Source: Caldifarciminota bacterium (GTDB lineage Bacteria; Hydrothermota; Tepidihabitantia; Tepidihabitantales; Tepidihabitantaceae). Taken from it: a DNA stretch of 64,000 nt. Under the pieces are notes generated by a model. That model was not told the DNA's origin and ran no database searches. It saw only the letters and a program-made list of their open reading frames with translations. How positions within the stretch are numbered: position 1 is the stretch's first letter; every line of letters begins with the position of its first letter. The translations under genes and the position numbers were made by a program. Below are positions 1-64,000 of this stretch, piece by piece. The stretch covers positions 113,217-177,216 of the forward strand of contig JAOABP010000004.1 of assembly GCA_026418295.1 (NCBI GenBank), read 5' to 3'.

Positions 1-1362
1 CTGAATCGCATAAAGGTGGCCATCCTCTGACACAAAATACACCGTGCCATCTGCACCTATCGCCGGAGAGGTCCAAATTCCCCCTTGAGTCTGGTAACGC
101 CATTTCCAAATGCCATCTGGACCTAAAGCATAGAGAAAACCATCCTCTGACCCAATATACACCGTGCCGTCTGAACCTATCGCTGGAGAGCGATGTACGT
201 CACCTTCGGTCTCGTAGCGCCATTTGAGCGTCCCATCAGGATTCAAAGCATAGAGGTGGTGGTCCTCTGACCCGAAATACACCGTGCCGTCTGAACCTAT
301 CGCTGGAGAGGAATGAACCTCACCATCGGCCTGGTAGCGCCATTTGAGCGTCCCATCAGGATTCAAAGCATAAAGGTAGCAGAGTGATGTTGCGAAATAC
401 AAAGTGCCGTCTGAGCCTATCGCCGGAGAGGTCAAGACATGCCCATCGGTCTCGTAGCGCCATTTGAGCGTGCCGTCAGGATTCAAAGCATAAATATACC
501 AAGCCTGGTGAGACCAGTCATCTGAGTCAATATACACCGTGCCATCTGAGCCTATCGCCGGAGGACCCAACATCGCATCTCCGGTCTGGCAGCGCCATTT
601 AAAAGCCCCTTCAGAGTTCAGAGCATAAATACAGCCATCCTCTGATGCTACATACACCGTGCCATCTGCACCTATCGCCGGAGGGGAATAGATTGTTCCT
701 ACCTCAACTTCGTATTTCCACTTTAAGATGCCGTCAGGGGTGACTGCGTAAACCCCATCGTTATATCCTGTGATGTAAACTGTGCCGTCCGCGCCTATGG
801 CAGGTGCGGCATAACCGAGAAAATCATCGATCTGACAGCACCATTTGAGAGTGCCGTCCGGATTAATCGCCAGGAGATGGCTGCGAGGTATGGAAGCTTC
901 GCCGATGTATATTGTTCCCCCAGGACCTACCGCAGGAGATGAGGCAGGTGAACTGAGCACAAACCCTGTCTCCGGATAGCGCCATTTCAGGATACCCTCG
1001 CCGATTGTCAGGTAGAGCGGCCTTGACCAGGCGGTGAGCCGACCCTTTTTGTCCTGCGCCTGCGCCTTGACCTGATAGTAGCCCGAAGCACTCCAGGTGT
1101 GGCTCATTGTTACCGCCTCACCGGATGGAACAAACCCACTCCAGGCCGATGTGTCGCCATCACCCCAGGAGAACCGGATGGCAATACTGTCGGCTTCCGG
1201 GTCGGTGGCGGTGGCAGTGAACTGATAAGGGATATTCGGACCGCCAATGGAAACACCTGCTGGCGGCTCCGGGCATCTTGGCGGGCTATTCTTGCAGGAC
1301 AGCACCACGACCGTAAGCAGGATACATAAGGCCAGAACCGACCTGAAGGACCGGTTCTTCAT
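1..1362 (-). CDS. PQQ-type beta-propeller lipoprotein with PKD-like domain (partial, C-terminus beyond window)
   Basis: The frame runs off the left edge; 454 codons are visible. ATG at 1362 opens a lipoprotein signal peptide (LALCILLTVVVLSC, lipidated Cys at residue 23). Residues ~40-115 look like a PKD/Ig-like domain (FSWGDGDTSAWSG, then SHTWSASGYYQVKAQAQD). From residue ~118 to the edge there are about eight propeller blades with the recurring pattern DGTLKWRY - SPAIGSDGTVYFGS - LYALNP, the PQQ-enzyme-repeat style of eight-bladed propellers. Neighbouring blades are nearly identical at the DNA level (e.g. 220-370 against 460-500), so recent blade duplication is likely. Probably an anchored surface or periplasmic protein; no enzymatic activity is implied. 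No clear ribosome site precedes the ATG; a 6-bp inverted repeat (AAGATA/TATCTT) lies about 10-30 nt upstream. Confidence 0.85.
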   Translation of the reverse strand, partial: MKNRSFRSVLALCILLTVVVLSCKNSPPRCPEPPAGVSIGGPNIPYQFTATATDPEADSIAIRFSWGDGDTSAWSGFVPSGEAVTMSHTWSASGYYQVKAQAQDKKGRLTAWSRPLYLTIGEGILKWRYPETGFVLSSPASSPAVGPGGTIYIGEASIPRSHLLAINPDGTLKWCCQIDDFLGYAAPAIGADGTVYITGYNDGVYAVTPDGILKWKYEVEVGTIYSPPAIGADGTVYVASEDGCIYALNSEGAFKWRCQTGDAMLGPPAIGSDGTVYIDSDDWSHQAWYIYALNPDGTLKWRYETDGHVLTSPAIGSDGTLYFATSLCYLYALNPDGTLKWRYQADGEVHSSPAIGSDGTVYFGSEDHHLYALNPDGTLKWRYETEGDVHRSPAIGSDGTVYIGSEDGFLYALGPDGIWKWRYQTQGGIWTSPAIGADGTVYFVSEDGHLYAIQ

Positions 1363-1871
1363 TAGAATCTCAAGATACGGATATCTTGCTACCATCTTTA
1401 CCGCCGGTCAAGACGGTTCTTTTCTCTTATTCCGATTCCTTTCGGTCATTCCCGGGTACGCAGGAATGACCGGAGAAGTCGTGCAGGAATCGCCGCTCAC
1501 GCCCGACATCACCATAATCCCAAAAGTCCTTCCTGTCAAGCAGTTTTGGCCCTTCAAGATAATCCGAGTGTCCCGTGTTTCTCCCCCTTGGTCTCAGGCG
1601 ACGAAAAATTAGCACCGCCTGCCCGCACCTCACCAGAAGGGTTAAGATTGTGCAGTAAAGGGAGGTAGAAGAATAGAGACTCACCGGTTTACCTTAATTA
1701 TAAGGAGAATCTGAATTCTGGCAACAGATTGACAAATTTTGCATTTTTCATTTTGCACTTTGCATTTTGCAATGACAAACAGATTCCTCGACTCGGCTTC
1801 GCCTCGCTCGGAATGACAAAAAAGAGCGGGTCATTTCGACCGGAGTGGAGCAATCGTTTCGCTATACCGCC
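1363..1871. other. Intergenic region with repeat-like sequences, no convincing gene
   Basis: No reading frame here has coding character. It holds a 10-bp perfect inverted repeat (1443-1472), a T-rich stretch with recurring TTTTGCA words (about 1736-1780), and a segment (about 1790-1855) resembling the genome-scattered palindromic motifs built on TCGGAATGAC and GGTCATTTCGACC. These look like small non-coding repeats between two minus-strand genes. Confidence 0.5.
1443..1472. repeat. REP-like inverted repeat
   Basis: Arms CGGTCATTCC (1443-1452) and GGAATGACCG (1463-1472) are perfectly complementary around a 10-nt loop. The arms resemble the CATTCC/GGAATG cores of small palindromic repeats dispersed in many bacterial genomes. 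There is no T-tract, so a terminator role is unlikely. Confidence 0.5.
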
Positions 1872-2471
1872 TCAGCCCTGTCCGGTGCGGACCGACTGGA
1901 CAATGTCGTAAAAGTTGCAAAACAGTCTTGCGCCGTTTTCTTCTGACCGTTCCGGATGGAACTGGACTCCGTAAAGCGGGAGCCGGGGATGTCTGATCGC
2001 CTCAACCGGACATGAGGGAGAAACCGCACCGATCTCCCAGCCCAGCCGTTCCAGCGATTCCGGGGTGACATACTCCCGGTGGCTCTCCCGCATCTCCGCC
2101 TCCGGACCCAGTCCGGCAAACAGCCGCCAGGGCTGAAACCGGATCCGCTCCATCCGGTCAATGAACTCCGGTCCGCGCTTCACCTCTGCACCGAAGGAGC
2201 GGGCAAGGAGCTGGTGGCCGAAGCAGATGCCGAGCACCGGCAGCAGCAGCGAACGGAGCGCCGCCCGGACCGGTTCGGACACATCCCTTTCCGAAAGCAT
2301 CCACTGGGAGCCGGTGAGGACGACCGCATCGTAAGGGGCAAAATCAAACTCCGGATTCAGCTCCTCCAGCTTCAGCTCAGCAATCTCCGAGAAGGGCTGA
2401 ATCATCTGCCGGTAATAAATGAGCCGGGACTCGGCATCCTTGAGATAGCAGTTAACAAGCAGGGTCTTCAT
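1872..2471 (-). CDS. Class I glutamine amidotransferase (GMP-synthase-type GATase domain)
   Basis: 199 residues, a stand-alone triad-type glutaminase domain. The nucleophile elbow GICFGHQL gives Cys83, and GVQFHPERSEENG supplies His172 and Glu174. Such domains release ammonia from glutamine, or hydrolyse gamma-glutamyl conjugates, and pass it to a partner enzyme. No synthetase domain is fused. It overlaps the end of folE2 by 4 bp (ATGA), so the two are translationally coupled, and it lies third after an SDR dehydrogenase gene. The target is unknown; the link to folE2 suggests nucleotide or pterin-type chemistry, but that is inference. Catalytic residues are complete. Confidence 0.8.
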   Translation of the reverse strand: MKTLLVNCYLKDAESRLIYYRQMIQPFSEIAELKLEELNPEFDFAPYDAVVLTGSQWMLSERDVSEPVRAALRSLLLPVLGICFGHQLLARSFGAEVKRGPEFIDRMERIRFQPWRLFAGLGPEAEMRESHREYVTPESLERLGWEIGAVSPSCPVEAIRHPRLPLYGVQFHPERSEENGARLFCNFYDIVQSVRTGQG

Positions 2472-3241
2472 CCGGAGCGGAAGCGGTTGATATAGGCATA
2501 GGCTTCGTGGTGGTGGATCGATTCAAAGCTCTCCACCTCAACCAGATAGCCGGTGATCTGAGGGTGGGCATCAAGCCGCTGTGCCACCTTGCGCACCACA
2601 TCCTCAACAAATGCCGGGTTGTCCAGCGCCTGGGCGGTCAGGTGCTTCTCATCCTCCCGCTCCAGGAGCGAATACACCTCGCTCGAACCGCACTCCTCCA
2701 GAAGATCAATCAGGTCCTCAATCCAGACAAACCCCTTGAACTCCACGACCGCCCGGATCTCAGCCCGCTGGTTGTGCCCGCCTCTGCCGGACATCTCCCT
2801 GGAGCAGGGGCAGAGGGTCGTTACCGGCACCGCCACTCCGAGCCGGAGCACAAACCGGTCGCTCAGGCTGGCGCTGATCCAGCACCGGTAGTCCATCTGG
2901 GAACGGACCCCGGAAACCGGCGCGCACTTCTCCACAAAGTAGGGAAACTCCATCTCGAGATGGGCAGAGTTGGCGCCGAGCCGTTCCCGCATCTCCTTGA
3001 GAATCGTGCCCAGCTTGTGGACATCGATCTCCCGGTGATACCGGTTGAGGATCTCAACAAACCTGCCCATGAAGGTGCCGCGCTGCTCCTTGGGCAGATC
3101 AACAAACATGCTGATTGTGGCGATCGTGTGCTGACGGTTGTGCGCCTTGTCCAGAAGGACGATCGGATAGCGCAGGTTCTTGACCCCGACCTTGTCAATC
3201 GGAATCGAACCCTCAGGCTGCTGCCTGCGGATGTCCTCCAT
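2468..3241 (-). CDS. folE2: GTP cyclohydrolase FolE2 (type IB)
   Basis: 257 residues, full length for the COG1469/FolE2 family. It converts GTP to 7,8-dihydroneopterin triphosphate, the entry step to tetrahydrofolate and queuosine. Diagnostic segments are VPVTTLCPCSREMS (metal-binding and catalytic Cys144/Cys146), GRGGHNQRA with His156, and the C-terminal EKHLTAQALDNPAFVEDVVR. FolE2 is the metal-flexible replacement for zinc-dependent FolE. It starts 10 bp after the upstream dehydrogenase gene, with a purine-rich stretch upstream, and overlaps the amidotransferase by 4 bp. A queD gene, which uses the FolE2 product, lies at 22773-23114 in the same window. Confidence 0.93.
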   Translation of the reverse strand: MEDIRRQQPEGSIPIDKVGVKNLRYPIVLLDKAHNRQHTIATISMFVDLPKEQRGTFMGRFVEILNRYHREIDVHKLGTILKEMRERLGANSAHLEMEFPYFVEKCAPVSGVRSQMDYRCWISASLSDRFVLRLGVAVPVTTLCPCSREMSGRGGHNQRAEIRAVVEFKGFVWIEDLIDLLEECGSSEVYSLLEREDEKHLTAQALDNPAFVEDVVRKVAQRLDAHPQITGYLVEVESFESIHHHEAYAYINRFRSG

Positions 3242-3250
3242 CAGTCAGGG

Positions 3251-4252
3251 CTATGCCCCTTCCGGGGGCCAGCCCAGTTTCCCCTCCTTATGCCTTCTGC
3301 CCAGCACCTCAAGCATATCCCTGACCATTGCCGGCAGGTCATAATCGGGCTTCCAGCCCCACTCCTCCCGGGCAGCCGAATCATCAATGGACTCGGGCCA
3401 GGAGTCGGCGATCTGCTGGCGGAAGTCGGGTTCGTAGGTGACCTCAAAGTCCGGAATGTGCTTTCTGATCTCGGCAGCCAGCTCGCCCGCGGAAAAGCTC
3501 ATTGCGGTGACATTGAAGTCGCAGTGGTGCTTGAGCCTCTCCAGTGGTGCCTCAGCAAGCATGATTGTTGATTTGATGCAGTCGGGCATGTACATCATCG
3601 GCAGGCGGGTATCCTCCCGGAGGAAGCATTTATAACGCTTGAACTTGATTGCGGCATAGAAGATCTCAACCGCATAATCGGTCGTGCCACCACCCGGCAG
3701 GGTAACATTGGAGATGATGCCCGGATAGCGCAGTCCGCGCACATCCAGACCGAAGCGCCGGAAGTAGTAGTCACCGAGCAGTTCACCCGCCACCTTGGTG
3801 ATGCCATACATCGTCCTCGGTTTGAGAATCGTCTCATTGGGGGTATTCTTGCGCGGGGTCTCGGGTCCGAACACCGCAATCGAGCTGGGCACAATCACCC
3901 GAGCCATGTTGTGCTCCCGCGCCACCTCGAGCACATTATAGAGCCCGTTGATATTCACATCCCAGGCGAGCTGAGGATTTTTCTCACCGGCTGCGGACAG
4001 AATCGCTGCCAGATGGAAAATGGTGTCAATATTGTGCTTTCTTACCACCTCCTCAATCGTCTCCCGCTTCGCAACATCAATAAAGTAGAATGGTCCGGAC
4101 TCCAGCAGTTCCCTGCTCGGCTGGGTCTTTCTGCCGGTGGCGATCACATTTTCCGCCCCGTAACGCTGACGGAGCGCCAGCGTCAGCTCCGAACCGATCT
4201 GACCGACTGCGCCGGTCACCAGTATCTTCTTCATTGGTCTGGTCTGACTCAT
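3251..4252 (-). CDS. SDR-type L-threonine 3-dehydrogenase (NAD-dependent epimerase/dehydratase family)
   Basis: About 333 residues. N-terminal Rossmann motif (KKILVTGAVGQIGSEL) and active-site YGITK. The signature GGGTTDYAVEIFY together with LPMMYMPDCIKSTIMLAEAP matches the short-chain L-threonine dehydrogenase group rather than UDP-glucose epimerases. Expected reaction: threonine plus NAD to 2-amino-3-ketobutyrate. The start is placed at ATG 4252 because AAGGAG (4262-4267) lies 9 nt upstream; the longer GTG at 4261 would overlap that ribosome site. First gene of the operon with folE2 and the amidotransferase. Substrate assignment is from family resemblance only. Confidence 0.8.
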   Translation of the reverse strand: MSQTRPMKKILVTGAVGQIGSELTLALRQRYGAENVIATGRKTQPSRELLESGPFYFIDVAKRETIEEVVRKHNIDTIFHLAAILSAAGEKNPQLAWDVNINGLYNVLEVAREHNMARVIVPSSIAVFGPETPRKNTPNETILKPRTMYGITKVAGELLGDYYFRRFGLDVRGLRYPGIISNVTLPGGGTTDYAVEIFYAAIKFKRYKCFLREDTRLPMMYMPDCIKSTIMLAEAPLERLKHHCDFNVTAMSFSAGELAAEIRKHIPDFEVTYEPDFRQQIADSWPESIDDSAAREEWGWKPDYDLPAMVRDMLEVLGRRHKEGKLGWPPEGA

Positions 4253-4319
4253 TCTGATCACTCCTTTTCTGGTTATCTTTGTTTCAAAATATTAACATCA
4301 GCCCCTGACAATGCAAGAG

Positions 4320-4348
4320 TGGACAAACGGTCCGGAAATTGCTATACT
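4320..4348 (+). promoter_or_regulatory. Promoter for the tRNA-His/Arg/Lys cluster
   Basis: TGGACA (4320-4325), 17-bp spacer, TATACT (4343-4348). The tRNA-His 5' end follows about 20 nt downstream. Confidence 0.6.
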
Positions 4349-4368
4349 CTGAAAAAATTGAGTCGCAC

Positions 4369-4444
4369 GGTGAGTGTAGCTCAATTAGGTCAGAGCACCT
4401 GACTGTGGCTCAGGATGTTGGGGGTTCGAGTCCCCTCACTCACC
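4369..4444 (+). tRNA. tRNA-His (GTG)
   Basis: Cloverleaf with acceptor GTGAGTG/CACTCAC, anticodon loop centred on GTG, T-loop GGTTCGAGTC. The extra G(-1) expected for tRNA-His is encoded at 4369 opposite C4444. The 3' CCA is not encoded. Confidence 0.95.
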
Positions 4445-4455
4445 CTCAAATGAAT

Positions 4456-4529
4456 GCGTCCGTAGCTCAACTGGATAGAGCGCCGGGCTTCGAACCCGTA
4501 GGCTGCGCGTTCGAGTCGCGCCGGGCGCA
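4456..4529 (+). tRNA. tRNA-Arg (TCG)
   Basis: Acceptor GCGTCCG/CGGGCGC with one G-T pair, anticodon loop CTTCGAA (TCG), T-arm GCGCG-TTCGAGT-CGCGC. CCA not encoded. Starts 12 nt after tRNA-His. Confidence 0.93.
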
Positions 4530-4549
4530 GATGAAAAATGGTAATTTGT

Positions 4550-4623
4550 GCCCCGCTAGCTCAACCTGGCAGAGCAACGGATTCTTAATCCGTGGGTTGC
4601 AGGTTCAATTCCTGCGCGGGGTA
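4550..4623 (+). tRNA. tRNA-Lys (CTT)
   Basis: Acceptor GCCCCGC/GCGGGGT, perfect anticodon stem ACGGA/TCCGT with loop TTCTTAA (CTT), T-loop GGTTCAATT. CCA not encoded. The start codon of the next protein gene follows after only 8 nt. Confidence 0.93.
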
Positions 4624-4631
4624 TAGAATTA

Positions 4632-7469
4632 ATGCATCTTTTTCTGCTGCTTTTCCTTCCGGCAACAGTTGAACTGGTCCGCATTCCGGTCAAGTCCGCA
4701 CCGCCGGAAATCTCCACCAGCCGGGTCTGGGTATTCTTCACTGACAAGGGAATATTCAATCAGTCACAGTATCAGCAGGCGCTTGCTGACCTCTACCGGA
4801 CCGCACCCCTGCCCCAGCGGGAGCGCCGGGCACGGGAACCGCTCGCCGGCTTTGACTTTGATGACCTGCCGGTCCGGCAGGATTATATCCGGGAAATTGA
4901 GGCGCTGGGCGCCCGGCTGCGCACTGTGTCCCGCTGGCTGAATGCTGCCAGCTTTGAAATGCCACCGGAGCTGGTAGCAAGAGTTTACCAGCTTCCTTAT
5001 GTTTATGATATCCGTCCCGTTGCCCGAAGAACCGAGACCGACTTTGACCTGACAGTCCCGCTTGCCCAGCCGGAATCACATCGCAAATCCCGCTCCCTTG
5101 ACACCGCTGATGCCCACCGGTTCTACGGCGCTGCCTGGGATCAGGCGCAGATGCTTGGAGTGCCGGAACTTTTTTATCAGGGCTGGTTCGGCACCGGCGT
5201 CAAACTGGCGCTCTTTGACACCGGACTGAAGCTCAAAAACCAGGCGGTCCGGCGGCTCCGGATCTGGCGGCAGTATGACTTTCTTTCCGGGGACAATTTT
5301 TATATCCGGCATTCAGGAGCAGCAGAGGTTATTCCCCAACTGCGTTACCTCGGTCTGGTCAGAGACCCGGCACTGGGGGACAACGGCCGTCTTGCCCTGC
5401 TTGCCTTTGTTGCTGACAGTTTCAATTACAGCTACGGTCTGCCCGCACGGGCGGTCTTCTTCTCATTTTCAACCGATCGGGGCAGAAACTGGAGCCTGCC
5501 CCAGCTGACCTTTCTTTCCCGCCCCTATTATTATACCTGCGAGAATCTGCAGCTGGTCTGCCGGGATTCGGTTTTTTATCTGGCGTTCAATGAAGTTGAC
5601 CTGCATCCCGGCGCAGCTCCCACCTGTTATCTCGGCTATTTCATTAATGACCGCTGGCAGAACCGCCAGACCCTGGGGCAGGGTAAACAGCCCAGCCTGG
5701 CAATTTACGCCGATACCCTGTATGTCATCTGGCTGAAAACCGATTCGGTGCTCTCTTTCCGCAAGGGGCTGATTTCCACTCCCGCACCCAGCTGGCTCCT
5801 CTCTACAGAAATCACCCATGACCAGCCGCTTGCTGAACCCCGGCTCAGCGCCGGACCTGAGGGCAGAATCAACCTCCTTGTCCGGGAGAAAAATAACGGC
5901 AGGGTCCTGCAGTTTTATTCCACTGATGGCGGTGTCAGCTTCAATTCCGATGGAGAACTGACTGCTGGCAGTGCCGTTCACCTGAAACTTTTTACGGTTG
6001 ACAGCCATGACTCCCTGCGTCTGCTCCTTTATCAGGATCAAAGCAGTCCGGCACGAACCAGATTGAATCTGCTCCGTTCCTTTGATTTTGGTGCCACCTG
6101 GTCCTCTCCGATGACCATTGACTCCGCCAGCTCATTCGGGGATTATACTCTGAGCCGCACCAGCAATGGTCTGACCCTTGTTTACGAATCCGGCGGCATG
6201 CTCTATCAACGGACCGCCCCGGACCCGGACATGAACTGGTCTGCCTCTGAACCGGTTGATACCACCGGTTTCTGCTACTCCCCACTGGCTGCCCCGGATA
6301 ACAGCTTCATCCTCTGGTTCCGCCGGGGTGATGAAATCGCAGTCTGGGAAGACTCTGACACACTGAAGTTCTCCTATGACCAGCCCAATCACGGCACCAG
6401 AATGGCTTCACTGATTGCCGGTTATCAGCCCTATTCCATGATGGGCATTGCGCCCGGAGTTGACCTGATTGTCGCCAAAACCGAGTATTACAAGACCTCC
6501 GGCAACCGGGGTTATGAATATAACATGGAGGAGGACACCTACATTCAGGCACTGGAGTGGGTGGAAAGGTGCGGTGCAGATATCGTTTCCACATCGCTTG
6601 GCTATCGGGGCTGGTACCGGGATGAGCATTTTGATGGCAGAACCGCACCGGTCTCAATCGCCTGCGAGCTGGCAGCCCGCCGCGGGCTCGTCATCGTCAC
6701 CGCGATGGGTAACCGGGATACAACCGAATATCCCTGGCCCCGGCCTTATATTACCGCACCTGGTGATGCAGAACATGTGATTACCTGCGGCGGAGTTGAA
6801 AAGAACCTTACCCCCTGGCGCGGAACCGGCACCGGACCAACCGCCGATGGCAGAATCAAACCCGATCTGGTAGCGCTGGCAGATACCGTTGCGGTTGCAG
6901 CACCGGATTCGGAAAACTTCCTTGAAGGCAGCGTTGGCACCTCCTGTGCTACCGCTCTGATTGCCGGCTGCTGTGCCCTGCTCAAGGAGGCACACCCGGA
7001 ATGGAATGCAGAATCAATCCGGGTTGCACTGTATTCGACTGCCTCCCGTGCTGTGAAAAGCTGCACCTTCGGTTATGGCGTGCCCCGTGTTGACTCCGCC
7101 TTCAGGAGATATCCGCCATCACCCAAGGCTCAGCCCAGTCCGGAGGATCGGATCGCACTCATTTACCCCAACCCGTTTATTACCGGGGAAAACCCGAAGG
7201 TTTACTTTGCCATTAATCTCAGCCGGGTCACCCCGGACGCCCGGATCACCATCTATACCACCAGCGGCGTCAGGGTTAAAACGGTTCAGCTCAACACCGC
7301 CAGAATGCCGACCCCGGGACGGTACTTCACTTCTGCGGAACTGGAAGGAATCAATGCCTGCTGGGACGGGTCAGATGAATCCGGAAAACCTGCCGGCTCC
7401 GGTATATATCTGGCGGTGCTGGAAACCACATTTGGACGGTCCATCGCCCGATTTGCCCTTGTGCGCTGA
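4632..7469 (+). CDS. Secreted subtilisin-like protease (S8) with Asp-box/BNR region inserted in the catalytic domain and C-terminal sorting domain
   Basis: 945 residues. Short hydrophobic signal segment (HLFLLLFLPATVELV), I9-like propeptide region to ~130, then the triad Asp196 (LALFDTGLK), His587 (NHGTRMASLIAG) and Ser771 (GTSCATALIAG). About 390 residues separate Asp from His, where subtilases normally have 40-100. This insert carries sialidase-type Asp-box words (FSTDRGRNWS, YSTDGGVSF, RSFDFGATWSS), so a propeller-like domain seems spliced into the protease fold. The last ~90 residues are a FlgD-Ig-like sorting domain ending SGIYLAVLETTFG...FALVR. No ribosome site precedes ATG 4632 and tRNA-Lys ends 8 nt upstream, so it is probably cotranscribed with the tRNAs and released by 3' tRNA processing. 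Function as an exported peptidase is inferred. Confidence 0.88.
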   Translation: MHLFLLLFLPATVELVRIPVKSAPPEISTSRVWVFFTDKGIFNQSQYQQALADLYRTAPLPQRERRAREPLAGFDFDDLPVRQDYIREIEALGARLRTVSRWLNAASFEMPPELVARVYQLPYVYDIRPVARRTETDFDLTVPLAQPESHRKSRSLDTADAHRFYGAAWDQAQMLGVPELFYQGWFGTGVKLALFDTGLKLKNQAVRRLRIWRQYDFLSGDNFYIRHSGAAEVIPQLRYLGLVRDPALGDNGRLALLAFVADSFNYSYGLPARAVFFSFSTDRGRNWSLPQLTFLSRPYYYTCENLQLVCRDSVFYLAFNEVDLHPGAAPTCYLGYFINDRWQNRQTLGQGKQPSLAIYADTLYVIWLKTDSVLSFRKGLISTPAPSWLLSTEITHDQPLAEPRLSAGPEGRINLLVREKNNGRVLQFYSTDGGVSFNSDGELTAGSAVHLKLFTVDSHDSLRLLLYQDQSSPARTRLNLLRSFDFGATWSSPMTIDSASSFGDYTLSRTSNGLTLVYESGGMLYQRTAPDPDMNWSASEPVDTTGFCYSPLAAPDNSFILWFRRGDEIAVWEDSDTLKFSYDQPNHGTRMASLIAGYQPYSMMGIAPGVDLIVAKTEYYKTSGNRGYEYNMEEDTYIQALEWVERCGADIVSTSLGYRGWYRDEHFDGRTAPVSIACELAARRGLVIVTAMGNRDTTEYPWPRPYITAPGDAEHVITCGGVEKNLTPWRGTGTGPTADGRIKPDLVALADTVAVAAPDSENFLEGSVGTSCATALIAGCCALLKEAHPEWNAESIRVALYSTASRAVKSCTFGYGVPRVDSAFRRYPPSPKAQPSPEDRIALIYPNPFITGENPKVYFAINLSRVTPDARITIYTTSGVRVKTVQLNTARMPTPGRYFTSAELEGINACWDGSDESGKPAGSGIYLAVLETTFGRSIARFALVR

Positions 7470-7471
7470 AC

Positions 7472-7500
7472 TTGATTTGTATTTTTCTCTTTGCTATATT
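7472..7500 (+). promoter_or_regulatory. Promoter of tRNA-Asn
   Basis: TTGATT (7472-7477), 17-bp spacer, TATATT (7495-7500); the tRNA begins at 7510. Confidence 0.65.
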
Positions 7501-7509
7501 TAATCAGAT

Positions 7510-7582
7510 TCCAGCGTAGCTCAATGGGTAGAGCATCCGGCTGTTAACCGGAGGGTCGCAGGTTCGAGCCCTGCCGCTGGAG
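7510..7582 (+). tRNA. tRNA-Asn (GTT)
   Basis: Acceptor TCCAGCG/CGCTGGA, anticodon loop CTGTTAA (GTT), T-loop GGTTCGAGCC, discriminator G7582. CCA not encoded. Confidence 0.95.
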
Positions 7583-7591
7583 TAAAAAACA

Positions 7592-7620
7592 GAAGGGGCT
7601 GCCTCTGGGGCAGCCCCTTC
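7592..7620. terminator. Bidirectional rho-independent terminator
   Basis: 12-bp perfect stem GAAGGGGCTGCC / GGCAGCCCCTTC around loop TCTGG. On the minus strand it is followed by a run of six T (7584-7589 complement), on the plus strand by GCTTTTATCC. It serves the convergent Kelch gene and probably tRNA-Asn. Confidence 0.85.
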
Positions 7621-7641
7621 GCTTTTATCCGCAGGAAGCGG

Positions 7642-10260
7642 TTACTGCAGGAGTAACGCCTTGGCGGAAACCGAGTTGCCGTTGATGGACAGACGATAGA
7701 AGTAGGTCCCGGCAGCAACCCGTCTGCCCGCCGCATCCCGGCGGTCCCAGGTCACCGTCTGATTTCCTGCATCTACCGTGCCGTCAACCAGTGTGCGCAC
7801 CAGTGAACCGGTTGCATCATAAACACTCAGATTGACATTGCTGCGCGCCGGCACACTGTAGCTGATCCGGCAGAACTCGCGGACCAGGGTCGGCTTGACG
7901 CTCTCAATCCCTTCCCAGCTGATACTCGGCTTGCCTTCCTCAATGCCGGTCAGGGCAATAACACCCTTCTGGACATTGGGCAGAATTCCAGGAGTTGTGT
8001 TATAACCGCCTGCCACCCAGATGAAGTTACCCGAGATTGAACCGCCATGGGAACGGGTCGCGGTCAGCAGCGCCCGGTCCTGAGTCCAGGTGTGGCTGTT
8101 GACATCATACCGCCAGCAGGTATTAACAATCGTGCCTGCCCGATAGCCGCCGAACACATAGATAAAGGTACCGCCGGAATAGGAGTAGGTAACCGCCCTG
8201 CCCCAGCCCAGCCGGTCCGGCATGGAATCAGTTGCCACGGTCCAGGTATTGCCGAGCACCGAATACTTCCAGACGGTGCCGCGGGTTGAGGTGTAATCAT
8301 TGGTTGACATACCGCCGATCACATAGATGGTATCACCGACCCGGGCAACCATCGCATTGCGCCGCACTTCAGGCATATTCGCCATTGCGCTCCAGGCATT
8401 AGTGCTCGGGTCATAGCGGTAGCAGTTGTTGATCGGTCCGCCGGTTCCATCCGGTGAACCGCCAAAGCAGTAGACCCAGCCGGAGTCCGCATACTCACCC
8501 AGCGAATAGTAAAGCAGATTTGACTGTGGCATCGCGGTTGCCGAAGTCCAGGTATTGGCACCAAGATCCAGTTTCGTCAGGTTGTTGTAAAAGCCCGAAC
8601 CGGAACTGCCACCACCAACCCAGATCACATCGCCAATCCGCACCGCATCATGGTTGTGTACACCGGCACCACCGCCCGCAGGATGGGTTAAACCGGTTGA
8701 CCAGGTATGGGTCACGGTATCATAAATCATATCCGAAGGATGTGAAGTATGAGTAAAGCAGTTACCGCAGATCACATGCAGTCTGCCCTGAGCATCATTG
8801 ACACAGGCGGTCCGGCTTACCCGGTCGGGCTGGATGGTATCGCTCTGATACCAGTCAATTGAATACTGCATCACCTGCGCAGTTCCCCGCAGGGTATCAT
8901 TAGTCCGCGATTCGTCGCCGGAGAGGTCGGTAAACATGGTAACATTGTAGGTTCCACCTACCGCCCGCCACTGAGGTGAAAAGTCCACATCTGCGGTCGC
9001 CCCCGGTGCCAGCGGTCCGGCATAGGTGGCACTCTGATTATAGACTCTTGTTCCTGCCGAATCAATCCAGCAGTAAACCGGAATGTTGGACTGGGCATTG
9101 GTGCCGAAGTTCTTGATTTTCGCTCTTGGAGTCACATTCCCCGGAACAATCACGCTTCCCGGTGCCACAATCTGGATTACACCGACATCATTCGCATTGC
9201 CGGTTGCCAGCACCTCATACTGACAGGTGTCGGTCGGTGTAAACCCGCCAATCGAACCGCCGTAAACCACTGCCTTGCCATCAGCATTGCCAACCCCGGT
9301 GCCGCGGTAAACCGGCAGCAGAACATCAGGCGTAACCGTCCAGGTCCGGGTTCCGAAATCAAAATACTGGCAGGTATCCATCAGCGCAACCATCTCCCGC
9401 ACACCTGAAGCGACAAACATCGTCTGCCCCACGACACCGCTTGCTGCTGCCCAGGTGGCAATCGGAAGTCGCGGAAAGATGGTAGTATCAACTGTCCAGG
9501 TGTTGGAAACCGGGTCATAAAATTCAGAATGGGTAGTAGCCACATTGTTAACATTACCGCCGGTAACCCAGATGGTATCATGATAGACACAGCCCATCGC
9601 AAACACCCGTCCCTGATTCATATCCGCAACCCGGGACCAGCCACTGCCCGGAGTATAACAGTAGACTTCGCGAGTCGGGCTGGTAGCGCCCGGCTGATTG
9701 CAACCGCTGATGTAATACAGCTTACCACGGCAGGCAAATACGAGTGGCTGCCAGTTATAGGTAGTGCCGGTGAATGGTCCGGGTCCGCTCGTCCAGGTAT
9801 TTGTGCTGATGCAGTACTTGAACATCGTATCCACGGTAGCGCCTACAGTATAAGAATAACCGCTGCAGTAATAAAGTGTGTCACCGATAATGGCAGCTCC
9901 GCCGTTACTGATATCCATCGGACAGGGTGCCAGCGTCTGCCAGGTGGTTGACCCGACCTGATGGCGGTAGAGTGCGTTGCTTGTGCCATAGCCGGCAAGG
10001 ACATAGACATAATTGCCGTCAGTGGCACAGGCATTGTCCATCATCCTGCCCGGCATTTCGCTGTGGTAAAGCCAGGCATCAGTTGGCAGCTGGGTCTTCA
10101 CCGTTCCCCAGACATAATCGTTTGAGCCATAGGTGCCATAATACAGTTTCACCTTCTGGGGCTCGCCTTGGCTCACATCGCTCGTGGTCACCTCCGGACC
10201 GGCAGCCAGTGCCAGTGCCAGCACGCTGACCAGAGTCAGTATTGCGACCTTGTGTTTCAT
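7642..10260 (-). CDS. Secreted Kelch-repeat protein with CARDB-like domain and C-terminal sorting domain
   Basis: 872 residues. Signal peptide AILTLVSVLALALAA. Two Kelch-type propellers (about residues 60-345 and 475-770), with repeats such as NYVYVLAGYG, DTIWVTGGN and DTIYVIGGM followed by WT/W positions. Between them a CARDB-like beta-sandwich (residues ~350-465: GNVTPRAKIKNFGTNAQS .. SRTNDTLRGTAQ). The C-terminus is a FlgD-Ig/Por-like segment (VRTLVDGTVDAG .. AAGTYFYRLSINGN) ending AKALLLQ. GAGGAGG stands 8 nt before ATG 10260. A surface or secreted protein with no catalytic motif; the role (adhesion or matrix) is guesswork. Confidence 0.9.
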   Translation of the reverse strand: MKHKVAILTLVSVLALALAAGPEVTTSDVSQGEPQKVKLYYGTYGSNDYVWGTVKTQLPTDAWLYHSEMPGRMMDNACATDGNYVYVLAGYGTSNALYRHQVGSTTWQTLAPCPMDISNGGAAIIGDTLYYCSGYSYTVGATVDTMFKYCISTNTWTSGPGPFTGTTYNWQPLVFACRGKLYYISGCNQPGATSPTREVYCYTPGSGWSRVADMNQGRVFAMGCVYHDTIWVTGGNVNNVATTHSEFYDPVSNTWTVDTTIFPRLPIATWAAASGVVGQTMFVASGVREMVALMDTCQYFDFGTRTWTVTPDVLLPVYRGTGVGNADGKAVVYGGSIGGFTPTDTCQYEVLATGNANDVGVIQIVAPGSVIVPGNVTPRAKIKNFGTNAQSNIPVYCWIDSAGTRVYNQSATYAGPLAPGATADVDFSPQWRAVGGTYNVTMFTDLSGDESRTNDTLRGTAQVMQYSIDWYQSDTIQPDRVSRTACVNDAQGRLHVICGNCFTHTSHPSDMIYDTVTHTWSTGLTHPAGGGAGVHNHDAVRIGDVIWVGGGSSGSGFYNNLTKLDLGANTWTSATAMPQSNLLYYSLGEYADSGWVYCFGGSPDGTGGPINNCYRYDPSTNAWSAMANMPEVRRNAMVARVGDTIYVIGGMSTNDYTSTRGTVWKYSVLGNTWTVATDSMPDRLGWGRAVTYSYSGGTFIYVFGGYRAGTIVNTCWRYDVNSHTWTQDRALLTATRSHGGSISGNFIWVAGGYNTTPGILPNVQKGVIALTGIEEGKPSISWEGIESVKPTLVREFCRISYSVPARSNVNLSVYDATGSLVRTLVDGTVDAGNQTVTWDRRDAAGRRVAAGTYFYRLSINGNSVSAKALLLQ

Positions 10261-10414
10261 TAACTCCTCCTCGGTCTTTTATTATTTTTTTTCCCTATAC
10301 CTTGGACCTTCCCGCCGACCGCATTGCGGGATGGCCCTTGTGCTGTCGCAGTTAAAACTTAACCTTACCCTGCCCAAAGTCAAGTTATATCTTCAGCATG
10401 CCAATTACAAGTTA

Positions 10415-10442
10415 TTGACAAAAAGACAGGTTTCTATATTGT
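10415..10442 (+). promoter_or_regulatory. Promoter placing the start codon at +7 (leaderless)
   Basis: TTGACA (10415-10420), 16-bp spacer, TATTGT (10437-10442); ATG 10449 begins 7 nt after the -10 box and no Shine-Dalgarno site can fit. Confidence 0.55.
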
Positions 10443-10448
10443 ATATCA

Positions 10449-11354
10449 ATGCCGAACCGGATTAATTCGGTCTTTACGCTGGAGGATACGCTGATTGCCT
10501 ATGCGGTCGGTGATAACGGTCTGCTGCTGAAAACGGTTGACGGTGGCGCCACCTGGCAGAAACTTGCGGTCCCGACTGCAGTTAATCTCTACAGTGTCTG
10601 CTTCCCAGGGCAGGCAATGGTTGGCTATGCCTGTGGTGACAGGGGAACGCTACTTAAAACTGAAGATGAAGGCAGGAGCTGGAAACCGCTTTCTGCTCCT
10701 GTCACGGTTGATCTGCGGTCAATCAAATTTCCCGTATCACCGGAGGTCGGATTTGTAGCCGGCGACCGCGGCACCGTGCTCCGGACCGCCGATTATGGCA
10801 GAACCTGGGAAATACTGCCGACCGCTACCGAGGAAAAAATCATGGATATCCACTTTCCCGCTGACGAGCTGACCGGCTATGCGGTCGGTCTGAATGGCAC
10901 AATTCTGAAAACCACAACTGGCGGTTCGGTCTGGTTTTCCCAGACCGGGAATGTTAATGGACTGGTAACCAATACGCACTTTACCGCGGTTCATTTTCCG
11001 GCAGATGATGTGGTCGGATTTGCCACTACCAGTTCCGGCAGGGTGTTCTTTACCCCCAACGGCGGCGAAACCTGGCGTCCTCTGCCAATTGATTTCGTGC
11101 TGCCGCCCCTTTATTCGCTGGACATGCGCCACGACACCATGGCGGGCTTCTGTGTTGGCGCCCAGGGAACGGTGATTCATACCCTTGATGGCGGAGAGAA
11201 CTGGGAAAGGATTAACAGCGGGACCACCCGGGATCTGTTTACCATCCGCTTCTTTACCGATGGTCTGATTGGAATTATTGGTGGCGACGAACTGACCCTT
11301 CTGCTCAGCCGGGATTCCGGTTACACCTGGGCACCAGCCACAATTCAAGTTTGA
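10449..11354 (+). CDS. Ycf48/BNR-type beta-propeller protein
   Basis: 301 residues made of about six repeats with the Ycf48/Asp-box pattern GDNGLLLKTVDGGATWQ, GDRGTLLKTEDEGRSW, GDRGTVLRTADYGRTW, GLNGTILKTTTGGSVW and GAQGTVIHTLDGGENW. Each repeat is a propeller blade, as in photosystem assembly factor Ycf48 and related non-photosynthetic proteins. There is no signal peptide, membrane segment or sorting domain from the ATG used here, which sets it apart from the secreted propellers nearby. The start matches a promoter at the leaderless distance. Function unknown; not evidence of photosynthesis. Confidence 0.75.
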   Translation: MPNRINSVFTLEDTLIAYAVGDNGLLLKTVDGGATWQKLAVPTAVNLYSVCFPGQAMVGYACGDRGTLLKTEDEGRSWKPLSAPVTVDLRSIKFPVSPEVGFVAGDRGTVLRTADYGRTWEILPTATEEKIMDIHFPADELTGYAVGLNGTILKTTTGGSVWFSQTGNVNGLVTNTHFTAVHFPADDVVGFATTSSGRVFFTPNGGETWRPLPIDFVLPPLYSLDMRHDTMAGFCVGAQGTVIHTLDGGENWERINSGTTRDLFTIRFFTDGLIGIIGGDELTLLLSRDSGYTWAPATIQV

Positions 11355-11359
11355 AATTC

Positions 11360-11387
11360 TTGACACCAATCCTGTTGCCAATATACT
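11360..11387 (+). promoter_or_regulatory. Promoter of the acs operon
   Basis: TTGACA (11360-11365), 16-bp spacer, TATACT (11382-11387). A ~35-nt leader with AAAGGAGG precedes ATG 11429, so this is a conventional leadered promoter. Confidence 0.7.
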
Positions 11388-11428
11388 CAAAATTCCGGAC
11401 AATTTTATATTAAAAAGGAGGAAACAAT

Positions 11429-13330
11429 ATGGCAGAAGAGCCGAAATTCTACGAACCGCCGCAGGAGTTGGTAGCTAACTCCAATATCATGGCGTTTATG
11501 AAGAAACACGGTATTAAAACTCTGGATGAACTGCTGGACCGTGCCCGCGACCTCGAATGGTACTGGGGAGAAATGGCAAAGGAACTGGAATGGTTCAAGC
11601 CCTGGACCAGGGTACTGGATGAATCAAAAGCCCCATTTTACAAATGGTTTATTGACGGAAAATTCAACATTGCCCACAACTGCGTTGACCGCCATATGAA
11701 GACCGATGTAAAAAATAAAGTCGCCTACATCTACCATTCCGAGCCGGGCGAACGGGAAATCTGGACTTATGAAAAACTTTACAAGGAAGTTAACAAACTC
11801 GCCAATGCTCTTAAAAAACTGGGAGTTAAGAAAGGCGACCGGGTAACAATCTTCCTGCCAATGATACCACAACTGCCGGTGGCAATGCTCGCCTGTGCCA
11901 AGATCGGCGCAATCCATTCGGTGGTCTTCTCCGGCTTTTCTGCCGCCTCGCTCCGTGACCGGATTCAGGACGCTGAAGCAAAAATTCTCATTACTGCTGA
12001 TGGCGCCTATCGCCGGGGTAAACTGGTCACGCTGAAAGCCAATGCGGAGCCGGCGCTGGCAGAATGCCCGACGATTGAGCACTGTATCGTATTCAAGCGG
12101 GCGGGCAATCCGGTAGAAATGAAACCGGGGCGCGACCTCTGGTGGCACGAACTGACCGAAAAAGAGTCTGAGGAATGCCTGACTGAGGAGCTGGATTCTG
12201 AAGATATGCTCTACATCCTCTACACCTCCGGCACCACCGGCAAACCCAAGGGTGTTGTCCATGTCCATGGCGGTTATGCGGTCGGCACATATACCACCCT
12301 GAAGTTTGTATTTGATATAAAACCGCAGGACATCTACTGGTGCGCTGCCGATATCGGCTGGGTCACGGGCCATTCCTATATTGTCTATGCACCACTGATG
12401 AACGGTGCCACCTCGGTCCTCTATGAAGGTGCACCGGACTATCCTGCCCCGGATCGCTGGTGGTCAATCATTGAGCAGGAGAAGGTAACTATTCTCTACA
12501 CATCTCCTACCGCCATCAGAATGTTCATGCGGTTTGGGGAGGAGTATCCGGCAAAGCATAATCTGTCATCCCTGCGTCTGCTCGGCTCGGTCGGTGAGCC
12601 GATCAACCCCGAAGCCTGGCGCTGGTACCGGAAGTACATTGGTGGCGACCGGCTCCCGATCATGGATACCTGGTGGCAGACCGAGACCGGTGCGTTTGTC
12701 ATCTCGCCCCTGCCCATTACCCCGCTCAAACCCGGCTCAGCAACCAAACCGCTTCCTGGTTACTCAGCTGACGTTATTACTCAGGAAGGTAACCCGATCA
12801 AACCCGGCGAGAACGGATTTGCGGTAATCACCCGCCCCTGGCCCTCGATGCTGCGGACTCTCTACAAGGACCCGGACCGCTATATTCAGGCATACTGGTC
12901 CCGGTATCCGGGCAGGTATCTCACCGGTGACTCCTGCACCCGGGACGAAGATGGCTACTTCTGGTTCCGCGGGCGGGCTGATGAGGTGCTCAACGTTGCC
13001 GGACACCGGCTGGGAACTGCAGAAATCGAATCCGCACTGGTTGCCCATCCGGCGGTTGCCGAAGCTGCGGTCATCGGCATTCCGGATGAGGTGAAGGGTG
13101 ATGTACCCAAAGCCTATGTTACCCTCAAGGTCGGCTATCAGCCGTCAGACGCGCTGGCTGATGAACTCAAAAAATGGGTTGCTCAGGAAATCGGACCGAT
13201 TGCCCGGCCTGAATCGATTGAATTCCGGGACAAGCTGCCCAAGACCCGCTCGGGCAAGATCATGCGCCGGCTGCTGAAGGCGGAGGCGCTGGGCAAACCG
13301 GTCGGCGACATCTCGACCTTAGATGAGTAA
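11429..13330 (+). CDS. acs: Acetyl-CoA synthetase (acetate-CoA ligase, AMP-forming)
   Basis: 633 residues, full length. Activates acetate to acetyl-CoA through acetyl-AMP in the cytoplasm. N-terminal ACAS segment ([20 protein letters not shown]), P-loop-like A3 motif [19 protein letters not shown] (~residue 264), [15 protein letters not shown], and the C-terminal [14 protein letters not shown] whose Lys610 is the conserved catalytic, acetylatable lysine. Strong AAAGGAGG ribosome site. First of three same-strand genes with an OFA-type carrier and malic enzyme, suggesting uptake and use of small organic acids: acetate to acetyl-CoA, and malate to pyruvate. Acetate preference over propionate is by overall similarity. 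Confidence 0.95.
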
Positions 13331-13335
13331 ATCAC

Positions 13336-13377
13336 CCCGGGCAGGAGCGTCGAAGAAATGAGACGCTCCTGCCCGGG
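13336..13377. repeat. Intercistronic 16-bp perfect hairpin
   Basis: Arms 13336-13351 and 13362-13377 (CCCGGGCAGGAGCGTC and its complement) around a 10-nt loop, between acs and the MFS gene. No T-tract follows on the plus strand. It could stabilise the upstream mRNA or partly terminate transcription. Confidence 0.7.
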
Positions 13378-13404
13378 TCCGCAAAGATCAAGGGAGGTTG
13401 CGCA

Positions 13405-14631
13405 ATGACAGATAAAAAGACCTTCAACCGCTGGCTGATTGTTGTCGGGGCACTGCTGATTCAGTTGTGCTTGGGTGCAATTTATGCCTGGAGCGTATTT
13501 CGCAAGCCTCTTGAATCGGCACTCAACATAACTTCAACTCAGGCATCCCTGCCCTTCTCCTTTGTCCTGATATTCTTTGCACTGGCAACCGTTATCGGAG
13601 GCAGACTGCAGGACCGGTTCGGTCCCCGCATCGTTGCCATCATCGGCGGCATCCTGCTTGCACTGGGTATGATTCTTGCCAGTTTCGCTTCGAGCATCGC
13701 CATGCTCGTTATCGCCTATGGCATCATTTCCGGAATCGGCATCGGCTTTGCCTATGTCTGTCCGATCTCCGCCGGTGTCAAATGGTTCCCGGACAAACGG
13801 GGACTGATTACCGGACTGGCAGTAGCCGGTTTCGGTGCTGGTGCACTGATCGTCGGCCCACTCGCACGGGCGATGATTGATTCGATCGGACCGTTTGCCA
13901 CCTTCCGTTATCTGGGTGTGGTGTATCTGATCCTGGTCCTTATCGGTGCCCTGATTTTGCGCAACCCCCCTGCCGGTTACAGGCCGGAAGGCTGGAATCC
14001 ACCCCAGCCGGCTGCCGGTGTTTCCATCCGCACCGATTATACCGCCGGGCAGATGCTTGCTACCGTTCAGTTCTGGCTCATCTGGCTCACCTATTTTGCC
14101 GGCTGTGCTGCCGGTCTGATGATTATCGGCCAGACCTCACCGATCGCTCAGGAACTTGGTGGATTCAGCAAGGAGACCGCGGCGCTCGGTGTCAGCGTGC
14201 TGGCAATCTTCAATGCACTGGGCAGAATCTTCTGGGGCAGAATCTCGGACAGCCTCGGCAGGACCCGAGCACTGTTTCTGATGTTTCTGATCAATGCCGT
14301 TGCCATTCTCGGTTATTTTCTGATCCCCTCCCTGCCTTTCATTTTCTGGATCGGCATTGCCCTGGTGGGTTCCAGCTTCGGCGGCTACCTCGCAATTTAC
14401 CCGGCAGTGACCGCAGATTTTTATGGAACAAAAAATTCGGGGATTAACTACGGGCTGGTGTTTACCGCCTATGGTGTTGGCGGGCTGTTATCCAACATCT
14501 TTGCACCCCGGATCAAGGAAATTACCGGCAACTACAATGTCGCCTTCCTCATTACCGCCCTGCTCTGTATTGCTGCCGGTATTGTAATAATTACGGTTAA
14601 ATCACCATCCGCAAAGGCAAAACCGGTTTAG
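13405..14631 (+). CDS. MFS transporter, oxalate/formate antiporter (OFA) family
   Basis: 408 residues with about 12 hydrophobic segments. The N-terminus NRWLIVVGALLIQLCLGAIY followed by AWSVFRKPLE, and GGRLQDRFGPR in the loop between helices 2 and 3, are typical of OFA-family carriers. Members carry oxalate/formate, lactate or pyruvate-type anions. GGGAGG lies 10 nt before ATG 13405. Its place between acetyl-CoA synthetase and malic enzyme argues for a monocarboxylate or C4-acid substrate; which one cannot be read from the sequence. Confidence 0.85.
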   Translation: MTDKKTFNRWLIVVGALLIQLCLGAIYAWSVFRKPLESALNITSTQASLPFSFVLIFFALATVIGGRLQDRFGPRIVAIIGGILLALGMILASFASSIAMLVIAYGIISGIGIGFAYVCPISAGVKWFPDKRGLITGLAVAGFGAGALIVGPLARAMIDSIGPFATFRYLGVVYLILVLIGALILRNPPAGYRPEGWNPPQPAAGVSIRTDYTAGQMLATVQFWLIWLTYFAGCAAGLMIIGQTSPIAQELGGFSKETAALGVSVLAIFNALGRIFWGRISDSLGRTRALFLMFLINAVAILGYFLIPSLPFIFWIGIALVGSSFGGYLAIYPAVTADFYGTKNSGINYGLVFTAYGVGGLLSNIFAPRIKEITGNYNVAFLITALLCIAAGIVIITVKSPSAKAKPV

Positions 14632-14651
14632 TTTTTAAAAAGGAGTTTAAA

Positions 14652-15998
14652 ATGAAAAAACTTACCCCGGCTGAAATTGAACAGCTGGTTGCCAAGGCGA
14701 AAAAGCCCGCAGAAGACGCCTTGAAACTGCATCCCTTTTATCGGGGAAAGTATCAGGTTGTGCCCAAGTGTGCCATCCGGAACTTTGATGACTTTGCCAT
14801 CTGGTATACACCCGGCGTTGCTGCACCCTGCAAGGAAATCCAGAAGGATGTAAATCTTTCCTTTCTCCATACCAACCGGGCAAACACCATCTGCGTGCTG
14901 ACCGACGGCACGCGCGTGCTTGGACTGGGTGACATCGGGCCCGAAGCCTCAATGCCGGTAATGGAGGGCAAGGCGCTGCTCTTCAAATACCTCGGCGGCG
15001 TTGATGCGGTTCCAATTGCCCTGCGCACCAAGGATCCGGATGAGTTTATCCGCACCGCCAAACTCCTTGAACCCTCGTTCGGTGGTTTCAACCTTGAGGA
15101 TATCGCTCAGCCGAAATGCTTCCGGATTCTTGACACCCTGCGCGCCGAACTTGATGTTCCGGTCTGGCACGACGACCAGCAGGGAACGGCAGCGGTAACC
15201 TATGCCGGACTGGTCAATGCCTTAAAGATCGTCGGCAAGGACATCAGCAAAGTCAAAGTGGCGATGCTCGGCGCCGGTGCATCCAATATCGCAATCGCCC
15301 GGGTTATCATCAAAGGCGGAGTTACTCCCGGCAACATCATCATGTGCGACTCCAAAGGCACACTGCACAAGGGCAGAACTGAACTGCAGGAGGAGTTCAA
15401 GGAAAAGTGGCATATGTGCCAGATTACCAATGATGAGAATGTCCGGGGCACAATCGCTGATGCGATGAAGGGTGCCGATGTCCTGATTGCCCTTTCCACA
15501 CCAGGACCGGGTGTCGTTAAACCGGAGTGGATCAAATCCATGGCAAAGGACGCAATCGTCTTTGTCTGTGCCAATCCGATCCCGGAAATCTGGCCCTGGG
15601 AGGCGATTGAGGCTGGCGCCCGGGTTGTCGCTACAGGCAGAAGCGACTTCCCCAATCAAGTCAACAACTCCCTGGGATTTCCCGGAATCTTCCGCGGGGC
15701 GCTGGATGTTAACGCCCGGACGATTACGGATGAGATGTGCATTGCGGCCGCACTGGAGCTCGCCAAGGTTGCCGAAGACCGCGGATTAAGAGAGGACTAT
15801 CTTATCCCGACGATGGATGACTGGGAGGTGTTTCCGCGCGAGGCGGTTGCGGTCGGAATGAAGGCAATTGAGCAGGGCGTCGCCCGGATCACGATGACCC
15901 GTGAAGAACTGATGAAAACTGCAACCGAAAAAATCAGACAGGCGCGCGAACTGACCCAGTGGATGATGAAGGAAGGATTTATTCCGCCGGCACCGTAA
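14652..15998 (+). CDS. NAD(P)-dependent malic enzyme
   Basis: 448 residues, the short bacterial/archaeal malic enzyme type without a phosphotransacetylase tail. Catalyses oxidative decarboxylation of malate to pyruvate and CO2. Malic N-domain with YTPGVAAPCKEIQ, ASMPVMEGKALLFKYLGG and metal/substrate segment WHDDQQGTAAVT; Rossmann domain with AMLGAGASNIAIARVI. AAAAAGGAG precedes ATG 14652 by 8 nt. Ends the acs-MFS-malic enzyme run. Cofactor choice is not clear from the motif alone. Confidence 0.92.
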   Translation: MKKLTPAEIEQLVAKAKKPAEDALKLHPFYRGKYQVVPKCAIRNFDDFAIWYTPGVAAPCKEIQKDVNLSFLHTNRANTICVLTDGTRVLGLGDIGPEASMPVMEGKALLFKYLGGVDAVPIALRTKDPDEFIRTAKLLEPSFGGFNLEDIAQPKCFRILDTLRAELDVPVWHDDQQGTAAVTYAGLVNALKIVGKDISKVKVAMLGAGASNIAIARVIIKGGVTPGNIIMCDSKGTLHKGRTELQEEFKEKWHMCQITNDENVRGTIADAMKGADVLIALSTPGPGVVKPEWIKSMAKDAIVFVCANPIPEIWPWEAIEAGARVVATGRSDFPNQVNNSLGFPGIFRGALDVNARTITDEMCIAAALELAKVAEDRGLREDYLIPTMDDWEVFPREAVAVGMKAIEQGVARITMTREELMKTATEKIRQARELTQWMMKEGFIPPAP

Positions 15999-16014
15999 AT
16001 TTAATATACAGTCT

Positions 16015-16030
16015 AACCTACTTAGGTTAA
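16015..16030. repeat. Short palindrome between convergent genes
   Basis: TAACCTA-CT-TAGGTTA between the ends of the malic enzyme gene and guaB. It could act as a weak convergent terminator, but the loop is tiny and there is no strong T-tract. Confidence 0.35.
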
Positions 16031-16031
16031 A

Positions 16032-17492
<1,461 letters not shown>

Positions 17493-18194
17493 TTATAACC
17501 GGTTCTTGAGTGCCCGGATGTAACCGAGCTGAACCCTGACATCCTCTGCCTTCATTGCTGCCGGCTTATCTTTTTCCAGATAGTCAGTGTACAGCTTTTC
17601 CGCCTCATCAAGCTTATTAGCAAGCCGGAAACAGCGCCCGGCTGCCAGCACCGCCTCATGTGCCAGCGGCAGATCTTTGTATTTCCGGTAGACCGACTCA
17701 TAAATTCTGGCTGCCTGCAGATAATTTCCTGCCTGCTCCTCACAGGCAGCAATTCCGTACTGGGCGGCCGGAGTCAACAGCAGATCATTCTTTGCCTTCT
17801 TTAAAAAAATTCCGAACTCCCGCTTTGCCTCCGCCAGTCGTGGCTCCTGAGATCCGAAATAGAGTGTGCCCAGATAGAAATGGGCTTTGATGCCGGCATA
17901 ATCACGGGGAAATTTTGCTGCCAGCTCCTTGAGTGCCATCTCCGCATAATCATACTTGCCCTGATAGAGATTGGATAGGGCATCCATCAGCCGCAGCTCC
18001 GCTTCGGCACTGCGCACCGGTTTCGGCCGGTTTTGAATCAGGAGAATGACACCAGCGATCACCAGAATTCCGACCGCAACTCCGATCCAGAACCGGCGCG
18101 GGTTCTCATAATAAAACTCGGCCGCCTTTTCGACGAACTCCTGGAATTTATCCTCTTTCAATTCATCCTTACTGACCCGATGCTTGATTCTCAC
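17493..18194 (-). CDS. Membrane-anchored TPR protein (YfgM/tol-pal-accessory-like)
   Basis: 233 residues. Charged N-terminus, then one transmembrane helix (FWIGVAVGILVIAGVILLIQ, residues ~35-55), then TPR-type helical repeats to the end (SAEAELRLMDALSNLYQGKY, YFGSQEPRLAEAKREFGIFL, GNYLQAARIYESVYRKY, NKLDEAEKLYTDYL). This layout matches YfgM-like SecYEG-associated proteins or other periplasmic TPR scaffolds. GTG start at 18194 with GGGAG upstream. Followed by guaB after 7 bp. Partner unknown. Confidence 0.7.
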   Translation of the reverse strand: MRIKHRVSKDELKEDKFQEFVEKAAEFYYENPRRFWIGVAVGILVIAGVILLIQNRPKPVRSAEAELRLMDALSNLYQGKYDYAEMALKELAAKFPRDYAGIKAHFYLGTLYFGSQEPRLAEAKREFGIFLKKAKNDLLLTPAAQYGIAACEEQAGNYLQAARIYESVYRKYKDLPLAHEAVLAAGRCFRLANKLDEAEKLYTDYLEKDKPAAMKAEDVRVQLGYIRALKNRL

Positions 18195-18243
18195 CTTTTC
18201 TCCCGGTTTTTATTCTGTAAACTTCTGTTCCATCATACACCTC

Positions 18244-18317
18244 TACCCCTGGCCCGACTCGAACGGGCGACCTGCGGTTTAGGAAACCGCTGCTCTATCC
18301 TGCTGAGCTACAGGGGT
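18244..18317 (-). tRNA. tRNA-Arg (CCT)
   Basis: Minus-strand cloverleaf: acceptor ACCCCTG/CAGGGGT, anticodon stem GCGGT/ACCGC with loop TTCCTAA (CCT), T-arm GCCCG-TTCGAGT-CGGGC. CCA not encoded. Confidence 0.94.
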
Positions 18318-18326
18318 GCATAGTGG

Positions 18327-18354
18327 ATTATAGACCGCATTTCACAAGTGTCAA
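18327..18354 (-). promoter_or_regulatory. Consensus promoter of tRNA-Arg (CCT)
   Basis: Perfect TTGACA (18354-18349) and TATAAT (18332-18327) with a 16-bp spacer; the tRNA 5' end is 10 nt downstream. Confidence 0.85.
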
Positions 18355-18377
18355 GCAAACCTAACCCGTGAATATCG

Positions 18378-18405
18378 TTGACTTAAACCGCCAACAGAAT
18401 AGGAT
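18378..18405 (+). promoter_or_regulatory. Promoter of the nfo operon, near-leaderless
   Basis: TTGACT (18378-18383), 16-bp spacer, TAGGAT (18400-18405); ATG 18413 is at +8. The box overlaps a longer GTG-initiated version of the frame (18368), which argues against that start. Confidence 0.55.
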
Positions 18406-18412
18406 GATAAAA

Positions 18413-19252
18413 ATGCGTTTCGGATTTCACATCTCAATCGCCGGTGGTTTCGCCAATGTCCGGCCAAGGGCTGAGGAGCTGAATTGTGATACTATCCAGC
18501 TCTTTACCCGATCTCCCCGGGGCTGGAGCGCCTCACCTCTGAAGGAAGAGGATGTCGGCAGATTCCGGGAGGAAATCAGAAAATCAGAAATAAGCCCTGT
18601 CTTTGCCCACGCCCCGTATCTCCCCAATCTTGCTGCCACCGATCCGGAGCTGAAAAGACGCTCAATCACGACAATTGCTGATGACCTGAAAAGGTGCGAA
18701 ACCCTTGGTATTGATTTTCTGGTCGTTCATGTCGGCAAGGCAATGGGCACGGATGAGAAATCCGCACTGCGGCGGGTAGCCGAAAACATCAACCGGATTT
18801 TCCGGCTTGCCCCGAACCGGGTAAAGATCCTGCTGGAAAACACTGCGGGCATGGGCTCGGAGATCGGTTACCGGTTTGAACAGATTGCTGAGATCATCGA
18901 GCAGGTTGAAGACCGGGACCGGCTCGGGGTAACCCTTGACACCGCCCATTCATTTGAAGCCGGTTATGACTGGCGCACCCGTCCGGCTATTGATGAAACC
19001 CTGCGTCAGTTTGACCGGGCAATCGGCTTCAGCCGGCTTTACCTGATCCATCTCAACGATTCCAAAACTCCATTCAACTCAAGGGTTGACCGGCACTGGC
19101 ACATCGGCAAGGGAGAAATCGGCATTGAGGGATTCCGGGAAATTGTCAACCATCCGCTGCTCCGAAAACTGCCCGGCATTATGGAAACACCCCGCACCAG
19201 CATCAGGGACGATCGGGAAAACATGCGCATCGTCCGGAGCCTCGTCAGATGA
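18413..19252 (+). CDS. nfo: Endonuclease IV (AP endonuclease)
   Basis: 279 residues from ATG 18413. Cleaves DNA 5' to abasic sites; tri-zinc TIM barrel. Zinc-ligand segments are all present: FAHAPYLPN, FLVVHVGKAMG, ILLENTAGMG, VTLDTAHSFEAGYD, LIHLNDSK, DRHWHIGKGEIG and IMETP. The start is set at MRFGFHISIAGG because a promoter lies inside the longer GTG-started frame and AGGATG is close by. The stop overlaps the start of the beta-CASP gene by 4 bp. Confidence 0.95.
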   Translation: MRFGFHISIAGGFANVRPRAEELNCDTIQLFTRSPRGWSASPLKEEDVGRFREEIRKSEISPVFAHAPYLPNLAATDPELKRRSITTIADDLKRCETLGIDFLVVHVGKAMGTDEKSALRRVAENINRIFRLAPNRVKILLENTAGMGSEIGYRFEQIAEIIEQVEDRDRLGVTLDTAHSFEAGYDWRTRPAIDETLRQFDRAIGFSRLYLIHLNDSKTPFNSRVDRHWHIGKGEIGIEGFREIVNHPLLRKLPGIMETPRTSIRDDRENMRIVRSLVR

Positions 19253-20631
19253 AAATTCAGTTCTGGGGCGGGGTCGGCACGGTCACCGGTTCACAGCACA
19301 TTCTGAAATCCGGCGGCAGATCACTTCTTCTGGAATGCGGGCTGTTTCAGGGACACCGGCAGGAGGCGGAAGAAATTAACCGCCATCTGCCTTTTGATGC
19401 CCGCCAGATTGACTTCTGTTGTGTCAGTCACGCCCATATCGACCACATCGGCAACCTGCCCAACCTGATCAGGAACGGCTACCGGGGAAAGGTACTGATG
19501 ACCAAACCCTCGGTGGCACTCAGCCGGCTGCTGCTGCTGGATGCCGCAAAAATCCAGGAAGGTGACATCAAATATCTGAACAAAAAACGCCGGGAACGCG
19601 GTGAACCACCCAAGGAGCCGATCTATACCACCGCCGATGCTGAGCATGCCCTGACCCGCCTTCAGGGGATCAGCTATGCCCGCAGGGAGAAACTCGGACC
19701 CTTTACCGTTCATTTCCACGATGCCGGTCATATTCTCGGCTCATCACTTATTGACATTGAAGTTGAGAATCAGCGGGTACTCTTTACCGGCGACCTGGGC
19801 CGCAAAAAGATGCCCATCATCCGGGACCCGGTCCAGGTAACTGAAGCTGATATTCTGATCATGGAGGCAACCTATGGTGACCGGCTTCATGGCGACTATC
19901 GTGATGTCCGCAACCGGCTCGCTACCATCATCAACCGGACGGCAGAACGCGGGGGTAGAATTATCATCCCCGCATTTGCGGTTGAACGGGCACAGGAAAT
20001 CGTCTACAATCTGAAACTGCTCCGTCAGGAGTCGGCAATTCCGGACCTTCCGGTCTTTGTTGACTCACCGCTTGCCAGTCAGGTAACTGAGGTCTATCGC
20101 AGCAGTACTGCCTATTTTGACACTGAAACCCAGACACTTGTTAATGGCGAACATGACGGGCCTTTTGATTTCCCGGGGTTGCGTTATATTGAAGATGTCA
20201 ATGAGTCCAAGAAACTGAATCAGCTCCATGAGCCCTGTATCATTATCTCCCCTTCGGGTATGTGTGAAGCCGGCCGGGTCCTGCATCATTTAAAACACTC
20301 CATCACCGATTCGAAAAATCTGATTCTCATCGTCTCCTTTCAGGCGCAGCACACCCTGGGCCGGCGCCTCGTGGAGCATCAGCCGGTGGTAAAGATCTTC
20401 GGCGAGGAATTTCCGGTCCGGGCAGAGATTGAAGTTATGAACGAATTCAGTGCCCATGCCGACCGCAACGCCCTGCTTGATTATGTCAAAAACATGAACC
20501 TCCGGCGCCTCCGCCGGATATTTATCGTCCATGCCGAACCTCAGGCAGCGCAGGCAATGATAGAACCGCTACACCAGCTCGGTATTCAGGAAATCACCAT
20601 CCCGGAAAAGGGCGCTGAATATGAAATTTAG
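19249..20631 (+). CDS. Metallo-beta-lactamase/beta-CASP family RNA-processing nuclease
   Basis: 460 residues. MBL core with HxHxDH motif (VSHAHIDHIGNLPNL), HDAGHILGSSLI and FTGDLGRKKMP. The beta-CASP insert follows (IIPAFAVERAQEIVYNLKLL, VFVDSPLASQVTEVYR, IIISPSGMCEAGRVLHHLKH), then the FSAHAD motif and a C-terminal HAEP. This is the CPSF73/YSH1-like branch found in bacteria; members cut or trim RNA 5' or 3' ends. Coupled by ATGA overlap to nfo and followed by an 11-bp overlap with the lipoprotein gene. The exact RNA substrate is unknown. Confidence 0.9.
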   Translation: MKIQFWGGVGTVTGSQHILKSGGRSLLLECGLFQGHRQEAEEINRHLPFDARQIDFCCVSHAHIDHIGNLPNLIRNGYRGKVLMTKPSVALSRLLLLDAAKIQEGDIKYLNKKRRERGEPPKEPIYTTADAEHALTRLQGISYARREKLGPFTVHFHDAGHILGSSLIDIEVENQRVLFTGDLGRKKMPIIRDPVQVTEADILIMEATYGDRLHGDYRDVRNRLATIINRTAERGGRIIIPAFAVERAQEIVYNLKLLRQESAIPDLPVFVDSPLASQVTEVYRSSTAYFDTETQTLVNGEHDGPFDFPGLRYIEDVNESKKLNQLHEPCIIISPSGMCEAGRVLHHLKHSITDSKNLILIVSFQAQHTLGRRLVEHQPVVKIFGEEFPVRAEIEVMNEFSAHADRNALLDYVKNMNLRRLRRIFIVHAEPQAAQAMIEPLHQLGIQEITIPEKGAEYEI

Positions 20632-21298
20632 ACCATGGATACTGCTGATACTTCTGCTCACCGGCTGTGACCTGCTGTTTAAACTGCTGGACACAACCCC
20701 GCCCAGCTGTCGCATCCTTTCCCCGCTTGACTCCACTATCGTCAGCGGTACAGTGCCGGTGCAGGTTGAGGCATATGACTCTACCGGTGTTGCCGCCATC
20801 GACTTCTATGCCGACGGCATTCTCATCGCCACTGAAAGTTCGGCTACTGCCACCTTTGAATGGAATACCAGTACGCTCGAACCCGGCTCCTGGCATAAAA
20901 TTTACTGCATTGCTGCCGACCTCGCTGGCAACCGGGGTACAAGCGATACGGTAAATCTGCAGATTGCCGCCATTGGCCAGCAGAGCATCTTCCACGGCAA
21001 AATCACCCTCAACCACAACTACTATCGCTGGATTGAATTCAGTGCCGATTCCGGCAGAAAGGTTCTGGGGGACGCCCGGGCGGTTTCGGGCACGATCAGC
21101 CGTTTCTCCCTGCTCGATCCGGTGAACTTTGAACTGTTCCGTCAGGGACGCTCCTATGTCCCGCTTTACGAGCAGCAGAATGTTGCTGAAGTGAGCCTCA
21201 ATTATCAGTTTGCAACCGGTGGCACCTGGTATCTGGTATTCCTCAATACCTCCGGCACGGTCCGGACCTACTGGGCACGCTTTACACTGGAACGATGA
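20621..21298 (+). CDS. Lipoprotein with bacterial Ig-like domain
   Basis: 225 residues. Lipobox in WILLILLLTGC (Cys16). Residues ~28-115 form a Big/Ig-like domain (PPSCRILSPLDSTIVSGTV .. AGNRGTSDTVNLQI), of the kind that follows TTPP linkers in cell-surface proteins. The rest is a beta-rich domain (WYLVFLNTSGTVRTYWARF) resembling a pre-peptidase-like C-terminal sandwich. The start overlaps the nuclease gene by 11 bp; the stop overlaps the subtilase start by 4 bp. Likely an envelope partner of the protease encoded next. Confidence 0.72.
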   Translation: MKFRPWILLILLLTGCDLLFKLLDTTPPSCRILSPLDSTIVSGTVPVQVEAYDSTGVAAIDFYADGILIATESSATATFEWNTSTLEPGSWHKIYCIAADLAGNRGTSDTVNLQIAAIGQQSIFHGKITLNHNYYRWIEFSADSGRKVLGDARAVSGTISRFSLLDPVNFELFRQGRSYVPLYEQQNVAEVSLNYQFATGGTWYLVFLNTSGTVRTYWARFTLER

Positions 21299-22776
21299 TG
21301 AGCCTGCTGTTACTGCTGTTTACCTTGATCCCCCGTCCTGATTGTCCACCGATTACCACCGATGATATCCTCCGCCTTTCGATGATCCGGGAACGATTTA
21401 CCGCCGCTGTTACCGTCTCCCCTCATCTCCCGGCCGGCACCGAAATCCGGAACCGGCTCGTCGTCGGCTATTACCCCGAAGCCTTAAGTTCCCTCATCAG
21501 TCAGATTCAGGAACTTGGCGCCCGGACGCTCCTGATCGATACGAACGCCCGTTTTCTGGTAATCGCCACCGATTCTTCCGAAGACCGGCTGATACCGCAG
21601 GCGCTTACAAATTCTGGCGGTGTCCGTTTTGTAGAACCTGATTATTCTGTCCGCATTCTGAATATACCCAATGATCCTCAGTTTCTGCTGCGCCAGTGGG
21701 ACAAATGGGTCATGTATGCCGACCTCGCCTGGGATGTGGTCACCGGTGGAACACTTAAGGTAGCGGTTGTTGACAATGGCGTAGATTATACCCATCCCGA
21801 CCTTGCCGCCAACTTCCGCAGCGGTGAGCTGGGCTACGATTTTCTCAACAATGATAACGATCCGAAACCGGACAATCCGGGCATCGAAAACGCCTTTCAC
21901 GGCACCCATGTTGCTGGAATCATTGCTGCAATCCGGGACAACCTCATCGGCGTTGCCGGCTGGGCACAGATTCAGCTCATGGCGGTCCGGGTACTCAACG
22001 ACTCAGGCAGTGGCAACCTGAGTGACGTCGCCCGGGGTATCCGCTGGGCGGTTGATAATGGTGCCCGGATCATAAATATGAGTCTCGGGGGCGATGCTGC
22101 CTCAACCGTACTCATCGAAGCCTGCCAGTATGCGGCAAGCCGGGGTGTCCTCCTGATTGCCGCATCCGGAAATGATGGCAGATCAATCATCACCTATCCT
22201 GCCCGGCTCAATGAATGCGTTGCTGTCGGCGCTACCAACGAAAACTCCGAACTTGCCTGGTTCTCCAATTACGGTCCGGAACAGGAACTGGTGGCACCTG
22301 GCACCAGTATCTTCTCAACAACTCCGGGAGGCTCCTACGCCGAAGCCAGTGGCACCTCAATGGCAGCACCCGAAGTCAGTGGCGTTGCCACTCTGATTCT
22401 TGCCCTTGACCCGGGATTAAGTGCAAACGATGTCCGGTCAATCCTCGCCACCAGTGCCATTGACATGGGCAGTGCCGGCAGAGACAGCCGTTTTGGCTAC
22501 GGACTGGTGAATGCCTGGCGGGCGGTTCAGCTGGCACAGACATTGATTCGACAGACAGTCCGGACAAAATCGGTTTACCATGAAAAACCCGCCTGGCTGG
22601 TCACCGGTCGCCGGCTGCAGCTCAAAATGCCTGCCTCAGTGCGGATTTACAATTCCGCCGGTATGCTCATATTCACAACCGCTGCCCCGGTAAGTGAAAT
22701 CATATTCACCAGAGCCGGAACTTACATGGTTGAACTCAACCGCCACCAGCGCCAAAAACTGCTCATCCTCGACTAA
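21295..22776 (+). CDS. Secreted subtilisin-like serine protease (S8)
   Basis: 493 residues. Signal peptide LLLLLFTLIPRPDC, propeptide region ~35-125 (LISQIQELGARTLLIDT .. VRFVEPDYSV, I9-like), catalytic domain with Asp160 (VAVVDNGVDYTHPDL), His202 (FHGTHVAGIIAA), Asn292-region ASGNDG and Ser355 (GTSMAAPEVSGVATL). The last ~70 residues form a short beta domain ending AGTYMVELNRHQRQKLLILD, like the sorting segments of neighbouring exported proteins. The Asp-His spacing is normal, unlike the subtilase at 4632-7469. Fourth gene of the nfo operon, with 4-bp overlaps at both ends; its stop overlaps the convergent queD stop. Confidence 0.92.
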   Translation: MMSLLLLLFTLIPRPDCPPITTDDILRLSMIRERFTAAVTVSPHLPAGTEIRNRLVVGYYPEALSSLISQIQELGARTLLIDTNARFLVIATDSSEDRLIPQALTNSGGVRFVEPDYSVRILNIPNDPQFLLRQWDKWVMYADLAWDVVTGGTLKVAVVDNGVDYTHPDLAANFRSGELGYDFLNNDNDPKPDNPGIENAFHGTHVAGIIAAIRDNLIGVAGWAQIQLMAVRVLNDSGSGNLSDVARGIRWAVDNGARIINMSLGGDAASTVLIEACQYAASRGVLLIAASGNDGRSIITYPARLNECVAVGATNENSELAWFSNYGPEQELVAPGTSIFSTTPGGSYAEASGTSMAAPEVSGVATLILALDPGLSANDVRSILATSAIDMGSAGRDSRFGYGLVNAWRAVQLAQTLIRQTVRTKSVYHEKPAWLVTGRRLQLKMPASVRIYNSAGMLIFTTAAPVSEIIFTRAGTYMVELNRHQRQKLLILD

Positions 22777-23114
22777 TCCGGCTCGTACTCAGCCCAGCAT
22801 TCATCATTTTCCCAGACCCGTACCCGCACCACCGGAAACCGGCTCTGCAACTGCTCATAAAAATAGCGGGCAAGGTTTTCCGCGGTCGGATTGAAGTTGT
22901 AAACCTCATTCAGCAGTTTGTGGTCCGGCAGAATAAGCGCCACCGCTTCTTTCAGTTCATTAAAATCCACCACCATCCCGGGCGGATTCAGCCTTTCCGA
23001 ACCGACTACTACTTCCACACGGTAATTATGACCATGAAGCTGCTCACACTTGCCACCCTGCTCAACAATCCGATGGGCGGCACTGAAAACTTTACTCACC
23101 CTGATCCGGTACAT
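22773..23114 (-). CDS. queD: 6-carboxy-5,6,7,8-tetrahydropterin synthase
   Basis: 113 residues, normal for QueD. Converts dihydroneopterin triphosphate to 6-carboxytetrahydropterin, the second step toward queuosine. Zinc ligands His14 (FSAAHRI) and the HGHNY pair, catalytic Cys (GGKCEQLHGHNYRVEVVV), FNELKEAV and the C-terminal WENDECWAEYE. Start set at ATG 23114, with GGAGGTGA 6 nt upstream, rather than the longer frame from 23171. It overlaps the COG3581-like gene by 23 bp. The upstream enzyme FolE2 is encoded at 2468-3241, and tRNA-His and tRNA-Asn, both queuosine acceptors, are in this window. Confidence 0.93.
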   Translation of the reverse strand: MYRIRVSKVFSAAHRIVEQGGKCEQLHGHNYRVEVVVGSERLNPPGMVVDFNELKEAVALILPDHKLLNEVYNFNPTAENLARYFYEQLQSRFPVVRVRVWENDECWAEYEPD

Positions 23115-24213
23115 AAACCTCACCTCCGGTTTTAAAACTGCTCCGGCGCCGACGCTCCAGGAGCGAAACAAATGCCTCTACCCGAGTCAAAAACCCGGCT
23201 TCGGCGGTATGCTCATCCAAGGAAATTGACAGCAGTGGAATATTGTAATCCCGGCTGGCTGCTGCCAGTGCCGGCTGGACCACCGTGCTCGGCATACAGG
23301 CAAACGGATGGACATGAATCACCCCGTCATAACCGGCACGGGCAGCCATAATCAGATGCCCGACCGAATTGGCATCCTCACCACCGACACAGTACTGCCA
23401 GTAACTCTTTGCCAGCCGCTGTGCCCTGCGCACCTCCCCTTTCCGCAGCCGGAAGCCGTGAAAACCGAGCCAGCGCGGACCGGTGAGAAACGGATCAACC
23501 CAGACCTCCATCTCCCCGAGCCGGTTGATTAAGTCAAAATTGACAAACGGCTCAATCGTGCAGTAACTTTCGCCAATCAGTTTCACCCGCAGAACCGAAC
23601 CCCTCCCATTTCTTCTGACCCGGGCAAAACGGGTTGTGAGCCGGTCCCGAATCTGCTTAAGCTCCCGGACCTTTTCTGCCGTCTCAATCTCGGCAATAAC
23701 CGTTCTCAGCAGCCGGCGGCACTCCTGCTTGTTTTCCGCCTGGGGCAGCACCTGCCGGCTCAATTCATAAGCCTTTTCCAGCGTTGTCGCCTTGAACCAG
23801 CCCAGCCTGAACGCCCGCCATGCCCGTCCGGTTGCCCGGAGCAGACTGTTGTCACTCAACTGAAGGATCTCGCGGATAATCTCTTTCATCCGGTCACGAC
23901 GCAGCTCCAGCAACCGGAACCGGTAGCCCAGCTCCCGGCAGATATCCGCCTGCAACCTTCCGTAATAACCGAACCGGCAGGACCAGGAACCGCTCACATA
24001 TGCCAGCGTATCCGCACCCAGCTCCAGTGCCCGCAGGATATTACCCAGCGTCACCTTGAATGGCAGACAGATCGTCTCCGGTGCCAGCTGGGCACCAAGG
24101 GCAACTGTTTCCCGGTTCGGCTCCGGTGGCACCACCACCTCTGCCCCCAGCTCGCGCAAAATCGGCTCCAGCACCAGCCGGATATCACCCATATACGGAA
24201 AGGCAACTCTCAT
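23092..24213 (-). CDS. COG3581/DUF2229-type CoA-enzyme activase-related protein
   Basis: 373 residues resembling the HgdB/D-like half of 2-hydroxyacyl-CoA dehydratase activase relatives. Shared motifs with its neighbour: LAPETICLPFKVTLGN (Cys of CLP), VSGSWSCRFGYYG, HPFACMPSTVVQPAL and ISLDEHTAEAGFLTRVEAF. Cys pairs in such proteins usually bind [4Fe-4S]. No ASKHA ATPase domain (COG1924), normally fused or adjacent, is present in the window. ATGA overlap with the gene at 24210-25160. Biochemical role not known for this pairing. Confidence 0.75.
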   Translation of the reverse strand: MRVAFPYMGDIRLVLEPILRELGAEVVVPPEPNRETVALGAQLAPETICLPFKVTLGNILRALELGADTLAYVSGSWSCRFGYYGRLQADICRELGYRFRLLELRRDRMKEIIREILQLSDNSLLRATGRAWRAFRLGWFKATTLEKAYELSRQVLPQAENKQECRRLLRTVIAEIETAEKVRELKQIRDRLTTRFARVRRNGRGSVLRVKLIGESYCTIEPFVNFDLINRLGEMEVWVDPFLTGPRWLGFHGFRLRKGEVRRAQRLAKSYWQYCVGGEDANSVGHLIMAARAGYDGVIHVHPFACMPSTVVQPALAAASRDYNIPLLSISLDEHTAEAGFLTRVEAFVSLLERRRRSSFKTGGEVYVPDQGE

Positions 24214-25160
24214 TTTCTGCTCCGAATCAGGTCCGCAAATGACTCCAGCCTGGTGCGCAGACCGGTTTCACCACTGTGCTCATCAAAAAGCAGAGTCAGC
24301 ATCGGGAGACCGGTCCGCACCGCCACCTCGCGCCGGATCAGCTCATTCACTACCGGTGCGGTGCCGCAGGCAAAACTGGAAACCAGCAGCAGCCCGTCAA
24401 CCTGAGCCTCCCGGACAAGTTTACGGGCACCGGCGATCAGCTCCAGTTCATAATACCAGTTTAGTGCCCTGCCCGCCTCCTGAATCAGCTCCTCTTCACC
24501 AATCCCTGGTATCACCGGTTCAATCTCCAGCTCTGCAATCATCCTGAGCAGATTAAGGCTGATATGCTCATCATAAATCAGATACGGATGACCGATAACG
24601 CCAATTTTCCCCCTGCCCGCTCCCGGTTTTGAATTCAACCGCTCCGGCGGAAAGCAATCTGCCGGGCTGGGACCATGTACCCGCAATTTTCCTGCCTCCG
24701 CCTCTGCCTTTTTTGCCTGCTGGAACGCGCCCTGCGCACACTGCCGGTCGACGCCCAGTGCCTTTGCACACCGGACAAAACCCACCTCATCACGCTGAAT
24801 CTGCTGATCAATCACCAGCTCCAGAATACGTCCCTTTTGCTCGGGGAAAATCGCCCGCACCAGATCCGGCAGGGCAATCGCCTTCGGGCAACCGAAATAA
24901 AAATCTCCCTTCAGTCGCCGGCAGACCAGCCGCGGAACGAAGACATAGTCCACCTGCTCCAGCAGCCGGGCAACCTGCCCCAGAAAAACCTTCACCGGCA
25001 GACACAGCTCTGCCGGCGCCAGTTTCACCCCCTGCTCCACCGTCTGCCGATCGGTCCTGCTACTGAGTACCACCTGCCATCCCAGCTCCTCAAAAAACGC
25101 CCGCCAGAGGGTAAAATGGTGATAACTGTGCAGACTCCGGGCAATCCCGACAACAGCCAC
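24210..25160 (-). CDS. COG3580/DUF2229-type CoA-enzyme activase-related protein
   Basis: 316 residues, related to the product of 23092-24213. Motifs LAPAELCLPVKVFLGQ, VPRLVCRRLKGDFYFGCPKA (three Cys positions suited to an iron-sulfur cluster), SSFACGTAPVVNELI and LLFDEHSGETGLRTRLESF. GTG start 25160 at +7 of a TTGACC-17-TATAAT promoter with no ribosome site, so probably a leaderless transcript. Heads a three-gene operon ending with queD. Enzyme partner not visible. Confidence 0.75.
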   Translation of the reverse strand: MAVVGIARSLHSYHHFTLWRAFFEELGWQVVLSSRTDRQTVEQGVKLAPAELCLPVKVFLGQVARLLEQVDYVFVPRLVCRRLKGDFYFGCPKAIALPDLVRAIFPEQKGRILELVIDQQIQRDEVGFVRCAKALGVDRQCAQGAFQQAKKAEAEAGKLRVHGPSPADCFPPERLNSKPGAGRGKIGVIGHPYLIYDEHISLNLLRMIAELEIEPVIPGIGEEELIQEAGRALNWYYELELIAGARKLVREAQVDGLLLVSSFACGTAPVVNELIRREVAVRTGLPMLTLLFDEHSGETGLRTRLESFADLIRSRK

Positions 25161-25166
25161 GGACTG

Positions 25167-25195
25167 ATTATAAGAGCTGACGGCTGGGGGGTCAA
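25167..25195 (-). promoter_or_regulatory. Leaderless promoter of the COG3580-COG3581-queD operon
   Basis: TTGACC (25195-25190), 17-bp spacer, perfect TATAAT (25172-25167); GTG 25160 begins at +7. Confidence 0.7.
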
Positions 25196-25201
25196 ATCAC
25201 G

Positions 25202-25230
25202 TTGACAGACCGCAGGATCAATCATAAACT
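25202..25230 (+). promoter_or_regulatory. Leaderless promoter of the lipoprotein gene at 25237
   Basis: TTGACA (25202-25207), 17-bp spacer, TAAACT (25225-25230); ATG 25237 begins at +7. Divergent from the promoter at 25167-25195, with the two -35 boxes 6 bp apart. Confidence 0.7.
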
Positions 25231-25236
25231 ATAACT

Positions 25237-25665
25237 ATGAAGAGCTGGAGGCCAATATTGCCACTCCTTCTGCTGTCAGCCTTCTACTGCCACCGGCACC
25301 ATCAACCACTTCCCTTTCCTTTATCAAAATCGCTGCCGGTCATTACCGGCTATTACCCTCATTACCATCAACCCCTGCCACCGGATCATCCGCTCCAGCC
25401 CCAAATCTCGGTCCTGCGTCAGGATATCGAAGCCAATGAAAATCTCCTGCGCCAGCTCGTACGGGATCATTATGATGTCAAATCACCGCTTGAATTCCGG
25501 TTCTCCTATGCGGGAGTGGACTCGGCTAACAGCCGGCTTATCATCCGCTATTTTGCTCCTGATGCCCAACCGCATGAGCTCGCCGGCTGGCAGGTGCAAT
25601 TGATCTACCGCCTGCCCAAACCCACGCTGGATTCAATCTATGTGTGGGCAGTGCCCCTGGAATAA
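25237..25665 (+). CDS. Small putative lipoprotein
   Basis: 142 residues. Signal peptide with possible lipobox (PILPLLLLSAFYC, Cys18), then a His/Pro-rich linker (CHRHHQPLPFPL; PHYHQPLPPDHPL) and a compact C-terminal domain (residues ~60-142: LRQLVRDHYDVKSPLEFRFS .. LDSIYVWAVPLE). No family recognised. The His-rich linker could bind metal, but no defined site is seen. Leaderless start. Followed by a tRNA-Pro gene with its own promoter. Confidence 0.65.
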   Translation: MKSWRPILPLLLLSAFYCHRHHQPLPFPLSKSLPVITGYYPHYHQPLPPDHPLQPQISVLRQDIEANENLLRQLVRDHYDVKSPLEFRFSYAGVDSANSRLIIRYFAPDAQPHELAGWQVQLIYRLPKPTLDSIYVWAVPLE

Positions 25666-25696
25666 AATTGCAAATACCGCCCCTCATCACACGAAC

Positions 25697-25725
25697 TTGA
25701 CTTGGACACGGTTCTTTTCTAAAAT
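25697..25725 (+). promoter_or_regulatory. Promoter of tRNA-Pro
   Basis: TTGACT (25697-25702), 17-bp spacer, TAAAAT (25720-25725); the tRNA starts at 25733, i.e. +8. Confidence 0.7.
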
Positions 25726-25732
25726 GATGACA

Positions 25733-25807
25733 CGGGGCGTGGCGCAGTTGGTTTAGCGCACCAGCTTGGGGTGCTGGGGGTCGCCCGTTCAAATCGGGTC
25801 GCCCCGA
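25733..25807 (+). tRNA. tRNA-Pro (GGG)
   Basis: Acceptor CGGGGCG/CGCCCCG, anticodon stem CCAGC/GCTGG with loop TTGGGGT (GGG), T-arm GCCCG-TTCAAAT-CGGGT. CCA not encoded. A T-rich stretch (25809-25819) directly after may help stop transcription. Confidence 0.94.
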
Positions 25808-25839
25808 CTTTTTATTTTACCGGCGAGTAAATCCGGGTA

Positions 25840-26199
25840 TTAACTGGCGAGGTTCTGCTTTGCCAGCTCAACCAGCCGGGCAAAATCCTCCGGCGCCTGA
25901 ATCGCCACTTCAGACAGGACACTGCGGTCAAGTGTAACCCCGGCCTTCTTCAGCCCGTTGATAAACCGGCTGTAACTCAGGTCATACGGCTCAAGCGCCG
26001 CATTGATCCGGGTAATCATCAGCGAGCGGAATACCCTTTTCTTCTGCTTGCGGTCGCGGTAGGCACTGATCAGGCCGTGCATCACCTGCAGCCGGGCGCT
26101 CTTGTAAAGCCGGGATTTCCCACCCCAGTAGCCCTTTGCCTGCTTAAGCCATTTCTTGCGCCGTTTTCTCGTTGCCGGTCCGGTCTTGACTCGTGCCAT
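25840..26199 (-). CDS. rplT: 50S ribosomal protein L20
   Basis: 119 residues, usual length. Binds 23S rRNA early in assembly. N-terminus MARVKTGPATRKRRKKWLKQ and the LMITRINAALEPYDLSYSRF core are typical. AAGGAGTG precedes ATG 26199. Last gene of thrS-infC-rpmI-rplT. Nothing unusual. Confidence 0.97.
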   Translation of the reverse strand: MARVKTGPATRKRRKKWLKQAKGYWGGKSRLYKSARLQVMHGLISAYRDRKQKKRVFRSLMITRINAALEPYDLSYSRFINGLKKAGVTLDRSVLSEVAIQAPEDFARLVELAKQNLAS

Positions 26200-26212
26200 T
26201 CAACACTCCTTT

Positions 26213-26410
26213 TCAGTAGGGCAGAAGCCGTTTTAACGCCTTGACCTTCGTCTCATCCGCTACTGCCGGACGATGGAGCAGCCGCTTGCGCCGGCTGGTC
26301 TTGGCGCTGTTATTATGACTGGTCCCGCTGTGGGCATGAATAAACTTTCCCGTTGCGGTCTTCTTCACCCGCTTTTTTAATGAACTCAGTGTCTTTAATT
26401 TCATCTTCAT
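26213..26410 (-). CDS. rpmI: 50S ribosomal protein L35
   Basis: 65 residues. KLKTLSSLKKRVKKTATGKF, HAHSGTSHNNSAKTSRRKR and LKRLLPY are the family's conserved parts. ATG 26410 overlaps the infC stop (AAAATGA), so translation is coupled to infC. Confidence 0.96.
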   Translation of the reverse strand: MKMKLKTLSSLKKRVKKTATGKFIHAHSGTSHNNSAKTSRRKRLLHRPAVADETKVKALKRLLPY

Positions 26411-26937
26411 TTTGGCACCAGCATTAACTGAATAGATTTCTTTCCTTCATCAAAAAGTCTTACCTGTCCTTCCACCTTGGCAACATCTGCCAGGTCCTGC
26501 TTGATCCGTTCGATCAGCTGCATCGCCAGATCGGTGTGCAGCACCTCCCGTCCCCGCAGCCAGAGCACGAGCTTGATCCGGTCCTTGTCTGCCAGAAACT
26601 CGCGCATCTTCTTCAGCTTCACCTCGTAGTCGTGCTTGTCAATCTTCATCTTCATCCGTATCTGCCGCACCTGGGTCTGATGCTGCTTTTTCTTCGACTC
26701 CCGCTGTCGAGCCTTCTGCTCATACAGATACCGTCCCAGGTCCATGATGCCGCAGACCGGCGGCTCCTCATTCGGTGCCAGCATCACCAGATCCAGATTC
26801 TGCCGCCGGGCAAGGGCAATCGCCTCGCGCGTCGGCAGGATACCGATCGGTCGTTTGTCCACCCCGATCACCCGGACATACGGCACTTTGATCTGCTCGT
26901 TTGCCCTGGGCCGGTCCTTGAGTCCCTCCCTCACCAC
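26407..26937 (-). CDS. infC: Translation initiation factor IF-3
   Basis: 176 residues. N-terminal domain starting RANEQIKVPYVRVIGVDKRP, linker with YLYEQKARQRESKKKQHQ, C-terminal domain IRMKMKIDKHDYEVKLKKMR .. VEGQVRLFDEGKKSIQLMLV. Binds the 30S subunit and checks the start codon. The start is taken as GTG 26937, just after the thrS stop; there is no ATG in frame, and a second GTG follows immediately. IF-3 genes often use rare start codons for autoregulation. Given the leaderless transcripts and an apparent AUC start elsewhere in this window, IF-3 behaviour here is of interest. Confidence 0.94.
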   Translation of the reverse strand: MVREGLKDRPRANEQIKVPYVRVIGVDKRPIGILPTREAIALARRQNLDLVMLAPNEEPPVCGIMDLGRYLYEQKARQRESKKKQHQTQVRQIRMKMKIDKHDYEVKLKKMREFLADKDRIKLVLWLRGREVLHTDLAMQLIERIKQDLADVAKVEGQVRLFDEGKKSIQLMLVPK

Positions 26938-26941
26938 CTGC

Positions 26942-28843
26942 TCACCATGTCCTTCCAGATTCTTCCTCCTTGATTAGTGCTATTACCTTCTCCAGCGGCA
27001 TTGCGCCCAGATTCCCTTTGCCGCGGCGACGGAGTGCAACGGTCCTGGCCTCGGCTTCGCGTGCCCCGACCACCAGCATATAGGGAACCTTCTGACGCTC
27101 TGCCTCACCAATCTTGTAGTTAATTTTATCATTATTTAAATCAATTTCAACTCTGACTTCAGCCTGACGGAGCGCCTCGTAAACCTCCTGCGCATAACCG
27201 TTCTCCTTCTCGGTCACCGTCATCACCCTTGCCTGCACCGGTGCGAGCCAGACCGGAAACGCCCCGCCGTAATGTTCAACTAATATGCCCGTGAACCGCT
27301 CAATTGAACCCAGCACTGTCCGGTGAACCAGATAGACTGGCAGATGCTGACCGTGCTCATCCATGTAATATACATCAAACTTGCCGCCGAGATTGAAGTC
27401 AAACTGACAGGTAGAACACTGAAACTCCCGGCCGAGCGAGTCGGCGAGATGGATATCAATCTTGGGACCGTAAAATACCGCCTCCCCTTCCGCCCGGACG
27501 AAATCCAAACCGAGCCGGTTCAGCGCCTTGATCAGCGAACCTTCTGCCACCTGCCACTGCTCATCCGTACCCAGATAGTTTTCCGGATGCTTGGGATCCC
27601 GGACCGAGAGGGATACTGAGAACCGCTCAAATCCGAACTGACGCAGCATCTTGAGCGCCAGTGCCACCACACCGTAAATCTCCTCCTCCACCTGCTCCCG
27701 GGTGCAGAAAATATGGGCATCATCCTGAGTAAATCCCCGCACCCGCATCATGCCATGAAGCACACCGGAACGCTCATAGCGGTAAACTGTGCCCCACTCC
27801 GCCATCCGCAGTGGCAGATCCCGGTAGGAATGGACTTTTGTCCGGTAAATCAGAATGTGTCCCGGGCAGTTCATCGGCTTGAGCACATACTCCTCATTTT
27901 CCACCGGCAGGATATACATGTTTTCCCGGTAATAGTCATAATGTCCGGACTGATGCCAGAGCTGACTCCGGGCGATGTGCGGTGTCACCACCAGCTGATA
28001 GCCGGCAGCCAGATGCTCCCTTTCCCAGTACTGCTGGATCAGCCGGCGCACTGTTGCCCCTTTGGGATGCCAGAACACCAGCCCGGCACCCGCCTCCTCA
28101 TGGAAGCTGAAAAGGTCCAGTGCCGGACCCAGCTTCCGGTGATCGCGCCGCTTCGCCTCCTCCAGCCGGTCCAGATGCTCCTTAAGCAGCGCCTCATCCG
28201 GAAAGGCGACGCCGTAAATCCGGGAAAGCATCCGGTTCCGCTCATCACCACGCCAGTAGGCACCGGCAACACTCAGGAGTTTAACCGCCTTAATCCTGCC
28301 GGTATCCGGAACATGAGGTCCCCGGCACAGATCAACAAAGTCCCCCTGCTCATAGACCGAGATCTGCTCATCCGGAATCTCGTTGATAATCTCCAGCTTG
28401 TAGCTTTCCCCCCGCTCGGAAAACAGTTTCAGTGCCTCATCCCGGGGCAGATACTTGTGGACAATCGGAATCTTTTGTGCCGCCAGCTCCTGCATCCGCA
28501 CCTCAATTTTCCCCAAGTCCTTTTCTGTGAACGGCTGAGGGACATCAAAATCGTAGTAGAACCCCTCGGGCACCGCGGGTCCGATGGTCACCTTTGCCTC
28601 CGGATACAGCTGTTTAACCGCCTGTGCCATCAGGTGGGAAGCGGAATGCCAGAAGATATCCCGGCCTTCACGGGACTCAAAATAGACCGGTTCGATTGTG
28701 GCATCTTCGACAACTGTGAAGGAAAGATCAACGAGCCGGCCGTTCACCCGGGCAGCCAGCGCCCGCTCATCGCCAAGCAGGGCACCGGCAGTTAAACCGG
28801 GCTCAACGAACCGTTCCTGCCCCTGAACAACAACCTTAATCAC
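26942..28843 (-). CDS. thrS: Threonyl-tRNA synthetase
   Basis: 633 residues, class II synthetase. TGS domain (1-60), editing domain with HSASHLMAQAVKQLYP, catalytic core with FWHPKGATVRRLI, the zinc-site segment LKPMNCPGHILIY, RYERSGVLHGMMRVRGFTQDD and class II motif 3 near VHRTVLGSIERF, then the anticodon-binding domain (WLAPVQARVMTVTEK). GTG start 28843 at +7 of a good promoter; no ribosome site. Unlike E. coli thrS, there is no leader in which an anticodon-mimic operator could sit, so autoregulation of that type looks impossible from this promoter. Confidence 0.96.
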   Translation of the reverse strand: MIKVVVQGQERFVEPGLTAGALLGDERALAARVNGRLVDLSFTVVEDATIEPVYFESREGRDIFWHSASHLMAQAVKQLYPEAKVTIGPAVPEGFYYDFDVPQPFTEKDLGKIEVRMQELAAQKIPIVHKYLPRDEALKLFSERGESYKLEIINEIPDEQISVYEQGDFVDLCRGPHVPDTGRIKAVKLLSVAGAYWRGDERNRMLSRIYGVAFPDEALLKEHLDRLEEAKRRDHRKLGPALDLFSFHEEAGAGLVFWHPKGATVRRLIQQYWEREHLAAGYQLVVTPHIARSQLWHQSGHYDYYRENMYILPVENEEYVLKPMNCPGHILIYRTKVHSYRDLPLRMAEWGTVYRYERSGVLHGMMRVRGFTQDDAHIFCTREQVEEEIYGVVALALKMLRQFGFERFSVSLSVRDPKHPENYLGTDEQWQVAEGSLIKALNRLGLDFVRAEGEAVFYGPKIDIHLADSLGREFQCSTCQFDFNLGGKFDVYYMDEHGQHLPVYLVHRTVLGSIERFTGILVEHYGGAFPVWLAPVQARVMTVTEKENGYAQEVYEALRQAEVRVEIDLNNDKINYKIGEAERQKVPYMLVVGAREAEARTVALRRRGKGNLGAMPLEKVIALIKEEESGRTW

Positions 28844-28849
28844 GGGTGA

Positions 28850-28877
28850 ATAATAATCATCAATACGGCGATGTCAA
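28850..28877 (-). promoter_or_regulatory. Leaderless promoter of thrS-infC-rpmI-rplT
   Basis: TTGACA (28877-28872), 16-bp spacer, TATTAT (28855-28850); GTG 28843 at +7. The TGA stop of the upstream gene is embedded in the -35 box. Confidence 0.7.
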
Positions 28878-29569
28878 TTGCCGTCCGCTGTTGGTCTCGG
28901 AATCAGAAAATATACCCCGTTCCGCACCGGTCCCAGAACCCTTCTGCCCAGCACATCATAAACTCTGTATCCGGGCTCAAACCTGGAAGTACCTGCCACC
29001 GCCAGTTTCCGCACCTGCCGGCGGGAAAACCCGGCATTTTCCTGCTGATGAATACCGGCAAGTGAGGTATCCTCCACCGTCACATCATCGAAATAAACCG
29101 AACCGCCGGGCAGAGCGATACACGATACCGAAAGGAAAAATGCCGAATCAGGTGCGGTGACCCAGCGGGAATAGCGCCGGTAACCATTGGAATAATAAAC
29201 CGGGACCAGCTGCGGAGAACCAATCAGACCCCCACGCAAAGTCAGAAACTGCAGGACAAACCCGCCGCTGACGATTCCGGGCACATCTGCATAACCGCTG
29301 AACTCATAACTCAGTCCGCTCCGGACAACCGTCACCGAGGTGGCAAATGCCACCGTATCCCCGCCGTTCAGTCTGAGGGCAAAAACTCCGGTATTGCAAT
29401 TGGTATCCTTTACCGCCGAACCGGAACGGGTAAGCTCTGAAGTCAGCCAGCCCAGTGGCATATTCACGCCCAGCGTATCCAGCCAGATTTCAAATGAAGG
29501 GTTGGGCAGGATATTAACCGCGCCGGAAAGACTGAAGCAGGTCAGAAGGAAAACTGCTATCCGCATCAT
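28874..29569 (-). CDS. Secreted protein with CBM-like beta-sandwich and short C-terminal sorting-like tail
   Basis: 231 residues. Signal peptide IAVFLLTCFSLSGA. NILPNPSFEIWLDTLG at residue ~19 is the usual opening of carbohydrate-binding-like jelly-roll domains, with YFDDVTVEDTS near its end (residue ~165). The last 40 residues (FEPGYRVYDVLGRRVLGPVR, NGVYFLI) look like a shortened sorting domain. The ATG at 29569 is at +7 of TTGTGC-17-TAAAAT and lacks a ribosome site. Ligand unknown. Confidence 0.72.
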   Translation of the reverse strand: MMRIAVFLLTCFSLSGAVNILPNPSFEIWLDTLGVNMPLGWLTSELTRSGSAVKDTNCNTGVFALRLNGGDTVAFATSVTVVRSGLSYEFSGYADVPGIVSGGFVLQFLTLRGGLIGSPQLVPVYYSNGYRRYSRWVTAPDSAFFLSVSCIALPGGSVYFDDVTVEDTSLAGIHQQENAGFSRRQVRKLAVAGTSRFEPGYRVYDVLGRRVLGPVRNGVYFLIPRPTADGN

Positions 29570-29575
29570 AGAATG

Positions 29576-29604
29576 ATTTTACCAGATAATCCTCTCCAGC
29601 ACAA
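29576..29604 (-). promoter_or_regulatory. Putative leaderless promoter of the gene at 28874-29569
   Basis: TTGTGC (29604-29599), 17-bp spacer, TAAAAT (29581-29576); ATG 29569 at +7. The -35 box is weak. Confidence 0.45.
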
Positions 29605-29608
29605 GCGG

Positions 29609-32479
29609 CTAATGGAGAGACCGGTTCAAAATCTGCCGGTAGGCATTAAGTACAAACAGGTCGGTTTCCTTTTCTTTTTCTGCCCGCAGCCGTGCCTCAG
29701 TCTCACTGTCCAGCATCCGGCCCAGTGCCTCAACGGTGCACAGCCGGACAAACGGTGCCGGATGCCGGAGACAGGAGACAAGCCGGTTCCGGCACTTCTG
29801 TTTTACCGGCTCTGCATGAACGCTGTCAAGTTTTGCCGCAATCTGTCCGAGCGCCCGGATGCTGTGCCCCAGTGCCGGCTCCTTCTGTTCTGCCAGGCTC
29901 CGGAGCAGCGGGTCAACACCCGGCTCCCCGATGGCAACCAGCGCCGCCTCAGCCGCACTGCGCACGGTAAACAGCCGGTCATTCAGGGTCGCAATCAGCG
30001 GTTCAATCGCCACCGGATTTTTCAGCTTGCCGCACGCCTCCGCAGTCACAATCCGGGAAACCTCCATTGTATCCTTCAGGAGATAAAGAATCTGCGGCAC
30101 CACCAGCGAATCACCGATTGAGCCCAGGGCATAAACCGCGCGTCTTGGTGTAATCCGCTTCTCCTTGAGTGCCAGCAGAATTGAATCCACCGCATCCCGG
30201 GCATTACTGCCCATCTCTCCCAGCCAGTAAGCCGAATTCTGCCGGGCAAGAAAGCGCTCATCCCGCAGTCCCCGGAAAAGATACGGCTTGGCGGTATCAG
30301 GCAGCGCCTTCATCAGGGCGGTAATCGCTTCGGACTCCAGCCCGTCCTTGGTATCCAGCTTATGCTCATAGACATACTCCACCGCCATCCTGCCCAGCCG
30401 GATCAGCTCCTTTCTTGCCCGCAGCACCTTCTTGCGGGCATTACCCACCGCCCAGATCGATGCGGTCTTGAACACACTCTCCACCGGTGCGGTGATTACC
30501 GAATCAATGCTCGCCTCTGATGTATCAACATCCGGCTCCCAGTCAATCACCGTTGCCGGCCGGGGCAGATCAATTCCCGACCCGTAGGTCCCCTTGGTCC
30601 ACCGGTTCTGATCTGCTGCCACATTCCTGCCCGGATACCAGTCCCGGCCTGCCAGATCCAGAAAGAGGCCGATCCCGCCGAACCCCCGCGCCCAGTTGGA
30701 CGAACCCTGACAGATCAGCGACTCTGATGCCATATACCAGTCATTGCCATCCTGGTCAATGAACAGCCCCACCGAATTGGTCAAACCGATCCCCTGCCCG
30801 CCTGAGGCATAATAACCGTCATCACCCTTGCGGTCCACGAGCACGCCGACCGAAAGATCATGCCCTTCACCCTGACTCGGACCGAGCCGGGAGAAATAGG
30901 AGTCATTGCCCTCCTCATCCACCAGCGCCCCGACCGACAGGTGAATGCCCGCACCCTGCGTATACTGGGCAGCGGTGTAATGGTCAAAACCCTCCTGGTC
31001 ATAGAGCATCCCGAGCGAATACCAGTAACTGGTGCCCTGAGCATAAACCTCGGCATTGTAGAAATCATTGCCCTGAAAATCACAGAGAAAGCCGATGCCA
31101 CCCCCGGCATCTGGCCGGACCCCGATCGCATAGCCCTGAGCAAACGACCGGTATTCCCTGGGCAGGAGCGGCTCGTGCTTGTATTTTCCGCCCGCATAAT
31201 AAAGGTCATTACCCGCAAGCTCTGCCAGCAGTCCGTAACCCCAGGTGCCGGCAAACCCCTGACAGTAGCAGAATGAGCGGTAGCTGTCGTTTCCCCCCTC
31301 ATCAATCAGCACCCCGACTCCGTAATGACCCGAACCCTGAGCAAAGAAACCCGCATCATAAATATCTTTTCCTGCAGCATCATAAAGCAGACCGGTGCCG
31401 AAGATTGCCGAACCCTGGGTGTAGTGATTTCCGCGATACACATCATCCCCTGCCAGATCAAAAAGCACCCCGCAGCCGAAGAGTGCGGAACCCTGGGAAA
31501 AGAGCCTGTCGGAAAGGTAATGGTCATCACCCTTAAGGTCAATCACCACCCCGAACGGGTAATCCAGAATGCCCACCGCACCGCCCGCCCGGTTGTAATA
31601 GATATCATTACCACCCAGATCAACAATCACCGCAGCCGGCGTTTCATAAACATTGTCTCCGTCACCGCCGACAATGATCCTTCCCCATTCACTTTCCTGA
31701 TAATAAACCACCTCACCCCTGACACCGGCAACACTGATTGCGGGCAGCGACTCTCCGGGCGCGGTCTTCAGAATCTCCAGCGCCCGCTGCACTGCGCTCA
31801 CCACCGCCAGACCGGACAGCGCCAGTGCCCGGCGGTCAATCTTGCGGGCATATGCCAGAAGCGTCTCCGACTTCACCTGCCGGCTTGTATCATAAACCCG
31901 GCCGAACTCCTGATGCAGCCGTCCGGAAAAACTGCGCTCCAGCGTATCACCCTCATCCCGCCAGAAACCGGGTGCCTCTCCGAGCAGAATATCCAGCTCA
32001 TGCCCGGGAACCTTTGCCAGCGCCCGGTCCAGATACCGCTTCCCGACCGCAAAACCGGCAGTAATGATATTCACCACGCCCTCGACCCCGGCCGAAGCGG
32101 ACTTGCGCTTCAGCTCGGCGTTGATCTCGGCCGCCAGCCGGGTTGAGTCCCGGCGCTCCAGCCGGACATCAATCTCATTGTAAAGATGCCGGACGAGACC
32201 CGCCTGATTCCGGCAGTGCTCCTGGACAAATCTTCCCTGCCCCTCAACATAGGGCAAAACCTCAAGCGGCCGGGAAAGCAGCCGTTCCACCACCTTGAGC
32301 CGGAAGAAGCTGTCAACCGCCCAGAACTTGAAAAATCCCAGCTCCTGCTCCTGCATTCCCTGAATCACCAGCGCATCATTCAGCGCACCCCGGGCAACTG
32401 AATCCAGACCGTATTCCGGCGGTTGAACCGCAAACCCCAAAGCAGCAAATATCAACAGCAATCCGGTAATCCTTATCAT
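29609..32479 (-). CDS. Secreted repeat protein: D-G-x-D-x-Y/QG solenoid plus HEAT repeats
   Basis: 956 residues. Signal peptide ITGLLLIFAALGFA. Helical region to ~270. Residues ~281-612 hold about ten copies of a 30-35-residue repeat with consensus G.GVL.D..GNDxYxxxxxxQGS (e.g. GVLFDLAGDDVYRGNHYTQG; GLLYDAAGKDIYDAGFFAQG; ALVDEEGNDSYFSRLGPSQG), probably a beta-solenoid with Asp-rich turns that may bind calcium. Residues ~690-950 are HEAT-like repeats (LGEMGSNARDAVDSILLALK; LATLNDRLFTVRSAAEAALV). The start lies 6 nt after the stop of the M6 protease gene, with GGAGG between, so it is translationally coupled. Likely exported; function unknown. Confidence 0.8.
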   Translation of the reverse strand: MIRITGLLLIFAALGFAVQPPEYGLDSVARGALNDALVIQGMQEQELGFFKFWAVDSFFRLKVVERLLSRPLEVLPYVEGQGRFVQEHCRNQAGLVRHLYNEIDVRLERRDSTRLAAEINAELKRKSASAGVEGVVNIITAGFAVGKRYLDRALAKVPGHELDILLGEAPGFWRDEGDTLERSFSGRLHQEFGRVYDTSRQVKSETLLAYARKIDRRALALSGLAVVSAVQRALEILKTAPGESLPAISVAGVRGEVVYYQESEWGRIIVGGDGDNVYETPAAVIVDLGGNDIYYNRAGGAVGILDYPFGVVIDLKGDDHYLSDRLFSQGSALFGCGVLFDLAGDDVYRGNHYTQGSAIFGTGLLYDAAGKDIYDAGFFAQGSGHYGVGVLIDEGGNDSYRSFCYCQGFAGTWGYGLLAELAGNDLYYAGGKYKHEPLLPREYRSFAQGYAIGVRPDAGGGIGFLCDFQGNDFYNAEVYAQGTSYWYSLGMLYDQEGFDHYTAAQYTQGAGIHLSVGALVDEEGNDSYFSRLGPSQGEGHDLSVGVLVDRKGDDGYYASGGQGIGLTNSVGLFIDQDGNDWYMASESLICQGSSNWARGFGGIGLFLDLAGRDWYPGRNVAADQNRWTKGTYGSGIDLPRPATVIDWEPDVDTSEASIDSVITAPVESVFKTASIWAVGNARKKVLRARKELIRLGRMAVEYVYEHKLDTKDGLESEAITALMKALPDTAKPYLFRGLRDERFLARQNSAYWLGEMGSNARDAVDSILLALKEKRITPRRAVYALGSIGDSLVVPQILYLLKDTMEVSRIVTAEACGKLKNPVAIEPLIATLNDRLFTVRSAAEAALVAIGEPGVDPLLRSLAEQKEPALGHSIRALGQIAAKLDSVHAEPVKQKCRNRLVSCLRHPAPFVRLCTVEALGRMLDSETEARLRAEKEKETDLFVLNAYRQILNRSLH

Positions 32480-32487
32480 TCCTCCTC

Positions 32488-34080
32488 CTATCGCTCAATC
32501 ACCAGTCTCCGGGTGAAATTCCCGGCGCGCACCAGATAAACCCCACTGACAACCTTTCTGCCCGCATCATCAACCCCCTGCCACCAGCATCGGTCCTCAA
32601 CGGTCCGGCTCCACACCCTTCTGCCATCACTGCTGAAAATTGTCACCGCAACCGGTTTTCCCCCTTCAACTCTAATTCCGAATCCGGACCGGGATATGCT
32701 CGGCTGAACCGTCAACCCCGGCACCCGGCTCTCCGTTCCCTGCTCTTCAACCGCAACCTGACTGGAGTCAAGGGTGATGTCGCAGATAATTGTATCTCCG
32801 GCCTCCCGGATATTCCTGACATTCACCCAGGTCGGCTGGCCATTCCTTGCCCGGCTGGAAGGGTTGGACCAGTTGTCAAAGCTGGTCCGGTTCCAGATGC
32901 CGGGCAGCGGGTCTGAGGTATCACCCAGCGCCTCATGATAGATATGCGGATCGGGCCTGACCCCGTTTCCCCGGTCGAGATGATTAGTCGAATCCTCCTC
33001 CAGGTCCACCAGATTGTGCGCCGCACTGTAATACGGGTCAATGTGCCAGATCAGCAGTCCGGAACCGGGCAGGAGCGCATCAAACCCCTTCTTCTGCCGG
33101 TTCTCCAGCAGAAAGCAGGTATCACAGTTTCTGCCCTGACGCCAGACCTGGTAGACCACGGGATGGGTCTCAACATCCAGAATCCGCAGGCCGATGGTGT
33201 CGCGGGTGATCACCACCGGCTGGACAAAACCGGCCTCAACCTTGCTCCATGCCTCCATATGCGCCGGACTCCACGGTGTATTACCGCCCGCACCCCAGGC
33301 ACCATAGCCCATCAGACCCCAGTAGCCCACACCCCAGGTGTAACGGCTATAGTCATAAAGGTCGGGCAGTCCGACCAGATGACCCAGCTCATGGCACATC
33401 ACCGCAATACAGCACAGGGTTGTATCCCGGGTTTCGGTCACCATTGCAAACTCCGGCACATTGGTTACGCCGTCAATGATCACGCCATCATTGGTCCGGT
33501 AATTAAACCCCGGAATCGCATGGGACCAGCAGCAGTTGACATCACCATTATCCGCACCGTCCGCACCGGCATGAACCATGAACATCGCATCAATATGGCC
33601 GTCCCCGTTGATGTCATACTGCCGGAAGTCAATAAACGAGTCCACCTGCTGAAGGTTCTCCCGGGCAAGCTGACCGCCGGTGGAGAGCATGTAATTGCCG
33701 TCATAATAACGGGAATAATTGTACCGGGACAGAAACCAGCGGTTGCCGGCAACTCCGCCCCGGACCGAATACTGACCATAGGAGTTTTCGAGAAAGAAAT
33801 CATTCAGACTGCCTGCCCGATAGGGCGCATTATTGTAAACTCCGGTTGAATAGAGCATGGAATCAAACCTGGCAGGTGAATGCTCAACCGTGTCTGCCCG
33901 GTTGTCAGGAAACTGCATCAGGATTGTCACCGTCTCGCAGAAATCATAACCCTTCAGTTTATTCGGACCCGGGACCTCAACTCCGGGCGGAAAGACCGGC
34001 ATCGGTCCCTGAAAACCGGGTGCGGGTGGCATTGCCAGTCCGGCTGCAAGCATCAAAGCCAGTGGTAATATTCTGACCAT
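32488..34080 (-). CDS. M6-type (immune inhibitor A-like) secreted metalloprotease with sorting domain
   Basis: 530 residues. Signal peptide LPLALMLAAGLAMP. Catalytic domain from ~45 to 420: LNDFFLENSYGQYSVRG, DINGDGHIDAMFMVHAG, and the zinc motif CHELGHLVGLPDLYDYS (HELGH at residues 230-234), all typical of M6 proteases that cut extracellular proteins. C-terminal ~85 residues: a FlgD-like sorting domain (VAVTIFSSDGRRVWSRTV .. VVSGVYLVRAGNFTRRLVIER). AAGGAG 8 nt before ATG 34080. Coupled to the solenoid-HEAT gene downstream, which might be a substrate, a partner or just co-exported. Confidence 0.9.
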   Translation of the reverse strand: MVRILPLALMLAAGLAMPPAPGFQGPMPVFPPGVEVPGPNKLKGYDFCETVTILMQFPDNRADTVEHSPARFDSMLYSTGVYNNAPYRAGSLNDFFLENSYGQYSVRGGVAGNRWFLSRYNYSRYYDGNYMLSTGGQLARENLQQVDSFIDFRQYDINGDGHIDAMFMVHAGADGADNGDVNCCWSHAIPGFNYRTNDGVIIDGVTNVPEFAMVTETRDTTLCCIAVMCHELGHLVGLPDLYDYSRYTWGVGYWGLMGYGAWGAGGNTPWSPAHMEAWSKVEAGFVQPVVITRDTIGLRILDVETHPVVYQVWRQGRNCDTCFLLENRQKKGFDALLPGSGLLIWHIDPYYSAAHNLVDLEEDSTNHLDRGNGVRPDPHIYHEALGDTSDPLPGIWNRTSFDNWSNPSSRARNGQPTWVNVRNIREAGDTIICDITLDSSQVAVEEQGTESRVPGLTVQPSISRSGFGIRVEGGKPVAVTIFSSDGRRVWSRTVEDRCWWQGVDDAGRKVVSGVYLVRAGNFTRRLVIER

Positions 34081-34143
34081 TCATCACTCCTTTTTAAAAC
34101 AATAATCAAACCGCTGACCAAATCAAAATATTCGCTCGGCAAT

Positions 34144-34172
34144 TTGACTTTTCCAATTTTTCTGATTATTTA
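34144..34172 (+). promoter_or_regulatory. Promoter of the GNAT-like gene
   Basis: TTGACT (34144-34149), 17-bp spacer, TATTTA (34167-34172), followed by a ~30-nt leader with GAAAGGA before ATG 34209. A conventional, leadered promoter. Confidence 0.6.
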
Positions 34173-34208
34173 TTATTAGATGCTCGGGCATTCCTGAAAG
34201 GATTACAG

Positions 34209-35327
34209 ATGAGTATTTCAATTGAACCGGTCCAGAGTAAAAAGGACCTGACTGACTTCATCCGTCTCCCCTGGAAAATCTATCAGGGCAACCCCTGCTG
34301 GGTACCGCCCCTGATTTCCGAGGTCCATGAGACGCTTGACACCGCCAAAAACCCCTTCTGGGAGCATGCCCGGCGCGAACTTTACCTGGCTCGCCGGAAT
34401 GGCGAACCCGCAGGCAGAATTGCTGCGATTGTTGACGACAACCACAACCGTTTTCATCAGGAAAAGACCGGCTTCTTCGGCTTCTTTGAATGTATTGAAG
34501 ACTACCTGGTTGCCGAAAAACTGTGGGATACCGCACGCGAATGGGTGAAAAATCAGGGAATGGAACGGCTGCGCGGACCGGTCAACCCCAGTCTGAATGA
34601 CGAATGTGCCTTCCTGCTGGAAGGTTTTGATCAACCGCCGACGATCATGATGCCTTACACGCAGAAATACTATCTGGAGTTTGCCGAGCGCTACGGGTTT
34701 CACAAGGCAAAGGACCTCTATGCCCTGCTGAAACTGGCAGCTGACGGCATTCCGGAGCGGATTGAACGGATGATTAATGCGATCAAGCGCCGCACCGGAG
34801 TCAGGGTCCGTCCCTTTGATATGAAGCGGTTTGAGCGGGACATCCAGTTTCTCAAGGATATCTACAACTCCGCCTGGGAGAGAAACTGGGGCTTTGTGCC
34901 CATGACCGACAAGGAGATGGACCTGACCGCACGCAAGCTGAAACAGCTTGCCGACCCGGACCTGGTGCTCTTTGCGGAAATTGACGGTCAGCCGGTCGGA
35001 GTCACGGTCACCATCCCGGACTGGAATCAGGTACTCAGACATCTCAACGGCAGACTCGGACCGCTGGAACTGGTCAAACTGCTTTATTACCGGAAAAGGA
35101 TTGACGGTGCCCGGGCGCTGATTGGCGGGGTCAAAAAGGAGTTCCGCAACACCGGCATCATTGCGGTACTTTATTATGAGACTGAGCGCAATGCCGCACG
35201 CAAGGGCTACAAATGGTGCGAACTGGGCTGGAACCTGGAGGACAACGACCTGATCAACCAGTTTGACCTGGCGATCGGCGGCAGGATCTACAAGCGCTAC
35301 CGGCTCTATGAACTGGCACCGCTCTAA
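34209..35327 (+). CDS. GNAT-superfamily-like acyltransferase (uncharacterised)
   Basis: 372 residues, cytoplasmic, no signal. The pattern FIRLPWKIYQGNPCWVPPLI at the N-terminus, then GRIAAIVDDNHNRFH, FFGFFECIED, LRGPVNPSLNDECAFLLEGF and the C-terminal ELGWNLEDNDLINQFDLAIG .. IYKRYRLYEL are hallmarks of a conserved bacterial GNAT-like family with no assigned substrate. Two GNAT-like halves seem present. Stands between divergent secreted-protein genes; no functional link seen. Confidence 0.75.
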   Translation: MSISIEPVQSKKDLTDFIRLPWKIYQGNPCWVPPLISEVHETLDTAKNPFWEHARRELYLARRNGEPAGRIAAIVDDNHNRFHQEKTGFFGFFECIEDYLVAEKLWDTAREWVKNQGMERLRGPVNPSLNDECAFLLEGFDQPPTIMMPYTQKYYLEFAERYGFHKAKDLYALLKLAADGIPERIERMINAIKRRTGVRVRPFDMKRFERDIQFLKDIYNSAWERNWGFVPMTDKEMDLTARKLKQLADPDLVLFAEIDGQPVGVTVTIPDWNQVLRHLNGRLGPLELVKLLYYRKRIDGARALIGGVKKEFRNTGIIAVLYYETERNAARKGYKWCELGWNLEDNDLINQFDLAIGGRIYKRYRLYELAPL

Positions 35328-35330
35328 CTG

Positions 35331-35359
35331 TTGACTTCCTGAAATTTTATCCCTAAATT
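35331..35359 (+). promoter_or_regulatory. Promoter of the TPR-VCBS-ASPIC gene, near-leaderless
   Basis: TTGACT (35331-35336), 17-bp spacer, TAAATT (35354-35359); ATG 35369 at +10, no ribosome site. Confidence 0.55.
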
Positions 35360-35368
35360 TATCCTCTG

Positions 35369-37990
35369 ATGCTCCTGTTTTCACTCCTCATTTTTACCGC
35401 TCAACCGGTCCTGCAGGATTTTCTTGCCCGGCAGGACTATCCCGCTGCCACCAGTTATTATTACGCTCAGCTCCAGCGTCAGCCCCAGAACCCGGCTCTG
35501 CTCAAGAACCTTGCCCGGGTCTATGACCACTGGCACCGGTATGACTCCAGCCTCTACTTCTGGGAACTGGCGCTGAAGGCAAAACCGGATGATGACTCCG
35601 CAGTCATCGGCAGATGGCAGGCGCTCTATAACCTTCACCGCCGTGACTCAGTCCGGCTTGATTCGGTCCGCCAGCTGATTAGCACCGAAGCAGGAAAATA
35701 CTTTACTGACACCACCTATCGCAACCTCCTGCTTGCCCATACCGGCTTTGTGCTTGGCGAAGACTCAGTCCGTGCCCGGCGCGCCTTCAGCGTCCTGACC
35801 TTCATATATCCGGACTCCGCACCGGTTTATGAACTGCTCGGCTCTGCCTTCTACGACTCCCTCTATCCGGTCTGGAACAACGACACCGCCAAGGTGCTGG
35901 TCATCTCCCGCTTTCTTGCCCGCTATCCGAAGACCGAATGGCGCCAGACTTTCTATATCTATCTCCTGAGTTCACTCTACAGCCTGAACGACACCATCGG
36001 TCTTGCCCATTTCACTGAGGAGATGCTGAAAGATGATTCCCTGGACCCGTTCCGCTACCGTTATGCTGCCGCTCTGTTCAACCGGCTGAAATTCCGGCCC
36101 CGGCTTGCGGAACAGTATGCCCGGCGTGCGCTCCAGCTGACACCTGGAGCGAAAAAGCCGAAAAACAAACCGCCTGCCCAGTGGCAGCTGGAATATCCGC
36201 CTCTTGCCGGACTTGCCCGTGCCACCCTTGCTGAGGCACTGCTCATTCAGAACCGGGTCCGGGAGGCGGTGCCGGTGCTTTATGAAGCCCTGCGTCAGTT
36301 CTGCTGGGACACCGAAAACGAGTTTACCCCCGCACCATTCTGGTGTCTGCTCGGTGATGCCTATACCCGGCTGGGCAATCAGGACAGCGCCCGGCTCTGC
36401 TATCTCACCGCCCTCACCCTCGGCGACTCCCGCAACTACTGGTCTGCCCGGGCGGACACCGCGCTCCAGCAGCTGGGCATTCCGCCCGCACAGCAGCTTG
36501 AACTCTGCCGCCGGCAGTTTCACTATACCGGACCGGTATTCACCGATATCACCGACTCTGTAGGTCTTGCCGGCTGCCATGAGTCCCGGGTTGCCTGGGG
36601 TGATTACAACAGCGACGGGTTTGAAGACCTCCTGCTCAACGGCTGCCGGCTGTTCCGCAACGACTCCGGCAGGCACTTCACCGAGGTCACCGATTCTGCC
36701 GGACTTGCCGGCATCCGGGGCCGGGGCGGAATCTTTGCCGACTTCAACAACGACTACTGGCTGGACCTGTATGTCTGCGGTGCGGACACCCGGGACTGGC
36801 TCCTGCTCAACCATTTCGGTAAATTCCGCAACGCCACCGAATCGCTCGGCAACCCTTCAGACCCGTATCCGACCGAAGGCTGTGCTGCTGCCGACTTTGA
36901 CCTTGACGGCTGGCTTGACCTCTACTGTGCCAACTACGAAAACTGGGAAAAGCACACCTATTATCCGGACCGGCTCTATCACAACCTGCAGGGCAGATTT
37001 GAGGACATCACCGCCCGCGCCGGCATCATTCCGCCCTATGGTGAGGACCTTGCCGGCAGAGGTGTCAACTGGGGTGATTATGATGATGACGGTGATCCGG
37101 ACTGCTATGTCTCCAACTACCGGCTCTGCCAGAACTTCCTCTGGCACAACAATGGCGACCGCACCTTCACCAACCTCGCTCCGAAACTGGGGATTGCCGG
37201 TGATGAGGTTTCCGGGTGGTTCGGCCATACCATCGGCTCGGTCTGGGCAGACTATGACAACGACGGTGATCTGGACCTGTTCTGTGCCAACCTTGCCCAT
37301 CCCCGCTATATTGAGTTCTCCAACCGCTCCATGCTCTATGAAAACCGCGGACCGAAAGCACGCCCCCGGTTCCTTGACCGCCGCGCCCGGCTCGGCATCC
37401 GGTATGAGGAGACCCACTCCGATCCGGCATTCGGCGATCTGGACAACGACGGTGATCTTGACCTATACATCACCTCAGTCTATGAAAACCGGCGCTCATT
37501 TCTCTATCTCAACCAGCTCAACCCCGCACCGCGGCAGGCGACCGCCGGCTGGCAGAACCTGTTCGGCAACTGCCCGTTTGCCGAGGCAACCTTCCTTTCC
37601 GGCACCCGGCTCTTCAACGGCTGGGGCTGTGCCCTTGCCGACTTTGACAACGACGGCGACCTGGATCTGGTGGTCGGCTCAGGCTCCGGACTGCGCCTGT
37701 TCCGCAACGACACGAGAAACGGCAACCACTGGCTCAAGGTCCGGGTGGTCGGCACAAAACACAACGCCTGTGGTATCGGCGCCCGGGTCACGGTGATTCA
37801 GGGCAGAAAACGGTATATCCGGGAGATTGAAGGCGGAAAAGGCACTACCAGCCAGAACTCCCTGATCGCCCACTTCGGCCTGGGCGGTTCGGACCAGCCG
37901 GTCACAGTTCAGGTCCGGTTTGCCCCGGGCACAACCGTAACCCTCAAAGACATCAGACCGGACCGGCTGATTGTTGTCACCGAACCATAA
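35369..37990 (+). CDS. Secreted TPR / FG-GAP (VCBS) propeller / ASPIC-UnbV protein (CRTAC1 family)
   Basis: 873 residues. Signal peptide LLFSLLIFTAQP. Residues ~20-370 are TPR-like repeats. From ~405, seven FG-GAP/VCBS blades with calcium-loop words (WGDYNSDGFEDLLL, FADFNNDYWLDLYV, AADFDLDGWLDLYC, WGDYDDDGDPDCYV, WADYDNDGDLDLFC, FGDLDNDGDLDLYI, LADFDNDGDLDLVV). Residues ~785-873 are the ASPIC/UnbV domain (NHWLKVRVVGTKHNACGIGA .. GTTSQNSLIAHFGLG). The last ~80 bp of the gene have a displaced near-copy at 43529-43608. Such proteins are exported and often linked to adhesion or carbohydrate binding; the role here is unknown. Confidence 0.9.
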   Translation: MLLFSLLIFTAQPVLQDFLARQDYPAATSYYYAQLQRQPQNPALLKNLARVYDHWHRYDSSLYFWELALKAKPDDDSAVIGRWQALYNLHRRDSVRLDSVRQLISTEAGKYFTDTTYRNLLLAHTGFVLGEDSVRARRAFSVLTFIYPDSAPVYELLGSAFYDSLYPVWNNDTAKVLVISRFLARYPKTEWRQTFYIYLLSSLYSLNDTIGLAHFTEEMLKDDSLDPFRYRYAAALFNRLKFRPRLAEQYARRALQLTPGAKKPKNKPPAQWQLEYPPLAGLARATLAEALLIQNRVREAVPVLYEALRQFCWDTENEFTPAPFWCLLGDAYTRLGNQDSARLCYLTALTLGDSRNYWSARADTALQQLGIPPAQQLELCRRQFHYTGPVFTDITDSVGLAGCHESRVAWGDYNSDGFEDLLLNGCRLFRNDSGRHFTEVTDSAGLAGIRGRGGIFADFNNDYWLDLYVCGADTRDWLLLNHFGKFRNATESLGNPSDPYPTEGCAAADFDLDGWLDLYCANYENWEKHTYYPDRLYHNLQGRFEDITARAGIIPPYGEDLAGRGVNWGDYDDDGDPDCYVSNYRLCQNFLWHNNGDRTFTNLAPKLGIAGDEVSGWFGHTIGSVWADYDNDGDLDLFCANLAHPRYIEFSNRSMLYENRGPKARPRFLDRRARLGIRYEETHSDPAFGDLDNDGDLDLYITSVYENRRSFLYLNQLNPAPRQATAGWQNLFGNCPFAEATFLSGTRLFNGWGCALADFDNDGDLDLVVGSGSGLRLFRNDTRNGNHWLKVRVVGTKHNACGIGARVTVIQGRKRYIREIEGGKGTTSQNSLIAHFGLGGSDQPVTVQVRFAPGTTVTLKDIRPDRLIVVTEP
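37894..37972. repeat. 3' end of the ASPIC gene duplicated at 43529-43608
   Basis: About 79 bp near-identical to 43529-43608. The pair brackets the lower-GC 38.0-43.5 kb segment. Confidence 0.75.
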
Positions 37991-38022
37991 ATATTTAAAA
38001 AAATCCTGCACATTGCCACGAT

Positions 38023-38051
38023 TTGACACGATTCCCCAAAATTTGTACTAA
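38023..38051 (+). promoter_or_regulatory. Promoter of the phase-variable gene
   Basis: TTGACA (38023-38028), 17-bp spacer, TACTAA (38046-38051). The leader carries AAAGGGG 4-5 nt before ATG 38115. Confidence 0.55.
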
Positions 38052-38114
38052 TTAAAATGTGCCGGGTCGCTCCTCAAATGAGCGAGTCATAAATCAGCTC
38101 AGAAAGGGGAAAAA

Positions 38115-39495
38115 ATGAGAAGAGAAGAGAAGAGAAGAGAAGAGAAGAGAAGAGAAGAGAAATAAAAACCTAATCATCGCCCTCTTATTTCTCTTTCTCA
38201 GCCTTGCTGATTCTATTAATGCGTCATGGATCCCACTTGCGTCAATCCCCACGACTGTTCCAGGCCCATATGATGGTGCAGCATTAACATACGGTGGAAA
38301 ACGATGTCTATATGCAATCATGGGAGGCGGGTCGAATGTTTTTCTAAAATACAACAGCGATATGAACATATGGGAAATTATTAACACCAATACACCTACC
38401 TTTTTTGAAGGTGCAGCTCTGACTGCCGACACTCTTGGTGTTCTCTATGCATTACGGGGTGGTGGAACTCCTGAATTCTGGCTATATGACGTAGTCAGCA
38501 ATACATGGCAGCAACTGCCCGATTTGCCGGAACCGGTTAACTCAGGTGGAAGTCTAACCTTTGCTCGAAGAGGAAATTACTTTTTTGTTTACGCTCTTAT
38601 GGGGAACAAAAGCCCCCATTTTTACTGTTATGGTCCTTATGGACCCAGATTTGACGGCGGCGGTACACCCAAGGGCACAACCTACAACTGGTACCGATTG
38701 AAAGATCTCCCGGTATTTGAGTATGGGAATAAACTCTATCAGCTCTCTGCCTGGCCTGGAGCTTCACTTGCAGCACTCTGCGATGCGGAACATGGTGTTG
38801 ATAGCATATTCTGCATCCCGGTATCAGACGATTCATTCCCCGACTATGTCAAGAGAACCGTCCTTGCCTATCGCCCACTCCCGGAAAATACCTGGTTCAC
38901 ATCAAGAAGACTTGAACATACACCTGGACACGGAACCGCGATGGCAAGCATCGCCTTCCGTCCCTCACTGCTTTATCAACTTGCATGTCTGATCGGTGAC
39001 TCCCTGCACCGTTTTGCCGCCCACCGGTATATTGGTAACCATCTCTGGGAAGATTTTGAACCAACTCCCGAATACATCAAACCTGGCGCATCCATTGCCT
39101 ACGGTAATGATTACTACTATTACGCATTTTGGGGCGGCGGGAAAAGGACATTCGCGCGGGCAATTTATTATGACACCGATCTCCAAAATAGCGGACCGTT
39201 ATCTTGTGAGCAAACACTCGAAAACCGGTTGATCACCGCATTCCCCAATCCGTTTTCTCACAATACCGCAATCCATTTTCTCGTCCCGTACCCCGCTTAT
39301 TACCAAGCGTGCATTTACAACTCAACCGGTGAAATCGTGCATACCCTTTTTAGTCGCCATCTTGAACCCGGACCTTATGTATGCTTATGGAACCGCATTT
39401 CAAAATTTGGAACCGAAGTCCCAGCCGGTATTTATTTACTCAGGATCAAGTCGTCCGATGGCAGCCAGTTTTCATTGAAACTGACTGTCAGGTAG
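38115..39495 (+). CDS. Secreted Kelch-like propeller protein with sorting domain; start codon out of frame through an (AGAAG)8 repeat (phase-OFF)
   Basis: ATG 38115 has a good ribosome site (AAAGGGG) but is followed by eight AGAAG units, reads M(RREEK)2RREEK and stops at 38163-38165. The main frame (open from 38119) encodes NKNLIIALLFLFLSLA at 38161-38208, a clear signal-peptide core, then DSINASW and the mature protein. It contains no ATG before 38320, which would delete the signal. One extra AGAAG unit, or two fewer, joins the ATG to the signal peptide (M-RREEK repeats-R-NKNLIIALL...). The mature part has Kelch-like blades (ALTYGGKRCLYAIMGGGSN, WLYDVVSNTWQQLPDLPEP, FFVYALMGNKSPHF) and the C-terminus is a FlgD-like sorting domain (EVPAGIYLLRIKSSDG..LKLTVR). 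A slipped-strand ON/OFF switch is inferred; a sequencing or assembly miscount is the main alternative. Confidence 0.8.
38118..38160 (+). repeat. Pentanucleotide simple-sequence repeat (AGAAG)8 plus AGA
   Basis: Eight perfect AGAAG units plus a partial one, starting one base after the ATG of the gene it belongs to. A unit length not divisible by three makes every gain or loss a frameshift. Confidence 0.97.
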
Positions 39496-39503
39496 TCTAG
39501 AAT
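39475..39503 (+). promoter_or_regulatory. Leaderless promoter of the gene at 39510
   Basis: TTGAAA (39475-39480), 17-bp spacer, TAGAAT (39498-39503); ATG 39510 at +7. It lies within the 3' end of the preceding gene. Confidence 0.6.
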
Positions 39504-39509
39504 TTGACA

Positions 39510-42095
39510 ATGGAGCTGACCCGGCACGCTTCCCCAACATTAAAGGTAATAACCATCTGTACCTTCTTTATCATCTACTTTCTTTCTGCCCAGTATCTCG
39601 AAAAGGTAATCCCCGTGCCCTATCGGACCGAAGATAACGGTGCCACAGTTGAACCTTCATATCTGCTCTGTCTGCCCGAGTTAAACAAACTATACTGTGC
39701 CGGTGATATGGGTTGGACAATCGTTCTTGACTGCTCCAGCAACCAGATTATCAAAGACATACCCACTAACGGTCCCGCGGTTATTTATTACTGGCAGAGG
39801 CACAATAGAATTTATGCGGCAACTGCAGAGGGGACCGCGGTAATTAATTGTTATTCCGATTCAATATTAACTTCCATCCTGCCATCGGCACTCGGAGTTT
39901 TCAACGACTCGGAAAACTGTTATCTTGCCCGAGTAACATTTCCGGACCATTCCCGGCCGGACAACCAGAGCGCCGATGGGCTTGACCGCCAATTTACGGC
40001 GCTGCTCGTCATCGATGGCGAATCCAATACTGTTCGCCAAAGATTGAACTTTCTTGGCGCGGAAATGGCAGCGCTCTGGAATTCAACTGATAACCGGTAT
40101 CATATCTTCAACTGTAACGGTGATACAACCTGCCTGATGACGGTGATTGATGCCCGAACGAACACGATCATCGACACAGCCCGGTTTTGCGCCTCGTTGC
40201 CATTCTCGGTAGAAGCTTTTTACCTGACTGCTCTTAATAAAATTTATCTCTGTATCGCAAAAGAAATGCTGGTCATTGACGGACATTCAAACAGCCTTAT
40301 TACCCGACTGCCAGCTATTCCCGCTCAACCCTGGCTGATATACGACGATCTGCGGAATAAACTCTACTGCTTTCCCTTTTCGGTCAGCGCCGGCGAGACT
40401 GCCTTCATTTCGGTAATTAACTGCCTGAATGACAGCATCATTAACCGCTTTCCGGTTCCGGGCCCGGCATTTTTCACCCGGCCAGCCTTAAACCCGACCC
40501 TCAGCCGCCTTTTCTACCGCTCCGGCGGCTTCCTCCGTGTCATGGACTGCACTGCCGACACCCTGCTGGCTGATTCACTGCTGATCCCCGGCGGTTATGT
40601 CGCACTTGCATCCAGCCCGGTCCAAAACCGGATCTACGCCGCGGTAAATGACCGTAACCGGATTTACATAATTAATGCTGAAAATTTAACAGTTATTGAC
40701 ACGGTAACCACCGGCATGTATTCCAACTGTGATGTTGGCGGGGTAATTTTCAACCCGCGGGTAAATAAAATCTACGCCCGCAATTATCTGCCCGGTGACA
40801 CAGGCAGGCTTTCTATTATCTCGGTCATTGACGGTGCCATCGGCAGAAAGCTCAGCCATATCTGCACCGGCGTCAACGGCTCCTATGGCGACCGGGGAAT
40901 GTGTCTCCACCCTGCTGGTGAAAAACTGTATGTAGCCAATTCCGGTTCCAATAATATCACCATCATTGACTGCCGGTCTGATCGTATCGTCAAGGTCATC
41001 GGCCTGCCCTCCTCCCCTGAATATCTGGCATTGAATACGCAAAGCCATAAACTCTACTGCACACACGGCTCCGCCCCCTTGCTCTCAATAATTGATTGTC
41101 AACAAGACTCGCTACTGGCAACAATTCCCATACCGCTCAATTATTATGCCTACTGGCTCACCTGGCATCCTCAGGTAAACAAGGTTTATATCAAGGACCC
41201 GGGACGGCTGATTGTTGTTGACGGGGCGAACAATCAGGTGCGGAAAATAATACAACTTGACACCCGCGATTTATCATTTGTAACTCCGGGTGTTGCCAAT
41301 ACTGCTGACAGCCGACTCCACTTTCTGGTTGCAGGCATTCCTGAAGGCGCCTACTACTCAGTCGATGTCATCGCCGACACTGTCACCGCCAAAATCGGAC
41401 AACTGCGCTCCTGCATCGCAATCACCTGGCATCCCCAAACCGACAAAGTATACTTTCCCGCCTGGCGCATAATACCCAACCCTACCCCGGAATTGTGGAT
41501 CCTCAACGCCTTTAATGACTCGCTTCTCAAGACAATTTCCGTCACTGATTTTTACGGTCCTGCCCAGACCACCTCACCCATTTCCCATTCTAATTACAAC
41601 CGTGCCTATTTCCTGTTAAAAGAAAAAGGGCTGGCTGTCATCGACTGCACAGCGGATACCATCGCCCGGCTGATTCCATTTCCCGTCCGGGAAGAATGGG
41701 GCGAATACGGAATGAGCTTTGATACCGCGACAAACCGAATTTATGTTATCAATCCCGGCTCCCATATCTATGTATTCCGGGACGAAATTCCTGGTATCAA
41801 AAACAGCCGTAGTCTTCAACCGGCAGCCCCCTTTCTCCTCAATCCTAGTCCATTCCGCAACCGGTTGAAAATGACTTTACCGGCACAAACAAATCAAGTA
41901 ACCGGAATCAGTATCTACTGCGCTGATGGCAGACTTGTCCGTCACTTCAGCCCCGCAGAAATAACCTCCAGCGGTAATGTTATCATCTGGAACGGCACCG
42001 ACGACCGTAAACAGCCTCTTCCCGCTGGGACCTACTTTATTCGCCTCCGCACCGACAATAACACTGAAACACGCAAAATCGTCTTTGCAAGATAA
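39510..42095 (+). CDS. Secreted YVTN/NHL-type propeller repeat protein with C-terminal sorting domain
   Basis: 861 residues from ATG 39510, chosen over TTG 39504 because it sits at +7 of a promoter and gives a normal signal peptide (LKVITICTFFIIYFLSA). The body is a long series of YVTN-type blades ending in VIDC/VID..T words: KLYCAGDMGWTIVLDCSSNQ, KIYLCIAKEMLVIDGHSN, RIYAAVNDRNRIYIINAEN, KLYVANSGSNNITIIDC, KVYIKDPGRLIVVDGANN. The C-terminus QPLPAGTYFIRLRTDNNTET .. IVFAR is the sorting segment. 14 nt after the phase-variable gene; base composition is lower in GC than genes outside 38-48 kb. No catalytic residues seen. Confidence 0.88.
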   Translation: MELTRHASPTLKVITICTFFIIYFLSAQYLEKVIPVPYRTEDNGATVEPSYLLCLPELNKLYCAGDMGWTIVLDCSSNQIIKDIPTNGPAVIYYWQRHNRIYAATAEGTAVINCYSDSILTSILPSALGVFNDSENCYLARVTFPDHSRPDNQSADGLDRQFTALLVIDGESNTVRQRLNFLGAEMAALWNSTDNRYHIFNCNGDTTCLMTVIDARTNTIIDTARFCASLPFSVEAFYLTALNKIYLCIAKEMLVIDGHSNSLITRLPAIPAQPWLIYDDLRNKLYCFPFSVSAGETAFISVINCLNDSIINRFPVPGPAFFTRPALNPTLSRLFYRSGGFLRVMDCTADTLLADSLLIPGGYVALASSPVQNRIYAAVNDRNRIYIINAENLTVIDTVTTGMYSNCDVGGVIFNPRVNKIYARNYLPGDTGRLSIISVIDGAIGRKLSHICTGVNGSYGDRGMCLHPAGEKLYVANSGSNNITIIDCRSDRIVKVIGLPSSPEYLALNTQSHKLYCTHGSAPLLSIIDCQQDSLLATIPIPLNYYAYWLTWHPQVNKVYIKDPGRLIVVDGANNQVRKIIQLDTRDLSFVTPGVANTADSRLHFLVAGIPEGAYYSVDVIADTVTAKIGQLRSCIAITWHPQTDKVYFPAWRIIPNPTPELWILNAFNDSLLKTISVTDFYGPAQTTSPISHSNYNRAYFLLKEKGLAVIDCTADTIARLIPFPVREEWGEYGMSFDTATNRIYVINPGSHIYVFRDEIPGIKNSRSLQPAAPFLLNPSPFRNRLKMTLPAQTNQVTGISIYCADGRLVRHFSPAEITSSGNVIIWNGTDDRKQPLPAGTYFIRLRTDNNTETRKIVFAR

Positions 42096-42172
42096 TAATT
42101 TTTCCTGGGGGGTATCATTACTAAACAAGATATCGCGCCAGACAGCTGTTTGTTGCTGAACCGCAAAGTTTA

Positions 42173-42535
42173 TTAAATTGTAAAGTAATAATACCTCCGG
42201 TCCTGACCGTCAAAGACCACGACCGAACTGCCATCAACACTGCCGGAAAAATGAGCCCCGGAACCGTAATCATAACCCTCAAAACTGCTGCCCCTGATCT
42301 TCAGCTCAATATGGTGCCGGTTGCCGTGATGATAAAGTGAGTAACAGTCCTTCTCACCATAACCGCTGACCCGGCACCGCGCCTCCGGATCATAAACAAG
42401 AATCTGCTCCGGCGAAACCGTCCCGGAAAACCGGCAGGTCCGGGAGGCTTCACAGTCATAGATTGACCAGGCCTCACTCCCGGAAATCAGCCTGCCGGCA
42501 ACAAACGCCACCACCCGTCGGGTATTATCCTTCAT
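42173..42535 (-). CDS. Small conserved-looking protein of unknown function
   Basis: 120 residues, no signal peptide. Contains two related blocks, CRFSGTVSPEQILVYDPEA and HFSGSVDGSSVVVFDGQDR, suggesting short beta repeats, plus an aromatic end (RRYYYFTI). No family recognised. No good ribosome site. A damaged second copy with the middle deleted lies at 43636-43818, and the flanking DNA upstream is duplicated as well, so this unit has been copied within the region. Confidence 0.6.
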   Translation of the reverse strand: MKDNTRRVVAFVAGRLISGSEAWSIYDCEASRTCRFSGTVSPEQILVYDPEARCRVSGYGEKDCYSLYHHGNRHHIELKIRGSSFEGYDYGSGAHFSGSVDGSSVVVFDGQDRRYYYFTI

Positions 42536-42654
42536 AACTGCGCTCTGATAAATACCTCAAGAAAATGTCCGTCCTCATCTTAGACCGCCGAAACTGCTCA
42601 ATAAACCGCCAATGCTATTTTACCGGCTGTCTCCGACAATGCAATTCAGCCGCC
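42426..42654. repeat. Duplicated segment, copy 1
   Basis: About 229 bp covering the 5' part of the 42173-42535 gene and its upstream region, more than 90% identical by eye to 43709-43938. Confidence 0.85.
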
Positions 42655-42737
42655 GCATTTTTTTCGCTGTGATAACCTGAAAACACTCACTCCCGCGCCG
42701 GCACCCGGACCTTCTTTACCCCCATTAAATAAATTCC

Positions 42738-42757
42738 CCCAAGAATTAATACTTGGG
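42738..42757 (-). terminator. Weak hairpin after the gene at 42771-43340
   Basis: CCCAAG / CTTGGG stem with an 8-nt loop; the minus strand continues with an A/T-rich stretch. Possible terminator. Confidence 0.35.
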
Positions 42758-42770
42758 ATTCCCATAAAGA

Positions 42771-43340
42771 TCATTCCGCTCTTTTATCTTTATCTTCCCT
42801 TTCTTCTCTCTCTTCTCTTTCTTCATCACCTTTAATCACCTTAAAATCACCCGGTTCCAGTAAAAACCTCGCCGCCTGCTCGTACTCCCGGGTCAGCTTC
42901 CGCATTCTGGTTTCCACCTCATTCAGGAGCAGGACATGGATTTTAACAAAAGAAAGCCTGATGTCCCTTTCAATTGCCTTTATATCCTGCTCAAGCGACC
43001 TTCCCCATATCGGACCCGGCACGGATTTTCTCATGTGTTCATAGATCTCAATAAGGGGCGGAATGACAATCGCCAGAACTCTGGCACCGCATTTTTCCAG
43101 ATCAAAAATATCCTCTCGCAGCGATTTGTTCCAGTAATCGTCTGCGATTTCGAAAGCGGCGATCGCCCGGTATTCCTTGAACCCCTGCAGAACCGGCATT
43201 TCTCCATTCGGGAGCATATATTTGAAAAACCAGGCGACATCAACCGTAATTGAGCCCGGTCCCGGGACATCAACAAAAGATGCGTACCCCAGTTTTTCAC
43301 CGATCTGTCTGATCTGTTCCACGGCTTTTTTCTTGTCCAT
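42771..43340 (-). CDS. Hypothetical protein, possible nuclease-like fold, charged C-terminal tail
   Basis: 189 residues from ATG 43340, chosen for AAAGGAGGAG 4 nt upstream over a longer frame from 43382. N-terminal part has VDVAWFFKYMLPNGEMPVLQ, then AIAAFEIADDYW and VLAIVIPPLIEIY. The spacing of Asp and Glu recalls PD-(D/E)XK nucleases, but the Lys is missing, so this is only a weak suggestion. The last ~20 residues are almost all E/R/K/D (from GDEEREEREERE). The promoter is probably the TTGACA-18-TATTTT within the direct repeat at 43456-43536. Confidence 0.6.
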   Translation of the reverse strand: MDKKKAVEQIRQIGEKLGYASFVDVPGPGSITVDVAWFFKYMLPNGEMPVLQGFKEYRAIAAFEIADDYWNKSLREDIFDLEKCGARVLAIVIPPLIEIYEHMRKSVPGPIWGRSLEQDIKAIERDIRLSFVKIHVLLLNEVETRMRKLTREYEQAARFLLEPGDFKVIKGDEEREEREEREDKDKRAE

Positions 43341-43455
43341 CACTCCTCCTTTTATGCTGATCAGCCCTCCGGGTGGAACCACCGGCTCCTAAGGATTGCC
43401 ACCCGCTAATTGTAAATTATGACACCCTGTCGGTACCCGTCGCCACGCCAGTAAG

Positions 43456-43536
43456 TAAAATATGCTTCAATAAATACCCCTGTCAATCAATTCCTGCCCT
43501 CAATCCGGCTCATTGTCCGGGTTGATCACCAGCCGG
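43456..43536. repeat. Imperfect direct repeat A flanking the restriction-modification region
   Basis: About 81 bp, roughly 85-90% identical by eye to 48306-48387. On the minus strand both contain the same gene tail (..INPxNEPD then stop) followed by TTGACA-N18-TATTTT (here 43486-43457). Confidence 0.8.
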
Positions 43537-43608
43537 TCACGGTTCAGGTCCGGTTTGCCCCGGGCACAACCGTAACCCTCAAAGACAATCAAACCGGACC
43601 GGCTGATT
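43529..43608. repeat. Displaced copy of the ASPIC gene 3' end
   Basis: About 80 bp matching 37894-37972 with few mismatches and a 1-bp insertion. It joins direct repeat A directly, marking a recombination junction. Confidence 0.75.
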
Positions 43609-43635
43609 TTCATCCCGGAATCCTGAAACTGAAAA

Positions 43636-43818
43636 CTAAATTGTAAAGTAGCGATATTTACGGTCCTAACCGTCAAGGATCACGACCGCACCGTCATCCA
43701 CGCTGCCCGAAAACCGGCAGGTCCGGGACTCCTCACAGTCATAGATTGACCAGGCCTCACTCCCGGAAATCAGCCTGCCGGCAACAAACGCCACCACCCG
43801 TCGGGTATTATCCTTCAT
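43636..43818 (-). pseudogene. Decayed paralogue of the 42173-42535 gene
   Basis: Same start (MKDNTRRVVAFVAGRLISGS) and same end (YFTI, stop), but the frame jumps from CRFSG straight to SVDDG, an in-frame loss of roughly 60 codons between the two FSG blocks. A TAG at 43668-43666 replaces the Gln codon of the intact copy. Deletion by recombination between the internal FSG repeats, followed by a nonsense mutation, explains it. Confidence 0.85.
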
Positions 43819-43938
43819 AACTGCGCTCTGATAAATACCTCAAGAAAATGCCCGTCCTCATCTTAGACCGCCGAAACTGCTCAATAAACCGCCAATGCTA
43901 TTTTATCGGCCTTTCTCCGGCAATGCAATTCAGCCGCC
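43709..43938. repeat. Duplicated segment, copy 2
   Basis: Matches 42426-42654, including the untranslated region upstream of the ATG. Confidence 0.85.
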
Positions 43939-43963
43939 TCTAACCCACACTTCTACTGGTATT

Positions 43964-44071
43964 TTACCCCCCTGCAAATAGATTATAACAACCAGGCGTC
44001 TCAATAACACAGGGATACCGCTCTGGGTCGGCATCGGGCGAATAGGCAATAAACAAAACCTTAAACGCCAT
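43964..44071 (-). CDS. Short gene or truncated gene start (35 codons)
   Basis: ATG 44071 has an excellent ribosome site (TAGGAGGTG, 6 nt away) and encodes MAFKVLFIAYSPDADPERYP, then CVIETPGCYN and a stop after 35 residues. The start resembles the N-terminus of DUF6506-like small proteins (FIF..PGADPEKH), so this is probably a fragment of a longer gene that has lost its 3' part. Whether it is still translated is open. Confidence 0.5.
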   Translation of the reverse strand: MAFKVLFIAYSPDADPERYPCVIETPGCYNLFAGG

Positions 44072-44137
44072 CTTTTTCACCTCCTATTGCAAATGTTTTT
44101 AATTTCATCCCCTACCCAAGAATGGCAAACTATCCTC

Positions 44138-44995
44138 TTATTTTGCCAATCTGCAAAGTTTAAGTTTTATCATCGGACATTCCGGAATTGTGCATTCTTT
44201 ATCCGACGCACAAGCCTTAAAGCCTTTCTTCATTTTATTTTGAGTCGCCGATTGTCCCCCAAAACACAAAAGATAACCGTCAACATCAGCTGGTGTGTGC
44301 CGTTTACTATCAAAGCAATAATATTGAACTGCCATAATCAGTTTTCGCTGATTGGATTCGCCGACAGGTTTGGGAATAATTTTTGTCAAATAACCGATTC
44401 GCATCGCCACGACATCTGGCTTGATACAGGGGTAGCCCATATCATTCATCAGAAAGTGAAACAAACTCGGGATACGATGGAAAGAAGGCATCCCCATTTC
44501 TCGCAAATCCTTTCTTAGTTTATCAACCGCCTGCCAGAATTTTTCTATATCCTCCTCTTTGCGGATTTCCTTCGGTATTTGGAAACTTTCCAAATATTTG
44601 TAGAAACTTCCATACTTATCTTTAATTTCTAACAAGACCTGGGCAATTTTGATTATCTGTTTAACCTTCCTTTTGAATCTAATCACTTTGAATTTATCCC
44701 AGTAACGCTTTAAGATTTTTCGTGAACTTAATCGCGTTGCCTTAATTAGATCAAAATTGGCAAAGGCACGCTTCCAATGTTTGGATTTATTAACAAGTCG
44801 CTCAACTAGCTTAGCCCTTGCTCCTTGAAAAGCAACCTTCTCTGCCATCAATTTAAAGAGTTTGTTGTCACTGATAGAATTGTTGTCATCTGAATCTGAA
44901 CCACCCGTTTTTATTCTGTATTTATCAATATATCTTACAATATTGTCCAGTACTTTCCTATTACGCTCTCTTTCCTTCATAGAAAGCAACGCCAT
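44138..44995 (-). CDS. Tag-like/HhH-type DNA glycosylase-family protein with C-terminal Cys cluster
   Basis: 285 residues, clearly AT-richer than genes outside the island. The stretch IAQVLLEIKDKYGSFYKYLE .. DKLRKDLREMGM, then FHFLMNDMGYPCIKPD, lines up with the 3-methyladenine-DNA-glycosylase I region (FGSFDAYLWSF .. LSKDLKKRGF .. YAFMQAVG). The C-terminus has CFGGQ and Cys in CASDKECTIPEC plus a final Cys, suitable for a zinc or Fe-S site. The long basic N-terminus is unusual for Tag. AGGGGGAA precedes ATG 44995. Its place beside a restriction-modification pair suggests base repair or modified-base removal, but the activity is inferred from weak similarity. Confidence 0.5.
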   Translation of the reverse strand: MALLSMKERERNRKVLDNIVRYIDKYRIKTGGSDSDDNNSISDNKLFKLMAEKVAFQGARAKLVERLVNKSKHWKRAFANFDLIKATRLSSRKILKRYWDKFKVIRFKRKVKQIIKIAQVLLEIKDKYGSFYKYLESFQIPKEIRKEEDIEKFWQAVDKLRKDLREMGMPSFHRIPSLFHFLMNDMGYPCIKPDVVAMRIGYLTKIIPKPVGESNQRKLIMAVQYYCFDSKRHTPADVDGYLLCFGGQSATQNKMKKGFKACASDKECTIPECPMIKLKLCRLAK

Positions 44996-45352
44996 TGTTC
45001 CCCCTTATATTTTAAACACTCTTTTCTCTAATCTTTATTTCCTCTTTACTGTGAGCATATAACCTATTCTCTATTTCTCCTAACCCCAGTATTCACCCTC
45101 AACTCGCTCCTCTCCCGCTCAAAGGAGAAGAGGAAAAGGAACTTTCCACAATCTTTATCTACTCTTCGGTCAGACCGTAGAGTTCACAGACCAGCTGGTC
45201 TATCTGTTTGTCAATAGCCGAAATTTCCCGCTTGATACTAATAAGCAAAACCTCGCTAACCCACTTTTACTTCTTTATGTATACCTTATTCTTCGGTTCT
45301 TTCTAGGGCATCGTGATGTGGAACGTTCGTTAGCAATGAAAGGAGCAGTTGC
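44996..45352. other. Intergenic region with a restriction-gene remnant
   Basis: AT-rich, no intact gene. Apart from the remnant at 45159-45266, it shows only low-complexity C/T-rich stretches. Confidence 0.6.
45159..45266 (-). pseudogene. C-terminal remnant of a type IIG / N-6 adenine methylase-specificity protein
   Basis: The frame reads KWVSEVLLISIKREISAIDK, then QIDQLVCELYGLTEE and stop. The end KREI.AiDkqIDqLVyELYGLTeE is the characteristic C-terminus of Eco57I/BREX-PglX-like methylase-restriction proteins. A TAA lies directly upstream (45267-45269) and no body of such a gene is present, so only the tail survives. Confidence 0.8.
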
Positions 45353-46504
45353 TCAGTCATCGCGCGCTTCTAAATAGACAAAGTCTGCCTGAGCGAATAT
45401 ATTTGGTTTCAGAGCGGTTAATCGTTTAAGGCATGTGGCGATTGCCTGATGGGAATTGTCTATTCCAATCCAGCGGCGACCCAATTCTTGAGCTGCTATC
45501 AAGGTTGTTCCAGATCCGGCAAAGCAATCAAGGACAAGCGCTCCTTCGTTAGATGACGTCCGGATGATTGTCTTTAACATCTCAAGATTCTTCTCCGTTG
45601 GGTAAAGAGGGTACTGAGGATCTTTGAAATCCCAAACGTCCTGTAAACGTTTGCCATTCCGATATGCTTCATCGGCAAAGACAATACGTCTAGGGATACC
45701 TTTTGAGGACCACTCAATAAGACCAGCCGCGTCAAGTTTATCTAACATTTCTGGAGCACAACGCCAATGCCGACCTTTCGGTGGCAATAGACCTCGCCAT
45801 GGTTTACCCGTAGATCCATTTTTCGTCTCGCCTGGTGCGTGCAGAGGGATAGTCGTATAGCGTCTGCCGTCGGGCGTCATCTTCGGATAAAGACGCTCAA
45901 TGTCTTCGTCCCTAAAACCAACCTTAGGCTCGTGCCAAACGAACCGTCTTCCTTTGGAATAAAATAAAATTATGTCTTTGATGTTGCTATAGCCTAGCCG
46001 TGGAAAATTTTTCGGTTTACATTTAATGCGTGTAATATCGTTTCGGAAATTATCTGGACCAAAAATCTCATCCATAATGATTTTCACGTAGTGTCCAATT
46101 TTACTGTCAATATGAAGATAAATTGAAGCGTCGCTAGACATTAACTCCCGAAGTAGAACAAGCCGCTCTCGTAAGAATTCAAGATATTCATATCCAACAA
46201 GTGCATCACTGTAAGCCACTTCATCATCTGAGCCAGTACTGATAGTAGCGCCACGTCGACTTGCGATTCGATATGTATTTCGGGTTGCAAAGGGGGGATC
46301 AATATATACAAGATTCACCTTACCGGAAAAATCGAACTCTTTGAGCAACGTAGCCATCACACGGCTATTATCGCCCAGTATTAAAAGATTGGCCGACCTC
46401 CAATTCGGAACATTCGCACCCACAACTTTAAGAGGGACCGGCTTAACTGATGCAAGAATTTCTTCATACGTCCGTTTTCCATTGTATTGTAGCACCATTT
46501 TCAT
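45353..46504 (-). CDS. Type II DNA methyltransferase (beta-class, N6-adenine or N4-cytosine)
   Basis: 383 residues. Catalytic motif IV comes first (VNLVYIDPPFATRNTYR, residues ~65-82) and the AdoMet-binding motif I at the C-terminus (ALVLDCFAGSGTTLIAAQEL .. RWIGIDNSHQAIATCLKRL), the order of beta-class enzymes; the segment between (~160-290) is the target-recognition region. DPPF is more common in N6-adenine enzymes. Its start overlaps the stop of the endonuclease gene by 4 bp, giving a coupled R-M pair with the endonuclease translated first. The target sequence cannot be predicted. Confidence 0.9.
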   Translation of the reverse strand: MKMVLQYNGKRTYEEILASVKPVPLKVVGANVPNWRSANLLILGDNSRVMATLLKEFDFSGKVNLVYIDPPFATRNTYRIASRRGATISTGSDDEVAYSDALVGYEYLEFLRERLVLLRELMSSDASIYLHIDSKIGHYVKIIMDEIFGPDNFRNDITRIKCKPKNFPRLGYSNIKDIILFYSKGRRFVWHEPKVGFRDEDIERLYPKMTPDGRRYTTIPLHAPGETKNGSTGKPWRGLLPPKGRHWRCAPEMLDKLDAAGLIEWSSKGIPRRIVFADEAYRNGKRLQDVWDFKDPQYPLYPTEKNLEMLKTIIRTSSNEGALVLDCFAGSGTTLIAAQELGRRWIGIDNSHQAIATCLKRLTALKPNIFAQADFVYLEARDD

Positions 46505-47280
46505 ATTTGGTATAAGAATTCTCGAAGAACTAAGGCACTCATAATATTAACAGAGGGATGTTCAGATAAATAGCGAAACATCCTGCTATTACTTTTTATA
46601 TAAAGCACACCATCCAGTATCGCCACCTTTACAGCTCTAATGCTATTGTCTTCCGCCAACCTTATTGCATCATCAAACTGCCGGTCTTGGTGTCCGCCGA
46701 AATCTGTGATGAATTTTGCTTCACCTATAACATATTTCCCGTTAAACCGTGCAACTAAGTCCGGAGCTTTTCCACCCTGATAATTAAGTCGGCGTTTAGC
46801 AAAATTTAGTAAAACTCGGTCGCTCCCCTCCAAAACCGCATTCGTATTACCTTCCTCGAAGTTCGATATATTTACTGGTCTAACTCCAAGGCTGCCTTTT
46901 CTTACCCACTCACGGAACATCGGCCCGATACGACGATTTATCTCTTTCGGTTCGGCGCAGCGCTCATAGATTTTCGCAAGCCCCAATTCGTATATCCGTC
47001 CGCAAATTCTCGCTACTGTAGTAGGATTACGTGAAATTGCGGATGGATCATGCCTAAAAAATGCTACATAGGGATCTTTTATGGGGAACAGTCTCAATTT
47101 CAAAAGTGCGGCAATCAATCTTCGGTTATCTCTTCTCTCAAACGCCTGCTCAATACTTTCCCATACCTTAGTATCAACAGTGCGAAGCCCTTCAGGAACT
47201 GCAGGATAAACCTGATAAAGATCATCTAAGTAGGCCCGAGTGGCTGCATATTCAACACTCAACTTTGTCCAGTAGTTCAT
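46501..47280 (-). CDS. Type II restriction endonuclease, PD-(D/E)XK type
   Basis: 259 residues. The catalytic core is APDLVARFNGKYVIGEAKFI (PD at ~173 and E-A-K at ~188), a classic PD-(D/E)XK site, followed by TDFGGHQDRQFDDA, a motif seen in several type II endonucleases (possibly Tsp45I-like; not certain). Upstream helices hold DNA-contact candidates (RRIGPMFREWVRKGSLGV). It immediately precedes and overlaps the methyltransferase gene. AT-richer than the chromosome around it. Transcribed from TTGATT-17-TATAAT with only a ~5-nt leader. Confidence 0.85.
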   Translation of the reverse strand: MNYWTKLSVEYAATRAYLDDLYQVYPAVPEGLRTVDTKVWESIEQAFERRDNRRLIAALLKLRLFPIKDPYVAFFRHDPSAISRNPTTVARICGRIYELGLAKIYERCAEPKEINRRIGPMFREWVRKGSLGVRPVNISNFEEGNTNAVLEGSDRVLLNFAKRRLNYQGGKAPDLVARFNGKYVIGEAKFITDFGGHQDRQFDDAIRLAEDNSIRAVKVAILDGVLYIKSNSRMFRYLSEHPSVNIMSALVLREFLYQI

Positions 47281-47291
47281 AATTAATTAAA

Positions 47292-47320
47292 ATTATATAA
47301 GATGATTTGATGTGAATCAA
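47292..47320 (-). promoter_or_regulatory. Promoter of the restriction-modification operon
   Basis: TTGATT (47320-47315), 17-bp spacer, TATAAT (47297-47292); ATG 47280 at +12, no ribosome site, so a very short leader. Confidence 0.65.
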
Positions 47321-47426
47321 TAACTTATAACTAACCCCTGGGATTTAACCTTTTATCCATTTGTTTAATAGGCCCGGCTCAGGGAAATTTTCTTTTCCTG
47401 AATAGTTTGCGCTGTCAAATTACTTA

Positions 47427-48221
47427 TCACGCCGGCTTTGCCCTGCCTTTTCTCAACTCATCCAGTTTAACCCATCTGCCATCATTGGTCCTAAACTCCC
47501 ACGACCGCCAGCCGTTAAGTGAAACTCCAATAGCGGCTTTTGCAGCACTTGATGGGGTGGTGAACAGCATATCTTTAACCCTTTGCCACTTTTTAATATT
47601 CATACCCGAAAGTTCCAAAGAAATTGTTCCATTTTTATTTACATGAGCTGAATACATCTTGCCTTTATATTCCATTCTTATATAGAAAGGTTTGGGAATA
47701 AATTTAGCCAGAACAGTTGTATGTCCAGAAGAAACCGTGCATTTTTTTTCAATATGCTCTTTTTTTTCTAACCTGTGATCAGAATCATCCTCTGAAATAT
47801 CTGTTTGATCTTCCCAGTATGTGAACTTATCTATCATTCTCAACGCAGCAGCTTTCAGCCGCCGGCGCAAATCCTGACGCAGGTCATGTGAATCAATAAA
47901 TTTACCGGTAACTTTATTACCCGGTGGTTCCGCAATCCGGAGAATCAGAGCCTCCAGCTCCTTCAGGTGCTCATCCCCTTCAGTCAGGTAGATACTGAAC
48001 CGGTCCCATTTACCCGCATGCCGGTCGCGCATATGCATCCGTAATCTTGACCGCAGATTTCTTGCCAGCCCGACATAATACAGTCGATCCCGTTTATACA
48101 AGGCATAAACCCCGTTCTTGCCCCGGATGAACTCGCTGACCACCTCTGGATATTCATCCAGAACTTTGCCTGAAAACCCTTCCAGATGCTGAACCACCAG
48201 CCGTGGCGTCTTGACCTTCAA
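47427..48221 (-). CDS. GIY-YIG nuclease-domain protein with C-terminal RAMA (DUF4357-like) domain
   Basis: 264 residues. Residues ~30-100 are a GIY-YIG domain (NGVYALYKRDRLYYVGLARN, LRSRLRMHMRDRH). The domain's N-terminal motif and the Arg are present; the catalytic Glu may be in HLKELEALIL. A linker follows (~130-185), then a RAMA/DUF4357-like module (TTPSSAAKAAIGVSLNGW, RSWEFRTNDGRWVKLDELR), which in restriction-modification and modified-DNA systems is thought to read DNA modification. TTG start 48221 with AGGAAG upstream. Encoded just before the restriction-modification pair, with its promoter in direct repeat B. Possibly a modification-dependent nuclease. Confidence 0.8.
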   Translation of the reverse strand: MKVKTPRLVVQHLEGFSGKVLDEYPEVVSEFIRGKNGVYALYKRDRLYYVGLARNLRSRLRMHMRDRHAGKWDRFSIYLTEGDEHLKELEALILRIAEPPGNKVTGKFIDSHDLRQDLRRRLKAAALRMIDKFTYWEDQTDISEDDSDHRLEKKEHIEKKCTVSSGHTTVLAKFIPKPFYIRMEYKGKMYSAHVNKNGTISLELSGMNIKKWQRVKDMLFTTPSSAAKAAIGVSLNGWRSWEFRTNDGRWVKLDELRKGRAKPA

Positions 48222-48305
48222 TCCCTGCTTCCTTTCTCAGCTAAATGACTTACGGTTATGAATGGAGAGTTGATTAACAACGGCGTCGGCTTAATTGGCA
48301 CTTAA

Positions 48306-48387
48306 TAAAATATGCTTCAATAATACCCCTTGTCAAGTAATTCCCCGCCTTCAATCCGGCTCATTGCCCGGGTTGATCATCAGCCGG
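48306..48387. repeat. Imperfect direct repeat B flanking the restriction-modification region
   Basis: About 82 bp; partner of 43456-43536. Carries TTGACA-N18-TATTTT on the minus strand (48336-48307), facing the GIY-YIG gene. Confidence 0.8.
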
Positions 48388-48420
48388 GCCAGACCGGTTA
48401 TTAACTCCCGAAACCGCTCC

Positions 48421-49419
48421 TCACTGCCACTGCCTGAAGATATGCAGTCCGCCCGCGCCGGAGGCGGCAAAGATGTAGAAGCGGTTGCCGGGAATGTCAT
48501 TGTAGGCGACCAGTTTTCTCGTCAATCCCGGCAGCTGGAGATAGCACACCTCCCGCAGTTTCTCACTGAGGCTCATTCTGAGCACACTCACCCCGCCGCC
48601 ATCCGCCACATAGACATACTCTCCGCTCGCACAGCCGTCATAGGCAAATCCGCGGGTGTCAAACCGGTAGAGTGTGTCCTGCTCATTGTTTGCTCCGATC
48701 CCGACACCCCAGAGACCGTCCACCCCGTCAGCGATGAACAGCCCCCGATAGCCGATCCGGGAATCGTTGCGGAATATCCCCTCCATACCCTCATAATCGT
48801 AAAAGAAGTCGGTGTGGTTGATCGCCACCGTATCCGCCACCAGACTGGCAAAGAACACCCTGATTCCGTCCATCCGCTGGGCAATTCTGGCGCCCGCCTC
48901 ATTACTCCTGCCGTCAATATCCACCGCATCGCTGTAATAAAGCAGTTTCTCCTTGTAATGCCAGGGTTCGGGACAGAAGACCGCCAGCTTCTTCGGAGTC
49001 AGCACATAGACAAATCCGTCCAGCGCGCTGTAGGTGATGCCGACGATCGGACCGGTAAGGGTGAAGTCCTGCAGAGTAGCCAGGATCAGTGCGGTGTCCC
49101 GGAGAATGAACCGGAAGATATTGCCCGAATCGGTGCCGGCAAAGACCAGCGTATCATAGGCGTGGATGGCTCGGAAGTGATAGAACGGAAACTTCCGCTC
49201 TGCCAGCTTCACCGGTGCCTCCGGCTCGGTGATATCCAGGACCAGCACCCCGGAATCGCCATTGGCAACAAACAGCCGGTTGCCGTGAATGCAGAGGTCC
49301 TCAACCTGACCGCCGGTTGAATAGGTAATCACCTCGGGACGGGCTGGAAACAGCCGGCAACCGCTCAAGGCGGAAAGCAGAAAAATGATCAATCCGGTCA
49401 AAACTGTTCTGAAATGCAT
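48421..49419 (-). CDS. LVIVD-type propeller lipoprotein
   Basis: 332 residues from ATG 49419, chosen for GAGGAG 8 nt upstream; a longer frame to 49512 lacks a site. Lipobox GLIIFLLSALSGC (Cys ~21). The body has LVIVD-like blades (QVEDLCIHGNRLFVANGDSG, VLVLDITEPEAPVKLAERKF; FRAIHAYDTLVFAGTDSG; YDGCASGEYVYVADGGGVSV), the repeat found in membrane-anchored propellers of uncultured bacteria. No catalytic residues. It lies just outside direct repeat B with normal high GC. Confidence 0.8.
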   Translation of the reverse strand: MHFRTVLTGLIIFLLSALSGCRLFPARPEVITYSTGGQVEDLCIHGNRLFVANGDSGVLVLDITEPEAPVKLAERKFPFYHFRAIHAYDTLVFAGTDSGNIFRFILRDTALILATLQDFTLTGPIVGITYSALDGFVYVLTPKKLAVFCPEPWHYKEKLLYYSDAVDIDGRSNEAGARIAQRMDGIRVFFASLVADTVAINHTDFFYDYEGMEGIFRNDSRIGYRGLFIADGVDGLWGVGIGANNEQDTLYRFDTRGFAYDGCASGEYVYVADGGGVSVLRMSLSEKLREVCYLQLPGLTRKLVAYNDIPGNRFYIFAASGAGGLHIFRQWQ

Positions 49420-49511
49420 AACTGACTCCTCTGTCATCTGTGTGCCTGCCGCCTTCACGGTCAGAATTTTATTCAGAATAACCGCACAGGCAAATCCGGC
49501 AGCACCTGACA

Positions 49512-49880
49512 CTATTCCGCCGGCTCGGTGAGGGTGAACACCTCATCCCGGATCCGCTCCAGCACCTGCCGGTCCAGACTGCGCCGCACCCATTTCTCCA
49601 GCAGGACATCAACCTCAATCAAAAGTGACTGTCCGGCAAACCGCAGTCTGCGGGCAAAAACCTCCCGGCCGAAGTTGAGATAGAAGGGATAAAGAATGGT
49701 CACCACTCCGGCTTCGTTCAGCACCTGCCGGACCCGGGTCTCAATCTCCACGAGCAGCTCCTGCATCAGCCCGGTGTTTTTCACCATTTCTGCCCGGAGC
49801 GCCCGGAGCCGTTCACAGACCCGCTCCGGCTCGGTCTTGACCTGCCATTTCTGAACCCGTTTCAGGGCGTTACTGTTCAT
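49512..49880 (-). CDS. Small helical cytoplasmic protein of unknown function
   Basis: 122 residues from ATG 49880 (AAAGGAGG 8 nt upstream); a longer frame to 49937 lacks support. Charged and helical (ERVCERLRALRAEMVKNTGL, MQELLVEIETRVRQVLNEAG), then VVTILYPFYLNFGREVFARR and FAGQSLLIEVDVLLEKWVRR. No signal, no recognised domain. Followed by the LVIVD lipoprotein gene on the same strand. Confidence 0.65.
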   Translation of the reverse strand: MNSNALKRVQKWQVKTEPERVCERLRALRAEMVKNTGLMQELLVEIETRVRQVLNEAGVVTILYPFYLNFGREVFARRLRFAGQSLLIEVDVLLEKWVRRSLDRQVLERIRDEVFTLTEPAE

Positions 49881-50020
49881 AATTTCCTCCTTTTCCTGCT
49901 CCATACAGTTAGAGTCCTGAGCCGGGCAGAATTTCACACCCGGTTTTATTTAATTTTTAAGATTAGTTATATCTGCAGGTTAGACAAAAAAGTTAATCCG
50001 ATACTTTAATTAGAGGATCC

Positions 50021-50038
50021 TGCCCGGGGCTAGCCCCT
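50021..50038. repeat. GGGGCTAGCCCC palindrome, copy 1
   Basis: An 18-bp string TGCCCGGGGCTAGCCCCT also occurs at 61623-61640; both lie in short intergenic gaps. It contains the perfect 12-bp palindrome GGGGCTAGCCCC with a CTAG core. Confidence 0.6.
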
Positions 50039-50047
50039 GTCCCGCTG

Positions 50048-50770
50048 TCATGCCTGGTGTGCGGTCTTGTGGGGATGGCGGTTGGGCACCGGCAGGAGTA
50101 CCGGCACGGTCCTGGAATATGCCTCATAATCCGGTTTCATATTTGCCTGCAGGACCCGCTCCTCATACCGCACCTGTGCCCAGATCAGGGGCAGACCCAG
50201 CGCCAGCACCAGCACCACCCCTCCCCAGGAGTTGAACACGAGCGCCGCACCCAGCAGCTGAATCAGCGTCCCGAGATAGCGCGGATGCCGGCAGAGCCGT
50301 TGAAATCTGAGTCCCAGAAACCTCTTTGCCGGAATGAGCAGTTCACCACTGCCCGATTTGCGCTGGATGATGCTGAGGATGCCGAAAAGCGAGCCCAGCC
50401 GGAGCCAGGTCCCGAGAGCGAAAATCAGCAGTCCCAGAACCCCGAAGATTACGGGTGGCAGGGGAATCTGGGTCAGACGCCACCAGATATAGTCCGCACC
50501 CAGATAGCCGAGCAGCGGATAGACATAGAAGGCAAACAGCGCCCGCCAGAAGCCGTGCGGTTCAACCACTCCGGACTGGAAGAAGGGCGAGCCGAAGTAA
50601 TACTCCAGCCCGAGCCAGAGGACAAAAATCCAGGCAAAGAGTGTAGGCAGTATCGCCCGTTCCGGTGCCGCATCATGGAAGAAGTTGGTAAAGAAAATCA
50701 GGAAGTAAATTGTGACCAGGACCGTCCAGATGAATCTGCCCCAGCGGAAATGGAGATTGAATCCGCTCAT
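50048..50770 (-). CDS. Isoprenylcysteine carboxyl methyltransferase-like (ICMT/PEMT) integral membrane protein
   Basis: 240 residues, about six membrane helices. The C-terminal part has the ICMT/PEMT signature: RFQRLCRHPRYLGTLIQLLG with the AdoMet-binding RHPRYLG, then LPLIWAQVRYEERVLQANMK (E-E-R) and YEAYSRTVPVLLP. These enzymes methylate lipid or protein carboxyl/amine groups at the membrane; the substrate is unknown. ATGA overlap with the upstream lipoprotein gene. Confidence 0.82.
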   Translation of the reverse strand: MSGFNLHFRWGRFIWTVLVTIYFLIFFTNFFHDAAPERAILPTLFAWIFVLWLGLEYYFGSPFFQSGVVEPHGFWRALFAFYVYPLLGYLGADYIWWRLTQIPLPPVIFGVLGLLIFALGTWLRLGSLFGILSIIQRKSGSGELLIPAKRFLGLRFQRLCRHPRYLGTLIQLLGAALVFNSWGGVVLVLALGLPLIWAQVRYEERVLQANMKPDYEAYSRTVPVLLPVPNRHPHKTAHQA

Positions 50771-51984
50771 CTTTTCCCCTGTGCCTGCAGGATGTCAGCC
50801 GCATACTGATAAAGGGGCAGAGGCGTGAACTCAAAACCGCGGGTATAAATTTCCGGATGCTGCTTTATCAGGCTGGAAGACATCATTACCCGGTATTTCC
50901 TGTGTGCCATCAGTCTGGCGCCGGGCAGGTTTTTTCTGGTCTCAATTTTCCATCCCGGCTGGGTGGCAAGCTGGCGGATTTCACTTCCCTCAAGCTGGAC
51001 CAGCACCCATCTGCCGGGTTCGGTAAGGACATCAGCCAGCAGGCGAAGGGTAATCATACCGGGAAATACCGTATCCCGGACCAGCCGGAGCGTATCGTAA
51101 ATAATCACCTCTGCCAGCCTCAGGTCCATAACTCCGTCAATGACCGCCTTGCGCAGAACCCGGGGCGGAATCTTTACCCGGCTCTCGATAACCGGTGTCT
51201 CTGCCCGGGTTTCATATTCCGCAAGCAGGGAGTCAATCCGCCGCTGAACCGGAGGCTCGGGCAGAAGTGAATTCAGGTCAAGCTCGGTTTTTCTGAGATC
51301 ACTGAGCCGGGAATCAAGGAATATCAGATCATAGCGCAGGACCCTGCCCGGCTCAGCGGTTAAGGTCAGGTCATAACCGCTGAACTGACCGCTGGCGCCT
51401 GCAGGCAGAATGAGCAGCCGGAAATCGTTATTGCGGGCAATCAGACCGGAAATCTTTCTTGCCGCATATTCAGGAGAAACCAGCCTCAGACCCTGCTGAT
51501 ACCGGCGCCAGTCGCTGGTATCGGTGTAAAGCGCAGTGATGCCGAAACTGATTCCGCCCGCATTTCTGGTCATCCAGGGATGGGCAACCGGCATTCCCAG
51601 GCTGTCCTCAAGATTGGCACACAGAACCCGCAGCCGTGCCCGGTCCACCAGCAGTTTCAGCCGGTTCATCCCGGACCCGAGCCAGTCCGGTGTCAGCAGG
51701 ACCGCATCACACCCCGCAGCCGAAGGCAGGTCAGCAAGCAGTTCACCATCGCTGAGCAGAAGCAGACCGCCGGTATCCGCTGAGATACCGCCATCAATCC
51801 AGAGCACCGGTATCCGGGCTTTTGTCTCCCCTACCAGTTTTGCCATTCCTGCCAGCCTCTCGGGTGTGAGTCCGGAGGAGATAAAGACGGCCACAGACCG
51901 CTCTGCCGGCTTTACCACCTCATGCCGGGTGCAGAAAGAAAACAGGACAGGCAGGAGACAGAGGAACAATCTGGTGCAACGCAC
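50767..51984 (-). CDS. Lipoprotein resembling a degenerate 5'-nucleotidase/metallophosphatase
   Basis: 405 residues. GTG start 51984 at +9 of a consensus promoter. Lipobox LFLCLLPVLFSFC (Cys18). The order of elements follows UshA-type 5'-nucleotidases: IPVLWIDGGIS, a DAVLLTPDWLGSGMNRLKLL block where GNHEFDxG is expected, VLCANLEDSLGMPVAHPW, GISFGITALYTDT, then a C-terminal domain with LRLLADVLTEPGRWVLVQLE. The metal-binding residues (DxHG, GNHEFD) are replaced, so it is probably not an active phosphatase. Coupled to the ICMT-like gene. Confidence 0.65.
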   Translation of the reverse strand: MRCTRLFLCLLPVLFSFCTRHEVVKPAERSVAVFISSGLTPERLAGMAKLVGETKARIPVLWIDGGISADTGGLLLLSDGELLADLPSAAGCDAVLLTPDWLGSGMNRLKLLVDRARLRVLCANLEDSLGMPVAHPWMTRNAGGISFGITALYTDTSDWRRYQQGLRLVSPEYAARKISGLIARNNDFRLLILPAGASGQFSGYDLTLTAEPGRVLRYDLIFLDSRLSDLRKTELDLNSLLPEPPVQRRIDSLLAEYETRAETPVIESRVKIPPRVLRKAVIDGVMDLRLAEVIIYDTLRLVRDTVFPGMITLRLLADVLTEPGRWVLVQLEGSEIRQLATQPGWKIETRKNLPGARLMAHRKYRVMMSSSLIKQHPEIYTRGFEFTPLPLYQYAADILQAQGKR

Positions 51985-51992
51985 GATTAGCC

Positions 51993-52020
51993 ATTATATT
52001 GCATCATCAGCGGGTGTCAA
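51993..52020 (-). promoter_or_regulatory. Consensus promoter of the 50048-51984 operon, near-leaderless
   Basis: Perfect TTGACA (52020-52015) and TATAAT (51998-51993) with a 16-bp spacer; GTG 51984 at +9. Confidence 0.75.
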
Positions 52021-52051
52021 TCACCGCTCTCCAGAACGGCACCGGACTGAC

Positions 52052-52085
52052 TTGACTTTGACATCTGCCGGGTTAATCTTTTACT
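52052..52085 (+). promoter_or_regulatory. Promoter of tRNA-Gln
   Basis: TTGACT (52052) with TAATCT (52074-52079), or TTGACA (52058-52063) with TTTACT (52080-52085); which pair is used is unclear. Confidence 0.45.
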
Positions 52086-52089
52086 CCAC

Positions 52090-52160
52090 TGGGGGATCGT
52101 CTAACGGTAGGACGGCTGGCTCTGGACCAGCTAGTCGGGGTTCGAATCCCTGTCCCCCAG
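52090..52160 (+). tRNA. tRNA-Gln (CTG)
   Basis: Acceptor TGGGGGA/TCCCCCA, anticodon stem GCTGG/CCAGC with loop CTCTGGA (CTG), T-loop GGTTCGAATC, discriminator G. CCA not encoded. Confidence 0.95.
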
Positions 52161-52178
52161 CTCTCCCTTCCTGCCGAC

Positions 52179-53486
52179 TCAGAACTGATAACTGATTCCG
52201 AAGCCCAGCTCCCGCACCCGGTCCAGAGGCGCAAATGCGGAGCCGGTTTTTCCGGAAAACACCAGTCCGGTCAGCTCCAGGTTCAGTCCGCTTACCGGTG
52301 TAACCCGCACCAGCGGTATCAGCCCGAATGAGCGCTTTTCCAGATCCAGGACCCCGCCGAGCCGGACCAGCATTCGGTCCGAAGCGAACCGGCGCTCAAG
52401 TCCGGCAAGCAGAAAGTCCCGCACCGGCTCGGTCTGAAGCCGGGCAAGCGGAAAATCACCGTGCAGATACTGGAGGTTGATATAAAAACCGGCAAATGAA
52501 TAGTCCATTCCACCGATCACCGACAGCCGGTCACTGAGCAGAGTGTCATCGTAAAGGGCGTAAGCCGCCTCTGCCCAAAGCCCGATCCCGGCGAGCTCGG
52601 TTGCCAGGTCCGCACCAAAAACCGTCTTCTGCGGAAAGAACTCATTAAGCACAAAATCCAGCCGCTGCTGGGCAAAATCGGCCGTCAAAACCGGCTGTGC
52701 CTCAGGCAGAAAGTCATATCCGCGCAGACCGCTGAGAGAGAAATCAAACCTGCCGAGATGGGTCCTGACCCTGCCGCCCCAGGTGAAGTCGTTCAGTGTC
52801 TGACCCGGCAGGTTCAACTGCTCCCGGATGCGGATGTCAAACTGGCCCGCAATCTGCTCCGCAAGCACCGGGTCATAGCCCATACCGATCAGCTGTGCCA
52901 CCAGAGCGGAACGCAACTCCTGCACGGTCGGCAGAACCCTGGCATCATACCAGCAGGCGGGCGGGTTGAGTGCAGGCTCGAAAACCGGTTTCAGACCGAA
53001 CTCCATGCCCAGTGCGTTTAATGGTGAATATCCCAGATGCAGCATCCAGACCGGTCGCCGGCGGTCCCAGACAAGCGGATCAGAATAGTCCGGAGTGGTA
53101 AAGTTGTCGGTCGGATTGATCACATCCGCACTGCCCCAGTGCACCCTCTGTCTGCCTGCGGTAAAGCTCAAACCCGGCACCAGGTCATAAAACCGGACAT
53201 ATGCCTCATCAAGAAGCACACTCACCGGCTCAACGATGTCCACTGCACTGAGCTGGGTCGCACTGTTTACCAGCGGAAAACCCTGTGCCCGGATTGTAAA
53301 CCCGAGTTTTGTTTCCAGCCTTTCATTCGCCAGCGGAGTGAACACCAGACTGCCGGCGGTGGTAAAGAAACTGAAACGGGAACTGTCCTGATCCTTTATC
53401 CGGAAAAGCGCCCGGCTGGACAGCTCGCCCTGAACCGGGACCTGACCTGCAGACACAAGACTGAAGATCAAAGCCCAGACCGCCAT
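52179..53486 (-). CDS. Outer-membrane beta-barrel protein (DUF1302-like)
   Basis: 435 residues. Signal-like start (AVWALIFSLVSAGQ), long alternating beta pattern and a terminal Phe (GFGISYQF) typical of outer-membrane barrels. FTAGRQRVHWGSADVINPTD is the DUF1302-style signature near residue 115. In other genomes such barrels are encoded with a LolA-like lipoprotein carrier and an MMPL/RND exporter, exactly as here, and are thought to move hydrophobic compounds or lipids across the envelope. AAAGGAGG upstream lies in the end of the LolA-like gene. Confidence 0.8.
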   Translation of the reverse strand: MAVWALIFSLVSAGQVPVQGELSSRALFRIKDQDSSRFSFFTTAGSLVFTPLANERLETKLGFTIRAQGFPLVNSATQLSAVDIVEPVSVLLDEAYVRFYDLVPGLSFTAGRQRVHWGSADVINPTDNFTTPDYSDPLVWDRRRPVWMLHLGYSPLNALGMEFGLKPVFEPALNPPACWYDARVLPTVQELRSALVAQLIGMGYDPVLAEQIAGQFDIRIREQLNLPGQTLNDFTWGGRVRTHLGRFDFSLSGLRGYDFLPEAQPVLTADFAQQRLDFVLNEFFPQKTVFGADLATELAGIGLWAEAAYALYDDTLLSDRLSVIGGMDYSFAGFYINLQYLHGDFPLARLQTEPVRDFLLAGLERRFASDRMLVRLGGVLDLEKRSFGLIPLVRVTPVSGLNLELTGLVFSGKTGSAFAPLDRVRELGFGISYQF

Positions 53487-53487
53487 C

Positions 53488-54216
53488 TCATCCTCCTTTC
53501 TTCATATTCTCCTCAGAAAAGTAGCTGTCCCGGATTCCGATGTTCAGTTCCGCACTCCTGAGCCGGAGTTCGGTAACACTGCCCTTTGCCCTGTTTTCCA
53601 GCCGGATGAGCCAGGGCATCCAGACACCCTTTTCCTGCTGGAACTCGGCAAAGATGATACGCTTGCGCACCCCGCCATCCCGGTCCAGCTGTTCCACCTG
53701 CAGAGGCAGATACCGCTCCTTCTCCACCCAGAGCCGGCTCTGCGTGCCGCCGTCATCAATCAGCAGCTGATACGCCCGGACACCGTTGAGCTCGGTCTCC
53801 ACCGGCACACCCTGCACCCGGCTGGAGCCGAAGGAGATGTTTGCCATTTCCTTATAGGAGAAATCCGAACCGCCAAAGCTGGCTTCAGCCGCACTGCCGG
53901 AAATCCGGCGCACCCTGCCCTGTGCAGGCAGGTAAACCCACATATTTTCCGGAGATGTGCTCATGAAGCTCACCCCGCGCAAATCTGCCGGCTCAAGAAA
54001 CCGCACCAGCAGTTTGTTATCACCCTTCATCACCATCCGCAGGACCCGCTCCTGAACCCGGCCGTTTTTGTCTGTAATCCTCATCACCGCCTCAATCCGG
54101 CGGTCAGATGCGGTCGTTGCCTCCCGCATCCGGTCCAGCACCTCATCACCGCTCATTGCCGATACTACGGCGCTGAGGCACAGTAGAACAGAAGTGATGG
54201 CTTGCATTCTTTTCAT
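53488..54216 (-). CDS. Outer-membrane lipoprotein-sorting-like (LolA-fold) periplasmic protein
   Basis: 242 residues. Signal peptide AITSVLLCLSAVVSA. LolA-like fold: DEVLDRMREATTASDRRIEA, RVLRMVMKGDNKLLVRFLEP, FMSTSPENMWVYLPAQGRVR, DFSYKEMANISFG, SRLWVEKERYLPLQVEQLDR. This is the RND-associated branch (COG2834), usually the periplasmic shuttle for MMPL exporters. Overlaps the MMPL stop by 4 bp and is followed at once by the DUF1302-like barrel gene. Confidence 0.88.
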   Translation of the reverse strand: MKRMQAITSVLLCLSAVVSAMSGDEVLDRMREATTASDRRIEAVMRITDKNGRVQERVLRMVMKGDNKLLVRFLEPADLRGVSFMSTSPENMWVYLPAQGRVRRISGSAAEASFGGSDFSYKEMANISFGSSRVQGVPVETELNGVRAYQLLIDDGGTQSRLWVEKERYLPLQVEQLDRDGGVRKRIIFAEFQQEKGVWMPWLIRLENRAKGSVTELRLRSAELNIGIRDSYFSEENMKKGG

Positions 54217-56465
54217 TTTTTATCTCCTCTGGTTGTCTTGAAAACCCCTGCCAGCACCGCCGGCACCAGCAGCAGTGCGGCAAATCCGGAAAAAAGCATC
54301 GCCCCGGCAATCAGCAGTCCGAACTTCTGCACAATCACCAGGGATGAACCGCCAAGCACCGCAAAGCCCAGCCCGACCGCCAGCGCATTGGTCAGAATCG
54401 GCGGTCCGACCGCCTGCACAGTCCTGCTCAGCCGGGACCTGATATCCTTTTCTTCTGACTCTTCGCGGAATCGGGCAATCAGATGGCAGGAATAATCAAT
54501 CCCGATACCGACCGCAATTGAGCCGAGCATTGCGGTTACCACATCCACCCTGATCCCGCACAGCCCCATCAGTCCGAACGCCATTGCCAGCGTAAAGCCG
54601 ACCGGCAGAACCGCAACCAGACCCAGCCTCAGCGAACCGAACATCACCGCCACCAGCACCACGACCGCCAGCAGGGCAGCAATGATGCTCCAGAGCTGGC
54701 TTGTGGCGATCCCTTCATGCAGGGCATAAATTGCCAGCGGCACCCCGCCGAGCCGGACCCGGACCTCCGGACCGAAATCCTGTCTGATCAGCGCTCGGAT
54801 CTCTTTAATCGCCCTGCCCAGCTCCGCACTGCTGTGCTCATTGAACTGGGCGGTGATCCGGGCAAGCCGGTAATCGGGGGTCACCAGACTGGCAAGGTAG
54901 TCGGAACCGGAAAAGGAAAGCAGGAGAAGATACTGTGCAACCTCATCCCGGGTTTGAGGCAGCACCTCAGCATCCTGCCGGTTCTGATTGAATGCCCGGT
55001 TGGTTGATTTCAGCACCTCCACGATTGAACTGATATGCGTGATATGCTCAACCCGCTCCAGGTCACGGCTGAATTTTTCCATCCGGCTTAATATTGCCGG
55101 GTCCTGAATATCACCCTCGACCAGAATCTCAAACTGCAGTTCACCACCGAACTGCCGGTTGACAATCTCCGCTGCCCGGGCAGGTTCAGAGCCGGATTTG
55201 AAATAGCGGACAAAATCGGTCTCGGGCCTGACCCGGGTTCCGAAAATCAGAGCGATCACGCACATAACCGCTGCGGTTACCAGCACCGCGGTTCTGAACC
55301 GGATAATCCTTGGGGCAAGCCGGCCCAGCCAGCGGGCTGACCGGGCGGGATTTTCCTGCCGGAATCTTGCCGGCTTCACCGGCATCAGCATCAGCAGTGC
55401 GGGCAGAAAGATCACCGCCAGCACAAAGGAAACCGCAATCCCGATAACCGCAAACAGAGCAAAGACCCTGATTGCTACTACCTTCATCACCAGGTTGGCA
55501 GCAAATCCCGCAGCAGTGGTGACCATCGCCAGAAAGACCGGCAGTCCGGTCCTGCCGACCGCCCGGTCCACCACTTCCCGCCGGTCCAGTCCATTGCGAC
55601 TTTCCTGCTGCCAGCGTTCTAAAATGTGAATCCCGTAGGCGCTGCCGACAGCAAGCAGAATCGGTGGCAGCACAACCATCACAATCGTCACCGGCTGGCG
55701 GAACAGCCCGACCAGCCCCATCGTCCAGACAACCGCCACCAGCACGACCAAAAGTGGCAGCACTGTCCCGCGCCAGGTCCGGCTCGCCAGCCCCAGCACC
55801 AGCACCAGCATAAGTACTACCAGCGGAATCAGCTTCAGCAGATCAGCAACCATCCAGCGCCGGACAAACTCCATCAGCGCCGGTGACCCTGCAAGGGAAA
55901 CCCGGCCCGGGAAGTGTGCCTGTTTAACTGCCGTCTCAATCTGCCGGATCGCCTGCGCCCTGTCCGCATCGGGCCGGAGCCGGATCAGAATCAGTGCCGC
56001 CCTTCCATCCTGCGCTACCAGCCGACCCCGGTAACGCCGGTCAGCAAGCACCCGGGCACGCAGTGACTCCAGACCGGACCGGGTTGACGGAATGGAATCA
56101 ATCAGTCGTGATATCACCACCTCATCGCCCGCACCGCGGACATCCTGCAGATTATTCAGTGCGGTTACCTGATTTACCATCGGAATATCCGACAGCTGCT
56201 CCACCAGTCTTTCAATACCGGACAGTACCTTCGGTGTAAAAAGACTCTCCGACTCAATAACGACAATTGCCTGCTCCGAACCGCCAAATTCCCGGTCCAC
56301 CACCCGCAGCACCTCAACTCCCGACTCACCGGCAGGCATCATCCTGGTCACCTCCGCATCGATCTTCAGCTCCTTGAGGAAATACCCCAGCACCAGCGTC
56401 AGCAGCCCGACTCCGGCTGTAATCCAGACCGGATACCGGTATACCAGCCCCGGCAGCCACCGCAT
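54213..56465 (-). CDS. RND/MMPL-family exporter
   Basis: 750 residues, about 12 membrane helices in two halves, each with a large periplasmic loop after helix 1. MMPL/SSD signatures: VVLPPILLAVGSAYGIHILE (with FLAMVTTAAGFAANL) in the first half and AMLGSIAVGIGIDYSCHLIA in the second. GIDYSCH carries the Asp expected for proton coupling. Moves hydrophobic substrates such as lipids or hopanoids in related systems. Transcribed from a MarR-flanked promoter, with LolA-like and DUF1302-like partners downstream. Confidence 0.9.
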   Translation of the reverse strand: MRWLPGLVYRYPVWITAGVGLLTLVLGYFLKELKIDAEVTRMMPAGESGVEVLRVVDREFGGSEQAIVVIESESLFTPKVLSGIERLVEQLSDIPMVNQVTALNNLQDVRGAGDEVVISRLIDSIPSTRSGLESLRARVLADRRYRGRLVAQDGRAALILIRLRPDADRAQAIRQIETAVKQAHFPGRVSLAGSPALMEFVRRWMVADLLKLIPLVVLMLVLVLGLASRTWRGTVLPLLVVLVAVVWTMGLVGLFRQPVTIVMVVLPPILLAVGSAYGIHILERWQQESRNGLDRREVVDRAVGRTGLPVFLAMVTTAAGFAANLVMKVVAIRVFALFAVIGIAVSFVLAVIFLPALLMLMPVKPARFRQENPARSARWLGRLAPRIIRFRTAVLVTAAVMCVIALIFGTRVRPETDFVRYFKSGSEPARAAEIVNRQFGGELQFEILVEGDIQDPAILSRMEKFSRDLERVEHITHISSIVEVLKSTNRAFNQNRQDAEVLPQTRDEVAQYLLLLSFSGSDYLASLVTPDYRLARITAQFNEHSSAELGRAIKEIRALIRQDFGPEVRVRLGGVPLAIYALHEGIATSQLWSIIAALLAVVVLVAVMFGSLRLGLVAVLPVGFTLAMAFGLMGLCGIRVDVVTAMLGSIAVGIGIDYSCHLIARFREESEEKDIRSRLSRTVQAVGPPILTNALAVGLGFAVLGGSSLVIVQKFGLLIAGAMLFSGFAALLLVPAVLAGVFKTTRGDKK

Positions 56466-56510
56466 CAGCAGTTTACCCCCGGTTTACTGTTAATAATATA
56501 AAATGTAAAC

Positions 56511-56545
56511 ATAGTTAATTGTAAATAATGTTAACTATCAGTCAA
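56511..56545 (-). promoter_or_regulatory. Promoter with inverted-repeat operator upstream of the MMPL operon
   Basis: TTGACT (56545-56540), 16-bp spacer, TACAAT (56523-56518). A perfect 8-bp inverted repeat, ATAGTTAA (56511-56518) and TTAACTAT (56531-56538), overlaps the -10 box and spacer, the usual place for a MarR repressor site. The marR-like gene lies directly upstream. Confidence 0.6.
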
Positions 56546-56554
56546 GAAAAAAGA

Positions 56555-56998
56555 TCAGTCGCTGTCCGCCAGGCCGAGCGCCAGCTGCTCCAGGGTCTGA
56601 ATGAACACCTTGAGATCGGCTTCGGGAATCCGTTTCATCATCCGGCGCAGCCCCTGCCGGTTCTGCCGGGCAAGGTGGTGAGCCACCCGCTGTCCCTCAG
56701 AGGTCAGCTGAATCAGCACCAGCCGCCGGTCCTGTTCGGAACGCCGGCGCTCGATCAGCCCCTTTCTCACCAGCCGGTCCACCAGACCGCTCGCATTTGC
56801 CCGGGAAAGCCCCAGTGTCTGGGCGAGCCGGTTCATACTCGTCCGGTTCAACCGGAGCAGGGTTAAAATGATCATCATCTGGGAAAAGGAAAACTCCTGT
56901 CCCAGCGCCTCAACTGAAGTCAGCAGTTTCAAGCCCCGGACAAGCAGCGGTCCGAGCCATTCCAGCTTGGTAAGATAAAAGTCCTCTCTGGCGCCGAT
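56555..56998 (-). CDS. MarR-family transcriptional regulator, probable AUC start
   Basis: Winged-helix regulator: FSFSQMMIILTLLRLNRTSM, recognition region RLAQTLGLSRANASGLVDRL, wing RKGLIERRRSEQDRRLVLIQ, then LTSEGQRVAHHL. The frame stays open and family-like upstream of the first usual start (TTG 56932): ARED FYLTKLEWLGPLLVRGLK is typical MarR helix 1. No ATG/GTG/TTG exists there, but an ATC at 56998 stands at +6 of TTGACA-16-GATAAT and gives 147 residues, the normal MarR length. Initiation at AUC on a leaderless mRNA is inferred; the conservative call is 56555-56932. Likely represses the MMPL operon. Confidence 0.7.
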   Translation of the reverse strand: MGAREDFYLTKLEWLGPLLVRGLKLLTSVEALGQEFSFSQMMIILTLLRLNRTSMNRLAQTLGLSRANASGLVDRLVRKGLIERRRSEQDRRLVLIQLTSEGQRVAHHLARQNRQGLRRMMKRIPEADLKVFIQTLEQLALGLADSD

Positions 56999-57003
56999 AG
57001 CTA

Positions 57004-57031
57004 ATTATCAGGATATTTTGCCCGCTGTCAA
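57004..57031 (-). promoter_or_regulatory. Promoter of the marR-like gene
   Basis: TTGACA (57031-57026), 16-bp spacer, GATAAT (57009-57004), overlapping the rarA stop codon. Confidence 0.6.
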
Positions 57032-58329
57032 TCAGTGCCCTCTTCCCGGTCTTGCCGCCGCTGCCGTTTCCTCAGTTCCGCCTCAAACCCCCGGTTGGTG
57101 GGAAAATAGTATTTTCTGCCCCGGAGTGAGTCCGGCAGGTGCTCCTGCTCCACCCGGGCATCAGGAAAATCATGGGCATATTTATACCCCTTGCCATAAC
57201 CCAGACTCTCCATCAGCGGGGTCACCGGATTGCGCAGATGCAGAGGCACCGGCTCGGTCAGGCTGTTAAGCGCATCCTGTTTTGCCCGCAGATATGCCTG
57301 ATAAACCGCATTGGACTTGGGTGCCAGTGCCAGATAGATCACCGCCTGTGCCAGCGCGGTATTGCCTTCGGGCATGCCGGTAAAGTGCACCGCCTCCTTG
57401 GCGGCATTGGCAACAAGCAGAGCATCCGGATCTGCCAGCCCGATGTCTTCTGTGGCAAAACGGACCAGCCGGCGGGCGATGTAGAGCGGGTCCTCACCGG
57501 CCTCAAGCATCCGTGCCAGCCAGTAGAGCGCTCCGTCCGGGTCGGAATCGCGCAGTGACTTGTGCAGGGCGGAGATCAAATTGTAATGCTCCTCTCCCCC
57601 CTTGTCATAAAGCAGGAACTTCCGCTGGACGATCTCCTGTGCCAGTTCCAGTGTTACCCTTCTCTTCCCTCCCTCATCCGGTTCAGTCGAGATCACCGCC
57701 AGCTCCAGTGCGGTCAGCGCCACCCGCGCATCACCCTGAGCGATGACGGTAAAATAGTCAAGGACATCATCTCCGACCTCCGGCTTCAAGCCTGCCAGCC
57801 CCTGCTCCGACTCCAGCGCCCGGCGCATCAGTACCTTCAGCTCCTCGGGGCGGAGCTGATTCAGCACATAAACCCGGCACCGGGAAAGCAGCGGGGCAAT
57901 CACCTCAAATGAGGGGTTCTCGGTTGTGGCACCGATCAGCGTAATCACACCGGACTCGACATAGGGCAACAGCGCATCCTGCTGTGCCTTGTTGAACCGG
58001 TGAATCTCGTCAATAAACAGAATCGTCCGGCGCCGGAACAGCTGGCGGTTGTCCTGTGCCCGCTTGACCGCCTTGCGGATATCGGCGACGCCGGAGGAGA
58101 CGGCGGAAATCTGAATGAAGTCTGCCGCCGTGTATTGAGCAATTGCCAGGGCAAGGGTCGTCTTCCCCGATCCGGGCGGACCCCAGAAGATCATCGAGTG
58201 CAGTTCGCCCCGCTCCAGCATCTTCCGGAACGGCTTGTCCCTGCCCAAGAGATGCTCCTGCCCGACAATGCTGTCCAGCTCCTTGGGCCGCATCCGGTCC
58301 GCCAGCGGTGCCACTGTATCCGGCATCAT
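57028..58329 (-). CDS. rarA: Replication-associated recombination protein A (AAA+ ATPase)
   Basis: 433 residues, usual RarA/MgsA length. Walker A FWGPPGSGKTTLALAIAQ, Walker B ILFIDEIHRFNKAQQDALLP, sensor 1 ITLIGATTENPSFEV, and the C-terminal RarA domain (ALYWLARMLEAGEDPLYIAR; NTALAQAVIYLALAPKSNAV). Acts at stalled replication forks. Coupled by ATGA overlap to the membrane protein gene upstream. Confidence 0.95.
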   Translation of the reverse strand: MMPDTVAPLADRMRPKELDSIVGQEHLLGRDKPFRKMLERGELHSMIFWGPPGSGKTTLALAIAQYTAADFIQISAVSSGVADIRKAVKRAQDNRQLFRRRTILFIDEIHRFNKAQQDALLPYVESGVITLIGATTENPSFEVIAPLLSRCRVYVLNQLRPEELKVLMRRALESEQGLAGLKPEVGDDVLDYFTVIAQGDARVALTALELAVISTEPDEGGKRRVTLELAQEIVQRKFLLYDKGGEEHYNLISALHKSLRDSDPDGALYWLARMLEAGEDPLYIARRLVRFATEDIGLADPDALLVANAAKEAVHFTGMPEGNTALAQAVIYLALAPKSNAVYQAYLRAKQDALNSLTEPVPLHLRNPVTPLMESLGYGKGYKYAHDFPDARVEQEHLPDSLRGRKYYFPTNRGFEAELRKRQRRQDREEGTD

Positions 58330-58964
58330 CTGATTATAAAAAGTTTGGCCAGGCTGTAAAGGACAAAGTAGGCGCCGGCGATTATGGCAACAACTCTTGC
58401 CGCCACCCGAACCGGCTCAAACCGGACTGCCAGACCGGCAAATAAAAGCGGCAGAAAGTAGACCGAAGTCGCCAGAAAGAAAACCAGAAAGAACAGCGCC
58501 CCGCTGAGCACGCCGGCATCGTCAAGAACAGTTGCCAGTGCGAGCAGAAACGGCGGACATGGGCTCGCCCCTGCCAGCAGACCGAGGAGAAAGAGAAACC
58601 GGCCGGAATTGAGCCGGGGCTGAATCAGCCGGCAGAACCTGAGCCGGGCAAACGGATCAAAGGCGGTCATGCCGTAAATTATCATCAATCCGCCCAGCAG
58701 GAGATAGATCACCGGCAGTGCTGCTGTCCGCAGGAAAATAAGCCTGCTCAGCCGGGCGCCGACAAGACCGGCAGTAATGCCGAAAAGGAGATAGGCGAGC
58801 AGTCTGCCCGCCAGAAAGGATGATAACCGGACCGCTGCCGGACAAAAACCGGGCCGGTCCGAACCGGCAAGCACCGGCAGCACCACCGGCAGACAGAAGC
58901 CGAGACAGGATGCGCCGGCAGAAAGACCGAGCATTACCGCCCGGACGAGAAACACGGGACTCAT
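58326..58964 (-). CDS. CcdA/DsbD- or TauE-like six-helix membrane protein
   Basis: 212 residues, about six helices in two similar halves. Each half starts with a Cys-containing turn: SCLGFCLPVVLPVL and GASPCPPFLLALAT, like the paired Cys-Pro motifs of CcdA/DsbD thiol-electron carriers and of the related UreH/sulfite-exporter family. Likely passes reducing equivalents or a small solute across the inner membrane. ATGA overlaps on both sides. Confidence 0.7.
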   Translation of the reverse strand: MSPVFLVRAVMLGLSAGASCLGFCLPVVLPVLAGSDRPGFCPAAVRLSSFLAGRLLAYLLFGITAGLVGARLSRLIFLRTAALPVIYLLLGGLMIIYGMTAFDPFARLRFCRLIQPRLNSGRFLFLLGLLAGASPCPPFLLALATVLDDAGVLSGALFFLVFFLATSVYFLPLLFAGLAVRFEPVRVAARVVAIIAGAYFVLYSLAKLFIIR

Positions 58965-59380
58965 CGCCGCACCCGGATCTGCGGGTCAACCCTGACCGTC
59001 ACACCGTTGACCCCGGGCGTATTCACCAGCGTCTCGAGCACCGCCCTTCCCAGCGGCTCAACGAACGGACAGTAGGGTGTTGTCAGCCCCAGCACTACCC
59101 GGACATTGCCCAGACTGTCAAGATTCAGACTTTCCACCAGCCCGAGCCGGAGGATGTCCGAACCCAGCTCCGGATCCGAGACCAGTGACAGCCGGTAAAG
59201 CAGCAGCATGGTATCCGGTGCCGGACCGCCCGGCAGTCTGCCTCTGCCATCAAGGACCAGCGGTGTCAGTGATTTTCTGCCGAACCGCAGCCAGTGGGGC
59301 AGAATCACCAGCAAACTGCCGGCAGTGACCAAAAGTACCACAGCCACCAGCCGCCACCAGCGGTTTGCGTTGATTTTCAT
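58961..59380 (-). CDS. Membrane-anchored MIP18/DUF59-like protein
   Basis: 139 residues from ATG 59380 (+7 of a promoter; TTG 59383 also possible). One N-terminal helix (LVAVVLLVTAGSLLVILPHW) then a MIP18-type domain: DILRLGLVESLNLDSLGNVR, VVLGLTTPYCPFVEPLGRAV, NGVTVRVDP. MIP18/PaaD/SufT proteins serve Fe-S assembly in the cytoplasm and keep the LTTP.CP..pyl Cys. A membrane-anchored, apparently exported version is unusual; the neighbour is a thiol-carrier-like membrane protein. First gene of the operon ending in rarA. Confidence 0.75.
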   Translation of the reverse strand: MKINANRWWRLVAVVLLVTAGSLLVILPHWLRFGRKSLTPLVLDGRGRLPGGPAPDTMLLLYRLSLVSDPELGSDILRLGLVESLNLDSLGNVRVVLGLTTPYCPFVEPLGRAVLETLVNTPGVNGVTVRVDPQIRVRR

Positions 59381-59386
59381 CAAAAG

Positions 59387-59415
59387 ATTCTACTGGAAAA
59401 ACCTCCACGGGTAAA
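59387..59415 (-). promoter_or_regulatory. Leaderless promoter of the MIP18-CcdA-rarA operon
   Basis: TTTACC (59415-59410), 17-bp spacer, TAGAAT (59392-59387); ATG 59380 at +7. Confidence 0.55.
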
Positions 59416-59432
59416 ACCGGAACTGCCCTTTA

Positions 59433-59460
59433 TTGACAGCCGGTAGTTTTTACCTATCCT
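59433..59460 (+). promoter_or_regulatory. Leaderless promoter of acyP-ribD-ribE
   Basis: TTGACA (59433-59438), 16-bp spacer, TATCCT (59455-59460); ATG 59467 at +7. Confidence 0.65.
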
Positions 59461-59466
59461 TGAACT

Positions 59467-59760
59467 ATGAGCGCAACGGGAAACAAGGCTTCACTGACCG
59501 CCTATGTCTCCGGCAGGGTGCAGGGTGTTTTCTTCCGGATGTTTGTTCTGAAGGAGGCGCGGGCGCTCGGTCTGACCGGACGGGTGCGCAACCTGCCCGA
59601 TGGACGGGTTGAGGTCAATGCCGAAGGCGAACGGGCAAAGCTGGAGCAGCTGGTGCAGAAACTGCATCAGGGACCGCCGGGGGCGATTGTTGAAAGTGTC
59701 AACACTGAGTGGGGCGAATATCTGCACGAATACGACGACTTTCAGATTGACTACCGTTAG
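59467..59760 (+). CDS. acyP: Acylphosphatase
   Basis: 97 residues. VSGRVQGVFFRMFVLKEARA with catalytic Arg23, and GRVRNLPDGRVEV with catalytic Asn, complete the family signature. Hydrolyses acyl phosphates. Leaderless start. Ends 6 bp before ribD, so the three genes to 61437 form an operon. Confidence 0.95.
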   Translation: MSATGNKASLTAYVSGRVQGVFFRMFVLKEARALGLTGRVRNLPDGRVEVNAEGERAKLEQLVQKLHQGPPGAIVESVNTEWGEYLHEYDDFQIDYR

Positions 59761-59765
59761 GGACT

Positions 59766-60866
59766 ATGCCCCGCTGGACTGAGGCCGACCGCCGTTTCAT
59801 GCTTGAGGCGCTGGAGCTGGCGTTTCAGGGCTGCGGTCTGGTCTCCCCCAACCCGATGGTCGGTGCGGTGCTGGTCAGGGACGGCAAAGTAATCGGCCGG
59901 GGGTATCACCGCCGGTTCGGCTCGGCTCATGCGGAGGTGGAGGCGCTGCGGGCAGCGGGCTCAAGGGCGAACGGCGCAACCATGTATGTCACGATGGAGC
60001 CCTGCTGTTTTGAAGGAAAAACACCAGCCTGCACCGATGCCCTGCTCCGTGCCGGGATCAAAAAGGTCATCGCCGCCATGCTCGACCCGAACCCGAAGGT
60101 TAACGGCGCCGGTGTCCGCTGTCTGCGCCGCCAGGGGATCACGGTTGAGGTCGGACTGCTGTCAAAGGCAGCCCGCCGGCTCAATGAAGCCTATATCACC
60201 TACATGAGTGAACACCGGCCGTTTGTCATGCTCAAGGTTGCCGCCACGCTGGACGGCATGATGGCAACTGATGAGGGCGAATCGCAGTGGATCACCGGTG
60301 AACGGGCACGGGCGGTCGGCCAGTTTCTGCGCCTGATGGCGGATGCGGTCCTGGTCGGTGTGAATACGGTAATCAAGGACAATCCGCGCCTCACCTGCCG
60401 GATCAGCGGCGAAAAACGGCTCCACCGGATAGTCCTGGACTCCAGCCTCCGGATACCGCGCAACAGCCGGCTTTTTGCCGAACCCGGACCGGTACTGGTC
60501 TTCACTGCCAGCCGTCAGCAGAACCGGATCCGGGCGATTGAAAGCAATGGTGCCGAAGTTGTCCGGGTGCGGCTCGATCGTCAGAACCGGCTTAACTGGC
60601 AGGACATACTGAGTGAACTTTACCACCGGCAGATCGCCTCGGTCCTGATCGAAGGAGGAGCGACGGTCGCCTCCTCGGCACTGGAAGCCGGGGTGGTGGA
60701 CAAGGCTTACATCTTCCAGGCGCCCCGGGTACTCGGACCGGGCAGACTGTTCAGCGCCGGGCTCAGACCGCGCAATCTTAAAACCGCAATCACCCTGCGC
60801 GATGTCCGCCATATTGAACTCGGTGAAGACATCCTTACCGAAGGCTATGTTTACCGGTTTAGTTGA
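59766..60866 (+). CDS. ribD: Bifunctional riboflavin biosynthesis protein RibD (deaminase/reductase)
   Basis: 366 residues. Deaminase domain with zinc motifs HAEVEALRAAG and MEPCCFEGKTPACTDALL; reductase domain LKVAATLDGMMATDEGESQW, DAVLVGVNTVIKDNPRLTCR, SVLIEGGATVASSALEAGVV. Performs the second and third steps of riboflavin synthesis. The usual EPCSHxGRTPPC is EPCCFEGKTPAC here, a mild variation that keeps the zinc Cys. No FMN riboswitch is seen upstream of the operon, and with a leaderless promoter none could fit. Its last 20 bp overlap ribE. Confidence 0.95.
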   Translation: MPRWTEADRRFMLEALELAFQGCGLVSPNPMVGAVLVRDGKVIGRGYHRRFGSAHAEVEALRAAGSRANGATMYVTMEPCCFEGKTPACTDALLRAGIKKVIAAMLDPNPKVNGAGVRCLRRQGITVEVGLLSKAARRLNEAYITYMSEHRPFVMLKVAATLDGMMATDEGESQWITGERARAVGQFLRLMADAVLVGVNTVIKDNPRLTCRISGEKRLHRIVLDSSLRIPRNSRLFAEPGPVLVFTASRQQNRIRAIESNGAEVVRVRLDRQNRLNWQDILSELYHRQIASVLIEGGATVASSALEAGVVDKAYIFQAPRVLGPGRLFSAGLRPRNLKTAITLRDVRHIELGEDILTEGYVYRFS

Positions 60867-61437
60867 GGCGCTGGGAAAAGTCCGCCGGATCACCACTGCC
60901 GGTGCCCGCCGTTATCTTGAAATCACCGCTCCCTTTGCCGGCGAACTCAAACCCGGGGAAAGCGTTGCGGTCAACGGCTGCTGTCTCACCGTGACAGAAA
61001 TAACGGCAACCGGCTTTGAAACCGAGGCGACCGGTCCGACCCTCAGCCAGACAACCCTTGGCAGTCTGCGTGCCGGAACACCGGTCAACCTGGAGCGGGC
61101 GCTCAAAGCCGGCGACCGGCTTGGCGGTCATATCCTGCTTGGCCATATTGACGAGGTCGCAAGGGTGAGGTCGGTTCAGCGTCTTGCCGGAGGAGTACGG
61201 CTGGTGATTGCGGTCCGGACCGAAAACCGCCGGTATCTGGTGGAAAAAGGTTCAATTGCGGTTGATGGCGTCAGCCTGACGATCCAGCACTGCCGGCAGG
61301 CCGAATTCACCGCGAGCATCATAACCCATACCTGGGAAAACACCACCCTGAAGTACCTGCGTCCGGGGTCAAAGGTCAATATTGAATACGACATCCTCGT
61401 CAAATCGGCACAGCGTGCCGGCACCCCTGCCCGCTGA
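60847..61437 (+). CDS. ribE: Riboflavin synthase alpha chain
   Basis: 196 residues from ATG 60847 (MFTGLVEALGKVRRI, the invariant family start), inside the ribD 3' end; a longer frame from 60802 is an artefact. Two lumazine-binding barrels: LKPGESVAVNGCCLTVTEIT .. NLERALKAGDRLGGHILLGH and VEKGSIAVDGVSLTI .. KVNIEYDILVK. Dismutates two 6,7-dimethyl-8-ribityllumazines to riboflavin. ribH and ribBA are not in the window. Confidence 0.96.
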   Translation: MFTGLVEALGKVRRITTAGARRYLEITAPFAGELKPGESVAVNGCCLTVTEITATGFETEATGPTLSQTTLGSLRAGTPVNLERALKAGDRLGGHILLGHIDEVARVRSVQRLAGGVRLVIAVRTENRRYLVEKGSIAVDGVSLTIQHCRQAEFTASIITHTWENTTLKYLRPGSKVNIEYDILVKSAQRAGTPAR

Positions 61438-61701
61438 TATCCCGGCTTTGGACCGGCAATCACACCAGAACCTCAAACCCGACCCGGCATTACTAACCCA
61501 TCACTCCTGAAGACCGGCCCGGGTATCTTGCCAGTGGCGGTCAGGAAGACAGAACCCGGCATCAGGCACAAAACGACACCCAATCCACAACCGGATTTCC
61601 TCTCCCCAGCCGCTGAGGGGCATGCCCGGGGCTAGCCCCTAAGTCATTGCAGAAAATCATGTTGGAATTAAAATCCAACGCCTGGGTCTTTATAATAAAA
61701 A
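61438..61701. other. Intergenic region
   Basis: No gene seen. Holds the second copy of the CTAG-centred palindrome (61623-61640) and a small hairpin GTTGGA/TCCAAC (61661-61679) that may end the rib operon. Confidence 0.5.
61623..61640. repeat. GGGGCTAGCCCC palindrome, copy 2
   Basis: Identical over 18 bp to 50021-50038. Confidence 0.6.
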
Positions 61702-61725
61702 CGGGGCAGGGTTCCCCCTGCCCCG
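61702..61725 (-). terminator. Rho-independent terminator for the YadA-like operon
   Basis: 10-bp GC stem CGGGGCAGGG / CCCTGCCCCG with a 4-nt loop; on the minus strand followed by TTTTTATTAT. Confidence 0.88.
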
Positions 61726-61744
61726 CCTGAGATTACCCGGATTT

Positions 61745-61897
61745 TCAGCGAGCAAACAGTATTTTTGCGGTCTCGCAGTAATCACAACTTATCATCCCGT
61801 CGCCAGCTGTCACTATCTGCCAGTCGCACCGGTAAAGCTGGACTGAAGCCAACCCAATAAAAAAGGATGATCCGAGCAGAAGGAAAACCGGTTTCAT
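61745..61897 (-). CDS. 50-residue secreted or membrane small protein
   Basis: ATG 61897 with GGAGGAG 2-3 nt upstream, overlapping the stop of the large repeat protein by 4 bp (ATGA); ends TGA 61745. Sequence begins MKPVFLLLGSSFFIGLASVQ, a signal peptide or short helix, then a 30-residue tail with CDW and ISCDYCETAK (three Cys). A terminator follows 20 nt later, supporting a real last gene of the operon. No family recognised; perhaps a small partner of the surface protein. Confidence 0.7.
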   Translation of the reverse strand: MKPVFLLLGSSFFIGLASVQLYRCDWQIVTAGDGMISCDYCETAKILFAR

Positions 61898-64000
61898 CGC
61901 TCCTCCATTATCTTCCTTCCCGGTATCGGCGGGTTCTTCATCAGCTCGTAGCGCTGTCTGCCCGCAGGAGTGCGGAAGCTGATGCCGGACGCCTTGCCCT
62001 CCCGCTCCAGCTGATCCATACAGCCGGCAAGGAACTCATCGTCCAGCATCCTGCCGGCAAGCTCGCCGGTCTTTTTCTGCTCAACCGGCATCAGCCTTCT
62101 GATTACCTCCGCCGAGACATCAGCCCGCTCACCAGTCACCTGCCAGTAGACCTTGGTACCGGGCTTGCCACCAATGACAAAGGTGTTCCCCTTGATGTCC
62201 TCGGCGATATAGACATTGGATGTCCCGACACCTGTAAGCTGAATTCTCGGTCTGCGATTCAGGGCACTGAAGTATTCTGGCAGATGGACGGTAGCCCTGC
62301 CTGAAACATCCAGCACCACCTCGCCATCATAGAGGTTGCGCATCTCCGGACCCTCAATGAAGTAGTGGTTGAGGATTTTGCCGTAGGGATCAAGCGGATG
62401 GTCAATCGTAAAGCTTCCCCCTGCCTTGGACAGAGTCCCGCAGCGGAGCTGATTGGCAGCGGTAGCGGTCTGACCGTTGAACGCAGCAGAGTTGGTGTAA
62501 GAGTAGGGAACTACCGAGTGGTTGTTGGCAGTAAAGCTGTAATAAGACCGGGATGAATCGGCGTAGCCGCCGCAAACCGTGGCATAAAGCTCACTTGCCA
62601 GATTATCTTGACCGCCACAAATAGTAGAAGTATTGCCGGTAGCATTATTCCTGTAACCACCAGCTATTGTGCTGAAACTGCCACTGGCGATATTGAAATC
62701 ACCCCCGCCTACGAAAGCATCGCTACCAGGGGCCGAGTTAGTGTAGCCTCCACACACGGTGGAGTAATCACCACGACTGACATTGTACATGCCACCACCA
62801 ACAAAAGAGAATGTACCGATTGCGCTATCCCGGGAGCCGCCACTGACCACGCTATAATTACCGCTGGCAATGTTGCTATATCCCCCACCGGTCGCACTGT
62901 AACTGCCGCTGGCGGTATTGTTACATCCGCCACTGATCGCACTGTAATTGCCGCTGGCGGTATTTAACAAACCGCTGCCGATAAAAGCATATTTGGCGGT
63001 CACTGAGTTGTCATAGCCACCCGCGACTGTCGCTCCGGTATCAGCGGGTGCGTCGCCAGCAAGATTACTGAACCCCGAAAGTGCTCCACCGAGATAACCC
63101 TTTGCTGTATCTGCCCAGCCGCCGCCAACTGCCGCATAACCGCCACTGGCGCTATTACGATACCCGCCACCGATTACGCTCATACTGCCGCTCACGGTAT
63201 TTTCCATCCCGCCACTGATGGTGCTGTAATTGCCACTGGCGGTATTGTAACCACCGCCCCCGACCGTTGCACCGATGTAGCTTGCATAATTGGTCCATCC
63301 ACCACCGACCGTTGTAAACATATCGGCTGCCCGGTTGTATTCTCCGCCTCCGACCGTTGCATCCTGGGCACTGGCGGTGTTGTTGACACCCCCTGCAACT
63401 GTGGAGTAATTACCGCTGGCGGTATTGGTGTAGCCGCCACCTGCCGTGGCGTAATTACCGCTGGCGGTGTTAGAGTAACCGCCGCCGACAAAACTGAACT
63501 TGGCAGTAGCAGAGTTTCTATAGCCACCGGCAACCGTTGCTGCGGAATCGGAACTCGCATCACCGGCAAGATTGTCGTAACCCGAAAAGATCCCGCCATA
63601 AACCCCATAGACCGTATCGCGAGTACCCCCAGCCACAGCAGCAAAATCACCGCTGGCGCAATTGAAGAATCCGCCACCAATTACACTGTATTCTCCAATC
63701 GCCCTATTTGTGCCCCCACCCAGAACTGCAGCATAATCACCTATTGCCCGATTCGAAGTGCCACCGCCCACTATCGATCGGGCACCACTCGCGGTATTTT
63801 GGAATCCCCCGGCAACTGTGGTGTACTCATGTATGGAAGCATTATAGCATCCACCTCCTACAACACAGCCAGCGTAGCTTCCTCCGTTGACACCGGTTGT
63901 GCAGGCATAGCCCAGGTTGGTATGAGTATGGCGGTTGAGGCCGTAAAGCATATTATAAGCACCACCCCGGGCGATACCCAGCTGTCGAACAGTATAGAGC
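61894..64000 (-). CDS. YadA/Hep_Hag-head repeat surface protein (N-terminus beyond window)
   Basis: The frame is open to the right edge; 701 codons are visible plus upstream sequence outside the window (the ATG at 63951 is internal: ...VRQLGIARGGAYN precedes it). The body is ~30 copies of a 14-16-residue repeat, consensus NTASGNYSTVGGGY, the left-handed beta-roll of trimeric YadA-type adhesin heads. After ~residue 490 (from ATG 63951) a non-repeat domain follows: GGSFTIDHPLDPYGKILNHY, MRNLYDGEVVLDVSGRATVH, VYWQVTGERADVSAEVIRRL, and a charged end with no membrane anchor barrel. So it is YadA-like in the head only. DNA repeats are strong across 62600-63850. Confidence 0.85.
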   Translation of the reverse strand, partial: LYTVRQLGIARGGAYNMLYGLNRHTHTNLGYACTTGVNGGSYAGCVVGGGCYNASIHEYTTVAGGFQNTASGARSIVGGGTSNRAIGDYAAVLGGGTNRAIGEYSVIGGGFFNCASGDFAAVAGGTRDTVYGVYGGIFSGYDNLAGDASSDSAATVAGGYRNSATAKFSFVGGGYSNTASGNYATAGGGYTNTASGNYSTVAGGVNNTASAQDATVGGGEYNRAADMFTTVGGGWTNYASYIGATVGGGGYNTASGNYSTISGGMENTVSGSMSVIGGGYRNSASGGYAAVGGGWADTAKGYLGGALSGFSNLAGDAPADTGATVAGGYDNSVTAKYAFIGSGLLNTASGNYSAISGGCNNTASGSYSATGGGYSNIASGNYSVVSGGSRDSAIGTFSFVGGGMYNVSRGDYSTVCGGYTNSAPGSDAFVGGGDFNIASGSFSTIAGGYRNNATGNTSTICGGQDNLASELYATVCGGYADSSRSYYSFTANNHSVVPYSYTNSAAFNGQTATAANQLRCGTLSKAGGSFTIDHPLDPYGKILNHYFIEGPEMRNLYDGEVVLDVSGRATVHLPEYFSALNRRPRIQLTGVGTSNVYIAEDIKGNTFVIGGKPGTKVYWQVTGERADVSAEVIRRLMPVEQKKTGELAGRMLDDEFLAGCMDQLEREGKASGISFRTPAGRQRYELMKNPPIPGRKIMEER

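Follow-up and report, generated by a model that had tools for sequence, protein, structure and literature searches.

An AGAAG repeat between start codon and signal peptide as a probable on/off switch of a secreted Kelch-like protein in an uncultured WOR-3 bacterium

The opa genes of Neisseria are described as carrying pentameric CTCTT repeats in the region that encodes the leader peptide (PMC5354566), and tetranucleotide contingency genes are described in Haemophilus influenzae (PMC2651432). Whether multi-locus phase variation is truly confined to pathogens is left open in section 8 of one review (PMC11868660).

Here we analysed a stretch of 64,000 nucleotides (the window) from an uncultured bacterium of the WOR-3 group with an assembly of 1.80 Mb. 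The locus resembles Neisseria opa in that a pentameric repeat lies at the 5' end of a gene, in the region that encodes a signal peptide, the number of units sets the reading frame and the predicted product is secreted. We consider it likely that this is a phase-variable (contingency) locus, of a kind familiar chiefly from pathogens, where slippage in the array would switch a secreted, predicted Kelch-propeller protein on and off. The open-licence literature gave us nothing that joins WOR-3 and phase variation, and among the matches listed there was no bacterial use of an AGAAG repeat; nearly all concerned eukaryotic satellites or disease repeats.

The array, its reading frames and the product

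The features of the locus, in window positions, are:

38023..38052, + strand: promoter-like TTGACA-18-ACTAAT, 10/12 to the sigma-70 consensus, the best of many positions, where chance matches are common
38103..38109, + strand: Shine-Dalgarno (SD)-like AAAGGGG; the counterpart in equal position in genome G002 is AAAGGAG
38115..38165, + strand: OFF reading frame MRREEKRREEKRREEK, 16 codons, from ATG 38115-38117 to the stop TAA 38163-38165
38118..38157, + strand: (AGAAG)8 array, the proposed switch, based on the sequence, background scans, in-silico unit counts and the array of the G002 ortholog
38161..38223, + strand: predicted signal peptide NKNLIIALLFLFLSLADSINA, which lacks its own start codon; hydrophobic core with a mean Kyte-Doolittle value of 3.2 over 12 residues; G002 has an equivalent
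38224..39495, + strand: predicted mature Kelch-like protein with a T9SS type A sorting domain at about 39241-39489; Kelch_3 24.6 bits (cut-off 22), TIGR04183 23.9 bits (cut-off 23)
39504..42095, + strand: next gene, 863 aa, with YVTN-type propeller repeats and a T9SS sorting domain, 9 bases 3' of the Kelch gene; TIGR02276 44.9 bits, TIGR04183 32.1 bits

The perfect period-5 run covers 38117-38161 (45 nt), and AGAAATAAAAACC stands directly 3' of (AGAAG)8. The earlier note had placed the array behind an ATG with a ribosome site, had ended the ATG frame after 16 codons, had given the signal-peptide frame no start before 38320 and had held that one more or two fewer units would fuse the two frames; we found all of this to be so. 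The signal-peptide frame is +1 relative to the ATG frame, is open across the array, has its first ATG, GTG or TTG at 38320 and, from 38158 to the stop at 39495, comprises 445 open codons. Because the unit has five bases, which is no multiple of three, every gain or loss of a unit shifts the frame; with unit counts from 4 to 13 in silico, the ATG and the signal-peptide frame were joined only at 6, 9 and 12 units, giving proteins of 456, 461 and 466 aa. The AGAAG repeat is stop-free in all three frames and reads RREEK in each (net charge +1 per five residues), so an ON protein would start M(RREEK)n-RNKN and continue into the hydrophobic core.

In 40 simulations of 64 kb under a first-order Markov model, period-5 runs reached at most 15 nt, as compared to the 45 nt of the real sequence. 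Across 464 kb, or 26% of the genome, made up of the window and 20 stretches of 20 kb each, the second-longest repeat with units of 2-9 bases was 18 nt and homopolymers were 8 nt among the matches listed. We found no second occurrence of the 15-nt repeat piece AGAAGAGAAGAGAAG anywhere in the assembly of 1.80 Mb. The locus thereby shows what marks SSR phase-variable genes, a non-triplet SSR within the 5' coding region that is far longer than the genome background. Two MutS-type proteins are encoded; since mismatch repair recognises loops of at least four bases poorly, they are no argument against slippage. Elsewhere in the window, an imperfect 9-nt repeat of 3.6 copies (42793-42824), with an EERE-type run at the C-terminus of the minus-strand ORF 42771-43382, has no effect on the frame because its period is a multiple of three.

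At the G002 locus, TTGACA-16-TATAAT, which fits the sigma-70 consensus at 12/12, lies at a like distance. Promoter-like elements 5' of the WOR-3 loci score 10 to 12 of 12, these being best-of-many scores without a null, and promoter-like sites showed no excess over shuffled sequence.

The Kelch match in the window protein is weak, just over threshold. The sorting domain TIGR04183 reaches 35 bits in the G002 ortholog; PF18962, the Pfam sorting domain, gave no reported match in the window protein at E 0.001. A C-terminal sorting domain above the curated cut-off is what identifies T9SS type A cargo, and for the type IX machinery we found a SprA_N match of 105 bits in the genome, as compared to 0/14 control genomes (SprA was the only component searched). 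The 863-aa propeller gene and the Kelch gene are likely cotranscribed. A scan of genome contigs with the window protein confirmed no relative, and viral contigs scanned with alignment A1 gave no match.

As we picture the mechanism, the eight AGAAG units that separate ATG 38115 from the predicted signal peptide would keep the gene out of frame, and replication slippage would add or remove five-base units, so that the gene would be ON at 6, 9 or 12 units and OFF otherwise, with cells of different array lengths coexisting. The RREEK repeats of the ON form would act as a net-basic n-region ahead of the hydrophobic core; the protein would be exported by Sec and then by the type IX system, and polarity may extend the effect to the downstream propeller gene. 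Bet-hedging is the likely use: an exposed protein would be varied in the face of phage, predators or partners that change.

Relatives of the locus and further arrays

Among 100 genomes (the window's own included), G002, from the same genus, is the sole one with a near-full-length relative (55% amino acid identity, residues 8-445), and its ortholog sits behind the same FG-GAP gene as the window gene. The 5' end in G002 is SD-ATG-AG-(AGAAG)4-AGAAAC, with 4 units as compared to 8 in the window and the signal frame at –1 from the ATG as compared to +1; the relation between the ATG and signal frames thus differs between the two species. Both are OFF, and we found no ON allele of the Kelch gene in either. 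Over 438 codons, window and G002 identity by codon position is 0.63/0.71/0.36. Over the 53 codons from the array to MGGG, where the first in-frame ATG stands, which contain no ATG, GTG or TTG, it is 0.57/0.70/0.42; the conservation of this stretch, least at third positions, indicates that it has been retained as coding sequence in a frame for which neither assembly offers a start. Taken together, the in-silico counts and the codon-position conservation indicate that the number of units determines whether translation ends early or reads through a long intact ORF, which is under selection.

The database protein P0002 (NCBI label WOR-3) is identical to the G002 protein at 368/391 residues and its annotated start is MGGG, which would fit an out-of-frame start there too. 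P0003 is a distant homolog (34%) with an ordinary signal-peptide start, and a 30% match in G001 covers residues 102-435 and lies at a different place. G001 is 89% identical in DNA across 33833-37998, and the block 37999-42171 (array gene and next gene) is cleanly absent from it. The Kelch gene and the 863-aa propeller gene act as a unit over 37999-42171, missing in G001 and at the same place in G002. At 43528-43809, the window holds a partial second copy of the 3' end of the FG-GAP gene fused to the start of the segment from 42172 onward; it is 96% identical to 37893-37972 and to 42423-42532 and corresponds to the arrangement without the two-gene cassette.

We scanned 147 genomes of the phylum with a query of 17 nt of AGAAG repeat, and 6 genomes matched. 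Arrays of 4 or more units number five in four genomes: the window genome, G002, G081 (two) and G100. All five have an SD and ATG before the array and a signal-like stretch after it, and 0/5 are in frame. The two G081 arrays (contigs C22 and C74) have identical flanks over 261 bases and 5 and 8 units, which we read as the most direct sign of length change; both counts give one and the same frame, and the C74 contig ends there. An ATG with its own SD stands between array and signal in both, so that the array might choose between two N-termini there. The unit count of G100 is unsafe because the assembly coverage is 3.3 and the frame is broken 78 codons past the array. The 3-unit matches in G101 and G072 lie within ordinary coding sequence and were rejected as switches. 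Purine runs (ATG plus 29 purines), present in 43/147 genomes, were not counted, as they do not have the SD-ATG-signal peptide arrangement; most of the 20 places examined, out of those listed, held purine repeats of an irregular or heptamer-like kind or coding sequence rich in Lys and Glu.

An exact search of an 84,980-species collection for AGG-N4-10-ATG-N0-12-(AGAAG)4+ gave 28 stretches. Together with the window and G002, we asked of these 30 places whether a hydrophobic stretch follows in a frame that has no stop for 80 codons or reaches the contig end first, and found that 10/30 run into such a stretch as compared to 2/30 on the other side of the array (Fisher P 0.011). The ten are not independent, as G081 and one Myxococcota genome contribute two each and another two are the orthologs of the window and G002, which had been known beforehand. 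Without these last two, the count is 8/28. The ten positives include two lipoprotein-like starts (the Myxococcota genome), an FG-GAP protein with its array in frame (L133) and a protein from Clostridiaceae that carries lectin and cellulose-binding domains; L131 qualified because its frame continues past the contig end. The 20 places that failed looked intergenic or unrelated by this criterion; two of them, L134 and L136, which combine a signal-like stretch with an early stop, entered the tally of 12 arrays given below by eye. An in-frame ATG of L128 was rejected, since it meets a stop at codon 3 and the ATG adjoining the array is out of frame. In L151 (a Synergistales record), SD-ATG-(AGAAG)6 is out of frame with a B12-binding domain protein that is not secreted, possibly a switch on a cytoplasmic protein.

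CT arrays matched in 15/147 genomes, with at least 30 arrays. We examined 20 of the 30 listed, leaving out those of G060, G053, G005 and G138, two of G015, and G011 C50 and G139 C31, C115 and C116. The arrangement SD-ATG-CT-signal is present in 7/20 (L233, L234, L235, L237, L238, L239, L240), all in the distant WOR-3 family f18 (G081, G100, G094), and is absent from the remaining examined stretches (G081 C84, G114, G011, G002 C53, G014, G139, G091, G070). L233, L237 (the C118 locus), L238, L239 and L240 are out of frame; L234, with two N adjoining its array, and L235 are in frame. L235 (G081 C36) is an ordinary signal with CT inside it, its core preceding the array. A possible own start lies between array and core in L233 (ATG) and in L238 and L240 (GTG or TTG). 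LVIVD repeats, which form propellers, matched in L233, L239 and L240.

The promoter and leader of the G081 AGAAG loci recur at C70, C37, C118 and C83 of that genome. C70 and C118 are paralogs (proteins 82% and DNA 88% identical) with SD-ATG-leader-(CT)7 and -(CT)15, followed by a common signal peptide, and their frames relative to the ATG differ. At L200 (G081 C37), the promoter, leader and (CT)7 of C70 are joined to a different secreted gene with its own ATG, as if a switch module had been recombined onto it. Four places in G139 (L246-L249) have the leader MKRLGID before (CT)10-14 and a common flank, with no signal peptide close behind; perhaps they are another repeat-switched family.

Pooling gave 20 arrays, 12 AGAAG and 8 CT (the latter including L199); L200 was excluded because its signal peptide has its own ATG. 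We found 1/12 AGAAG (L133) and 2/8 CT arrays (L234, L235) in frame, and thus 3/20 in frame and 17/20 out of frame. With one third expected in frame, P is 0.06, and an excess of OFF among the collected arrays is possible. No ATG, GTG or TTG of their own precedes the hydrophobic core in 14/20; L235 is among the other six. In 5/20, the stretch from array to core contains an ATG, GTG or TTG in frame, so the array may not be the sole way to start there.

Alternative explanations of the out-of-frame start

The simplest account of the locus is SSR phase variation. Under an assembly miscount, every cell would really have an in-frame number of units (9), and the array would be a fixed and neutral n-region in a secreted protein of the ordinary kind. 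This is very unlikely, because the error would have to recur in separate assemblies: every array does stem from a draft assembly, in some cases next to a contig end or N and in one, G100, at low coverage, but the window genome and G002 would each need a miscount, most of the collected arrays are out of frame, and at 45 nt the array is shorter than the usual short read. Less likely still is that the gene is a pseudogene in decay, its start lost when the repeat expanded. The gene is out of frame in both species and G001 lacks the two-gene block at this place; however, 445 codons in the window and 447 in G002 are open to the end, third-position bias is kept both before and after MGGG, and the SD and array are kept in both species. 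Decay fails because the coding frame is conserved.

The purine-rich array ahead of a stop (GAG AAA TAA) in the window could suggest a programmed ribosomal frameshift or recoding, by which some ribosomes would reach the signal-peptide frame at a fixed rate. We regard this as highly improbable, since the window would require a +1 shift and G002 a –1 shift, where a fixed programmed frameshift would keep one direction between orthologs; G002 has no stop at the end of the array, and we saw no shared slippery site. A start of translation 3' of the array, at an uncommon codon (ATC 38173 or 38176) or through reinitiation, with the array as a leader or ribosome-loading element only, is scarcely credible: the array is purine-rich, the ATC codons are in the signal frame and the two G081 AGAAG loci have the ATG with its own SD at this place, but the ATC codons lie within the hydrophobic core, so that starting there would delete the basic n-region, and G002 has no ATG, GTG or TTG there.

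Under phase variation, relatives should keep the array and the open frame while the relation between the frames drifts, and G002 does so. The earlier note, which had already read the locus as a contingency locus, had named a close relative with a non-repeat in-frame start as evidence against this; the closest ortholog we found, that of G002, has the array, and G001 is without the gene at this place. Its reading is supported in that G002 keeps the array with the opposite shift and a conserved coding frame; the switching itself is inferred. Its remark that no such locus was known in this kind of lineage has to be widened, with similar loci elsewhere in WOR-3 and in other phyla.

Comparison with known contingency loci

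We lean towards the view that uncultured WOR-3 bacteria have multi-locus repertoires of secreted propeller proteins that repeats switch on and off, in which AGAAG and CT arrays between SD-ATG and signal peptide arose in separate families (AGAAG also in other phyla) and the repeat is part of the export signal. If this is true, contingency loci would be a general means by which bacteria that are not known as pathogens diversify their exposed proteins. The loci are candidates for multi-locus repertoires in uncultured bacteria and bear on the purpose of phase variation where no host immune system is known. They also bear on gene calling, as the database proteins P0001 and P0002 begin at internal ATGs of such genes.

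The contingency SSRs of H. influenzae lie near the start codon, and the window locus is like these genes in that a non-triplet repeat at this position shifts the frame, which in H. influenzae switches surface traits; the unit and the products are other ones, and H. influenzae is a pathogen with many loci per genome. The CT loci of family f18 have the same order of SD, ATG, short leader, SSR, signal peptide and secreted protein; unlike the window locus, they have a dinucleotide array that reads SLSLSL and occur as several loci per genome with a common promoter and leader.

CTCTT in opa and AAGAG/AGAAG in the window are one duplex repeat of which opposite strands are read. In opa, the pyrimidine strand encodes part of the hydrophobic core; in contrast, the coding strand in the window is the purine strand, from which a charged RREEK n-region ahead of the signal core is read. 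The window product is Kelch/T9SS-like with no Opa barrel (Pfam and NCBIfam gave Kelch and the T9SS sorting domain only), the AGAAG locus is single in its genome and no host interaction is known. The mechanism is thus of a known kind, closest to that of Neisseria opa, and what looks new is the lineage, the strand and the n-region design.
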